The translations under genes and the position numbers were made by a program. A model generated the notes under the pieces. That model was not told the origin of the DNA. It saw nothing but the letters and a program-made list of their open reading frames with translations, and ran no database searches. From positions 1-44,514 of the forward strand of contig CALAMO010000008.1 of the NCBI GenBank assembly GCA_937925855.1: DNA of 44,514 nt, read 5' to 3'. Positions 1-44,514 of the stretch are shown in pieces. Source of the stretch: an uncultured Thiotrichaceae bacterium. GTDB lineage: Bacteria > Pseudomonadota > Gammaproteobacteria > Thiotrichales > Thiotrichaceae. Numbering within the stretch: position 1 is the stretch's first letter; each line of letters begins with the position of its first letter.

Positions 1-2
1 AT

Positions 3-206
3 ACCAAGCTGGTAGCGCGCATGGACTGCAAGGCAGAGCGTAAAACCGGCGTGCTCACTATTCGCAGCCTACACCCCGAACCTTCTCTCAAAAAAATTGA
101 CTCATTCATGCAGGCTTTACAGCAGACGCTGCCCGCTTTTATGCATTTTAATGGCTGTGATTCGCTACATTATGACGGGCCATGGCCTTTGAATACCCTG
201 CCCTGA
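3..206 (+). CDS. C-terminal end of a YcaQ-like winged-helix protein (partial)
   Basis: The reading frame is open from the left edge of the window and the gene starts outside it. An internal ATG at 21 is not the start, because the frame upstream reads TKLVARM without a stop. The segment LVARMDCKAERKTGVL resembles the conserved C-terminal stretch of the YcaQ/AlkX family (winged-helix proteins that unhook DNA crosslinks and remove some alkylated bases), where a positively charged KADRKAGVL-like strand is typical. Only about 67 residues are visible, so the assignment rests on one motif. The next gene begins 158 bp downstream and is probably not part of the same unit. Confidence 0.65.
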   Translation, partial: TKLVARMDCKAERKTGVLTIRSLHPEPSLKKIDSFMQALQQTLPAFMHFNGCDSLHYDGPWPLNTLP

Positions 207-364
207 GGACAGTGCCGCCCACAGGCCAGTAGCTCAAACGGCAGCACCGCATTCAATGCACTACCCAAACGCGCCCAGCAGAAACAGCAGAAACGGTCAC
301 CCCCGTGCGTTTAAGTCATGCATCCTGTTGCGAACTTAAATTTTTTTAAACTTTGGAGAATTAA

Positions 365-940
365 ATGAAACACTTACTATTAGCGCTATGCGTTCTGCCC
401 ATGCTCATCAGTAGCACCGCATTGGCAGAACAATACGCGCTGGACGATTTGGTCATTGAAAATCCCTATACCCGCACCACGCCGCCGATGACACCAGTCG
501 GCGGCGGCTTCATGACGATTACGAATAACGGCACAACAGACGCCACACTGGTGAGCGGCACGGCAGAATTTGCAGCGGCAGTCGAAATTCACACCATGGA
601 AATGACTGATAACGTGATGAAAATGCGCCAGCTGGAACAAGGGCTCGTCATTCCAGCGGGCAGCACCGTCATGCTAAAGCCCGGTGGCTACCACCTTATG
701 TTTATTAACCTAACGGAGCAGATGCAGGAAGATGACCGGCATAAGGTTATGCTGGAATTTGCCCAAGCCGGTGAGATTGAAGTCGAATTTGTCGTTAAAG
801 ATATTAACAAAATGATGGATGCAGCCGACGCTGATAAGTCAACAGACACGGCGCATGATCACCACAAAGCAATGCAGCATGACGACATGGGCGAACACGA
901 CGGCATGAAGCACGACTCAAAGAAAAAACACGAGCACTGA
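365..940 (+). CDS. Periplasmic copper chaperone PCu(A)C with Met/His-rich tail
   Basis: A secreted PCu(A)C-family (DUF461) copper chaperone, which in relatives delivers Cu(I) in the periplasm, commonly to the CuA site of cytochrome oxidase. Residues 1-21 form a signal peptide ending ALA|E. The cupredoxin-like core carries His76, Met87, His110 and Met112, in the order and near the spacing of the family's H-x10-M-x21-H-x-M copper motif, with the characteristic LKPGGYHLMF block. Residues about 150-191 are an extra tail rich in His, Met, Asp and Lys, a likely second metal-binding segment. A GGAG ribosome-binding site at 354-357 fixes the start. No cox or sco gene lies next to it in this window. 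Confidence 0.9.
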   Translation: MKHLLLALCVLPMLISSTALAEQYALDDLVIENPYTRTTPPMTPVGGGFMTITNNGTTDATLVSGTAEFAAAVEIHTMEMTDNVMKMRQLEQGLVIPAGSTVMLKPGGYHLMFINLTEQMQEDDRHKVMLEFAQAGEIEVEFVVKDINKMMDAADADKSTDTAHDHHKAMQHDDMGEHDGMKHDSKKKHEH

Positions 941-1260
941 TTACCCGTCAAGCCATTAAGTAATCGATCTAACGATGGGTGGCCGTTCACCAAACGGTTT
1001 CACCCTAGAATCTGTTCAGTGCTTAACCTAATGTTGCATCCCGCTCTAAAGCGCAGGCTTTTTAACGATTAAGGCCCGAAAAGGAATACGCTATCATCGC
1101 CGCATGCTTTATACTAGCTAGCATAACAGCTATCTGCTGGTAGACTTGCTAGTGGACTGATTGACGTCATAAGCTTTCACATCTGGTGATTGTATAGGCG
1201 TGCAGGTAGCGGCATGTTCTATAGTCGTAGGGCTGACAAATACAATAAGCGGATTATCTT
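941..1260. other. 320-bp intergenic region with hairpins and a candidate promoter
   Basis: No convincing gene was found here. An imperfect hairpin (GGGTG at 977-981 with CACCC at 1001-1005) follows the PCu(A)C stop. A short AAAGC-GCAG-GCTTT hairpin with extra T residues lies at 1048-1063 and could be a weak terminator. A TATACT -10-like hexamer at 1110-1115 lies inside an imperfect 18-bp palindrome (1109-1126). An 8-bp palindrome TGACGTCA lies at 1162-1169. The region probably holds the promoter and leader of the downstream pseudokinase gene; none of these elements is proven. Confidence 0.5.
1109..1126. promoter_or_regulatory. Imperfect 18-bp palindrome overlapping a -10-like box
   Basis: TTATACTAGCTAGCATAA is symmetric except for one mismatched pair, and its left half contains TATACT, a good sigma-70 -10 match. 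No strong -35 box stands at the right distance, which would suit an activator- or repressor-controlled promoter. A related 10-mer, TAGCTAGCAT, recurs at 11979-11988. Function is inferred only. Confidence 0.3.
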
Positions 1261-4200
1261 ATGGCGATCAACAGCAATCATCATGCAGGCGAGGCAGCGG
1301 CTGCGCAGGAACCGGAGCGTATTGGACTGCGTTTCTCACTACAGCAGCTGATGGCCAAAACTGCGCTGGCTGATATTTACCAGGCGACTGACCTGCGAAC
1401 CACCGCTGATGTCCCCCCTCAACCCGCGCTACTCCTATTGGTTAACCCCACGGTGAGCAAGCTGGAAGGCTTTAGCACGGCCTGGCAGCAAATTCTAGAC
1501 CGACCCGCACCCGCTGCGGCAGCTTATCCCGATGTCATTGCTTACGGTGAACACAACAGCCATTACTGGCTGGCACTGAGTAATGTCAGCGGAACCCTGC
1601 TGAGCCAGCGCATCAGCGAACTGGACGCAGGCGGCATCCCGCTGAAAACAGCGCTGGAAACATTGAATACTATCCACCAAACGCTGGACAGCATTCAGGC
1701 CGGTGCCTACGGCTATATTGAGCCGGGCGTGCTGCACTATACTGACCGGGGCCACTACCGAGTACTCAATGCACCGCTGGTGAAGGTGATGCAGCTGCTC
1801 ACCTCAGTGCGCACAGGCACAATCAATCAGCTAGCATTGCACTCGGCTTACCTTAGCCCATCAGTTTCTGTCGGCGATGTGCCAGTGACCGAAGACGATA
1901 CGTTTTCTGCGGCCAGCCTGTTATACATCCTGCTCTGCGGCCAGCCCCCATTTGGTGAACAAAGCACGCTAACGGCAGTAGCCCACGGCGATAGGCCGCT
2001 GCCGCTGAAAAAACTTAAAAAAGATCAATGGGAAGCCATCGAACAGGCCTTGACCTATCAACGCAGCGCCCGACCGGAAAACCCAGAAAAGTTTTTAGCG
2101 CTGCTCAAGCCATCTAGCCGCACCAAGCTGCTCTTCCCGCTCGCAGTCTTGGCAGCCATGGGGGTTATCGTCTTCGCCGGACAGCATCTAGTCAATCGCC
2201 TGACAACTTACCTGCCTGCGAACGGGCCGAATAGTGTGCAATCTGGCGACAATCACGCCCTGTTGTCAAATCAGCCGGATACCGCAGCCTTACCTAGCAC
2301 CACCCCAGCCGATCAAGCCAGCTCAACTCGCGTCCAAAATCCGAGCCCTACACCTGCCACGGCAACAGCGTCCAGCGAGATCCCAGCGCGCACAACGGCC
2401 AGCAGCCAGTCGAGCGCGAAAACAGCCAAAGCAAATCAGCAACAGCCAGATGTATCACTTACAAACGACAGCACTACCCCACTAGCAGCCAACCAAGCAG
2501 CTAACACCGCTACCGTAAGCAGCGTCGAAGCGCTCGCCCCAGCCGTAGCAACAGAGGCAGTATCATCACCCGCGGCCGCTGATAGCACTCCAACTGATAG
2601 TAACGCACCGGCTAACAATGCCGACGAGGGCAGCGCAACCGCAGCGCAACCCAGCAGCGACCCAACGGAAACGACGCTCAGCAACGCTGCACCCGACAAT
2701 ACAGCGGCGACTACAAACTCAGACTCTACTGATAGCAGCAGCGCTGAACGCGCAGCGCAGCAGCAAGCCATCAACCAATTACTCAACCAGGCCACCGCCA
2801 CATTTAATGCGGGGCAGCTGGAAGATAGTGATAGCGGCAATCCTGGAACTATCAGCCTGCTACGTGAGCTAGCCGCACAAGATGCTGATAATCCGGCCAT
2901 AAACACTCTGATGGCTAAGGTGGTTGAAAAAAAATACCAGCAGGCTGAACAGCGGCTCAGTGCCAAAAAGTTTGCCGAAGCAGAAACATTGGTCCAAGAC
3001 AGCGACCGGCTGATTCGTGAGTTTATGCTCACTAACCGCTTGCAGCGTCAGGTCAGAATGGAAAGCAAGGTGAATCTCCTACGTGAGGAGCAGGCGCAGG
3101 TTAATGACTTACTGCGCGATGCTAGAACCGCTATTGGCCTCGGCCTCCTGAGCCAGAACGACGGTCAGGATCATGCCCTGTCTTATCTGCGTCGGGTGCT
3201 ATTCAAACAACCCGCGAATCAAGCAGCGGTCACACTGCTAGCCGAAATCACCGCCACCCGGCAGCAGACCGCCGCGCAGGCGCTCAATAACGGTCAGCTG
3301 GAACAGGCAAGAACCTATCTGCGTGAAAGTGGCCAGCTGATTGAAAAATATAAATTAACCGACCTAAGCACCGACCAGCAAACCATCGAGACCCAATACG
3401 CCGCACTGACTGGACAAAACACCACTGGCGGCGGCAATACGACACAAGCGGGTAACACCGTCGGGAATAGCGACCAAACCGCACAGCCAGAAACAACGCG
3501 CCAACAGCAAGAAGCAGCGGCCCTGCAACAGGCTGAGGCCGCACGCCAACAGCAATTACAACAGCAGGCGCAAGCTGAAGCCGAGGCTGCGCGCCAACAG
3601 CAATTACAACAGCAGGCCGAAGCCGCAAGGCAACAGCAGCTCCAGGCCGAAGCCGCAAAGCAACAGCAGCTACAGGCCGAAGCCGCAAGGCAACAGCAGC
3701 TTCAGGCCGAAGCCGCAAGGCAACAGCAGCTCCAGACCGAAGCCGCAAGGCAACAACAGCTTCAGGCCGAAGCCGCAAGGCAACAACAGCTTCAGGCCGA
3801 AGCCGCAAGGCAACAACAGCTCCAGGCCGAAGCCGCAAGGCAACAGCAGCTACAGGCCGAAGCCGCAAGGCAACAGCAGCTACAGGCCGAAGCCGCAAGG
3901 CAACAACAGCTTCAGGCACAGGCCGCGCGCCAGCGACAATTACAACAGCAGCAAACGCAGATAAACGACGGATTCACGATGGATGAAAACGGCTTTGTTA
4001 TCGGCGAACCACCAATCAACCCTGCATCTGCGAATAGCACCGCCAGCAATAATGCCGCCCCAGCGGCGCTACCGGTAGAACGCCTGTCACCTAACTCTAT
4101 TACAATCCAAGAAGTTGAGCTAAATACCAATGGCACTGCGCAGACCGTCCCAGTGTGGGAGGACAGTAACCTGCCGCAAATACAACCAGCGGAAGCGACG

Positions 4201-4371
4201 ATACAGACACAACAGCCCGTCGTGACCTATAACAGTGAGTCGGTACAGGCACAGTTTGACAATTTCCAAGCACAGGCCGATGCGATTAATGCAACGTTTC
4301 CCACTGAGGACATTATCCCCGAACTACAAGAAGTACCGCTATCGGTGATTGAGGGCAGTTTGCCGGAGTAA
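1261..4371 (+). CDS. Membrane-anchored Ser/Thr pseudokinase with TPR-like and Gln/Ala-rich coiled-coil region
   Basis: A 1036-residue protein. Residues 20-280 follow a bacterial Ser/Thr kinase fold: the late-lobe block AYLSPSVSVGDVPVTEDDTF followed by SAASLLYILLCGQPPF matches the usual AYMSPEQ...D-F-S...LLY-LL-G-PPF region. The catalytic motifs are missing. The HRDxKPxN segment reads GYIEPGVLHY (151-160), the DFG position reads NAPL (170-173), and neither a glycine-rich loop nor a clear VAIK lysine is seen. A transmembrane helix lies at about 289-309, then a long Ser/Thr/Ala/Pro linker (about 315-500), a helical TPR-like part (about 500-700) and a coiled coil of AEAARQQQLQ units (about 745-900). 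It is probably a kinase-derived scaffold or sensor rather than an enzyme. It converges on batD. Confidence 0.75.
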   Translation: MAINSNHHAGEAAAAQEPERIGLRFSLQQLMAKTALADIYQATDLRTTADVPPQPALLLLVNPTVSKLEGFSTAWQQILDRPAPAAAAYPDVIAYGEHNSHYWLALSNVSGTLLSQRISELDAGGIPLKTALETLNTIHQTLDSIQAGAYGYIEPGVLHYTDRGHYRVLNAPLVKVMQLLTSVRTGTINQLALHSAYLSPSVSVGDVPVTEDDTFSAASLLYILLCGQPPFGEQSTLTAVAHGDRPLPLKKLKKDQWEAIEQALTYQRSARPENPEKFLALLKPSSRTKLLFPLAVLAAMGVIVFAGQHLVNRLTTYLPANGPNSVQSGDNHALLSNQPDTAALPSTTPADQASSTRVQNPSPTPATATASSEIPARTTASSQSSAKTAKANQQQPDVSLTNDSTTPLAANQAANTATVSSVEALAPAVATEAVSSPAAADSTPTDSNAPANNADEGSATAAQPSSDPTETTLSNAAPDNTAATTNSDSTDSSSAERAAQQQAINQLLNQATATFNAGQLEDSDSGNPGTISLLRELAAQDADNPAINTLMAKVVEKKYQQAEQRLSAKKFAEAETLVQDSDRLIREFMLTNRLQRQVRMESKVNLLREEQAQVNDLLRDARTAIGLGLLSQNDGQDHALSYLRRVLFKQPANQAAVTLLAEITATRQQTAAQALNNGQLEQARTYLRESGQLIEKYKLTDLSTDQQTIETQYAALTGQNTTGGGNTTQAGNTVGNSDQTAQPETTRQQQEAAALQQAEAARQQQLQQQAQAEAEAARQQQLQQQAEAARQQQLQAEAAKQQQLQAEAARQQQLQAEAARQQQLQTEAARQQQLQAEAARQQQLQAEAARQQQLQAEAARQQQLQAEAARQQQLQAEAARQQQLQAQAARQRQLQQQQTQINDGFTMDENGFVIGEPPINPASANSTASNNAAPAALPVERLSPNSITIQEVELNTNGTAQTVPVWEDSNLPQIQPAEATIQTQQPVVTYNSESVQAQFDNFQAQADAINATFPTEDIIPELQEVPLSVIEGSLPE
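3613..3912 (+). repeat. Ten tandem 30-bp in-frame repeats (QAEAARQQQL)
   Basis: Ten head-to-tail 30-bp units run without a break from 3613 to 3912, each encoding QAEAARQQQL with few changes (one K for R, one T for A). Less regular versions flank the array on both sides. The length is a multiple of three, so copy-number change would keep the frame. The repeat favours an extended charged/Gln coiled coil in the pseudokinase protein. Confidence 0.95.
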
Positions 4372-4383
4372 CAATAAGCAAAG

Positions 4384-4406
4384 CAGGCCTTGCGCTGCCC
4401 CGCCTG
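4384..4406. terminator. Possible convergent hairpin between the pseudokinase gene and batD
   Basis: CAGGC (4384-4388) pairs with GCCTG (4402-4406) around a 13-nt loop, exactly in the gap between two converging stop codons. The stem is short and no long T-run follows on either strand, so it is at best a weak bidirectional terminator. Confidence 0.3.
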
Positions 4407-6191
4407 TTAATTCGGGTACAAACTCAACAGGCCACTGCGCTTTTGCACGGTCGCTGCTGCCTGTTTGGACTGCGCATGCTGCCTAACCGCCTCCCATAGC
4501 GCCTTGCCCCGCCAACTCTCCTGCGGCGTCGCATATAACACTGCACTCAGCTCATCCAGCGCCTGCTGTAGCGGTAAATCCGCTGCTTGCCGCAGCTGTG
4601 CCAGCGTGGCCGGACGCAGCTGCAAATCCTGTTTCACCCAATCCGACAGCGCATCATAAGCTTTTTGGGCTTCATCGCGCCGACAGGCTTGCTGCAATAA
4701 ATCTAGGGAACTGACACGGTGTGCCGTGCGCTGATAATGTCGCTGAGTGGAACGCTGTGCGCGGCGGCGCAAAATAATACCCAGCAGCACCAAGAGCAGC
4801 GCCAGCAAACCTGCCAACCAGAGCCAAAGCTCAGCAAACAGCGGCCTGCTGACTTCGCCCTGCCGCTGCGCTAGCTCAGCGGCAGCTTCATCAGCGGCAG
4901 ACAGCGACGGCTGTTCAGGGCTAAACTCAGCATTGGCGTCGGCTTCGCCCACAGATTCAGGATTAGCTCCCACCCCGCCCGCATCCGGCATCTCAGACGC
5001 AGGAGGCGCCGCCGGTGATGGATCATCTCCCGCTGCACCAGTGACGGTGATCAACGTCGGCGCTATCTCAGCGGTTTCTAACTGTTGCGTCGCTAGATTC
5101 CACCAGCGCAAGGTAATTGGCGGCAGCTCATAGCTACCTGGTGCAGTCGCAATAAGCACCCACTGCTCCTGCCGCGTCGCTAGCACGCTGCCACCCTCAC
5201 TGTTATTCACCAACTCTGCCGGGTTGGCATAAGCCTTAATGCCACTGGGCGGTACAACCTCCAGCTCTGGCAATTGTTCGGCCAGCAGCCCCTCAGCAAT
5301 CACCGCCAGCGTCAACATCACCGGTTCGCCAGTCTTAAACTGCGCGGGTGGCACCTGCCAATGCGCGTTAATCGACAGACTGGTTGCCGGCAGCCAGTTC
5401 ACGCCGCTATTAGGTGGCTGCGCTTGAATCGCCAGCTCCAACGGAGCAGAGTAACGCCTGACCTGCTTCCCACTCATCCCAAAGAGGCCACGCCGCTGCG
5501 TGCCGTCATTCACAATCCCCTGAAACACCGTGCGCCCGAGCGTCAGCTCGCCGCTACTGTGCGCAAACACCGCATAGCGCCGCTCGGACACGCTATAACG
5601 CATCCCATCGCGCTGGACCGTCTTATTCTCAATGCCGCCCAGCTGCTGCACAATGCCCTTGCCGCTGCTAATGCGCGGATGCGTCATACTGGCACTATTT
5701 CTGCGCAGCGGCAGCGCGCTTAATAAACGTTGGGTCACAATGATTTGCTGCTGGACATAAGGATTCTCAGCATCACTTTCCAGCTCAACGATAATTTCTT
5801 GGGGCTGCTGGCCGCTGTTATTTTCCAATACCGTAAGGGTTAACGGCGGGCTGGCATCACGCCCAAACTGAATCGCCGGTATTTGCAGCACGCCACTGCT
5901 TTTGGGAAACACCTGTAACTGCCAGACAATTTCCATACTGGGCACACCGTTAATAAACTGTGTGTTGTGGCGAGTTGAACGGTTAACGATTTCCAGCACC
6001 TGTTCCAAAGGTGAAAAATCAGGCGCTCCGTCGGGCTGTTCATTACTGGAAAACGTGAGGGTAAATTCCTGATCAGCATACAGGGTGGTGCGCTCCGGCG
6101 TGACGGTAATTTCCGCAGCATAGGCGGGGTGGCAGAAAATCAACCCCAACAGCAGACCGGCTCCAATCCCTAGAAAGCGCGCTAGTCGCAT
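4407..6191 (-). CDS. batD: BatD family protein
   Basis: BatD-type protein of the MoxR/Bat (aerotolerance-type) system, an exported protein thought to work with the VWA proteins BatA/BatB in envelope stress tolerance; its biochemical role is not settled. From the chosen start, residues 1-25 form a signal peptide ending AYA|AEITV. Several beta-rich repeats follow (for example TVTPERTTLYADQEFTLTF and a second set after the middle), then a low-complexity Pro/Ala/Glu linker, one transmembrane helix (WLWLAGLLALLLVLLGIIL) and a basic helical cytoplasmic tail. The start at 6191 is preferred because AGGG lies 9 nt upstream and the signal peptide begins at once. The longer frame to 6269 overlaps the upstream stop as ATGA and is the alternative. 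Last gene of the operon. Confidence 0.85.
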   Translation of the reverse strand: MRLARFLGIGAGLLLGLIFCHPAYAAEITVTPERTTLYADQEFTLTFSSNEQPDGAPDFSPLEQVLEIVNRSTRHNTQFINGVPSMEIVWQLQVFPKSSGVLQIPAIQFGRDASPPLTLTVLENNSGQQPQEIIVELESDAENPYVQQQIIVTQRLLSALPLRRNSASMTHPRISSGKGIVQQLGGIENKTVQRDGMRYSVSERRYAVFAHSSGELTLGRTVFQGIVNDGTQRRGLFGMSGKQVRRYSAPLELAIQAQPPNSGVNWLPATSLSINAHWQVPPAQFKTGEPVMLTLAVIAEGLLAEQLPELEVVPPSGIKAYANPAELVNNSEGGSVLATRQEQWVLIATAPGSYELPPITLRWWNLATQQLETAEIAPTLITVTGAAGDDPSPAAPPASEMPDAGGVGANPESVGEADANAEFSPEQPSLSAADEAAAELAQRQGEVSRPLFAELWLWLAGLLALLLVLLGIILRRRAQRSTQRHYQRTAHRVSSLDLLQQACRRDEAQKAYDALSDWVKQDLQLRPATLAQLRQAADLPLQQALDELSAVLYATPQESWRGKALWEAVRQHAQSKQAAATVQKRSGLLSLYPN

Positions 6192-6265
6192 AAGCATTAT
6201 CCCTGCCAAACACGCGCGCGCAGCTCCTTGCTTAGGCGCTTTATTCACGTTGCTAACACCTGTCA

Positions 6266-8065
6266 TCACCAGCCCTGTCCCTGTTGTGCGGGTTGACCAT
6301 TCCTGCTGCGTTGGCGGTACTGATAGCGAAATTTACGCCGCCATAAGCCTGCGGGATCATCAGGAATCATGCGCAGCCACTGCTCGGTCGCCTGCTTTTG
6401 CTCCCGCGTTTGTGCATCCATTGCTTCATTGCCTTTACCTTCCTGCTCCTGCTGCTCCGCTCCCTTCTTCTCTGCCTCAGCCTCAGCTTGTTCGGCCGCC
6501 TCCTCAGCAGATGGGGCGAGCTGTTCGTCCATTGGGCTGGCCGCCTCATCTTCACCCGCCTGGGCGGACTGCGACTCGGCGCTGGCGGATTGCTCATCGC
6601 CCTGCGACGGTTGCGCGCCGTCGCTCTGAGCATTTTGGCTTTGATTGCGCTGTTGTTCTTGCTGCTGCTGTTGCTGCTGTTGCTGCTGTTGCTGCTTTAA
6701 CTGCTCTAAATTATGCCGCGCATCCGCGTGCTCTGGCTCTCGCGCCAACACCGACTCATAGGCCGCAATCGCCTGCGGCAAATTACCCTGCATCGCCAGC
6801 GCATTACCGTAGTTATAAAGGCCGGTAACGCTGTCATCCTGTGCATACAGCGTTGCTGCTTTGGCGTAGTCACCCGCTTGATAGGCGGCGGCGGCCTGCC
6901 AGCTGGGATCACTGAATAAGGCGCTGGCTGCGGCAGCATCACCCAGCTGAAGCGCGCGCTGCCCCTGCTGGTCGGGGGTGAGCCACAAATCATCCCATAG
7001 TGCGGCCTGCGCCGACTGTGGTGTTAACAGTAGCAGTGGCAGTCCCCCCGCCACCAACCACACCGCCAGCCAACCACGCCGAAATAACAGTAGCGCCACC
7101 GGTAACAGCAGCAGCACCAACCAAATGCCCTGATTAAACCAGGCATCAAGCCGCCGCTGCTGCTCCTCCAGTGGTGCGTCTATCGCAGGCACGGTCGCCC
7201 AATGCGCGCGCAGCGTATTAATATCACGCTCATCCACACTCGCCAACGCCATTACGCCCGCGCCTGCACGCGCTATGGCTTGCAGCGCCGCTTGATCCAG
7301 GCGCGGCAAAATAGCTACCCCACTGGCATCCATCATCACGCCACCGTCTGCCAACGGAATTGGCGCGCCTTCTGCCGTCCCAAGCGCCAGAATGGAAACA
7401 CTGTAACCCTTGGCAACCGCCTGCTGCGCTGCCGCCCGCGCCAAGCGCACATCCGTCGTACCATCGGTTAAGAGTAGAATATCACCTGTACCCGGCGTCG
7501 TTTGCTCCAGCACTTCAATCGCGCGCAAAATCGCCAGATCAAGATGACTGCCCTGCACTGGCATCACTTCTGGCGACAGGTTTTTTACCTGGGCGGCAAT
7601 CGTGGCGGTATCATCCGTCAGCGGTGACACCACAAAGGCATCTCCAGCAAAAACCACCAGCGCAGTTTGACCTTCGCTGCGCAGCTGCAATAAATCCAGC
7701 AGCTTAAAGCGCGCAGCAGCCAAGCGGTTTGGCGTCGCATCACGCGCATACATCGAGGTCGATAAATCCAGCCCAACCACCAGCGACTGCTGCGTGCGAA
7801 ACGCCGGAATTTCACGCTGCTCCCAGCTTGGCCCGGCCATCGCCAGCAGCGCCAGCACAATCAGCAATGACATCATACTGACCGCCCGATAGCGCTGCTT
7901 TTTGCCGCGCCCGGTGAGCACAAAGGGAGCCAATTGCGCATCCACCAACTCTGACCAAGCGCCCTCTCGCTGACGCCGCAGCAGCGCCCACAGCCAGAGC
8001 AGCGGCACCAACAGCAAGCACCACAGCCAGCCGGGATACATAAAATGAAAATCACTGAGTAGCAT
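6266..8065 (-). CDS. batB: VWA-TPR protein, BatB/BatC fusion
   Basis: A membrane protein of 599 residues from the chosen start. Two N-terminal transmembrane segments flank a short loop, then a von Willebrand A domain with an intact MIDAS site (DLSTS, a downstream Thr/Ser and LLLTDGTTD). A further pair of membrane helices follows (WLVLLLLPVALLLF and the next stretch). TPR units follow (ALQLGDAAAASALF ... GLYNYGNALAMQGNLPQAIAAYESVL), then a run of glutamines (CAG/CAA, about 6650-6700) and an acidic Gln/Glu/Ala tail. BatB (VWA) and BatC (TPR) are separate genes in Bacteroides and Leptospira; here they are one protein. ATG at 8065 is preferred over GTG at 8071 because AAGG lies 8 nt upstream of it. 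The gene follows batA closely. Confidence 0.88.
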   Translation of the reverse strand: MLLSDFHFMYPGWLWCLLLVPLLWLWALLRRQREGAWSELVDAQLAPFVLTGRGKKQRYRAVSMMSLLIVLALLAMAGPSWEQREIPAFRTQQSLVVGLDLSTSMYARDATPNRLAAARFKLLDLLQLRSEGQTALVVFAGDAFVVSPLTDDTATIAAQVKNLSPEVMPVQGSHLDLAILRAIEVLEQTTPGTGDILLLTDGTTDVRLARAAAQQAVAKGYSVSILALGTAEGAPIPLADGGVMMDASGVAILPRLDQAALQAIARAGAGVMALASVDERDINTLRAHWATVPAIDAPLEEQQRRLDAWFNQGIWLVLLLLPVALLLFRRGWLAVWLVAGGLPLLLLTPQSAQAALWDDLWLTPDQQGQRALQLGDAAAASALFSDPSWQAAAAYQAGDYAKAATLYAQDDSVTGLYNYGNALAMQGNLPQAIAAYESVLAREPEHADARHNLEQLKQQQQQQQQQQQQEQQRNQSQNAQSDGAQPSQGDEQSASAESQSAQAGEDEAASPMDEQLAPSAEEAAEQAEAEAEKKGAEQQEQEGKGNEAMDAQTREQKQATEQWLRMIPDDPAGLWRRKFRYQYRQRSRNGQPAQQGQGW

Positions 8066-8075
8066 AGCCACGACC

Positions 8076-9062
8076 TTATTCCAAAGCCTCCATCCGCAGG
8101 GTAAATGCCAATACGCTCAGCAGCAGCGCCAATGCCAATGGCCAGCGGAATAACTCCTGCTGGGGACGCCAGCTCTCCGCCTCCTGTTCCACCGGTTCCA
8201 GTCGGTCAAGCTCGGTATAAATAGACTGGAATTCCTGGGTATCACGCGCTCGAAAATATTGCCCGCCGGTTTTCTCAGCAATTGCGGTGAGCAGGCGCTC
8301 GTCTAATTGCGCGGTTTGATTGATTAAATTAAAGCCCAGAATGCTGCGGGCTTGCTGACTTTCCGAGCCGATTCCAACCGTATAAATAGTCAAGCCCTCA
8401 GCGGCCGCCATTTCAGTCGCTTCCAGCGGACTCACCGTACCCGCAGTATTCGCGCCATCAGTCATCAGAATCAGCACCCTGTTTTTCTCCGGTCGATCCT
8501 GCAAGCGCTTCAGCGCTAGGCCAATAGCATCGCCAATCGCAGTTCGCTCCCCCGCCAGCCCAATAGCGGATTCGTTTAATAACGTACGCACCGTTTTACG
8601 GTCAAAGGTTAATGGAGCCTGCAGATAAGCCTGATCACCAAATAAAACGAGTCCAATGCGGTCACCACGGCGCTTAGCGATAAATTCACCCGCTACCAGC
8701 TTCGTGGCATACAGCCGGTCGACCACCTGGCCATTAACTTGAAAATCCTGCTCCTGCATGCTGCCAGACAAATCCACCGCCAGCATTAAATCACGCCCAG
8801 ATACCGGCAGCGGCACCGCAGCACCAATCCAAACCGGGCGCGCCGCCGCGACGACCAACGCCAACCAAGCTAAAACCGCCAACAGGCGCGTCAGCAGCAC
8901 AGCCTTTGAACGCCCCAGCCGGATCTGGCCGTGGGTAAACTCATGCAGGAACGGCACCCGCAGCGCAACACCCTGGCGTGACTGCGCCGGTGTCCACAGC
9001 CAGCGCAGCAGCAGTGGGAGCGGCGCACAGAACAACATCCACCACCAGGCAAACTCATACAT
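8076..9062 (-). CDS. batA: BatA-like VWA domain membrane protein
   Basis: A VWA-domain protein of the MoxR/Bat operon (328 residues from the chosen start). The order is an N-terminal membrane helix (FAWWWMLFCAPLPLLLRWLW), a second helix (LLAVLAWLALVVAAARPVWI), a VWA domain with MIDAS residues in AVDLSGSMQ, a central Thr and LILMTDGANTAGT, and a C-terminal membrane helix. Such proteins sit in the inner membrane with the VWA domain in the periplasm and are thought to bind partners or metal-dependent ligands. The frame can be read back to 9092, but the ATG at 9062 has an AGAGG site 8 nt upstream and overlaps the previous stop by only 8 bp, so it is preferred. Confidence 0.9.
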   Translation of the reverse strand: MYEFAWWWMLFCAPLPLLLRWLWTPAQSRQGVALRVPFLHEFTHGQIRLGRSKAVLLTRLLAVLAWLALVVAAARPVWIGAAVPLPVSGRDLMLAVDLSGSMQEQDFQVNGQVVDRLYATKLVAGEFIAKRRGDRIGLVLFGDQAYLQAPLTFDRKTVRTLLNESAIGLAGERTAIGDAIGLALKRLQDRPEKNRVLILMTDGANTAGTVSPLEATEMAAAEGLTIYTVGIGSESQQARSILGFNLINQTAQLDERLLTAIAEKTGGQYFRARDTQEFQSIYTELDRLEPVEQEAESWRPQQELFRWPLALALLLSVLAFTLRMEALE

Positions 9063-9594
9063 CGCGTCGACCTCTGGGCTGCGTTGGGTCATGCTGCTGC
9101 GCTAGCCAAGCCCTAACAAGCTGCACCACCTCACTCGCCGCAGCACTATCGCCGACATATTCACGATAAGGCAGCTCGGTTAACAGCGGCCACAACCGCT
9201 CAGGCAGTGAGGCTGCTTGAGCGGCTGGACGCGGTTTACCTTGGCTTGACGCCCCACTTTGCTGTTCCAAGAATGTCAGCCAGTCCACACCGCTCAAACC
9301 GGAGACACCGTGGCGACCATATAAACTCATCGCACTACGGCGTAATAAGACTGACACCTCACGCACCAGCCGAGTGGGATCATCGCGGTGTGTCTGTTCC
9401 AAGCGCGTCAACTCAGCCAGCGCAGGCTGGCAAACCTGTAACACCGGCAGTGGGCGCTGCTGCCACCAGCGGCGTAGCCATGCGCCCAGTAAGATCAGCA
9501 GCCCGAACGCCAGCAGCCACCAACCATAAGCGGGCGGCCAGCTGCTCACCTCAGCGGGCAGATGAATATCACGCAGCTGTAAACCTGAGTTCAC
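9055..9594 (-). CDS. DUF4381 membrane protein
   Basis: A 179-residue DUF4381-type protein. One transmembrane helix (YGWWLLAFGLLILLGAWL, about residues 22-40) precedes a cytoplasmic helical domain with the segment EVSVLLRRSAMSLYGRHGVSGLSG, typical of the small proteins encoded between DUF58 and BatA genes in proteobacterial moxR operons. The molecular role is unknown. It begins with GTG, whose last two bases form part of the DUF58 stop (GTGA overlap), which points to translational coupling. Confidence 0.85.
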   Translation of the reverse strand: MNSGLQLRDIHLPAEVSSWPPAYGWWLLAFGLLILLGAWLRRWWQQRPLPVLQVCQPALAELTRLEQTHRDDPTRLVREVSVLLRRSAMSLYGRHGVSGLSGVDWLTFLEQQSGASSQGKPRPAAQAASLPERLWPLLTELPYREYVGDSAAASEVVQLVRAWLAQQHDPTQPRGRRDV

Positions 9595-10532
9595 CGCGTC
9601 CCCCGTGACAGCTTGCGCAGCCGCTCGGTAACGCTGTCATTAGTCGCCAGTTCGATCAGCGCGATATGATGGCGTCGTGAGAAATCTCGCAGCGTACTGC
9701 GCTGTTCCGCCTCACGCTGCTGATAAGATTGACGCCAGAGCTTTTGCTTGAGATTAACCCAAACGCTATTTTCACCGTCGCTTAGCCGCAGCCGCTCATA
9801 GTCCGGCAGCTGCTCTTCAAACGGGTCGCGCACTGAAATCAGCCCGACCTGCGCATGCCGATTCATCATCGCCAGCTGTTGGAGTGCTACAGCACTCACG
9901 GCGCGAAAATCACTAATAATAAAGACCTGTGTGCCCGTGGCAGTGACCCGCCGCAGCCGCCGCCAGCTATCCTGCAATGAGTGCGGGTCGGCTTTAATAT
10001 TGGCGGGGGTTTGCTGCGTTGCAGTTGCCAGTTTGCGCATGACATTCAGCGCCGCCGCACGGCTGCGTGCTGGCTTGAGTTCGATAGCGCGCTGATCATC
10101 CTGTAACACCCCACCGGCGCGGTCACCTTCTGCCAATGTTTTCCATAGCAATAAGCTAGCCACCTCCGCTGCAACGACGCTCTTAAACTGGCCGCGCGTG
10201 GCAAAAAACATTGGGGCACGTAAGTCCAGCCAAACCAACACCGGCTTCTCACGCTCTTCCTGAAAAATTTTGGTATGCGCCTTGCCGGTGCGCGCCGTTA
10301 CCCGCCAGTCAATGGTGCGGATATCATCGCCCGCCTGATAGGGGCGTGATTCAGCGAAATCCATGCCGCGCCCCTTAAAGCGAGAGCGGTGCATGCCCAC
10401 ATGCTTGGCCTGCGCATGCCGCTTCGCCAGCTGCAGCGTGCGCACCTGTGCTTGCAGACGCAGTAACGACGACAGCGAGCTAAACACCAGCCCGTCACCG
10501 TGAACACTAGGGTGAGGCTTGCCCTGCTGCAT
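9591..10532 (-). CDS. DUF58 domain protein
   Basis: A 313-residue DUF58 protein. The family signature GRGMDFAESRPYQAGDDIRTIDWRV is present at about residues 53-77 (GMDF...Y..GDD.R.IDWR). A VWA-like fold follows, with LVWLDLRAPM in place of a classical MIDAS and FIISDFRAVS near the second site. DUF58 proteins are almost always encoded next to MoxR ATPases and are thought to be their clients or adaptors. The start is coupled to the moxR stop by a TAATG overlap. Confidence 0.93.
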   Translation of the reverse strand: MQQGKPHPSVHGDGLVFSSLSSLLRLQAQVRTLQLAKRHAQAKHVGMHRSRFKGRGMDFAESRPYQAGDDIRTIDWRVTARTGKAHTKIFQEEREKPVLVWLDLRAPMFFATRGQFKSVVAAEVASLLLWKTLAEGDRAGGVLQDDQRAIELKPARSRAAALNVMRKLATATQQTPANIKADPHSLQDSWRRLRRVTATGTQVFIISDFRAVSAVALQQLAMMNRHAQVGLISVRDPFEEQLPDYERLRLSDGENSVWVNLKQKLWRQSYQQREAEQRSTLRDFSRRHHIALIELATNDSVTERLRKLSRGTR

Positions 10533-11503
10533 TAGGGCACCGCAACCAGCGCCAGCAGTTCGTCAATAATATGTGTTGAGTTCATACCGTCCGCTTCCGC
10601 CTCAAACGTCAGTAGAATACGATGGCGCAGCACATTGTGGGCAATCGCCTGGACGTCTTCCGGGCTGACAAAATCGCGCCCGGATAGCCAGGCATGCGCC
10701 CGCGCGCAGCGGTCAAGCGCCAGTGTTGCCCTAGGGCTTGCTCCATAAGCGATTAGACCGGACAACGACTGCCCGTAGCGCTCTGGGCTGCGCGTCGCTA
10801 ACACCAGCTGTAGCAAGTAATTCTCGACGTTCTCAGCCATATACACATCCAGCACCGCCCGCCGCGCCGCGTGTATATCAGCTACAGTGACGGCGGGTTC
10901 TACGCTTGTAGCCTGCTGAGTGACCGTTGCTAATGCCTCTTGTCGCCCCAGCAGCAAAATGGCACGCTCTTCTACGGGCGTCGGATAATCCACCACAATG
11001 TGCATCAAAAAACGATCCAGTTGCGCCTCTGGCAGGTGGTAAGTGCCTTCCTGTTCAATCGGATTTTGCGTCGCCATCACCAGAAAAGGATCCGGCAATT
11101 GCCAGGTTGTGCCCGCCACCGTAATCTGCCGTTCCGCCATCGCTTCCAGCAGCGCAGACTGCACCTTGGCCGGAGCGCGGTTAATCTCATCAGCGAGGAT
11201 TAAGTTATGAAAAAGCGGCCCTTTCTGAAACTGGAAGCTGCCATCATTGGGGTGAAATACCTCAGTGCCGGTAATATCGGCGGGCAGCAAGTCTGGGGTA
11301 AACTGTACGCGGTGAAAATCGCCTTCAATGCCCTCACCTAACATTTGAATAGCGCGGGTTTTTGCGAGTCCAGGGGCACCCTCAACCAGGACATGGCCGT
11401 CGGCCAATAGGGCAATGAGCAGGCGATTAATCAGGCCTTGCTGGCCGACAATTTTCTGTTCAAGGTACTGGGCTAACTTGTCAAAATTATATTTTTGGTT
11501 CAT
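10532..11503 (-). CDS. moxR: MoxR family AAA+ ATPase
   Basis: An AAA+ ATPase of the MoxR group, a chaperone-like ATPase that remodels or activates VWA-domain partners. Walker A GAPGLAKT lies at about residues 42-49, Walker B LILADE at about 101-106, the sensor-1 region reads VMATQNP, and the family blocks LLPADITG and LPEAQLDRF are present. The length of about 323 residues is normal. The frame also offers GTG at 11509, two codons earlier; neither start has a strong ribosome-binding site. It is the first gene of a six-gene minus-strand operon with very short gaps or overlaps, so a promoter is expected between it and bolA. Confidence 0.95.
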   Translation of the reverse strand: MNQKYNFDKLAQYLEQKIVGQQGLINRLLIALLADGHVLVEGAPGLAKTRAIQMLGEGIEGDFHRVQFTPDLLPADITGTEVFHPNDGSFQFQKGPLFHNLILADEINRAPAKVQSALLEAMAERQITVAGTTWQLPDPFLVMATQNPIEQEGTYHLPEAQLDRFLMHIVVDYPTPVEERAILLLGRQEALATVTQQATSVEPAVTVADIHAARRAVLDVYMAENVENYLLQLVLATRSPERYGQSLSGLIAYGASPRATLALDRCARAHAWLSGRDFVSPEDVQAIAHNVLRHRILLTFEAEADGMNSTHIIDELLALVAVP

Positions 11504-11644
11504 GCTCACATCAATGGTTGTACGGCGATTGACGCATAAACTTGCTTGAAAATCGCCTAGTTAATACAGACACCGCCGCTTGCGCGGCGCGTACGCAGAA
11601 TATACGCCTAATCAAGTCATATTCAAGATGCCACGGGAAAACTG

Positions 11645-11959
11645 ATGACGATCCAACAGCAAATTGAAACAAAGTTACAGCAGGCTTTGCAGCCAGACGT
11701 GCTGGAGGTCATTAACGAGAGCCATATGCATAACGTTGCCCCCGGCTCTGAATCACATTTTAAGGTGACGCTGGTCAGTGAGCAATTTGAAGGTAAAATG
11801 CTGGTTGCACGCCACCGTATGGTGAACAAGATTTTAGCACAAGAACTGGACGGCATGATTCATGCGTTGGCCTTACACACCCTGACGCCGACACAGTATT
11901 TTGAGCGCGCAGGCAAGGTGGCGGACTCTCCGCAGTGCCTGGGTGGCAGTAAAACTTAG
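11645..11959 (+). CDS. bolA: BolA family transcriptional regulator / Fe-S partner
   Basis: A 104-residue protein close to E. coli BolA along its whole length: VLEVINESHMHNVAPGSESH, then FKVTLVSEQF, the helix RHRMVNKILAQEL with HALALHTLTP, and even the C-terminal SPQCLGG. BolA proteins have a class II KH-like fold, pair with monothiol glutaredoxins in Fe-S handling and influence cell shape and biofilm genes. The invariant His of the ALALHT segment is present. GGGA lies upstream of the ATG. Divergent from moxR across 135 bp and convergent with the Sel1 gene. Confidence 0.93.
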   Translation: MTIQQQIETKLQQALQPDVLEVINESHMHNVAPGSESHFKVTLVSEQFEGKMLVARHRMVNKILAQELDGMIHALALHTLTPTQYFERAGKVADSPQCLGGSKT

Positions 11960-11971
11960 TGCCCAAATGCA

Positions 11972-11994
11972 CGGCTAATAGCTAGCATTAACCG
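11972..11994. repeat. Inverted repeat downstream of bolA
   Basis: CGGCTAAT (11972-11979) faces ATTAACCG (11987-11994) with one mismatch around AGCTAGC. It follows the bolA stop by about 12 bp. Without a T-run it is a poor intrinsic terminator. It shares TAGCTAGCAT with the palindrome at 1109-1126. Confidence 0.35.
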
Positions 11995-12021
11995 CCCAAA
12001 GTTAAGTACACAAACTTCAAT

Positions 12022-12049
12022 AGGGGATGGACTGTGCGGCCATCGCCCT
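12022..12049. terminator. Candidate hairpin between convergent bolA and the Sel1 gene
   Basis: AGGGGATGG (12022-12030) pairs with CCATCGCCCT (12040-12049) through nine base pairs with one bulged G and a 9-nt loop, just 3 bp beyond the minus-strand gene's stop. No T-tract follows, so termination is a guess from position and stem strength. Confidence 0.35.
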
Positions 12050-12052
12050 AGC

Positions 12053-13243
12053 TCAACCCGCACCATCCAATAGCATTTTTAGGTTGCGTCTGGCCTTAAT
12101 ATTGCCCTCAGCGACCGCCTGGTGCAGCAACTGCTCAGCATAAGCCCGGTCTTGCTTCACGCCACGCCCCAAAATATGCAGTACCGCCAGATTATTCTTT
12201 GATTCAGAAAAGCCCGCGCGTGCTGCTTTCGCATACCAGATTGCGGCCTGTTTATAATCGCGCTCCACCCCCAAACCATCTTCATACAGCAGGGCTAGAT
12301 TATGCTGGGCTTTCGGATAGCCCTGGCGCGCTGACTTGAGATACCAGCTCATTGCCTGCTCATGATTCTGTTCAAACCCGCCCTTACCGTCTTCATAAAG
12401 CGCCCCCAACATGAGTTGAGCATATTTATCGCCCTGGCGCGCCACTTTAAGCAGCTGTTCTGTACTCAAACCACCCAGCGCAGCTAGGTCAGGTGCGGAT
12501 GCTGCGGCTTGGGAATCCGCCGCATTACGCCCAACCTGAGCGCCGTTGGTCGGCGTCACATTAGCGCGTGCTACCGTGCTTTGTGACCTGCGGACTGGTG
12601 GGCGAGGGTTGGCCGTATTAGCGCGGGGTGCGAGCGCACGCGCAGGCTGGGGGAGCGCCACAGGCTGGGCCGGTAGTTCACGTAGTGCCAGCTGGGCCAT
12701 GGTATTACCGCGCTGCTGGGCTTGTTGTAACCAGTGCCGCGCCTTATGCAAATCGCGCGGCACGTATTGACCGTTGGCATAGAGCATGCCGAGGCCATAC
12801 TGCGCCGTTGGGTGTCCAGCTAACGCTGCTTTTTCTTGCATTAAGACGGAGTGTTGCAGACTGCCCTGCCCACCCTGCTCACGTAACAGCAGTGCCAGCG
12901 CATACATCGCCGCAATATGACCACCCTGGGCTGCCGTGTTAAACCAGCGCTGCGCCAGAGCACTGTCCTGTGTGACACCACGTCCGCTCTGGTACAGCAA
13001 GCCCAGCTCGTACTGCGCATTCGTATCGCCGCTGTTCGCCCGCGCTAACAGACGATTGAGATCTTGCTGAGCTGAGTTTATGTGCTGCTGGCGTGCCTGA
13101 TACCAAGCAGCAATTCCTCCGCTACTTCCGGTAACGGTCAGCACAGGCGTAGGGACAACTGGCAGTGCAGCAGAGAGAGACAGCGGCATAGCGTAAGAAA
13201 ATACCGCGCTCATGATTAGCAAAAAACGGTGTTTTAGCAGCAT
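12053..13243 (-). CDS. Exported Sel1-like repeat (TPR) protein
   Basis: A 396-residue protein with a signal peptide (MLLKHRFLLIMSAVFSYAMPLSLSA) and two blocks of Sel1-like repeats. The first block covers roughly residues 55-190 (NAQYELGLLYQSGRGVTQD, TAQYGLGMLYANGQYVPRD). The second covers about 265-390 (YAQLMLGALYEDGKG, KAQHNLALLYEDGLGVERD, ESKNNLAVLHILGRGVKQD). A basic, Ala/Pro-rich linker separates them. Sel1 repeats are alpha-solenoids that scaffold protein complexes, often in the periplasm, and their partners vary. No partner can be named. It lies 106 bp downstream of the response-regulator gene in the same direction, so it may be transcribed with the chemosensory operon or from its own promoter. 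Confidence 0.87.
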   Translation of the reverse strand: MLLKHRFLLIMSAVFSYAMPLSLSAALPVVPTPVLTVTGSSGGIAAWYQARQQHINSAQQDLNRLLARANSGDTNAQYELGLLYQSGRGVTQDSALAQRWFNTAAQGGHIAAMYALALLLREQGGQGSLQHSVLMQEKAALAGHPTAQYGLGMLYANGQYVPRDLHKARHWLQQAQQRGNTMAQLALRELPAQPVALPQPARALAPRANTANPRPPVRRSQSTVARANVTPTNGAQVGRNAADSQAAASAPDLAALGGLSTEQLLKVARQGDKYAQLMLGALYEDGKGGFEQNHEQAMSWYLKSARQGYPKAQHNLALLYEDGLGVERDYKQAAIWYAKAARAGFSESKNNLAVLHILGRGVKQDRAYAEQLLHQAVAEGNIKARRNLKMLLDGAG

Positions 13244-13249
13244 GGCAAA

Positions 13250-13295
13250 TCTTTGTTGTTGTTATAATTAACTGCCGTTATAACCAATATAAGCC
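13250..13295 (-). promoter_or_regulatory. AT-rich candidate promoter for the Sel1 gene
   Basis: On the minus strand this stretch reads TTATATTGGTTATAACGG followed by CAGTTAATTATAAC, with two TTATAAC copies 15 bp apart that resemble -10 boxes. No clear -35 box is visible. It lies directly upstream of the Sel1 start, in the only gap between it and the response-regulator gene. Confidence 0.3.
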
Positions 13296-13349
13296 AAACT
13301 TTCACTGAATCAGCCTTGGAAACAGGCTTGCTCAGGCAGCAAATACGCC

Positions 13350-14555
13350 TCAAGGACTGACCTGAAAATTATCCAGCCACATCGATACCCGCTTCAAGGT
13401 TTGCTGAAGCTGCTCACTTTTAACCGGCTTGGTCAAATAAGTAGACGCCCCAGCGATCACGCCCTGCACCTCATCCAACGGCGAGGTCTTCGCACTCAAC
13501 ATAATAATCGGTGTTTTCTTCAGTTCAGCCCGCAGCCGCAGCTGACGACAGGTTTCATAGCCATCAATACCCGGCATAATAATATCCAGGAAAATCAAGT
13601 CATACTGGCGGCTTGCCACCTTGTCTAATGCCTGCTCCCCCGTTTCTGCAAACTCAGCACCAATCCCCGCAGCGCCAAGCTCCAGCTCCAGCTGTTTGCG
13701 AATGGCCGCACTGTCATCCACCACCAGCGCCACATGATGCATACCCTGTGCCTGCGCCCGCCCCGCAGACGCGCTAGCTGCCGACTGCTGAGCTGACTCT
13801 GATTCTGGCTGCTCAGCAGACTTTAGCGCTGATGGCTCCGCTTCTTCCGAGGGGGCGGTGGTCGCTGGTGTGCTGTCTGCTGGCTGCTCAGGTTGTGGCG
13901 ACGGCTCCAACTCTGACGACGGTGACTCCAATGATAGCAGATCCAACTCCGACAGCGACGGCTCTGATGATAACGGCTCCGACTCCGGCGACTCCAATGC
14001 TGTCATTTCTGGCAGCGATGATGGCGGGGCAGCGACTGTCGCCTCAGTCCCTAAAATCTGAGCATATAGCGACGGCGCGGACTCCGTCGATTCGACAACC
14101 TGCTGAACTGACTCGATCAACTCAGGAACGGGTTCCGACGGTGCAGCAGAGGCCGTATCGACAACAGGCACTGACGGCGCAGCGGCCAAGTCGATAACAG
14201 GTTCCGACGGCTGGGTCGGCCGCTCGGCGGACGGCTGCTCTGCTAGCAGCGCTTTCGCTGCATCCAGCGTGCGCAGCACCTTGGTCACCAACAGAGGACG
14301 CTGCATGAGTACGTCGTACGCTTGTTGGCTGCTACCATCGGTAATTCTAATCAGCAAACAGCCCGCCGGATTCAATACGGCAGGATCGGGTAGGGTGTCA
14401 TCACTTAGCACCAACAAATCAGCGGCCTGTGGCTCCACCAAAGTATAGTGTCTACCCTGCGTGCTACTAAAGCTGATGACCCGCTTCAGCACGGCGGCTT
14501 CGCGTGCTGGCAAGGCATACAGGCAAATTCCAGTAGTCGCTACAGCATTAGCCAT
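13350..14555 (-). CDS. Response regulator with N-terminal domain of unknown role
   Basis: A 401-residue protein. The C-terminal third (about 275-400) is a receiver domain with acidic pair VDDS, phosphoacceptor Asp324 in LIFLDIIMP, the Ser/Thr of MLSAK and the Lys of YLTKPV. The first 100 residues form a compact alpha/beta domain (ICLYALPAREAAVLKRVIS ... LLVLSDDTL) that I cannot assign and that could be a degenerate receiver. Between them lies a 160-residue Ser/Glu/Pro-rich linker. No output domain follows the receiver, so signalling probably works by protein contact, as in PilG/PilH-type regulators. The start overlaps the CheA-like stop by 8 bp, suggesting coupled translation. Confidence 0.87.
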   Translation of the reverse strand: MANAVATTGICLYALPAREAAVLKRVISFSSTQGRHYTLVEPQAADLLVLSDDTLPDPAVLNPAGCLLIRITDGSSQQAYDVLMQRPLLVTKVLRTLDAAKALLAEQPSAERPTQPSEPVIDLAAAPSVPVVDTASAAPSEPVPELIESVQQVVESTESAPSLYAQILGTEATVAAPPSSLPEMTALESPESEPLSSEPSLSELDLLSLESPSSELEPSPQPEQPADSTPATTAPSEEAEPSALKSAEQPESESAQQSAASASAGRAQAQGMHHVALVVDDSAAIRKQLELELGAAGIGAEFAETGEQALDKVASRQYDLIFLDIIMPGIDGYETCRQLRLRAELKKTPIIMLSAKTSPLDEVQGVIAGASTYLTKPVKSEQLQQTLKRVSMWLDNFQVSP

Positions 14556-17508
14556 CTATTCTTGCTCCCTGTCCAAATGTATCGCCCGAATCATGCGTTA
14601 AACGGCTGACGACCCGCACCGAATCACTGGCCATTTGTGTACCCAGCCATTTCTGCACCTCCCGCTGTAGAGCATCGCTCTGCACCGGTTTGGTCAAATA
14701 GCCATCGACCCCAGCCTCCGCCGCCAATTGACGGTGCTTCTGTGTGCCGCGTGAGGTAATCATGACAATTGGCAGGTGTTTCATTTCTGGCCAAATCCGT
14801 ATGGCCTGCGTCGTCTCCAAGCCGTTCATACGCGGCATTTCCAAATCAGTGAGCACCAAATCCACCGCAATGTTATTCATCAGTTCCAGCGCATCCATAC
14901 CGTCGACCGCCGTTTCTACCCGATAGCCCATCGGCTCCAGCAGCAGCCGCATCGACTTGCGATTACTGAGTGAGTCATCCACCACTAACAAGGTTTGCCG
15001 CTGGCGTTGCGGCATCGAAGCGGCCTGACTGGCCTGCGGCGTGAGCGCGCCTTCTTCCAGCTCATGCAGCAGCCGCATCATATCCATCACCGCTGCCACA
15101 CCGCCGTTGGCTAAGATACACGCCCCCTGCACGCTGGGAATACGAGTAATCCAGGGCGCGAGGCTATTAATCACAATATCGCGGGAGGGTAAAATTTCTT
15201 CGGCGTACAGGGCGTAGGTATTGAGCTCACTGCGCACCACTAACAAGGTATGTGAACTGTCCGCTGTAACCGGTTCTCCGCGCCAGTGCAGTAGGTCTGA
15301 CAGCTTCAGCACCGGCAGCTGGTAACGCTCGGTCGTAATGCGCCAACCCTGTTCATCGATAGTGCTTTCCGCCGCGGACACGTACAGCAGTTGCTCAACG
15401 CTGTCCGCAGGAATCGCCAAATAATGCCCGCCCACCCGCACGATCAGCGCATGAGTCGCAATCAGCGTCTGCGGTAGCGTCAGATTAAAGGTCGTCCCCT
15501 CTCCCGGCGTGCTGCTAATTCGGAGGCGACCCCGCAGTTTTTCCAGGGCGGACTGCACCACATCCATGCCAACCCCACGCCCAGAAACCTCACTCACAGC
15601 ATCGCGGGTGCTGAAGCCGGGCAGTAGAATTAAGCGCAGCAGCGCCTCATCACTTAGGGCTTCATCCTCACGCAGCAGGCCGCGCGCTAGCGCACGCTGT
15701 CGGATGTGCTGCGGCTCCATACCCGCACCGTCATCCGCTATCGCTAGGTTTACATTATTACCGGCCTGACTGAAGCGCAGTCTGATGCTGCCCTGCTCCG
15801 GTTTATTGAGAGCGGCACGGACGTCTGGCATCTCAATCCCATGATCCACCGCATTACGCAGCAGATGCAATAAAGGCTCAGCCAGCCCCTTCACAATATC
15901 CGTGTCGGCCTGTAGCTCCTGCCCCTCGATCTCAATCGCGACCTGTTTACCGGTCTTACGGCAGGTCTCACGCACAATCCGCTCTAGGCGCGGCACCAAC
16001 TCGCTAACCGGCGTCAGCCGCAGCCCCAGCACGGCCTGACTCAACTGACGCTGTACGCGCTGCTGCTGATAGAGGGCATCACTCAGCTGCCGAATATTAT
16101 TCTGCAATTCCTGCGCCATCTCATGGCTGTCTGCCGCTGCCTCAGTCAGCAGATTAGTCGTGCTATATAAATCACTATAAGATTCAATTTCCAGCTCGTC
16201 TGCGTCGACCTGTTCCGCTGGCACGCCTACAGCCGTCGCCGTTCCAGCCACTGGATTCAGCGCGCGCAGATTTCGCCGCTGTTGGTCGACCAGACTATCC
16301 AACTCGTCCAACCGCTGGCGTACCTGATCATCCTGACGGTAAAGTTGCATCCCCAGCGTGCGGGTTTGCTGTAAAGCTTCGGCAGTCAGACTGGTCGAGG
16401 TGATCAGCTCTCCAGTCAGCCGCAGCATCGCCTGCACCCGATCTTCACCGACTTGGGCTAAGGCAGGCAGCGTAGCAGCCTTAGGCGCGAGCGTGGCCGC
16501 CTCCGTGGTCGCCTCAACGTCCCCCTCCAGATCGGCCCGCGCCTGCAAGAACGCAGGCAATTCAGACGCATTCAGCTTCGGCAGTGTCGTTGCCGCCTCA
16601 TCCAACGGCTGAGCCGCGTACTCAGCCGCCAGCCCAGTCAGCGCATGCGCCAGCTGCTGCTGCAACTCCGTATAATTTTCCGGTAGCCCAGCACCAGCCT
16701 GTAGATTCTCAAACAGCGCTTCCAAACAGTCCGCCGATGCGACCAGCGTTGCCCCCAAATCAGGCTGAGCCGCGATCTGGGCTAAGGGAAACTCCAGCAC
16801 ATCTTCCAATCGGTGGGTAAATTCAGCCAGCACCTGCGCCCCCACCACGCTGCTAGAACCTTTCACCGTATGCGCTAATCGTGCGGCCTGTTTGCGCTGC
16901 GCCTCATCACAGCCCCCATCCGCCAGCGCTCGAATCAGACGAGCCACTTCGGCCACATGACCAGGCGTTTCTTCCCTGTAAGCCGCCAGCAGCTCGGGAT
17001 GCACATCTTCAGCAAAGGCAAGCGTCTGCACCAAATCGGACGCTGCCGCCTCCGACGGCGACACCATACCCTCAGCACCCGCAGGCAGCGCCGGGCGCAG
17101 GCTCAGCAGAAATGCCTGGAGCTGTTCCGCAGGCAGCGCTTCCGGCCACAGCGGATCAGCCAGCTCTGCCATTAGCATGGGCAGATGGCTCACCTCTTCC
17201 GGTTCGCGAAAGGTTAGGGCCGTTAATTCCAGCCAGGTAAAATACTTACCGGCATCCAACAGCGTCGGTAGCGCCGCGCTATCCAAACTGGCCTGACTCC
17301 AATCGATGAGCGCACTCACGTCCGGCAGCACAAACATCTCGGCGGCCATGGCCAGCCGTTCGTATTCCGCCGCAATCTGCTGCGCCCGCTCGGCGGCGGC
17401 TAAGTCTGGGTTTTGCAGCGCCAGCTGCAGCGCCACCTCCTCCAATTCTTCGGCAAAGGCTAGGCGCTCTTCTTCCTGTAAATCCAGGTCTGTCTGCACG
17501 TCAGTCAT
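14548..17508 (-). CDS. ChpA/FrzE-like hybrid histidine kinase (Hpt - CheA core - CheW - receiver)
   Basis: A 986-residue CheA-type hybrid kinase. A helical N-terminal region (1-165) is followed by an Hpt domain with His213 in LAHTVKGSSSVVG. A dimerisation helix region lies at about 350-500. The ATPase core has N-box LLHLLRNAVDHGIE (546-559) and the G-boxes DDGAG and GVGMDVV. A CheW-like domain spans about 680-810, and a receiver domain carries phosphoacceptor Asp888 in LVLTDLEMP. All residues needed for kinase activity appear present. Pseudomonas ChpA carries many Hpt domains, while this protein has one clear Hpt, so it is closer in plan to a simple hybrid CheA. It starts 3 bp after the MCP stop. 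Confidence 0.92.
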   Translation of the reverse strand: MTDVQTDLDLQEEERLAFAEELEEVALQLALQNPDLAAAERAQQIAAEYERLAMAAEMFVLPDVSALIDWSQASLDSAALPTLLDAGKYFTWLELTALTFREPEEVSHLPMLMAELADPLWPEALPAEQLQAFLLSLRPALPAGAEGMVSPSEAAASDLVQTLAFAEDVHPELLAAYREETPGHVAEVARLIRALADGGCDEAQRKQAARLAHTVKGSSSVVGAQVLAEFTHRLEDVLEFPLAQIAAQPDLGATLVASADCLEALFENLQAGAGLPENYTELQQQLAHALTGLAAEYAAQPLDEAATTLPKLNASELPAFLQARADLEGDVEATTEAATLAPKAATLPALAQVGEDRVQAMLRLTGELITSTSLTAEALQQTRTLGMQLYRQDDQVRQRLDELDSLVDQQRRNLRALNPVAGTATAVGVPAEQVDADELEIESYSDLYSTTNLLTEAAADSHEMAQELQNNIRQLSDALYQQQRVQRQLSQAVLGLRLTPVSELVPRLERIVRETCRKTGKQVAIEIEGQELQADTDIVKGLAEPLLHLLRNAVDHGIEMPDVRAALNKPEQGSIRLRFSQAGNNVNLAIADDGAGMEPQHIRQRALARGLLREDEALSDEALLRLILLPGFSTRDAVSEVSGRGVGMDVVQSALEKLRGRLRISSTPGEGTTFNLTLPQTLIATHALIVRVGGHYLAIPADSVEQLLYVSAAESTIDEQGWRITTERYQLPVLKLSDLLHWRGEPVTADSSHTLLVVRSELNTYALYAEEILPSRDIVINSLAPWITRIPSVQGACILANGGVAAVMDMMRLLHELEEGALTPQASQAASMPQRQRQTLLVVDDSLSNRKSMRLLLEPMGYRVETAVDGMDALELMNNIAVDLVLTDLEMPRMNGLETTQAIRIWPEMKHLPIVMITSRGTQKHRQLAAEAGVDGYLTKPVQSDALQREVQKWLGTQMASDSVRVVSRLTHDSGDTFGQGARIDG

Positions 17509-17511
17509 GCC

Positions 17512-19365
17512 TTAGCTGTCCAGCTTAAACACTTTAACCGCCTGTACCAGTCGCTGCGCGTAGTCCGCCATATTGCGCGTTAATCCAGTCAGCGACAGCA
17601 GCTCTTTCCCAGTGGCCTGCGTCGTTTCCACAATTCGCTCAGCCCGCTGCTGCAATTCCTGACTGATCGCCACCTGATCCGCAGAATCAACCGCAATATT
17701 TTCCACAGAGGCCACCAGCTTATTGGTCGCTTCCAGCGTTGCATTCATCTGCGCAGCAGCCTGCTCCGCCAGCCCAGAACCATCGACCACCTCGGCGATG
17801 GTCTCATCCATATTTTGGATCGTTGTATTGGCCTCCTGTTGGATATTGCGCACTAAGACGCCAATCTGCCCAGTGGATTCACGCGAACTTTCCGCCAGAT
17901 GCTGAATCTCTTCTGCAATCACCGAGAAACCGCGTCCAGCCTCGCCCGCTGCCGTTGCCTGCATATTCGCATTCAGCGCCAGCACCGTGGTGCGCTCAGA
18001 AATGGTATTAATAATGTCAACGATGCGTGAAATTTCCTGCGAACGCTCACCGAGGCGCTTCAGGCGCTTACCGGTCTCTTGTACGGTATCGCGAATACCC
18101 GACATACTGCCCAACGTACGACTCACCGATTCCTGTGCATGCCGGGTGGTATCCGAAGTGACTCCGGCCACGCTATTCGCCTGCTGTGCGGATTCAGCGA
18201 TTGAATCCAGGCGACGCAGAATGCGTGACAGCTGCTCAGCGGTTTCCTCAGCCTCGGTGCGCTCCAGCGTCGCCAGCTTATTCACCGACAGCGCATGTTG
18301 ATTAACGTCCTGTGCGGTGGTTTCCACCGAAACTGCAATCGCCCGCACTTCCTGTAATACATCGCCGGTTTCTTCCGCCAGCTGATTAATCGCATCGGCC
18401 ACCGGGCCGGTTGCATCTTCGGTAACCTGCGCCCGCACCGTCAGATTACGGTCACTGAGGTCGGCCACCGTTTCCAGCAGCGAAAATATCGACTCATTTA
18501 ACTGATCGTGCTCTTGATTAATCCGGTTCTGAGTCGAAATACGTTCATCGACCATGCCATCAAAGGCATCGCCGAGTTCAACCAGTTCGTTTTTACCGGA
18601 CAGCTGGACCCGAGCACTCAGATCACCCGCTGAGATAGCCCCAATCGTCGCGGTCAGTTTATTCACTTGAGTCGCAATGGAGCGGTATATCAACAGGCCT
18701 AACAGCGCGGCTAGCAGCATACCGCCGACAATTGCGCCTGCGGCAATCAGCAGGAAATTACGCGCATCCAAACTGGCTTTATCAAAGGCCGCATAAGACT
18801 GCTCAACGTCTGCCGCCACCTGACGGTCAACCGCCTCGCGGGCGGGTGTGGTGTCCGCCGCCAGCTCATTCAGCAGGTACGAGCGTAGCTTAACTCGATT
18901 CTGCGCCTCCAGCAGCACAATCCCCTTATCCATCCCCTCCAGCAGCTGGTACATCTCACTGACTGTAGTCGTTAGCTCATAAGGCAGTGATTTGGCCTCA
19001 AGACGGACACCCTTAGCCTTTTTATAGCGCTCGATAGTCACTTCTGTCAGCTCTTGCCGCGCAGTGGTCAGGGTCTCAAGTCCCTCTTCCCAGGTTTTAC
19101 TGCCCACGGCCACTTCATGCAGCAGGACTAAATAGTCCAGCTGGGCCCGCCGAATAATCTGATTTCCATTATCAATCGCCCGGATACGCTCGCTAATTTG
19201 TACCAGAGACTGTTGATTTTGATTCAGCGCGAAAATAGAGCCCGCACCGATCATTAACAGCAGCAGCAGGGGCACCAATACCAACACATAAATCCGTTGT
19301 GCAACCGACAACCTAGTCCAAAACCCGCCGTCCGAGTTTGCTATCGTATCATTCATCTCTACCAT
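17512..19365 (-). CDS. PilJ-like methyl-accepting chemotaxis protein
   Basis: A 617-residue transducer. Transmembrane helices lie at about 25-47 and 205-228, with a periplasmic helical sensor of about 155 residues between them. A HAMP domain (IYRSIATQVNKLTATIGAIS), a long coiled coil and a signalling tip follow. The tip reads ALNANMQATAAGEAGRGFS, the variant with Asn-Met-Gln-Ala rather than the AIEAARAGE of ordinary MCPs, which resembles PilJ (ALNASIQASMAGEAGRGF). This favours a role in pili or surface sensing rather than flagellar chemotaxis; that step is inference. ATG at 19365 and ATG at 19356 are both possible starts. It follows the cheW-like gene in a tight operon. Confidence 0.92.
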   Translation of the reverse strand: MVEMNDTIANSDGGFWTRLSVAQRIYVLVLVPLLLLLMIGAGSIFALNQNQQSLVQISERIRAIDNGNQIIRRAQLDYLVLLHEVAVGSKTWEEGLETLTTARQELTEVTIERYKKAKGVRLEAKSLPYELTTTVSEMYQLLEGMDKGIVLLEAQNRVKLRSYLLNELAADTTPAREAVDRQVAADVEQSYAAFDKASLDARNFLLIAAGAIVGGMLLAALLGLLIYRSIATQVNKLTATIGAISAGDLSARVQLSGKNELVELGDAFDGMVDERISTQNRINQEHDQLNESIFSLLETVADLSDRNLTVRAQVTEDATGPVADAINQLAEETGDVLQEVRAIAVSVETTAQDVNQHALSVNKLATLERTEAEETAEQLSRILRRLDSIAESAQQANSVAGVTSDTTRHAQESVSRTLGSMSGIRDTVQETGKRLKRLGERSQEISRIVDIINTISERTTVLALNANMQATAAGEAGRGFSVIAEEIQHLAESSRESTGQIGVLVRNIQQEANTTIQNMDETIAEVVDGSGLAEQAAAQMNATLEATNKLVASVENIAVDSADQVAISQELQQRAERIVETTQATGKELLSLTGLTRNMADYAQRLVQAVKVFKLDS

Positions 19366-19416
19366 CCTTTCCAGTCAGATTGTTGCATAAGCACCCACTG
19401 ATCATAGTTGCGTGTC

Positions 19417-19842
19417 CTAATGAGATTGTTGGATAAGTGTGCGGAATAGGCGAGCATGGTCTGCGCTTAGCAATAGCTCATCATCCTGTAACCACGTCTG
19501 GCGAATCCAGCCGGGCAAACCTGGCAGCCTTGCCTGTTCGGCAGCAGCGCTGGGCAGTTCTATCTGGCGCGGCAGACCTTCGCAGCTGATGACAACAGGG
19601 GCAAACTCGGGGTGCTGCAACCACAACAGGCGCGGCTTTTCAGGGCCGCTGGCATTCAGCAATATCCCATGCATATCCAACACCGGGTAGAGCTCGCCAT
19701 GCGCACTGATTAAGCCAAGACACCATTCAGGTGCAAACGGTATCGGGTAGATAGTGTCAGAGGTCAACAATTCAGAACGAATACCCGCTTCCAGCACGAT
19801 ATGATAATCGCCGGTTTTGTAGCAAAACGCGGTCTGGGTCAC
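19417..19842 (-). CDS. CheW/PilI-like coupling protein
   Basis: A 141-residue CheW-fold protein that would couple the PilJ-like receptor to the CheA-like kinase. The motif IYPIPFAPEWCLGLISAHGE followed by LYPVLDMHGILL matches the CheW core (I...P.AP....GL...G.i.PV.D), although the usual RG at the kinase-binding strand reads SAHG. It starts with GTG preceded by a perfect AGGAGG at 19851-19856, eight bases upstream. It is the first gene of the operon; neither cheR nor cheB is found within or beside it. Confidence 0.87.
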   Translation of the reverse strand: MTQTAFCYKTGDYHIVLEAGIRSELLTSDTIYPIPFAPEWCLGLISAHGELYPVLDMHGILLNASGPEKPRLLWLQHPEFAPVVISCEGLPRQIELPSAAAEQARLPGLPGWIRQTWLQDDELLLSADHARLFRTLIQQSH

Positions 19843-19850
19843 AGCTCCAG

Positions 19851-19856
19851 CCTCCT
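19851..19856 (-). promoter_or_regulatory. AGGAGG ribosome-binding site fixing a GTG start
   Basis: A perfect Shine-Dalgarno sequence on the minus strand, 8 nt before the GTG at 19842. It decides the non-ATG start of the CheW-like gene. Confidence 0.85.
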
Positions 19857-20002
19857 GGTCGTTATATTATTGTGTTGCTTGGGGATATTACACACACCAT
19901 AAACGGCGGCTCAGCCGTTACTAGCTGTCCGATGCCTTTGTTCACACAGCAAATGCGCAGAGAATGCAGACTCTCGTAATCCCAAGTACCTATTGATAAT
20001 AG

Positions 20003-20039
20003 TAAAGTTAAAATTGATTGCACAAAAAATTTAACTTTA
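20003..20039. terminator. AT-rich 10-bp perfect inverted repeat at the acpH stop
   Basis: TAAAGTTAAA (20003-20012) and TTTAACTTTA (20030-20039) are perfect inverted copies, extended by AATT with one bulge. The right arm contains the acpH stop codon. On the minus strand the loop contains a run of six T. It could end acpH transcription or be a protein-binding site; the lack of GC pairs makes it an unusual terminator. Confidence 0.4.
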
Positions 20040-20660
20040 TGAGCCTGTGGACTTATTCAGCGCCACTCCGACGGTAGGCGCTGGGTGTAACTGCGCCTGA
20101 ATGTGCGCCTGCAAATCGGGGTACAGCATCAGAAAGGCCTGCTCCAGCGCTACATAATGACGCTCGGCTTCCCGCCCGGCCCCATTAAAGCGATTCGAAA
20201 AGCGAATGCGCTGCGCCACACGGTCCAACGCAAAGCTGACCTGCTCAAACTGCGCATAGCTGCCCAACCAATCCTGCGCAGCCATTTGCTCAACCGTGGT
20301 TTTCATGCGCTCCGGCATATGGTCGCGCCCAGCCAATAAGCCCACATAACTATTATCTAATAGCGTACGCAGCGGCAGTGCATGAAAAGTAGACCAATGC
20401 TTAGTCAGGAAATAATCAAAACTAATGTCAACAATAATGCCGGAGAAACGGCGATAACGCGCACTAAACAAGGGCTTCAAGGCCAGCACAGCGGGGTGAT
20501 TATCGGTAAAACGATCCACCGCCCAGTGGTTTTCAATACCGCGCTGAATACCTATCGGTAGATCTGCCAGCCGCACTCCTTTCATAAAATCGCCCATGAG
20601 GTTACCGACCAGCGAATGACTATCGGGTTGAGCGAGACTGAGATGCGCGAGGTAATTCAT
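20037..20660 (-). CDS. acpH: Acyl carrier protein phosphodiesterase AcpH
   Basis: A 207-residue AcpH/DUF479 enzyme, which removes the 4'-phosphopantetheine group from acyl carrier protein using a metal-dependent HD-like site. The family start MNYLAHLSLA is intact, with VGNLMGDFMKG, the GIENHWAVDRFTDNHP block and VDISFDYFLTKHW. These carry the His and Asp residues expected for metal binding. The length is slightly above the E. coli protein (193). It is a single gene, with the 6S RNA gene starting about 150 bp upstream on the other strand. Confidence 0.93.
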   Translation of the reverse strand: MNYLAHLSLAQPDSHSLVGNLMGDFMKGVRLADLPIGIQRGIENHWAVDRFTDNHPAVLALKPLFSARYRRFSGIIVDISFDYFLTKHWSTFHALPLRTLLDNSYVGLLAGRDHMPERMKTTVEQMAAQDWLGSYAQFEQVSFALDRVAQRIRFSNRFNGAGREAERHYVALEQAFLMLYPDLQAHIQAQLHPAPTVGVALNKSTGS

Positions 20661-20794
20661 GGCCTTATGCTACCCTATCGCGCGTTAATACTCGGGTGTA
20701 GGCCGTAAGTTGCAGCACTGTTCAATATCCTAATTTTTTAAGAAAGAAACCGCTTGCCGGGTTCAAGCTTTAATGTGCCGTACAAATAGACTAA

Positions 20795-20800
20795 TATACT
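20795..20800 (+). promoter_or_regulatory. -10 box of the 6S RNA promoter
   Basis: TATACT sits 6 bp before the proposed 6S RNA 5' end at about 20807. No strong -35 box is apparent at the standard spacing; TTTAAT at 20769-20774 is the nearest candidate. Confidence 0.5.
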
Positions 20801-20806
20801 CACTAA

Positions 20807-20995
20807 GGACGGTTAACTGGGGTAATCGTGATGGGGTGGATAATTTCCTTGAGCCTAATTACTAACCCGGGAGCGACGTTTCAGTTCCGTGTGCATGACT
20901 GCAGGCCGGTAAGCCTAAAGAGCCGTTACGAAGCACCCACTTGAACCTCTGGTTCAAGGCTGAAGCCACACACGACACTTTGGTGCCGTCCCATA
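20807..20995 (+). ncRNA. ssrS: 6S RNA
   Basis: 6S RNA mimics an open promoter and sequesters sigma-70 RNA polymerase in stationary phase. The hallmark hairpin CTTGAACC-TCT-GGTTCAAG is at 20940-20958, next to CACTTGAAC and followed by GGCTGAAGCC, as in E. coli 6S RNA. The 5' arm has TTCCTTGAGCC (20845-20855), and GTGCATGACTGCAGG followed by AAGCCTAAA matches the conserved central part. Closing stems can be drawn: GGACGG (20807-20812) with CCGTCC (20986-20991), TCGTG (20826-20830) with CACGA (20971-20975), and GTGG with CCAC. The length of about 189 nt is typical. T residues at 20999-21003 may mark the end. The usual ygfA/fau neighbour is not seen; the following gene is a convergent cbiX. Confidence 0.88.
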
Positions 20996-21004
20996 TTGCT
21001 TTTG

Positions 21005-21436
21005 CTAGGCAGCAGCACAGACCGGATAAGCACAATCCGCCACCCGCCTGCCACAGGCACAGCATTCTGCCTGCGCCAGATCCATAATCAGCGTTGGCAT
21101 AATCTGCGCCGCTCCCAGATAGTTAGTCAACCGGATTTCAATTTCCCGGTGTTGTCGCTGTTTGCTGCTTATAATCGCCGGAATATCTTCTGCCACATGC
21201 CGCCCAGCTGACAGGAAATAAGGCAGCACGACCACCTCCGCAGCTCCAAGCGCCACGCAGCGCTCAATCCCCGTTTCGATAGAAGGCTCGGCCAACTCAA
21301 GAAAGGCATGTTCCACCCAATCAAAGGCCGCGGCAACCTGCTGCTCGACCTTCGCCGCGAGGCGTTTAATCTCATCATTAGACTGTTGCCGACGACTGCC
21401 ATGGGCAGCAATCAGCAAGGCACGTTTATGGCTCAT
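21005..21436 (-). CDS. cbiX: CbiX/SirB-type sirohydrochlorin chelatase with Cys-rich tail
   Basis: A 143-residue single-domain chelatase of the CbiX/SirB group, which inserts cobalt, iron or nickel into sirohydrochlorin. The catalytic-site histidines are His12 (AAHGSRR) and His80 (AGRHVAEDIP), both in the expected context. The C-terminus is unusual, with Cys125, 126, 128, 135 and 140 within 16 residues (CCxC-x6-C-x4-C), suggestive of a metal or Fe-S site. Which metal it inserts cannot be told from sequence. The start is coupled to the SPOR gene by a TAATG overlap, although no other cobalamin or siroheme gene is nearby. Confidence 0.88.
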   Translation of the reverse strand: MSHKRALLIAAHGSRRQQSNDEIKRLAAKVEQQVAAAFDWVEHAFLELAEPSIETGIERCVALGAAEVVVLPYFLSAGRHVAEDIPAIISSKQRQHREIEIRLTNYLGAAQIMPTLIMDLAQAECCACGRRVADCAYPVCAAA

Positions 21437-22080
21437 TATTTGTCACAGGCTCTGGGAATTAACTGGGGTGATGCGGTGCTATCAATCGCCTTACTCCAGG
21501 CCAGCACAGGCGTATTAGCACCCAACGGCTCATCATAGTCAAGCCAGAACACTCTGCGTCTGGATTTCTGCTCGGTATAACGCGCATCATACCCAAGATA
21601 GCGCACGTATTCCGCATGGCGCATAGCGCGCTCGGTATTCTCAAAAAAGCCCAGTGAAATCGCATTGCGATAGGGACCTTCATCAATAATGAGGTGCTGT
21701 TCGACCGCATTGGCCTTAAGATCGGCTACAATGTTTTGCGCCTGCTGTAGGTTTTGCTGTGCTGGGATATACACCAGATAATTCAGCGTTTCCAGCGTTT
21801 CCAAAGTCCGCATCTGCACCGCCAGCCCATAATTACGAATCCGCGCCATCACCAACTGCGTGGAACGTTCCGTGATATAGGGGCCAATCGTATAACAGCT
21901 ACTGCTCACGCCCGATGCGCTGCTATAAGCCACCGGCATGCTATCCTCGATCAACTCAAGCTCAGAAATACCCGGTTCTGTCGCGGGCGGTACCGTTACA
22001 GTGCGCACCTTGGGCACCAAAACATTGAACGCCAGTATCGCGCCATTAATCAATAACAAAAGCATCAGGAGTGACCGCAT
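21436..22080 (-). CDS. SPOR domain membrane protein
   Basis: A 214-residue protein from the chosen start. One N-terminal membrane helix (MRSLLMLLLLINGAILAFNV) is followed by a short linker and a SPOR domain (about 80-180: CYTIGPYITER ... NAISLGFFENTERAMRHAEYVRYLGYDARY). SPOR domains bind glycan strands lacking stem peptides and usually localise to the division septum. The open frame runs back to 22185, but the ATG at 22080 starts the membrane helix directly and overlaps the coaX stop by only 16 bp, so it is preferred. SPOR genes often follow birA-coaX in gammaproteobacteria such as Pseudomonas. Confidence 0.88.
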   Translation of the reverse strand: MRSLLMLLLLINGAILAFNVLVPKVRTVTVPPATEPGISELELIEDSMPVAYSSASGVSSSCYTIGPYITERSTQLVMARIRNYGLAVQMRTLETLETLNYLVYIPAQQNLQQAQNIVADLKANAVEQHLIIDEGPYRNAISLGFFENTERAMRHAEYVRYLGYDARYTEQKSRRRVFWLDYDEPLGANTPVLAWSKAIDSTASPQLIPRACDK

Positions 22081-22874
22081 GCACCCTGCTCCGCAATCAG
22101 CCATAAACCGGTCATCACCAGTGCCGGTTCCAACTGGTAATGATCGTCTAAATGAGGGTGGATGCGCACCGCATCGCCCCCGCAAAGAATGTAAACCGGC
22201 TCGCCGGACAATCGCTTACGCATCCGCCGACAAATGCCTTCAATCGCCCCGACCAACGTAAACAAACAGCCGCTCCCAATGCCTTTGGCGGTATCCTGCG
22301 CCAGAATCACAGGGCGGGTGAAGTCCGAGCTTGCCATCTGCGGTGCCTGCGTTCGGCGCAGCAGGGCATCGCTCAGCAAGTCCAACCCCGGTAGAATCAA
22401 TCCGCCGGGATGCTGGCCCTCGGCCGTCAGTGCATCTACGGTGACCGCTGTTCCACAGTCAATCACAATGGCCGGACGCGCCTGCGCGATAAACTGAGCC
22501 GCCACCAGCGCCACCCAACGATCTGCGCCGAGATGCGCCGGGTGAGTATAAGCTGAGCGTATACCATAGCGCGCAGCCTCAGTATTAACCAGAAAAAACA
22601 GGCAGCGCCTCTGGGCAAATAGCGCGCGCAGCGCCGCACTTAACGCCTCACCTAAGACATGCACCAACACCACCTGAACTGGCTCACGCAGCGTCAACAA
22701 CCGCAACAGTACACGCACGACCCCGTCCTGCGGCAACTCATGCGCCGCATAAGCTTCGGCGTGCTGCTGGGCAGCGTCAATCGTCGTTACTGCACCACCG
22801 GCATCAACCCACACCCATTTTACGCGGGTATTACCGGCATCAACCAGCAGCCGCTGTCCCGTATTCGTCGTCAT
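22065..22874 (-). CDS. coaX: Type III pantothenate kinase
   Basis: CoaX phosphorylates pantothenate, the first step of coenzyme A synthesis. The phosphate-1 motif LLVDAGNTRVKW (9-20), the catalytic Asp in GADRWVALVAA and the phosphate-2 motif VIDCGTAVTVDAL are intact, as is GLILPGLDLLSDAL. The length of 269 residues is normal. Unlike CoaA, CoaX enzymes are not feedback-inhibited by CoA and need a monovalent cation. It lies 72 bp after birA in the same direction and overlaps the SPOR gene. Confidence 0.95.
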   Translation of the reverse strand: MTTNTGQRLLVDAGNTRVKWVWVDAGGAVTTIDAAQQHAEAYAAHELPQDGVVRVLLRLLTLREPVQVVLVHVLGEALSAALRALFAQRRCLFFLVNTEAARYGIRSAYTHPAHLGADRWVALVAAQFIAQARPAIVIDCGTAVTVDALTAEGQHPGGLILPGLDLLSDALLRRTQAPQMASSDFTRPVILAQDTAKGIGSGCLFTLVGAIEGICRRMRKRLSGEPVYILCGGDAVRIHPHLDDHYQLEPALVMTGLWLIAEQGACGHS

Positions 22875-22946
22875 TCATAATATCCCCAATATATCCCCAA
22901 CAATATACAATGAAGACCATGCACTGCCCCCAGTGCCGCATTATAT

Positions 22947-23759
22947 TTAAGCATCCTCAGCGCCCACTATCGCACTACGCCGCACCGACACATCGGCGGC
23001 GGAAAATGCCTGCTGTTGACCATCCGGTCGCTCAATCAATAGATAACCGTCCCCATTGATACCCAGCGCACGCCCATACAATGCCTGGCCTTGTTGGTGC
23101 ACGATCACCTGCTGGCCCGCCAAAATATCCCACCTCAGCCAGTCAGCGCTGAGCTGCTCACGGCCCAATTCAGGAAAACCAGAAAGTGCCGTCACCAACT
23201 CATTTAACAAGAGACCTACTAAGTCATTGCGCGCTAGCGGCGCACCGCTAATCGTCCGCAGGCTGCACCAGGGCTGGTCAATGCCCGTCGCATCCGCAGT
23301 GTGCATATTCACATTCAGCCCGATACCTATCACCACCTGCCGCACCGGCTGAGCAGTTTGCAATAGAATACCGCCCAGCTTTTTACCCCGCCAATAAATA
23401 TCATTTGGCCATTTGAGCCCGTGGTCGCTAATCCCCAGTTTTTCCAGCGCCCGCACTACTGCCAGACCAACAACGAGGCTTAAACTGCCGTAATGTGCGG
23501 GCACCTGTGCGTAGCACCAGCGCAGGGACAGATAGATATTTTGGCGTGGCGGTGATTGCCAGACCCGTCCCCGCCGCCCGCGACCAGCCGTTTGCTGTTC
23601 GGCCAGACAAACCTCTCCGCACTGTCCGTGGTCTAATAACCATGCGTTAGTGGAGGGCAACTCAGGGAAAATATGCAGGCCCGTGAGTGCAGCCTGCGTC
23701 TCTGCTGAGCAGGCCGCGCGAATCCGCATAGAATTTAACAACATAGCCGGTGCAGACAT
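22947..23759 (-). CDS. birA: Biotin-[acetyl-CoA-carboxylase] ligase, short form without DNA-binding domain
   Basis: It attaches biotin to the AccB carrier of acetyl-CoA carboxylase via biotinyl-AMP. The biotin-binding loop GRGRRGRVWQSP, KWPNDIYWRGKKLGGIL and the C-terminal SH3-like domain (ALGINGDGYLLIERPDG) are all present. At 270 residues it begins close to the catalytic domain (LPSTNAWLL) and has no N-terminal winged helix, so it is a group I enzyme that should not repress biotin genes as E. coli BirA does. An AGAGG site just upstream of ATG 23759 supports this start, so the HTH is truly absent rather than missed. Confidence 0.95.
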   Translation of the reverse strand: MSAPAMLLNSMRIRAACSAETQAALTGLHIFPELPSTNAWLLDHGQCGEVCLAEQQTAGRGRRGRVWQSPPRQNIYLSLRWCYAQVPAHYGSLSLVVGLAVVRALEKLGISDHGLKWPNDIYWRGKKLGGILLQTAQPVRQVVIGIGLNVNMHTADATGIDQPWCSLRTISGAPLARNDLVGLLLNELVTALSGFPELGREQLSADWLRWDILAGQQVIVHQQGQALYGRALGINGDGYLLIERPDGQQQAFSAADVSVRRSAIVGAEDA

Positions 23760-23883
23760 TTTTTACCTCTTGTTAGCCCTGCAATTACTAGAGCCGCCAG
23801 TGTAATGGCAACAACCCTAGTCAAACCAGCTTTTCAACGCTTTAATCCGCAGGTCCAAGCCTCAACATTGCTAGCCCTTGCCC

Positions 23884-25182
23884 TCAGTTCTGTAGGGTAA
23901 ACAGGCCGGGAATCAGCACAATGGTTGGCCCAACGCAGATCAAAGGAATCCGTGCCCGCTGCCACGGTGGAATCCCTTTAGCCTGCATAAATTTTTTCAG
24001 ACTGGCATGCTGGCCGGATGGCAGCAAGAGCTGCTCCCCCCCACAGCGAAAGCGCACCGTTAGCTCATCTGCGGACGCGGCTAAACGCCCACCCACTGCG
24101 ATCAACAATTCGGGGGCTAAGTGCAGCTGCAAGGCCGGAATCAACAGCGGCTGCGTCCGATCACGCCAGGCATAGACCTGTCCCGGATCATGTTCCACTA
24201 GCGGCGGCAGCGCGTACACATCGTTTCGGTAACGCCGCACTTCACAATCCGCCCAGCGCACGCACGGTTTAGCATCCGCTTTGGCCCGCAGTACATCGCG
24301 GCCTATATGCGCCAGCTTCACCGCCGAGGGCATGCTAAATCCCCGCACCCGTAGCCACTCACGCAACAGCGCTTTTTGCAGCGCGGGGTCGCAATCTAAT
24401 AAGCCGCTCACCGTTAGCGTACCGGGCTGCGTACCCGCTAAGACTGCCAGCTGCTGCTGTAATAAACCAGACAACACGGCCTGATTTTCCCCCTGCCACT
24501 GCGCCACCCGGGCGAGTGTCACGCCCAACGCAGGCCAACGCCGCTGCAAGCGGGGCAGGATTTCATGGCGCAAATAATTGCGGTCAAACGCCGTGGATTG
24601 GTTGCTGGGATCTTCGATCCACTGTAATTGCTGCGCCTGCGCATAGTTCACCAGCTGATGACGCGCAATGCGCAGTAAGGGCCGACAAAGTGAGGCGTGC
24701 TGAAAACGGCGGCTAAGCGGCATCGCGGCTAACCCAGCAGCACCCGCACCGCGCAGCAGATTCAGCAGCAGGGTTTCCGCCTGATCGTCCTGGTGGTGCG
24801 CAGTCAGTAAGATTTCGTCGCGACCCAGAGCCTCAGCAAAAGCCTGATAGCGCGCTGCCCGCGCCACGGCTTCGATGCTGCTGCCCGGCGCCGGGCTGAG
24901 CTGCAAGTCTACCACCTGCAAGGCCACCCCCCACTCCGCACACACAGCGCGGCAGTCTTGCGCCCATTGAGTGGACGTCGACTGTAAGCCATGATTAATG
25001 TGAATCGCGCGCAGCGTTAATGGCAAGCCCGATGCCTGGAGCTGAAGCAGAGCATGCAGTAAAACCTGTGAGTCCAACCCGCCGCTCAGGGCAACTAAAT
25101 AAGAATCTGCGGGGTAGTCCCGCAAGAACTGACGCAGTTCAGCGATAATATCCGGCTTACTTGCCTTCTTCAAAACGGCCAA
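23884..25182 (-). CDS. tilS: tRNA(Ile)-lysidine synthase
   Basis: TilS changes cytidine 34 of the CAU-anticodon tRNA-Ile to lysidine, an essential step for reading AUA codons. The PP-loop motif [12 protein letters not shown] (about 33-44) is intact, followed by HINHGLQ, the family block [21 protein letters not shown] and the RPLLRI segment. The C-terminal tRNA-binding domain ends [20 protein letters not shown] and VPLI-like strands, as in E. coli TilS. The length of 432 is normal. The start is unsure: TTG codons at 25182 and 25173 are possible, and both overlap the end of accA by 17-26 bp. Confidence 0.93.
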
Positions 25183-26116
25183 AGTCCATCAGGCGCTGGT
25201 AGCGAATACCTAACATTTGATCGGTGCGCATGGCCTTGAGATCACGCAGATTAGCATCCAGTCGATCACCCAGAGTACGCGATATTTCGGCAAAGTCACG
25301 GTGCGCTCCACCCAGCGGTTCCGGCACTACTTCATCAATTAATCCGAGCGATTTCAGCCGATCCGCCGTAATCCCCATTGCATCCGCAGCGTCCGCCGCC
25401 CTATCAGCGCTTTTCCATAAAATAGACGCGCAGCCCTCGGGCGAAATAACAGAGTATGTCGCATATTGCAGCATCATCACACGATCACCAACGCCAATCG
25501 CCAACGCACCACCCGACCCCCCCTCACCCACCACCGTGCTGATGATGGGCGTGCGTAATTTTGACATTTCAAACAAATTACGGGCAATCGCCTCACTCTG
25601 ACCGCGTTCCTCCGCACCAATACCGGGATAAGCACCGGGAGTATCAATGAAGGTGAACACCGGTAGTTGGAATTTTTCCGCCAGTCGCATTAAGCGCAGC
25701 GCCTTGCGATAACCTTCCGGGCGCGGCATACCAAAATTACGCTTAATATTTTCGTGGGTATCACGGCCTTTCTGATGACCAATCAGCATGACGGACTGCC
25801 CGCGAAAACGTCCGATCCCGCCGACAATAGCCTTATCATCCGCAAACGCGCGATCACCGTGCAGCTCTTTAAAATCCACCACCATGTGCTTGACGAGGTC
25901 AAAGGTATAGGGGCGCTTAGGATGGCGCGCCAGCTGCGAGACCTGACGCGGCGTCAATTTAGAGAAAATCGACTGGGTCAGCGTTTGTGCTTTCTCTTCC
26001 AGCTTGGCAATTTCCTCACTGAGGTTAATCTCGGTATCATCAACGAAACGTAGCTCTTCAATTTTCGCCTGTAATTCAGCGATGGGCAGCTCAAAATCAA
26101 GAAAATCGGGATTCAT
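25157..26116 (-). CDS. accA: Acetyl-CoA carboxylase carboxyltransferase subunit alpha
   Basis: AccA forms the carboxyltransferase with AccD and makes malonyl-CoA for fatty acid synthesis. All 319 residues follow the family from [15 protein letters not shown] to the C-terminus. Landmarks are [48 protein letters not shown] and the oxyanion-hole region [17 protein letters not shown]. The order accA then tilS is a common gammaproteobacterial arrangement. Biotin ligase lies in the next operon downstream. Confidence 0.97.
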
Positions 26117-26348
26117 TAGCGGTAAACTTTCCTACACCCTATGTCTGGAAAACCGATTTTACAGGGACTGCGCCCACAATTCGATTTTTTTTACAAAAGT
26201 TTATCATTCACAACGCTATGAACCCGGCAATACCCCAATAACCACTACACCGCACAGAGAATGACCGCTAATGAGCTACCCTTTTACATTGACACCTGCT
26301 AAAAAGACTGCCACAAGTGGTTCTGGTTTGAAGCCAGTTACGCCATAA

Positions 26349-27497
<1,149 letters not shown>

Positions 27498-27545
27498 GAC
27501 AGACTGTTATACTCTAATCCTGCCATTACACTACAAGGAAGCGGC

Positions 27546-27968
27546 ATGTCAGAGTTGGTAATCCTGTCCCCCACAGCAGCGTATCAATATCTGCGGGATC
27601 ATCCCGAAACCAGCGTACTGATAGACATCCGTTCTTCAATGGAATATCTTTTCGTTGGACACCCCAAAGGTGCTGTACATATCGCCTGGATTGATGAACC
27701 GGACTGGACCATTAATCCTGATTTTTGTCAAGAGGTCAGACGTACCGTCGAAAGTCGCTGCCAGCAGGTTGACCCAATGGATGCCGCCATATTACTCTGC
27801 TGCCGCAGCGGCAAACGTACGCTGGATGCTGGGGCCGCTCTGGTAGAAGCAGGCCAACATAAGGTGATGCACATTGACGAAGGTTTTGAAGGTGAACGCG
27901 ATGATAACCACCACCGCAGTACGCTTGGTGGTTGGCGTTTCCACGGCTTACCTTGGGAACAATGCTAG
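27546..27968 (+). CDS. Single-domain rhodanese-like sulfurtransferase
   Basis: A 140-residue rhodanese domain. The active-site loop CRSGKR (86-91) follows LLC, with Cys86 the persulfide-carrying residue, preceded by another Cys85. The early CH2A region (LIDIRSSMEYLFVGHPKGAVHIAW) and the tail GWRFHGLPW are typical. The real sulfur acceptor is unknown. AAGGAAG at 27534-27540 is a good ribosome-binding site. It may be co-transcribed with tgt, and a sulfur-transfer role in tRNA modification is possible but only suggested by position. Confidence 0.92.
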   Translation: MSELVILSPTAAYQYLRDHPETSVLIDIRSSMEYLFVGHPKGAVHIAWIDEPDWTINPDFCQEVRRTVESRCQQVDPMDAAILLCCRSGKRTLDAGAALVEAGQHKVMHIDEGFEGERDDNHHRSTLGGWRFHGLPWEQC

Positions 27969-28047
27969 GGAATGCAATCTATTATCAACTGCGGTTTATT
28001 ATCAGTAGTGTCTGTACTGCCAGTGACGCATAGGAGCCACCATTAAG

Positions 28048-29877
28048 ATGCGCTTAAAAACTTTTTTCGTACTGCTGCTCGCAGGAATCTGGGGAATCGG
28101 CAGCTGGTGGTGGTACACCTGCAAGATTAAAAGCTACTGCGCGGAAAGCTCACCCTTGTCCGCCCTGATTGGCAGCGGCCTGCAGACCGCAACTGATAAC
28201 TATAATGAGCTAATGGGCCAAGCTGGCACTGATAGGATCGGAGAATCCAATGCCGCCACAAGCCAAGACGATAGCGCAGCAAGCATCACAGCAGAGACCG
28301 CACCCACCGACCACAGCAGCCCCGCTCCGACCACAGCCACCAGCATCGATGATACAGCGACCACAACAGATAATAGTGGTACACCAAGTAATAGTGGTAC
28401 AGCAAGCGCTGAAACCAGTACAACCGAAACCCGTGAGACCGCCGCGTCGACTGATGCGACAGCAGCGACCGCGCCGACGACCACCGTGCAAACCGACAGC
28501 AACGCACAAACTGACGCCAGCGCAGCCGAGACAGCAACGGCAGACACAGCGGCCACTACTCCCACCGATGACAAGGCCTCGCAGAACACAACGGGCACCG
28601 ACACCGCAGAGGGCGACCAGGACAAAGTAGCAGACACCGAGGCTGCCACTAGCCAAAATACAAACGAAGCAGAAGCCACAACCATCGACCCAACACCCCC
28701 TAGCCAAACCGACACAACAGACAGCGACGGCGATGGCTTGAGCGATGCCCTGGAACAAAGACTAGCGACTAATCCGAATAGCCCAGATTCAGATGGCGAT
28801 GGCCTGCATGATCAGGCTGAAGTCGGCGACAATCCCACGCAACCCCGCGATAGCGATAACGATGGAATTATCGACGCCAAGGACACAGACGATGATAACG
28901 ACGGCGACCTCACTAGCGATGAAGCCGCTGATCCTGATCAAAATGGCCTGCCCGATGACGCCCGCGATGATAACGCGGATGGCACACCGGATTACCTGGA
29001 TGCGACCACGAACCAGGAAAGCCGCGATGACGACGGCGACGGCCTATCGAATAGCGTAGAAAAGCGCATCGGCACCAACCCGACGCTCACCGATTCTGAT
29101 GGTGATGGCCTATCGGACCGATACGAATCAGCAGACCAGAAGGACAGTGACGGCGACGGCACGATTGATGCCCTAGACCCCGACGATGACGATGACGGCA
29201 TTATGACCGTGATGGAAAGTGCTGATCCCAATGGAGATGGTAATCCAGATGATGCTGTTGACAGCAATGATAATAATAAACCCGATTACCTCGACACCGA
29301 TAACACGCCGTCTGAACTACCCAGCGAACGCGAAATTCAACAGGGCGTAACTAGCAGCACAGATTCAGATGCAAACGCTACGACAGTCGGCGACAGCAGC
29401 AATACGGAACAGTCCGCAGTACCTATACCAGAAGACACTGCGGAACCACAAGACGGCAGCGATACGGCGACCGCTTCAAGTGAGGCAGCACCGCAAGCGC
29501 CTACTAGCGAAGCAGCCACTAACACAGAACCCGTCAACATCGAATCCCGCCAGCTCTATTTTTCATTTCGCTCCACTGAGCTGGAACTGGAAGACAACGT
29601 AGCGCAGTACGTAGACCAAGTCATCAAGCAGCTCAATGATCATCCGAATGTCAAAATTAAATTAACCGGCCATACTGACAGCGTTGGTAGGGGTGGGCCT
29701 AACCGAGAGCTTGGACTGAAACGTGCCAGGCAGGTGCGCGATATGCTGGTCAAACGCGGCGCGCCCCGTGAGCAAATTGAAGTCGATTCAGCCGGTGAGG
29801 GCGAACCTATCGCCGATAACCAAACCGAAACCGGGCGCAGGAAAAACCGCCGGGTCGAATTGGAGCAAATTCAATGA
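28048..29877 (+). CDS. OmpA-family protein with thrombospondin type 3 calcium-binding repeats
   Basis: A 609-residue envelope protein. An N-terminal hydrophobic helix (FFVLLLAGIWGIGSWWW, 6-22) acts as a signal anchor; no lipobox Cys follows cleanly. A Thr/Ala/Asp-rich linker (about 60-222) leads to about eight Asp-rich TSP3 units (225-412, pattern DSDGDGLSD), then a second linker. An OmpA C-terminal peptidoglycan-binding domain follows (about 503-609: LTGHTDSVG ... NRELGLKRARQVRDML ... GRRKNRRVE), with the Asp and Arg that hold diaminopimelate. It has no outer-membrane barrel, so it probably links the inner membrane to the cell wall through a calcium-stiffened stalk. The next gene overlaps by ATGA. 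Confidence 0.92.
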   Translation: MRLKTFFVLLLAGIWGIGSWWWYTCKIKSYCAESSPLSALIGSGLQTATDNYNELMGQAGTDRIGESNAATSQDDSAASITAETAPTDHSSPAPTTATSIDDTATTTDNSGTPSNSGTASAETSTTETRETAASTDATAATAPTTTVQTDSNAQTDASAAETATADTAATTPTDDKASQNTTGTDTAEGDQDKVADTEAATSQNTNEAEATTIDPTPPSQTDTTDSDGDGLSDALEQRLATNPNSPDSDGDGLHDQAEVGDNPTQPRDSDNDGIIDAKDTDDDNDGDLTSDEAADPDQNGLPDDARDDNADGTPDYLDATTNQESRDDDGDGLSNSVEKRIGTNPTLTDSDGDGLSDRYESADQKDSDGDGTIDALDPDDDDDGIMTVMESADPNGDGNPDDAVDSNDNNKPDYLDTDNTPSELPSEREIQQGVTSSTDSDANATTVGDSSNTEQSAVPIPEDTAEPQDGSDTATASSEAAPQAPTSEAATNTEPVNIESRQLYFSFRSTELELEDNVAQYVDQVIKQLNDHPNVKIKLTGHTDSVGRGGPNRELGLKRARQVRDMLVKRGAPREQIEVDSAGEGEPIADNQTETGRRKNRRVELEQIQ

Positions 29878-30077
29878 ATACAGAAAAGCTTGGCGCGCTC
29901 TGGGAGCAGCTATTACAAGACCCTAGCGCTATTTGGGCACAGCTGCAAACACAGTTTCAAGCCATGAGCACTCGTCTAGGTGGCAGCGATGCCAGCGCTG
30001 AACTTGTGGTACTACTTGCGGGTGCTTTTATTCTGGGTTTTTTGTTCTGCCATGTGCAGGGCAAAGCCAAACGCTAA
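29874..30077 (+). CDS. Small single-pass membrane protein (67 aa)
   Basis: I do not recognise a family. The protein has an amphipathic first half (LGALWEQLLQDPSAIWAQLQ) and one membrane helix near the C-terminus (ELVVLLAGAFILGFLFCHV, about 43-61), ending in a short basic tail GKAKR. That pattern predicts an N-out, C-in topology. Its ATG overlaps the stop of the OmpA/TSP3 gene (ATGA), so translation is probably coupled and the two products may act together. The helix resembles the one at the start of the next gene product (shared AF-hydrophobic-hydrophobic-G-x-L-x-C spacing). Confidence 0.75.
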   Translation: MNTEKLGALWEQLLQDPSAIWAQLQTQFQAMSTRLGGSDASAELVVLLAGAFILGFLFCHVQGKAKR

Positions 30078-30124
30078 GGAGCCTTAAAGGCGTACCAGCA
30101 GCAGATGAAATATACGGATAAGCA

Positions 30125-30141
30125 GCATGTATGAAACATGC
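30125..30141 (+). promoter_or_regulatory. Hairpin just upstream of a ribosome-binding site
   Basis: GCATGT (30125-30130) pairs perfectly with ACATGC (30136-30141) around ATGAA. AAGGAG follows at 30148-30153, before the GTG start at 30165. The hairpin could influence translation of the helix-hairpin-helix gene; this is inferred from position only. Confidence 0.35.
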
Positions 30142-30164
30142 GCACTTAAGGAGTTACAGCTATT

Positions 30165-30962
30165 GTGAATAACGATTACAGCTTCAGTGTTGCCAGCCTT
30201 GAAATCATTATTGCATTGAGCGCTGCTTTTGTTATGGGTGCCCTACTATGCTTTCTGCTACGTCTGCTAGGCCGACTATTTCGGGGCAAACCAGCCACTG
30301 CAGAGCTTCAGCAGGCGAACACTAAGCAAGTGCATCTGGAGCGGACAACACCGGACAAAGCGTCTCCATACCCGACAAACGAAGACAGCGGCAGCGAGCC
30401 TTTCCAGGCCGCATTCCCAGAAATGCGTCCCGAGCTACCAGTGGTCGAACGCCAACCCCTACCCGAACCCATACCTGCCCCGGTTAACCAGCTGATGGGC
30501 AGCAGCACCTACGAAGCAGATATTGATACCCTGCTGCGCCGGGGTAGCAGCGGTAATCGCCATACCGCTTTGCCCCAGCATAATAGAAACCACGACCCCG
30601 ACGCCTCGTTCGCCAGCCGCGCTCGCGCATCGCTGACGCAGACCGCCCCGGAGCCGGAGCCGCCCGCATCGCCCAGCCATGATTTACCAGTTTCAGCAGA
30701 TGAAACGGTTGACGACTTGAAAAAGCTAGAAGGCATTGGCCCAAACATTGAACAACTGCTCAATCAATACGGCATCTACAGCTACGCTCGTCTAGCGACG
30801 CTGAGCCGTGACCAACTGCGTGATGTCTTAACGGCGGGAGGCAATGAATTTTTAATGCATGACCCCAAGTCCTGGCCTTATCAGGCCGAGCTGGCCGCCA
30901 AGCAAAACTGGGAGCGTTTACGGGAGTATCAGGAGTTTCTCATTGAAGGGCGGAGCAGCTAA
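30165..30962 (+). CDS. Membrane-anchored helix-hairpin-helix (H3TH-like) protein
   Basis: A 265-residue protein with one N-terminal membrane helix (LEIIIALSAAFVMGALLCFLLRLLG, about 9-33), a Pro/Glu-rich disordered linker (40-180) and a C-terminal domain. That domain has the helix-hairpin-helix signature DDLKKLEGIGPNIEQLLNQY followed by SYARLATLSRDQLRDVL. Such domains (COG3743-like, related to the H3TH motif of 5' nucleases) can bind DNA but are also found in envelope-associated proteins, and no nuclease residues are seen. It starts with GTG behind AAGGAG. It shares the direction and cassette of the OmpA/TSP3 gene, and its stop overlaps the converging BY-kinase stop by 4 bp. Confidence 0.83.
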   Translation: MNNDYSFSVASLEIIIALSAAFVMGALLCFLLRLLGRLFRGKPATAELQQANTKQVHLERTTPDKASPYPTNEDSGSEPFQAAFPEMRPELPVVERQPLPEPIPAPVNQLMGSSTYEADIDTLLRRGSSGNRHTALPQHNRNHDPDASFASRARASLTQTAPEPEPPASPSHDLPVSADETVDDLKKLEGIGPNIEQLLNQYGIYSYARLATLSRDQLRDVLTAGGNEFLMHDPKSWPYQAELAAKQNWERLREYQEFLIEGRSS

Positions 30963-33229
30963 CGCGCCAGATTTAAGCCGCCTCTCGGCTGGTCTATAAC
31001 TGACACCTCGTCCCCAACCGGACGCCGCTGGTAACGCTGATAATAGGCATCGGCCACTGCCGCCTTGCGTGATTTCAGCACCAAAAACCCCAAGACATTA
31101 TCCTTAGCACGGCGCAGCCGGGTCAGCGTATCAGTTAACTTGGCAGGATCAATGCGCGCTTCATCAGTCACCAACACAGTACCATCAGCATAAGCCGTCA
31201 GTAGTATGGGATCAGCAAACCCGGTCACAGGTGGCGCATCGATAATCACCACATCAAAATACTGGCGCGACATTTTGATTAAACTCAGCATGCGCTGACA
31301 GGCCAGCGCCTCCACTGGATCAAGATTTATTTTGCCTGCCGTGATCACATAAATATTACTGGCATCACTGTAGGACTGCGTTGCATGCACTAATTCAATA
31401 TCACCGTAAAGGTACTCACCTAACCCAACGTGGTTATTCAGCTCCATTTTCTTATGAATCGTCGGCCTGCGCAGATCAGCATCGATCAGCAAAACTTTAT
31501 GGCCGAGCTGGGCATTACTCAATGCAAGATTAACCACGGACGTTGACTTCCCCACGGCAGGATCAATGCTAGTCACCAGTACAATGCGCGAACCGGGCGG
31601 GCGCAAGGCAAACTTCAGATTCGTCGCCGCCATACGGTAGGCCTCTGCGACTGCTGAGCCAACATCACGGAGTGCAGCCAGCGGCAAAGCCGCCTGACGC
31701 GCACGCCGCACATAGGGCACTGTCCCCAATACCGGCAAACCACTATACCGTTCCAATTCAGCCGCAGGGGACAGCGTATTACGCACGCAAGCACGCAGCA
31801 GCACAAATGCTGCCGTTAATAACAAGCCAGCCAATAAACCCGTCAGTATATTCGCTAGTTTATTAGGTCGGATACTTTGAGTGGGTGGCTGCGCAAAATC
31901 AATAACGCTGACCGTAGGCGTACTGGCACCCGCCGCAACACTCACAGCGGTATGACGCTGCAATAAGCTCTCATACTGTTGGCGTCTCGTTTCTAGCTCA
32001 CGCTGTAGCGCCGCATCTGCCATACGGCGCCCCGGTTCATCCGCTGCTGAGACTTCGAGCTCCCGATAATCCGCCAGCTCAGCACGTAGGCGGACAACCT
32101 CTGCGCCCGCCACACTGCTTTCTGCCTGCAAAGTATCGGCTCTCGCTTGTTGCAGCGCGTTCGTCTCAGTCGCCAGCTTGCGCTTGAGCTTTTTGATTTC
32201 AAGCGCAAGCTGCTGCATATCGGGATAAGCCGGCTTAAAAATCTTCAGCTGCGTCAGATACTGCGTTTCCAGGGCATTTAATTGTTGTTTTAGGGGGGCT
32301 AACTGTGGATGTGTTAGTAATAGAGTCTCTGGACTACTCTCGCTCTGTTGTAGCTTGCTACTGATTTCCTCCGCCTTTTGCTCAGCCGCAAGCAGTGCGA
32401 CATTCAGCTCAATCCGCCTTTCCTCCGCCCTCTTCTGTACATCACTAGTCGCCAGCATCCCAGCAGTAACCCGCACAGACTCGGTCAGCGCTTCTTCACT
32501 CGCCACCATACGATCACGCGCTTCCAACACCTCGCGCTGCAGCGATGTCTGGGCCTTTATTTTCACCTGCTGCTTGGCCCGTTGCTCAGCCACAAAGGTT
32601 GCAACCAAGGCATTAACAATTTCAGCCGACAGCAATGCATCCGGCGCTTCATAAGAGACCTGCACCAAATACGTGCGCTCGATAGGTGCCACTTGCAGCT
32701 GCGCAAGAAATCGATCGATTCCATCGACGGTAGACGATGGCGACTTAGTCTTCTGCACCAACCCGGCAGGCAGCCAATCAAATAACAGGGTTCTAAGCGG
32801 CGAACTAAAATCATGCGCAAACAAGCGCTTTTCCAACTTTAACTGTGCAATGATTCGCTGCGCCAACTCACGACGCTTGAGCTGTTCGTACTGCGTATGG
32901 ATGGCGGGGTTAAATGCACCGGCATTGCTTGTGATGACCTGCCCACCAGAGTCAGTCTCAAGTGCACTGGGCGCTTCGATTTGGAGTGTAGTTACCGCCC
33001 GAAAGTACGGCGTCATCAACCCATTTAACAACAGGCCTAGTAACGCGCCCAACAATGCCACCGCGACAAACCATTTTTTCTGCTGCCAGAAAAGCTGCCA
33101 CACTACACGCAATGACAACCGCTCTCCATCTGTAGCAGACGCACTCAAGCTAGCGTTTGCAGCAGTGCTCACCCCCATAAAACCAGAGGTAACAGGATCA
33201 GACGGCGAGTCATTATGAAAATTACGCAT
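30959..33229 (-). CDS. Wzz/GNVR-type chain-length protein fused to BY-kinase
   Basis: A 756-residue polysaccharide co-polymerase with a C-terminal tyrosine autokinase, the class (Wzc/ExoP/EpsB-like) that controls export and length of exopolysaccharide. Membrane helices lie at about 52-72 and 480-500, with a long periplasmic coiled-coil region between. The cytoplasmic kinase has Walker A SIDPAVGKST, Walker A' LLIDADLRRP and Walker B VVIIDAPP. A short tyrosine cluster (AYYQRY) lies near the C-terminus. The Walker A has Val where many relatives have Glu. A TAAGGT site lies about 7 nt upstream of the ATG. No glycosyltransferase, Wza or Wzx/Wzy gene is in the window, so it is an orphan here. Confidence 0.92.
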   Translation of the reverse strand: MRNFHNDSPSDPVTSGFMGVSTAANASLSASATDGERLSLRVVWQLFWQQKKWFVAVALLGALLGLLLNGLMTPYFRAVTTLQIEAPSALETDSGGQVITSNAGAFNPAIHTQYEQLKRRELAQRIIAQLKLEKRLFAHDFSSPLRTLLFDWLPAGLVQKTKSPSSTVDGIDRFLAQLQVAPIERTYLVQVSYEAPDALLSAEIVNALVATFVAEQRAKQQVKIKAQTSLQREVLEARDRMVASEEALTESVRVTAGMLATSDVQKRAEERRIELNVALLAAEQKAEEISSKLQQSESSPETLLLTHPQLAPLKQQLNALETQYLTQLKIFKPAYPDMQQLALEIKKLKRKLATETNALQQARADTLQAESSVAGAEVVRLRAELADYRELEVSAADEPGRRMADAALQRELETRRQQYESLLQRHTAVSVAAGASTPTVSVIDFAQPPTQSIRPNKLANILTGLLAGLLLTAAFVLLRACVRNTLSPAAELERYSGLPVLGTVPYVRRARQAALPLAALRDVGSAVAEAYRMAATNLKFALRPPGSRIVLVTSIDPAVGKSTSVVNLALSNAQLGHKVLLIDADLRRPTIHKKMELNNHVGLGEYLYGDIELVHATQSYSDASNIYVITAGKINLDPVEALACQRMLSLIKMSRQYFDVVIIDAPPVTGFADPILLTAYADGTVLVTDEARIDPAKLTDTLTRLRRAKDNVLGFLVLKSRKAAVADAYYQRYQRRPVGDEVSVIDQPRGGLNLAR

Positions 33230-34039
33230 AATCTACCTTAAATTCAACCATGGGGCGGACACGCATGTAATATTCCCCAATAATACAAACGAATGAAAAG
33301 CCAAGCTGTCTTACAACAGTGAAAATGCAGGCATTATTCAGGATGTTGCAGCATGATTAGCGGTGACGCAATGGTGCTCCTGCGCACCTCTACAGTTTTA
33401 AGGACAGCCGGTAAATAATGCTGATTTTTAAGCATTTTAATAAGACAACGGAATAATAATACGGTACAAAAAAAGCCTACATGACAGCCCAACCCTAATG
33501 AAAGCGCAGTTCAGCACAAGTCACCTAGCAACCCATTACTTAAAAGACTGGCTTTATAAGTTATTCACGCTGTGAGACTTTAAAAAGTAATAAATGTGGC
33601 ATTTAATTTTAGGTGAATTACCCGTATGATAGAAATCATTAAGAAATAAAATGCAGTATTAATTGAGTTTAAGCTAAGCAATAGAGGATAACGTTATAGA
33701 TCAAAGCCGGTTCAAACTTTTTTACCGACCTCATCTGACTATTAATTTCCATTTGTCTTATGAAACACTCCATTCAAGCCGCAAAGCAAAGAATAAATCT
33801 AATGACAACACTAGATTTAACTTGCATCAAACACATGAATAAAGTTTGCCCGTGCATAAAAAACATTTATTTAAACCAGAACATCCATTTTATAACTTCT
33901 GTCCGCTTGCGCTCAGCTGCACTGGACACGCACTGACACGCTCCACCTGGAGCCAACAGCGGCGGCTGCGTGACCAACGGCTATGCACGCTAAGCCCGAA
34001 CCCAGTGCGCAATGAGTATCATTGGGATGACTGCTCTTT
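33230..34039. other. AT-rich 810-bp divergent intergenic region
   Basis: The longest non-coding gap in the window, between the BY-kinase (minus) and the pseudo-asparagine synthetase (plus). Positions 33230-33900 are clearly richer in A/T than the flanks. Elements seen are a 6-bp inverted repeat AATGCT/AGCATT at 33417-33436, a 10-bp palindrome ATAACGTTAT at 33688-33697, and many TAAT/TTAA tracts suitable for promoters or H-NS-like binding. Open frames at 33846-34052 (TTG start) and 33835 (about 33 codons) have no family resemblance and are not called as genes. Promoters for both neighbours are expected here. Confidence 0.6.
33688..33697. promoter_or_regulatory. Perfect 10-bp palindrome in the divergent region
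   Basis: ATAACGTTAT is a perfect palindrome in the middle of the AT-rich gap and could be a regulator half-site pair. Palindromes this short occur by chance in AT-rich DNA, so this is only a pointer. Confidence 0.2.
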
Positions 34040-36049
34040 ATGCCAAACATAAACGGGCTGCTGCACTACCCTCAGTCTGGGCGACTGACACAGGCCATCC
34101 AGGGCATGAATCAGGCACTCAACCCAAGCAGCCCCGCCGAACAGGCACAATGGCAAGACACGCAACGCGGTATCGCACTCGGCCACGGCCTGCTGCGACA
34201 TGGATCAAACTGCGACCAACAGCCCATCCCCTCTGACGACGGGCGCTACTGTATGCTGCTGAACGGTCAAATTTATAATCAGCATCAGCTTCAGCAGGCG
34301 CTAGAACGCGATACTATTTGCGACGGGCCTCGCCCCACCGATCGCAACATCCTGCTTGCGGGCTTTGCGCACTGGGGGATTGAGGCGATGCTAAAACGCA
34401 TCAGCGGCATGTTCGCCATTGCGTTGTGGGATCGTCAGCAGCAGCTACTTTACCTGATGCGTGACCGGGTCGGTGAAAAGCCCTTGTATTATGGTCAGCT
34501 CGGTCAGTGCTTCGCTTTCAGTTCTGAATTAGCAGCACTGCGCAACCTGCCCCTATTCCAAGCATCTGTGGATCGCTGCGCCTTAGACACCTATCTGCAT
34601 TACGGTTATATTCCAGCCCCACAATCCATCTATCGAGGTATCCATAAACTTTCTCCCGGCAGCGTGCTTACCCTAGACTATAAAACTTACTGTCAACACA
34701 AGTCGCTACAAGCGGCCATTACCCAGCGGCAATGGTGGTCATTTGTTCACACCGCACAGCAGGCGCAGCGCCGACTGATCACGGATGAACAAGACGCTAA
34801 AAACCGCCTGCGCCAACAGCTGCAGCACAGCGTGAGTCAACAGAGCATAACGAGTACTAATGTCGGCACCTTTCTGTCCGGCGGCATTGCTTCAACGACA
34901 GTGTTAAACCAACTGTGCAAAGTGAATGACGCCCAAAATGTTCACACCTTTACTCTCAGTCCAGCGCAATCTAATTCAACACAATACGCCGACAGCACCG
35001 CACAGCAGGCTGTAGCACTGGCTCAACACTTCGGCACCGTGCATGAAACTATTACACTGAATGCGGCAGCAGCGCAGGCAGTGGTCCCACAGTTGGCACA
35101 GGTACACGCCGAACCCTGTGCCTCTGTTGCGCAGATCTCAACCCAGTTACTGGCCCAACATGCCGGGCAACAGGTCAATGTGGCGTTATCTGGCATTGCC
35201 GGTAACGAACTATTTGCCGGCCACAGTCGCTACCTGCACAGTCCGGCGATTTGGGCTAAAGTTCGTCACCTACCGCTTTTCTTGCGCAATCGCCTTGCCC
35301 AATTACTCATCCGCGTCAACACCCAACACTGGGATTTTTTAGCCGAACAGCTGAACAAACGCCAGCTCCGTGGCGCCCATTTGCACAAGCTAGGGTACAG
35401 TTTGCATAACTGTCGCACGCTGGAAGACTTTTTTAATCGGTTTGGCCTGCAACTCTCGAAAGCAGATTCATGGGTCATTGGCGGTAACCCGCAAGCAGAT
35501 AGCTCACCCCAAACACTGCCCCCACAGGCTATCGACTTTCAGAGCGTGTACCTATCAGATGACATCTGGCATAGTTTCACTGCGGAGGCAGAACATGCCA
35601 TGATGCTAAGCGACTCCACTCACCACCTACCGAATAGCATGTTGTGCACAGTGGATCGTGCCACCATGGCGGTGGGGCTGGAAATGCGCACACCCCTACT
35701 GGATCACCAGCTGATAAAACTCGCTTGGCGCCTACCCCTAACTATGAAAATCCATCATGGTCAAGGCAAACATATCCTGCGTCAACTGCTGTCTGAAGAC
35801 ATCCCCATTGAGCTGCTAGCACAGCCCAAGCAGGCCTCTCATTTACCACTGAACTACTGGCTACGCAATGAGCTGCGCGATTGGGCAGAGGACTTACTGG
35901 ATGAACACCGTTTGCGGCGTGAGGGCTATCTGCATACCGCTAAGGTACGCAACAGCTGGCAGCAGTTTTTACGTGGGCAGCACAACAACCAAAAGCTGCT
36001 CTGGCATGTGCTGATGTTTCAGACATGGCAGGAACGCTGGCTCACGTAG
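34040..36049 (+). CDS. Asparagine synthetase-like pseudoenzyme (glutaminase and synthetase sites both altered)
   Basis: A full-length (669 aa) AsnB-type two-domain protein. The fold is well kept: NGQIYN (75-80), FAIALWD...RDRVGEKPLYY (125-151), VDRATMAVGLEMR and TPLLDHQLIKLAWRLP (538-566), and a typical C-terminus. The active sites are not. The N-terminal nucleophile (family MCGI) reads MPNI. The PP-motif SGGLDS reads SGGIAS (Asp to Ala284). DEPFAD reads AEPCAS (357-362). SGDGGDE reads SGIAGNE (384-390). The C-terminal KxGF reads KQAS. It therefore probably cannot hydrolyse glutamine or adenylate a substrate, and may act as a binding or scaffold protein. An in-frame stop at 34028-34030 rules out a longer N-terminus. 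It diverges from the BY-kinase and converges on the FimX-like gene. Confidence 0.88.
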   Translation: MPNINGLLHYPQSGRLTQAIQGMNQALNPSSPAEQAQWQDTQRGIALGHGLLRHGSNCDQQPIPSDDGRYCMLLNGQIYNQHQLQQALERDTICDGPRPTDRNILLAGFAHWGIEAMLKRISGMFAIALWDRQQQLLYLMRDRVGEKPLYYGQLGQCFAFSSELAALRNLPLFQASVDRCALDTYLHYGYIPAPQSIYRGIHKLSPGSVLTLDYKTYCQHKSLQAAITQRQWWSFVHTAQQAQRRLITDEQDAKNRLRQQLQHSVSQQSITSTNVGTFLSGGIASTTVLNQLCKVNDAQNVHTFTLSPAQSNSTQYADSTAQQAVALAQHFGTVHETITLNAAAAQAVVPQLAQVHAEPCASVAQISTQLLAQHAGQQVNVALSGIAGNELFAGHSRYLHSPAIWAKVRHLPLFLRNRLAQLLIRVNTQHWDFLAEQLNKRQLRGAHLHKLGYSLHNCRTLEDFFNRFGLQLSKADSWVIGGNPQADSSPQTLPPQAIDFQSVYLSDDIWHSFTAEAEHAMMLSDSTHHLPNSMLCTVDRATMAVGLEMRTPLLDHQLIKLAWRLPLTMKIHHGQGKHILRQLLSEDIPIELLAQPKQASHLPLNYWLRNELRDWAEDLLDEHRLRREGYLHTAKVRNSWQQFLRGQHNNQKLLWHVLMFQTWQERWLT

Positions 36050-36086
36050 AGTGCCTACCACCCTTAGGCCGTGTGCAATGTATTGT

Positions 36087-37754
36087 CTATTGGGACTGTC
36101 CTTGCCTAGCCCGTAGCCGCGCTAACAGCGGCCCCTGCAAATACGCGGCTGAGGTTGCACACAGCAGATTCAACACCTCAATATGTTGCACCCCACTTAC
36201 CACCGTAACCACGCCGCGCCGGCTCATTTGTTGTAACAACGTCTGCAATGTAGCGGGTATTCCAGTCTCTGTATTAATGGCATGAGCATGACTGGCGTGC
36301 GCCTCAACCAGACAACCTTTGAAGGGCGCCAACAGCGCCAGCAATGGCGCATCCACATGGTGTACACCTTCGAACATCAGCGTTACGCCTGCAGCCTGGT
36401 ACCGCGCAAGCAAGGGCTGCACCCTTTTTGGGTGAGACAGACAGACGCGGCTATCAACACCCAACACCAGCTGATTGCTGAGCGCAGCCTGCTGCTTCAG
36501 CAACGTTAATAGCGATGCAACCTGCCCGGCATCTGTCAATGCCCAGCGCCCTAAACTCACCACCACCTGCTGTAAGGCAGGTGCTTCTTTTTGGGCGGAA
36601 AGGTAATGCAACGTAGCCCTTAGATTACGGCGGTCCAGCTGAAAGCGGGCGCCCTCATCCGGCGCATTCGCCACGAGCCAGGCATAATCTAGGCGGGTTG
36701 TGGGGGTATCTTGTGCCCAGGGCCGTGCCCAGAGTAACGCGGGTCGGTCTACGCCCTGCAAATTCAACAACTCGTTAAACATTGGCTGTAGCTGCTGGAG
36801 CGCAGCACTATACGATTTGGCAGGCAGGGAATCCATGCCCAGAGCCTGATGGTGTATGTGCTGGGGCAGCTGACAGGCGCTGACTGACGGCTCTTGCCAA
36901 GGGTTAGGCCGCTCCATTGCACCCGCCCTCGCTACTCGTTTCCGCTGTTCGGCAGGCACCAGGGGTGATACATGCAGGCGCAAGCAACGCTGACCGTGAT
37001 AAACTGCGGGTATACAACGAATCTCTGCTCGAAAGAGCGCGTTATCTTGGTTGCGCACGGCCTTTAACGTTAGCAGCAGTTTATTTGAGGGTCTGTTATG
37101 CTGCTCAGCTTCCCGGCTAAACGCAGTGAAAATAGCACGGTGCTCGAACTGCACCAGATTAAGCACATCCATTGCCTGCGCTTCTGCCGCAGAATAAAAG
37201 CCAAACAGGCTGCGATAGGCGACATTAACGTGTAAGTGTTGATTAGCCGCTAGATAGGCAATCGCTTCACGACTATAGTCCACCAGCCATCGGCTGCGTA
37301 GCTCAGCGATACGCAATAAATGTTTACACTGGCGGAACTTAGCTTTTAACTGCACATAGGCTAATAAATAGTCCAGCTGTTGCCTCAGCTGAGTACTATC
37401 ACCCGTTGCAATCGTACAAACCTCAGCATATGCCGCCATGCCCTTATTAGGCAGTTTCAGCGGTGTCAACGCCTGCCATGCCTGATCAGTGAGACACACC
37501 AGAACACAGTCATACGCCAGACGTTGAAGCAGACGCAACAAGGCATGCTGCTGCCGCCTTGACACCACATCATTGTCTGCCATCGCATAAAACAACAGTA
37601 GTGGGGAGCGCGCCAACAGCGTTTTCAGTGCGGACAGATCCCCCGCCAGCTCAATATCAATATCAGAATGAGCGGCACGTAGCGCAAGCAGCAGCCGTTG
37701 CTGCTGATGTGTGTTCTGTTGAATAACAACACAAGACAGAGGATGCTCATTCAT
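36087..37754 (-). CDS. FimX-like protein: degenerate receiver - PAS - degenerate EAL
   Basis: A 555-residue protein. Residues 1-130 look like a receiver fold with no phosphoacceptor (LLLFYA at the expected strand). A PAS domain (about 155-265) has the segment SREAIAYLAANQHLHVNVAYRSLFGF, typical of FimX-type proteins. The C-terminal part (about 325-550) follows the EAL fold but without catalytic residues: the EAL motif is absent, DDFG reads FEGV, and the closing motifs read VSGVQHIEVL and LQGPLLARLR (family AEGVET... and QGYLFS). No GGDEF domain lies between PAS and EAL, unlike Pseudomonas FimX. It is most likely a c-di-GMP or protein-interaction module for pili or polysaccharide control. Encoded 115 bp after a PilZ-type gene, probably the same operon. 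Confidence 0.8.
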   Translation of the reverse strand: MNEHPLSCVVIQQNTHQQQRLLLALRAAHSDIDIELAGDLSALKTLLARSPLLLFYAMADNDVVSRRQQHALLRLLQRLAYDCVLVCLTDQAWQALTPLKLPNKGMAAYAEVCTIATGDSTQLRQQLDYLLAYVQLKAKFRQCKHLLRIAELRSRWLVDYSREAIAYLAANQHLHVNVAYRSLFGFYSAAEAQAMDVLNLVQFEHRAIFTAFSREAEQHNRPSNKLLLTLKAVRNQDNALFRAEIRCIPAVYHGQRCLRLHVSPLVPAEQRKRVARAGAMERPNPWQEPSVSACQLPQHIHHQALGMDSLPAKSYSAALQQLQPMFNELLNLQGVDRPALLWARPWAQDTPTTRLDYAWLVANAPDEGARFQLDRRNLRATLHYLSAQKEAPALQQVVVSLGRWALTDAGQVASLLTLLKQQAALSNQLVLGVDSRVCLSHPKRVQPLLARYQAAGVTLMFEGVHHVDAPLLALLAPFKGCLVEAHASHAHAINTETGIPATLQTLLQQMSRRGVVTVVSGVQHIEVLNLLCATSAAYLQGPLLARLRARQGQSQ

Positions 37755-37869
37755 TTCGCCAACGATAACAATATCTATTGGCTTCAGCAGAAAAGCGACT
37801 TATTTTCCCGACTATCGAGCCAACTTGAGAGACAAACCGAACTACTCATTAATGTTTTTAATCAAACGA

Positions 37870-39564
37870 CTATAAAACGTCCCATAAATTCTCAAACTCA
37901 TCATCACCGTTGGCACTCTCTTCAATCTGCGTGCTGTCCAGTACTTTAAAGCTAAAATACGCGAAGGCGCCGAGGCACTCATCCAACGCACCGAGCACGA
38001 TATAAGCTTCGCGCTCATCAAAGTTAACGTTCAATTCATCACCCGGCCTAAACACATAGGCCGGCAAGATTAAAGAAGACTCCTCACGAATACCTTCAAT
38101 ACGCGGCAGCATCAAACCATCTTGGGTTAACACACAGCCAGGGTCACGATTCCGAATCGCGAGTACCTTCAGCAGTTTAACCTGCACCGATAACAGCTCA
38201 ACCCCACAGGCAAGGCCGGCCTTTGGCACATACTCCATCCATTTAACCACGCCAACCATCCAGGAGTTATCGGCCTGTTTCATATCACGCAAACCGGCCA
38301 GTTCCCCGACTCTAACATCCGACGTTTCCCGCTCATTCCAATATAAGCCGTACCCACCCACACTATTATTTCGGGTCATCCAGATGCTCACTCCGCCCTC
38401 ATCAATGCTGTCATCATCGCTCGGCACCTCATGGTCCTCTGCGGCGACATCAACAGAATAGGTATCACCGGAGAACGCATTGTTAAACAGCAGATCCTCT
38501 TCCTGCATTTCAGCCGCCGGTTTTTTCTGATTGGCATTATTAAGCACCTGTAAAACATTGCCCATGCCCATAGCAGCCGAGATTGTACTATTAGACTCAA
38601 AACGATTGTGCTGGCGATTCCTGATCGTGGTCAGATGGTAGACCATCCGTTTCGCCAGATTGCGGCTCAGTCCATTCGTCAGAATCAGAGCGGACGAATT
38701 TTCGTAGGCAATTTCATCAATGAAGCTGTCAATTTTCATTATCAATTGACGCAGATTAAAGACCCGCACGGTAGGTGAATGTGGCAAGTCACCATAGGGC
38801 ATGGTCACCGCGGGCTCATCATTATTCAGGACAGCCGCATGCACAAAATCACCCAGTCGTTCTTCGTCGGCCAATTCTCGGCTAATGCTAATCAGATGGC
38901 TATTTTCCTGCACGTAACGAGCAATGCGGAGCGCCTCCTCTTGGCGCACGCTATACGGCTTAAATAACGCCAAGACGTTGACCTGGATATAACGCGACTC
39001 AATGCTGCACGGTTTATTTTTACCATCATTAAACTCCAACACATCCATGCCGCGCTCGCTGGCTAACAAATACATATGATGGATGTCGTGCCACACGGTA
39101 TCGCGGGTTTGAATATAGACAGAATAAGTGCTCAACAAATATTGACCGAGATAGTCAATCACCCGATAAATCGCAATCTGTAGCGCACGCTTGCGACCAC
39201 TGTCTTTATTCAGCATATCCAGCGCAGCCAGCTGATAGGTACCCGCAAATTCCAGCAGCAAAGACTGATTCAGATCAGAGATTTTCTGGCCGCGTGCCGG
39301 TAGGGGAAAAGCCTGATAAGACAGATGGCGTTGCAGGTTACCAACAAGCAAGTCCACCTTGGGGCGCAGATACTCCGCAATGCGTACCCGCACCAGAGGC
39401 GGCACCATACGCCGATTAAAATCAACGAGGCCATAAAAAATTCGCCGGGTCGTCTCCCCAAAATCCGTCGTCGATAAGGATTCTACCCACTTCTTTGCTT
39501 TTGCTTCTGAGAGGGGAATTTCATAGCTTGCTAGCTGTTGCTTATCTGCTTGCGCTGCTTCCAT
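37870..39564 (-). CDS. Large PilZ-type c-di-GMP-binding protein
   Basis: A 564-residue cytoplasmic protein with a helical N-terminal half (about 20-260) followed by PilZ-like features. An RxxxR element (RQHNR, 317-321) and an NxSxxG element (N399, S401, G404 in NNSVGGYGLYW) are the two c-di-GMP-contact motifs of PilZ domains. After them comes a beta-barrel-like stretch (VRVGELAGL ... WMVGVVKWM ... ACGVELL). The two motifs lie 78 residues apart, rather than the usual 20-30, with an acidic insert between (352-390). The family name is not certain. Its place directly upstream of a FimX-like gene supports c-di-GMP signalling to pili or exopolysaccharide. GCAGG lies 9 nt before the ATG. Confidence 0.7.
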   Translation of the reverse strand: MEAAQADKQQLASYEIPLSEAKAKKWVESLSTTDFGETTRRIFYGLVDFNRRMVPPLVRVRIAEYLRPKVDLLVGNLQRHLSYQAFPLPARGQKISDLNQSLLLEFAGTYQLAALDMLNKDSGRKRALQIAIYRVIDYLGQYLLSTYSVYIQTRDTVWHDIHHMYLLASERGMDVLEFNDGKNKPCSIESRYIQVNVLALFKPYSVRQEEALRIARYVQENSHLISISRELADEERLGDFVHAAVLNNDEPAVTMPYGDLPHSPTVRVFNLRQLIMKIDSFIDEIAYENSSALILTNGLSRNLAKRMVYHLTTIRNRQHNRFESNSTISAAMGMGNVLQVLNNANQKKPAAEMQEEDLLFNNAFSGDTYSVDVAAEDHEVPSDDDSIDEGGVSIWMTRNNSVGGYGLYWNERETSDVRVGELAGLRDMKQADNSWMVGVVKWMEYVPKAGLACGVELLSVQVKLLKVLAIRNRDPGCVLTQDGLMLPRIEGIREESSLILPAYVFRPGDELNVNFDEREAYIVLGALDECLGAFAYFSFKVLDSTQIEESANGDDEFENLWDVL

Positions 39565-39680
39565 CGTTTAAACCTGCAATCTATTATTATTAATTGGTAT
39601 TTGTTATAGCAGTTTCAGCCCTTACAAACGATTAAGAACCGACGGGCCGTACCGCAATTTTGCATCACTCAAACCCTGCG

Positions 39681-40370
39681 TCACTCAAACAAACCGTCCA
39701 AACCATCAACCGCTTCCAACGCGGCCATGCCATCTCGTATATCGGCCTCAATGGCCCGCTGTAACGCAAAAGCATTATGCTGGCGCAAAGCAGCAATGGC
39801 TTCTTGATGCCGATCAATACGGTACACCACCTTCAGCTTACGCAACGCCACGCGCACAAACGGCCCTAGCTGCAACCAGACACTTTCAATCGGTGGTAAC
39901 ACCACTTGCGCAGGCGGCACAGCGTATAAATAGCGATGGAAAGCCTGATTAGTCAGTGTCACCCGCTCAATATCACCCGAGGTCACCGCCGCATCTACCG
40001 CCGCATCCAGCGCTTCCAACGCTGCAATATCCTCCGCCCGCAGATAGGGCAGCGCCGCACAGGCCGCATGCGTTTCCAGCACAATACGCAGTTCAAACAG
40101 CGCCTGTAATTTAGGTGCTGTCATCTGCGGCACAATCACTCGCCGGTTGTCTTTCACCTCCACCGCTCGCTCGCAGGCTAGGCGATGCAGCGCCTCCCGC
40201 ACTGGCATCGGACTGACCGCCAGCGTTTGCGCTAGCCCACGAATCGTCAGCGCTCGCCCAGGGTCAATCTGGCCACAGATTAAGGCATGACGCAGCGACT
40301 GATACACCCATTCTTGCAGGCTTTGTTCAGGTGGGCGGGGCGCTGGGATAAAATTAATTTCAGTCGGCAA
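39681..40370 (-). CDS. GntR family regulator, FCD subfamily
   Basis: A 229-residue transcription factor. The N-terminal winged helix-turn-helix (LTIRGLAQTLAVSPMPVREALHRL, about 40-63) is the GntR signature. The C-terminal FCD domain starts LFELRIVLETHAACAA and includes LTNQAFHRYLY and RHQEAIAAL, with the His/Asp residues that bind a metal and a small carboxylate effector in FadR-type relatives. It starts with TTG at 40370. It is divergent from the agmatinase gene with a perfect TGTGATCACA palindrome between, so it is the likely local regulator of putrescine use. Confidence 0.92.
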   Translation of the reverse strand: MPTEINFIPAPRPPEQSLQEWVYQSLRHALICGQIDPGRALTIRGLAQTLAVSPMPVREALHRLACERAVEVKDNRRVIVPQMTAPKLQALFELRIVLETHAACAALPYLRAEDIAALEALDAAVDAAVTSGDIERVTLTNQAFHRYLYAVPPAQVVLPPIESVWLQLGPFVRVALRKLKVVYRIDRHQEAIAALRQHNAFALQRAIEADIRDGMAALEAVDGLDGLFE

Positions 40371-40434
40371 ACTGTTATTCTCACGCTATATGATGGCCGC
40401 TATGGTGCACACCCCACCTCAGCAAGTCAATTTT

Positions 40435-40444
40435 TGTGATCACA
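40435..40444. promoter_or_regulatory. Candidate GntR operator TGTGATCACA (divergent region)
   Basis: A perfect 10-bp palindrome between the divergent GntR gene and agmatinase gene, about 65 bp from the first start and 110 bp from the other. Its core TGTGATCAC recurs upstream of the glutamine-synthetase-like gene (41538-41546). FCD-type GntR regulators bind short palindromes like this, and a CRP site would need a 6-bp spacer instead. Confidence 0.55.
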
Positions 40445-40553
40445 TTACAGCAGTGTTGGGCTTGCCAATGCAGCGGCTAATCACTACTATCGATGAACGA
40501 TCAGTAGCGTACTATCAGCCAAGCAAAGTGCGCTCTTTAACCAGGATGCCCCC

Positions 40554-41513
40554 ATGAGCAATGAGTTCTACAGTGATGCTGCTTTCACCGCACCCAGCCC
40601 CTATGGCCTCCACCAGGAGCCCATGTATGCGGGCGCGCTCAGCCTATTTCGCCGCCAATACAGCCGGGATTTAAGCCAGGCCGACATTGCGGTACTGGGC
40701 ATTCCATTTGATACCGCAACCAGCAATCGGCCCGGCGCTCGCTTTGGGCCACGCGCCGTGCGGGCGGCCTCCACTCAGCTGTCGTGGGAACGGCACTGGC
40801 CATGGGACTTTGATGCATTCTCTGAGCTGGCGGTGGTCGATTATGGCGATGTGTTTTTTGATCATGGTCGCCTTGCTGATGCGCCACAGGCCATTGCCGA
40901 TACGGCCCGCCACATTCTACAGACCGACACGGCCTTGCTCAGCCTTGGCGGTGATCACTTCGTCACTTACCCACTGCTACAAGCGCATGCAGAACACCAC
41001 GGGCCACTCTCACTCATCCACTTTGATGCGCATTCCGATACTTGGCATGATGCCAACGATACGGGCCGCGTTGATCATGGCACCATGTTCTACCACGCTC
41101 AGCGCGAGGGCTTGGTCGACCCACAGCGTTCGGTACAAATCGGCCTGCGCACAACCAATGATGAAACCTTTGGCTTTAATATCATCAATGCCCGCCAGGC
41201 CTGCGCAACTGATGCGGCCACGCTGGGCCAGCAAATCAAAGACATCGTCGCTGATAATAAAGTGTACCTCACCTTCGACATTGACTGCTTGGATCCGTCC
41301 TGCGCCCCCGGCACCGGCACGCCGGTTTGTGGCGGACTGTCCAGCCGCCATGCCTTGGACATATTGTGGGAGCTACGCGGCATTAACCTAGTGGGCATGG
41401 ACTTGGTGGAGGTGGCACCGGCTTATGACGTAGCGGAGATCACAGCGCTGGCTGGGGCTAATTTAGCGCTGGAATTTATCCACCTGTTTGGACACGCCCG
41501 CCGCTCAGCTTGA
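40554..41513 (+). CDS. speB: Agmatinase / ureohydrolase family protein
   Basis: A 319-residue ureohydrolase with the complete two-manganese site: GGDHFVTYP, HFDAHSDTW and TFDIDCLDPSCAPGTGTPV. Agmatinase splits agmatine to putrescine and urea. The order, length and partners fit that reaction, though related guanidino-acid hydrolases cannot be excluded by sequence alone. AGGA lies about 10 nt before the ATG. It leads a three-gene unit with a gamma-glutamylpolyamine-synthetase-like gene and a putrescine aminotransferase, which together would convert agmatine-derived putrescine. Confidence 0.88.
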   Translation: MSNEFYSDAAFTAPSPYGLHQEPMYAGALSLFRRQYSRDLSQADIAVLGIPFDTATSNRPGARFGPRAVRAASTQLSWERHWPWDFDAFSELAVVDYGDVFFDHGRLADAPQAIADTARHILQTDTALLSLGGDHFVTYPLLQAHAEHHGPLSLIHFDAHSDTWHDANDTGRVDHGTMFYHAQREGLVDPQRSVQIGLRTTNDETFGFNIINARQACATDAATLGQQIKDIVADNKVYLTFDIDCLDPSCAPGTGTPVCGGLSSRHALDILWELRGINLVGMDLVEVAPAYDVAEITALAGANLALEFIHLFGHARRSA

Positions 41514-41537
41514 CATTATGTCCCACCCTCCACAAAA

Positions 41538-41547
41538 TGTGATCACT
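41538..41547. promoter_or_regulatory. Second TGTGATCAC element upstream of the glutamine-synthetase-like gene
   Basis: TGTGATCACT in the 66-bp gap before ATG 41580 matches nine of ten bases of the palindrome at 40435-40444. This suggests that the second gene has its own regulated promoter bound by the same GntR regulator. Confidence 0.5.
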
Positions 41548-41579
41548 AAATACCAACTAGCACACTGACTCGGGGCACT

Positions 41580-42980
41580 ATGAATACACCTGCGGCTGAT
41601 TTACCGGAAGCCATTTCGTTTCGTATCGATGCCAATACTGATCCAAAAGCGCAGCTCAAGACGCTGATCCGCGAGCACCGGATTGATGAGGTGGAGTGTG
41701 TTATCGCCGATATTCACGGCATTACTCGCGGTAAGGCCATGCCCGCCGCTAAATTTGCCGATATGAAACCGGCCTTTCTACCCTTTAGTATTTTCTTCCA
41801 AAGCATCACCGGCCAATATTTCGAATTTGATTCCGACGAATACAACACCGAGATTGATATTCAGCTCATTCCCGATTTATCCACGCTGCGTAACCTGCCC
41901 TGGGCGCGCTCGCCTAGCCTAATGGTGATTCATGACCTGCATTACCCCAGCGGCCAGCCGGTGGCCTGCGCCCCGCGCAACGTGTTAAAACGCATTCTGG
42001 CGCGCTATGCCGCACAAAACTGGCAGCCCATTGTCGCCCCGGAACTGGAATTTTACCTGACCGCACGTAACACCAACCCAGACATACCGCTGGAACCACC
42101 GGTGGGTCGCTCCGGGCGCCAGAGTGTGGGTCGCCAATCTTATTCTATAATGGCGATTGATGAGTATGAGAATATTATCGAAGACATCTACCGTTTTGCT
42201 GAAGCACAGGGGCTGGAAATTGAAACCATTATCCAAGAAGGCGGCCCGGCACAGCTAGAAATTAACATGATGCATGGCGACCCACTTCAGATGGCCGATA
42301 ATGTCTTTATCTTTAAACGCCTGATCCGTGAGGCAGCGCTGCGCCATGACTGTTATGCCACGTTTATGGCTAAACCAATGGAAGGCCAGCCCGGCAGCGC
42401 CATGCATATCCATCAGAGCATCGTCGACTGCCACACCGGGCAGAATATTTTCTCCGATGAACGCGGTGAAACCACCGAACTGTTCACGCATTTTATCGGC
42501 GGCCAGCAGCACTACCTGGAAGCGGCCACCTGCATTCTTGCACCCTACGTCAACTCCTATCGTCGCTTTATGCCCGATGATGCCGCGCCGATTAATCTGG
42601 AATGGTCGTTTGATAATCGTTCTGCTGGGCTGCGCGTCCCGCACAGTGCGCCTAATGCGCGCCGCGTAGAAAACCGCGTCGCCGGTATTGACTGCAATCC
42701 TTATCTCGCGCTGGCGGCAAGTTTGGCCTGCGGCTACCTCGGGATGATGGAAAAAATTGAGCCAACGCGCGCCTTTAAGGGCGATGCTTATGAAGCAGCC
42801 TATGGCGTGCCGCGCGGGATTCAGGAAGCACTGCTTGCCTTTGAGCAGTGCACGCCGCTGCAAGAGCTGCTGGGCATGCAGTTCTCTGCTATCTATCGGG
42901 CGCTGAAAGCCCATGAATTTGATGAATACATGAAAGTGGTCAGCCCGTGGGAACGCGAACACCTCCTACTCACGGTCTGA
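41580..42980 (+). CDS. Glutamine synthetase family, probable gamma-glutamylpolyamine synthetase
   Basis: A 466-residue type I glutamine-synthetase-fold enzyme. The N-terminal beta-Grasp (CVIADIHGITRGKAMPAAKF) and the catalytic domain are both intact. Landmarks are PELEFYL, QLEINMMHGDPLQMADN, AKPMEGQPGSAMHIHQS, MPDDAAPINLEWSFDNRSAGLRVP and NRVAGIDCNPYLA. The latch region typical of true GlnA is altered, and the protein resembles SpuI/PuuA enzymes that couple glutamate to putrescine or other polyamines using ATP. Placement between agmatinase and putrescine aminotransferase supports this. The exact amine is not determined. Confidence 0.88.
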   Translation: MNTPAADLPEAISFRIDANTDPKAQLKTLIREHRIDEVECVIADIHGITRGKAMPAAKFADMKPAFLPFSIFFQSITGQYFEFDSDEYNTEIDIQLIPDLSTLRNLPWARSPSLMVIHDLHYPSGQPVACAPRNVLKRILARYAAQNWQPIVAPELEFYLTARNTNPDIPLEPPVGRSGRQSVGRQSYSIMAIDEYENIIEDIYRFAEAQGLEIETIIQEGGPAQLEINMMHGDPLQMADNVFIFKRLIREAALRHDCYATFMAKPMEGQPGSAMHIHQSIVDCHTGQNIFSDERGETTELFTHFIGGQQHYLEAATCILAPYVNSYRRFMPDDAAPINLEWSFDNRSAGLRVPHSAPNARRVENRVAGIDCNPYLALAASLACGYLGMMEKIEPTRAFKGDAYEAAYGVPRGIQEALLAFEQCTPLQELLGMQFSAIYRALKAHEFDEYMKVVSPWEREHLLLTV

Positions 42981-43022
42981 ACTAACTATAAGGCTACCTG
43001 TGCCTGAAACACAACTGCTACG

Positions 43023-43027
43023 AGGAG
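43023..43027 (+). promoter_or_regulatory. AGGAG ribosome-binding site fixing the aminotransferase start
   Basis: AGGAG lies eight bases before ATG 43036, and no such site precedes the in-frame GTG at 43000. This decides the start of the aminotransferase gene. Confidence 0.7.
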
Positions 43028-43035
43028 AAACCAAC

Positions 43036-44436
43036 ATGACTGATATTAGCGCTGAGCATACACCAATGCGCTCTGATGATTATCAGGCCCAGGATGCTGC
43101 CCATCACCTGCACCCTTTCACTGATACCAAGGCGCTGAACGCCAAAGGCGCGCGCATTATCACCAAAGGTGAGGGCGTTTATATCTATGATGCTGACGGT
43201 AATAAATACCTCGATGGCATGGCCGGGCTGTGGTGTATGGCCGTTGGCTACAGCCAACAAAGCATTGTTGATGCGGTGGCGGCGCAGATGCAGGAACTGC
43301 CCTACTACAACACCTTTTTCCAAACCTCACATCCCCCGGCGTTAAAACTGGCCGAACGGCTGGCTAAAGTCACGCCCTCACACATTAATCACGTCTTCTT
43401 CACCGGCTCCGGCTCTGAATCTAACGATACCGTGGTGCGGATAGTGCGCCACTACTGGGCCACCAAGGGCCAGCCAGATAAGAAAACCATTATCTCACGT
43501 AAAAACGCCTACCACGGCTCTACCATGGCAGGTGCTAGCCTCGGCGGCATGAAGGACATGCATGAACAGGGCGACCTACCCATCCCTGGCATAGTGCACA
43601 TTAACCAGCCCTATTGGTATGCAGAAGGTGGCGACCACGACCCGGAAAGCTTTGGTCTGGCCCGCGCCCAGGAATTGGAACAAAAAATTCTAGCGCTAGG
43701 TGCGGATAACGTTGCCGCCTTCATCGGTGAACCGGTACAAGGGGCCGGGGGTGTCATCATCCCACCCGCCAGCTACTGGCCAGAAATTCAGCGCATCTGC
43801 CATAAATACGACATCCTGCTAATTGCAGATGAAGTCATTACCGGCTTTGGCCGAACCGGTGAATGGTTTGCCTCCACCTACTATGGCATTACTCCCGACA
43901 TTATTTCTATCGCTAAGGCAGTCACCTCCGGCTATCTCCCACTGGGCGGGGTCTTATTGGGCGAGCGCGTGGCTAATGTGCTGATTAATGAAGGCGGTGA
44001 GCTACAGCATGGCTATACCTACTCCGGCCACCCCGCCTCCTGCGCCGCTGCCCTAGCGGTGCTGGACATTATGGAACAGCAGGATATTCCCAATTACATT
44101 AAACACGACATTGGCCCTTATATGCAGGAACGCTGGCGGGCACTGGGTGAACACCCGCTGGTGGGCGAGGCGCGCATGATTGGCCTGATGGGCGCCTTGG
44201 AACTCACACCGGATAAAGCCACGCGCGCGCCGTTTACGGTCAAACAAGGCACGGTCGGCATGCTGTGCCGCGAACACTGTTTGCATCATGGGCTCGTCAT
44301 GCGGGCCACCCGGGATACTATGATAGTCTCGCCTCCAATGGTGATCACTCATGCTGAAGTGGATGAGCTAATCGCCAAGGCCAGCCAGGCGCTAGATGCA
44401 ACTTATGCCGAGGCCGAAGCCTTGGGCTATTTATAA
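43036..44436 (+). CDS. spuC: Putrescine aminotransferase (class III), SpuC-like
   Basis: A 466-residue PLP-dependent class III aminotransferase. The PLP lysine is Lys294 in SIAKAVTSGYLPLG, with Asp265 in LLIADEVITGFGRTG and the phosphate-binding GSGSESNDT loop. The N-terminal block HHLHPFTDTKALNAKGARI and the YHGSTMAGASLGG segment are those of SpuC-type enzymes, which transfer the putrescine amino group to pyruvate (yielding 4-aminobutanal and alanine). The longer frame to GTG 43000 lacks a ribosome-binding site and is not used. It is the third gene of the putrescine cassette. The last 78 bp of the window after it contain nothing I can identify. Confidence 0.92.
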   Translation: MTDISAEHTPMRSDDYQAQDAAHHLHPFTDTKALNAKGARIITKGEGVYIYDADGNKYLDGMAGLWCMAVGYSQQSIVDAVAAQMQELPYYNTFFQTSHPPALKLAERLAKVTPSHINHVFFTGSGSESNDTVVRIVRHYWATKGQPDKKTIISRKNAYHGSTMAGASLGGMKDMHEQGDLPIPGIVHINQPYWYAEGGDHDPESFGLARAQELEQKILALGADNVAAFIGEPVQGAGGVIIPPASYWPEIQRICHKYDILLIADEVITGFGRTGEWFASTYYGITPDIISIAKAVTSGYLPLGGVLLGERVANVLINEGGELQHGYTYSGHPASCAAALAVLDIMEQQDIPNYIKHDIGPYMQERWRALGEHPLVGEARMIGLMGALELTPDKATRAPFTVKQGTVGMLCREHCLHHGLVMRATRDTMIVSPPMVITHAEVDELIAKASQALDATYAEAEALGYL

Positions 44437-44514
44437 ATCAGTACGCAGACCAGCACGATGCCCGCTCCGTTGCTATATGCTAATGACTCGCCCGGCCAAT
44501 ACCCTAAGTCCTGG

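Follow-up and report, generated by a model that had tools for sequence, protein, structure and literature searches.

A probable pseudoenzyme of the asparagine synthetase family, altered at both active sites, at a reduced exopolysaccharide locus of an uncultured Thiotrichaceae bacterium

In this study, we asked why a gene whose product resembles asparagine synthetase and is altered at both active sites should be kept in an uncultured Thiotrichaceae bacterium. The gene lies in a 44,514-nt stretch of DNA (hereafter the window). As the initial annotation had described, its frame is fully open, running uninterrupted from an ATG start to the stop over 669 codons with zero in-frame stops. Its GC content by codon position falls inside the range of six neighbouring genes, and a promoter and terminator scan at the locus gave 3 and 2 sites, respectively, against 3.4 and 3.1 expected. 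The gene and its parts are as follows.

34040..36049, plus strand: ORF of the putative pseudo-amidotransferase, asparagine-synthetase-like, both active sites altered, 669 aa
34043..34684, plus strand: N-terminal class II glutaminase (GATase) region, residues 2-215 (bounds chosen by us); C2P, R51L and E77Q, with N75 and D101 intact
34043..34045, plus strand: codon 2, nucleophile Cys to Pro
34787..35314, plus strand: synthetase (ATP-pyrophosphatase) core, residues 250-425 (bounds chosen by us); weakest constraint on the window branch, omega 0.24
34889..34891, plus strand: codon 284, PP-loop Asp (SGGxDS) to Ala
35195..35206, plus strand: SGDxxDE codons 386-389, D386 to Ile and D389 to Asn
35597..36037, plus strand: C-terminal helical part, residues 520-666; branch omega 0.107, a constraint resembling that of intact enzymes
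35828..35839, plus strand: PKxGF motif, codons 597-600; Lys597 intact, G599 to Ala, F600 to Ser

Pfam matched GATase_6/GATase_7 to residues 38-168 of the window protein and the whole Asn_synthase profile to residues 257-665 (1.1e-73). The top NCBIfam model was TIGR03108, at 331 bits against a curated cut-off of 816.9, whereas TIGR01536 (asparagine synthase, glutamine-hydrolysing) scored 287 bits, above its cut-off of 267, so automatic annotation could call the protein an asparagine synthase. An AlphaFold2 model computed from 27 sequences (the window protein and 26 intact relatives) had a mean pLDDT of 85.4 and a pTM of 0.88, and its top PDB matches in Foldseek were TsnB9 (7YLZ), human and E. 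coli (1CT9) asparagine synthetase, beta-lactam synthetase and carbapenam synthetase. The fold is predicted to be intact, and the domains and the model together would place the protein in the AsnB family. It resembles asparagine synthase in its TIGR01536 score and predicted fold; however, it lacks five of 12 essential residues, and the name would mislead on function, a curated model here labelling as asparagine synthase a protein without the nucleophile.

The essential residues were taken from AsnH of L. casei (LtsA/AsnB family), for which passages of PMC3885529 describe 12 residues essential to its two activities and C2S and D265N mutants that yielded no glutamate; they were mapped onto the window protein by alignment and spacing. 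The glutamine pocket is not that of an active glutamine-dependent amidotransferase, having C2P, R51L and E77Q while N75 and D101 remain, and neither is the PP-loop/synthetase site, which has D284A and D389N while S280, S285, G385, K577 and K597 remain. Further substitutions are D357A, D362S, D386I and F600S; R51 is changed to L, NGE to NGQ and DTE to DRN. All five motif changes listed in the initial annotation were confirmed (MCGI to MPNI, SGGxDS to SGGIAS, DEPFAD to AEPCAS, SGDxxDE to SGIAGNE and PKxGF to PKQAS), but its statement that every active-site motif is altered goes too far, as seven of the 12 essential residues, including K597 of PKxGF, are still there. Given that the nucleophile Cys, the Gln-pocket Arg and Glu, the PP-loop Asp and a second synthetase-site Asp are gone, we strongly infer from the sequence that both glutaminase and synthetase catalysis have been lost.

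The family otherwise keeps these residues. In the main alignment (110 rows, less three altered copies), C2, D284, K577, K597 and F600 were present in 107 out of 107 rows; none of the 12 essential residues was missing in 102 of these rows and one was missing in five. All 12 were present in each of 26 gammaproteobacterial rows from a class-wide search. The resulting 133 comparison rows include three exact repeats (130 distinct) and are the best-scoring search matches, not a random sample of the family. A protein scan of the genome contigs had returned zero relatives; the later alignment scan gave 578 confirmed loci, the best 80 of which were named. Among the 107 rows, 95 alignment columns reach at least 97% invariance; there the window copy retains 71 residues (75%) and differs at 24.

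Pseudoenzymes are a known kind of protein, and the AsnB family has members that lack the glutaminase Cys: beta-lactam and carbapenam synthetases do without it and have a working synthetase site. Structures of these two enzymes (1JGT and 1Q15) share the AsnB fold and match the window model. The window protein might likewise be a new enzyme, its leftover ATP/PPi-binding residues and remodelled pocket catalysing another reaction. Besides the structural match, the persistence of S280, G281, G282, S285, E358, G385, D539, K577 and K597 speaks for this idea; it counts against a retained pseudoenzyme in leaving room for residual or altered chemistry. Unlike the two synthetases, however, the window protein is altered at both sites: its PP-loop Asp and D389 are gone, its synthetase core is its least constrained part (window branch omega 0.24 vs 0.07 in the background), K577 is also missing in two other altered copies (L012 and L028, see below), and in the passages of PMC3885529 the PP-loop Asp mutant of AsnH formed no glutamate. 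We consider a new enzyme very improbable.

The surroundings of the gene were compared with those in relatives of its own genus, in particular genomes G004 and G006.

30959..33229, minus strand: BY-kinase/chain-length regulator, full-length, Walker motifs intact by inspection; collinear with the G004/G006 kinase, which lies at the cluster's far end
33230..34039, no strand: 810-bp gap, where G004 and G006 have three cluster genes (FemAB/GNAT-like, glycosyltransferase, deacetylase)
36087..37754, minus strand: FimX-like gene, EAL domain; collinear with G004 and G006, where seven cluster genes separate it from the amidotransferase
37870..39564, minus strand: 564-aa protein, no Pfam or NCBIfam match; adjoins the FimX-like gene in the window and the seven genus relatives examined

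These coordinates and strands agree with the initial description of a BY-kinase gene opposite and a FimX-like gene converging. G004 and G006 share one arrangement, in which the 564-aa gene is followed by the FimX-like gene, seven cluster genes (GINT1-like, three glycosyltransferases, O-antigen-ligase/Wzy-like, flippase and one without a match), the amidotransferase, and then a deacetylase, a glycosyltransferase, a FemAB/GNAT-like gene and the BY-kinase. Their amidotransferases (L002 and L003) have intact motifs and lie inside this complete exopolysaccharide cluster. Order and relative orientation are the same in the window for the 564-aa gene, the FimX-like gene, the altered amidotransferase and the BY-kinase, with seven genes absent on one side of the amidotransferase and three on the other; no remnant of the three was recognisable in the gap (best E 0.35). 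Most of the cluster is absent around the window gene, and we infer that it was lost here rather than gained elsewhere. The nearest relatives, with their intact motifs and collinear cluster, show the ancestor of the window protein to have been a glutamine-dependent amidotransferase of an exopolysaccharide cluster.

The own-genus survey covered seven relatives and left out G002. In G005 and G007 the 564-aa and FimX-like genes are followed by a short kinase match (274 and 322 aa) and a GOGAT gene; in these loci (L235 and L236), which have no cluster, the kinase match still adjoins the FimX-like gene, as if the regulators were used without the cluster. In G003 the FimX match is in two pieces, and the 8.6 kb beyond it contain no G004-type cluster gene; in G001 and G008 the locus stops at contig ends, G008 still having the first cluster gene. 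The FimX-like protein of the window and its orthologues in G004 and G006 (L033 and L034) match the EAL domain and show no obvious EAL motif by eye; from its sequence it looks like a receptor, not a phosphodiesterase. L004, the cluster-type protein of G007, has exactly the sequence of its counterpart in Thiolinea disciformis DSM 14473 (L112), and the genus of the window is probably Thiolinea in the wide sense, in which T. eikelboomii is placed too according to passages of PMC8570282.

Besides the window copy, Cys and PP-loop Asp are both missing only in L012 (genome G016) and L028 (G068) among the 110 aligned rows. These two belong to another genus of the same family, probably Thiothrix. Each lacks seven of the 12 essential residues, K577 included, and L028 naturally carries C2S and a PP-loop D-to-N change, the counterparts of the AsnH mutations C2S and D265N. 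At the 95 invariant columns L012 differs at 21 and L028 at 13, against 0-4 in 17 intact family rows. Changed invariant positions are common to the window copy and L012 in 13 cases (5.3 expected, hypergeometric p = 5e-5) and to the window copy and L028 in eight (3.3 expected, p 0.003). Since many altered positions recur in two other genomes, random sequencing error was rejected as their cause.

A tree and dN/dS had both been suggested as checks in the initial annotation. In an IQ-TREE phylogeny of 31 proteins, the window copy joined L002 and L003, the intact proteins from its genus (100/98), and L012 paired with L028 (100/100) beside the intact L022 and L023 of the sister genus; a single origin of the three altered copies was rejected in a constrained tree (p-AU 0.0025). 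The window branch is long (2.0) and the letter make-up of the sequence unusual, so its placement carries some risk, which counts against the reading of a retained pseudoenzyme. Synteny agrees with the tree, as G004 and G006, which hold L002 and L003, have the window-type gene order. The loss of catalytic residues arose twice, independently. The initial annotation had suggested a search for orthologues with the same substitutions and neighbours; homologues with overlapping substitutions do exist in G016 and G068, and their neighbours differ, both copies adjoining a lyase-like gene instead of the BY-kinase and FimX-like pair. This gene encodes a 471-aa protein weakly like the pectate lyase PelZ (L039:6582-7994 and L040:7656-9065), which is 73% identical between the two loci, compared with 92-98% for flanking genes.

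The same locus was examined in 16 genomes of the sister genus (L212-L223, L039, L040, L042 and L043), where its states range from complete to empty. G069 and G071 have the full cluster, one glycosyltransferase of G071 being matched in pieces. In G016 and G068 most of the cluster is gone, and a full-length altered amidotransferase and the lyase-like gene are present, with a glycosyltransferase in G016 as well. G067 has the lyase-like gene, the glycosyltransferase and a 141-codon amidotransferase remnant beginning MGG, as in G016. That glycosyltransferase alone, the commonest survivor, is found in G022, G065 (in three pieces), G072, G073, G074, G075, G076 and G077, and zero cluster genes were found in the stretch examined in G009, G066 and G070. 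The first codons of the G067 remnant (L218:3451-3876) overlap the 3' end of the glycosyltransferase gene, which may be why the remnant's end is still readable.

Erosion of the cluster thus looks frequent in the sister genus, where a full-length altered amidotransferase is the exception (2 out of 16 genomes). This opens a different explanation, namely that the window gene is dying: the cluster is under deletion, catalysis went first, and the ORF is caught at a late, still-open stage. The range from full cluster to the G067 remnant, in a sister species, and the absence of an AsnB match at the locus in 11 of the 16 genomes fit this explanation and weigh against a retained pseudoenzyme, and so, on the side of a dying gene, do gaps of 27 codons in G016 and of 41 and 16 codons in G068 relative to an intact relative, as well as the truncated kinases of G005 and G007 in the window's own genus. 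Selection was followed with a custom-written branch model (eight sequences, 575 codons; the best of four starts equalled the likelihood of an earlier single start).

On the window branch omega was 0.141 (2dlnL vs omega 1: 37.9), with a background of 0.115. On the stem of L012 and L028 it was 0.637 and indistinguishable from 1 (2dlnL 0.3), a point for a dying gene; however, both daughter branches returned to low values that reject 1 (L012, 0.139, 2dlnL 43.9; L028, 0.156, 2dlnL 21.0), suggesting relaxation at the time of the change and renewed constraint thereafter. Pairwise omega between L012 and L028 was 0.155 at dS 1.40 (2dlnL vs omega 1: 274); in two intact pairs omega was roughly half as large (0.074 and 0.080). 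L012 and L028 differ more at synonymous sites than seven flanking genes do (0.27-0.95), and the island may therefore predate the split of the genomes or have recombined. GC at codon positions 1 and 3 is lower in L012 than in L028, which speaks against retention, yet it is like that of the direct neighbours. For the window copy, pairwise dS to its relatives has reached saturation (9.25 or unbounded), and selection on it was therefore judged by the branch model. The relatives compared included no close orthologue of the window copy, so that its omega averages in an enzymatic past that is inseparable from the present, again a point against retention.

Constraint is uneven along the protein. By domain, the window branch gave omega 0.119 for the GATase region (2dlnL 18.9), 0.107 for the C-terminal part (2dlnL 13.9) and 0.243 for the synthetase core (2dlnL 4.5), where neutrality is rejected weakly and the background is 0.07; in L028 neutrality of the synthetase domain was not rejected (2dlnL 2.6). 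Both synthetase values argue against a retained pseudoenzyme. The synthetase core shows the lowest conservation of any part in the L012/L028 comparison (57% identity vs 75 and 76% elsewhere), but the highest in the intact pairs L022/L023 and L002/L003 (89 and 86%). The C-terminal part of the window protein is 52-55% identical to four intact relatives, as conserved as in four between-lineage intact pairs (51-57%; two closer pairs, 67 and 73%). Mean synthetase/GATase identity ratios were 0.84 for the window copy, 0.93 for L012 and 0.95 for L028, with 0.81-0.83 in the lowest intact rows. The GATase and synthetase domains of the window copy have diverged further than those of intact pairs, so general relaxation accounts for some of the change.

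The frame itself argues in the same direction as the omega values. Neutral mutation of an intact relative produced a mean of 8.5 stops at 80% identity and 10.1 at 76%, and 0 of 400 runs at either level stayed free of stops, whereas the window frame is open despite 13 gaps in the protein alignment to L002. Taken with the branch omega and the 71 invariant residues kept, this supports the earlier claim, in that the frame and many non-catalytic residues appear to be kept by selection. The companion claim, of change gathered at ligand contacts, is true as a tendency: of the 95 invariant columns 24 are changed, 13 of them shared with one independent case, but the two catalytic domains are also divergent overall. 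The initial annotation had also named intact orthologues, with this copy alone decayed, as evidence that would speak against selection; intact relatives do occupy the locus, but the window copy has not simply decayed. A dying gene is, in our judgement, unlikely.

A further possibility is that the window protein serves as the inactive partner subunit of a remaining paralogue. Its genome (G000), like G016 and G068, holds another asparagine-synthetase-like gene (in G000 a 607-codon open frame, C6), the best other TIGR03108 match in the three genomes (331-342 bits). This paralogue is just ~30% identical, however, and such a gene occurs in each of the 11 searched genomes (325-343 bits), including those with an intact enzyme and G005, which has no strong cluster copy; with so wide a distribution it does not track the altered copies, and we find a partnership of this kind extremely improbable. 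No cluster-type copy of at least 510 bits (TIGR03108) exists in G000, G016 or G068, so the altered copy is not a spare beside an active enzyme. Loss of all exopolysaccharide capacity was considered and rejected, as G000 has Wza-like, sugar-transferase, Wzy-like and BY-kinase genes elsewhere.

We conclude that the window protein is probably a pseudoenzyme kept for a catalysis-independent role, most plausibly binding or scaffolding in the control of cell-surface polysaccharide. In the proposed course of events, the cluster would have been mostly lost around the gene, leaving the BY-kinase, the amidotransferase and the FimX-like gene; glutaminase and synthetase catalysis would have gone, while purifying selection went on acting on the fold, on the helical C-terminal part and on much of the GATase core. 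With catalysis lost and the fold selected, the protein most likely acts by binding and not by chemistry, and it may be a ligand-binding or scaffolding partner. Its retention beside two likely regulators makes the BY-kinase and the FimX-like protein the first candidate partners in the window; the copies of the sister genus, which would have taken the same route independently, lie beside the lyase-like gene instead. Selection for a non-enzymatic role, as the initial annotation had put it, agrees with the open frame, the many selected non-catalytic residues, the lost catalytic ones and the repetition of the loss, less the part of the change that is relaxation. A more specific version is a rather doubtful possibility: that the amidotransferase twice became a non-catalytic regulator as its cluster was dismantled, and in the window takes part in signalling together with the BY-kinase and the FimX-like protein by binding a metabolite or a partner, its GATase and C-terminal parts being the working surfaces.

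Among known systems, the XrtA/PEP-CTERM exopolysaccharide amidotransferase (TIGR03108) has the same domain order, and the cluster of the intact relatives resembles its setting in having glycosyltransferases, a flippase, a deacetylase, a FemAB-like protein and a BY-kinase. However, eight intact cluster-type copies in other genomes score 510-580 bits, none of the 11 searched genomes exceeds the cut-off, and the window protein lies lower still, with both active sites altered and most of the cluster absent. The role of the intact ancestor may have been that of WbpS-like amidotransferases (P. aeruginosa; Rubrivivax RGS1_10407), that is, uronamide formation or EPS modification. According to passages of PMC3684757, the RGS1_10407 product resembles WbpS, which makes uronamides, and its mutation led in one background to partly planktonic growth; WbpS is described there as catalytically active, in contrast to the window protein. 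AsnH, too, is an active enzyme, stimulated by cell-wall extract as acceptor. For the intact relatives, the most likely reaction is amidation of a polysaccharide precursor or a linked acid.

In the literature searched, with most subscription journals and all preprints outside the search, we found no AsnB member altered in both sites, under selection and arising twice after cluster loss, and no paper with both 'asparagine synthetase' and 'pseudoenzyme'; passages of PMC3885529 and PMC9140057 mention no such doubly altered, selected member. The locus offers a replicated natural experiment in the passage from enzyme to pseudoenzyme, with intact, inactive-but-selected and eroded states at one site, repeated in a second genus, and suggests that cluster loss can free a protein for a new role.

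Elsewhere in the window, the genes for an OmpA protein with TSP3 repeats (28048-29877) and a 265-aa protein without a Pfam match (30165-30962) sit between the Tgt/rhodanese genes and the BY-kinase. Agmatinase, glutamine-synthetase-like and aminotransferase genes together with a GntR regulator occupy 40554-44436, which is probably a polyamine-use locus.
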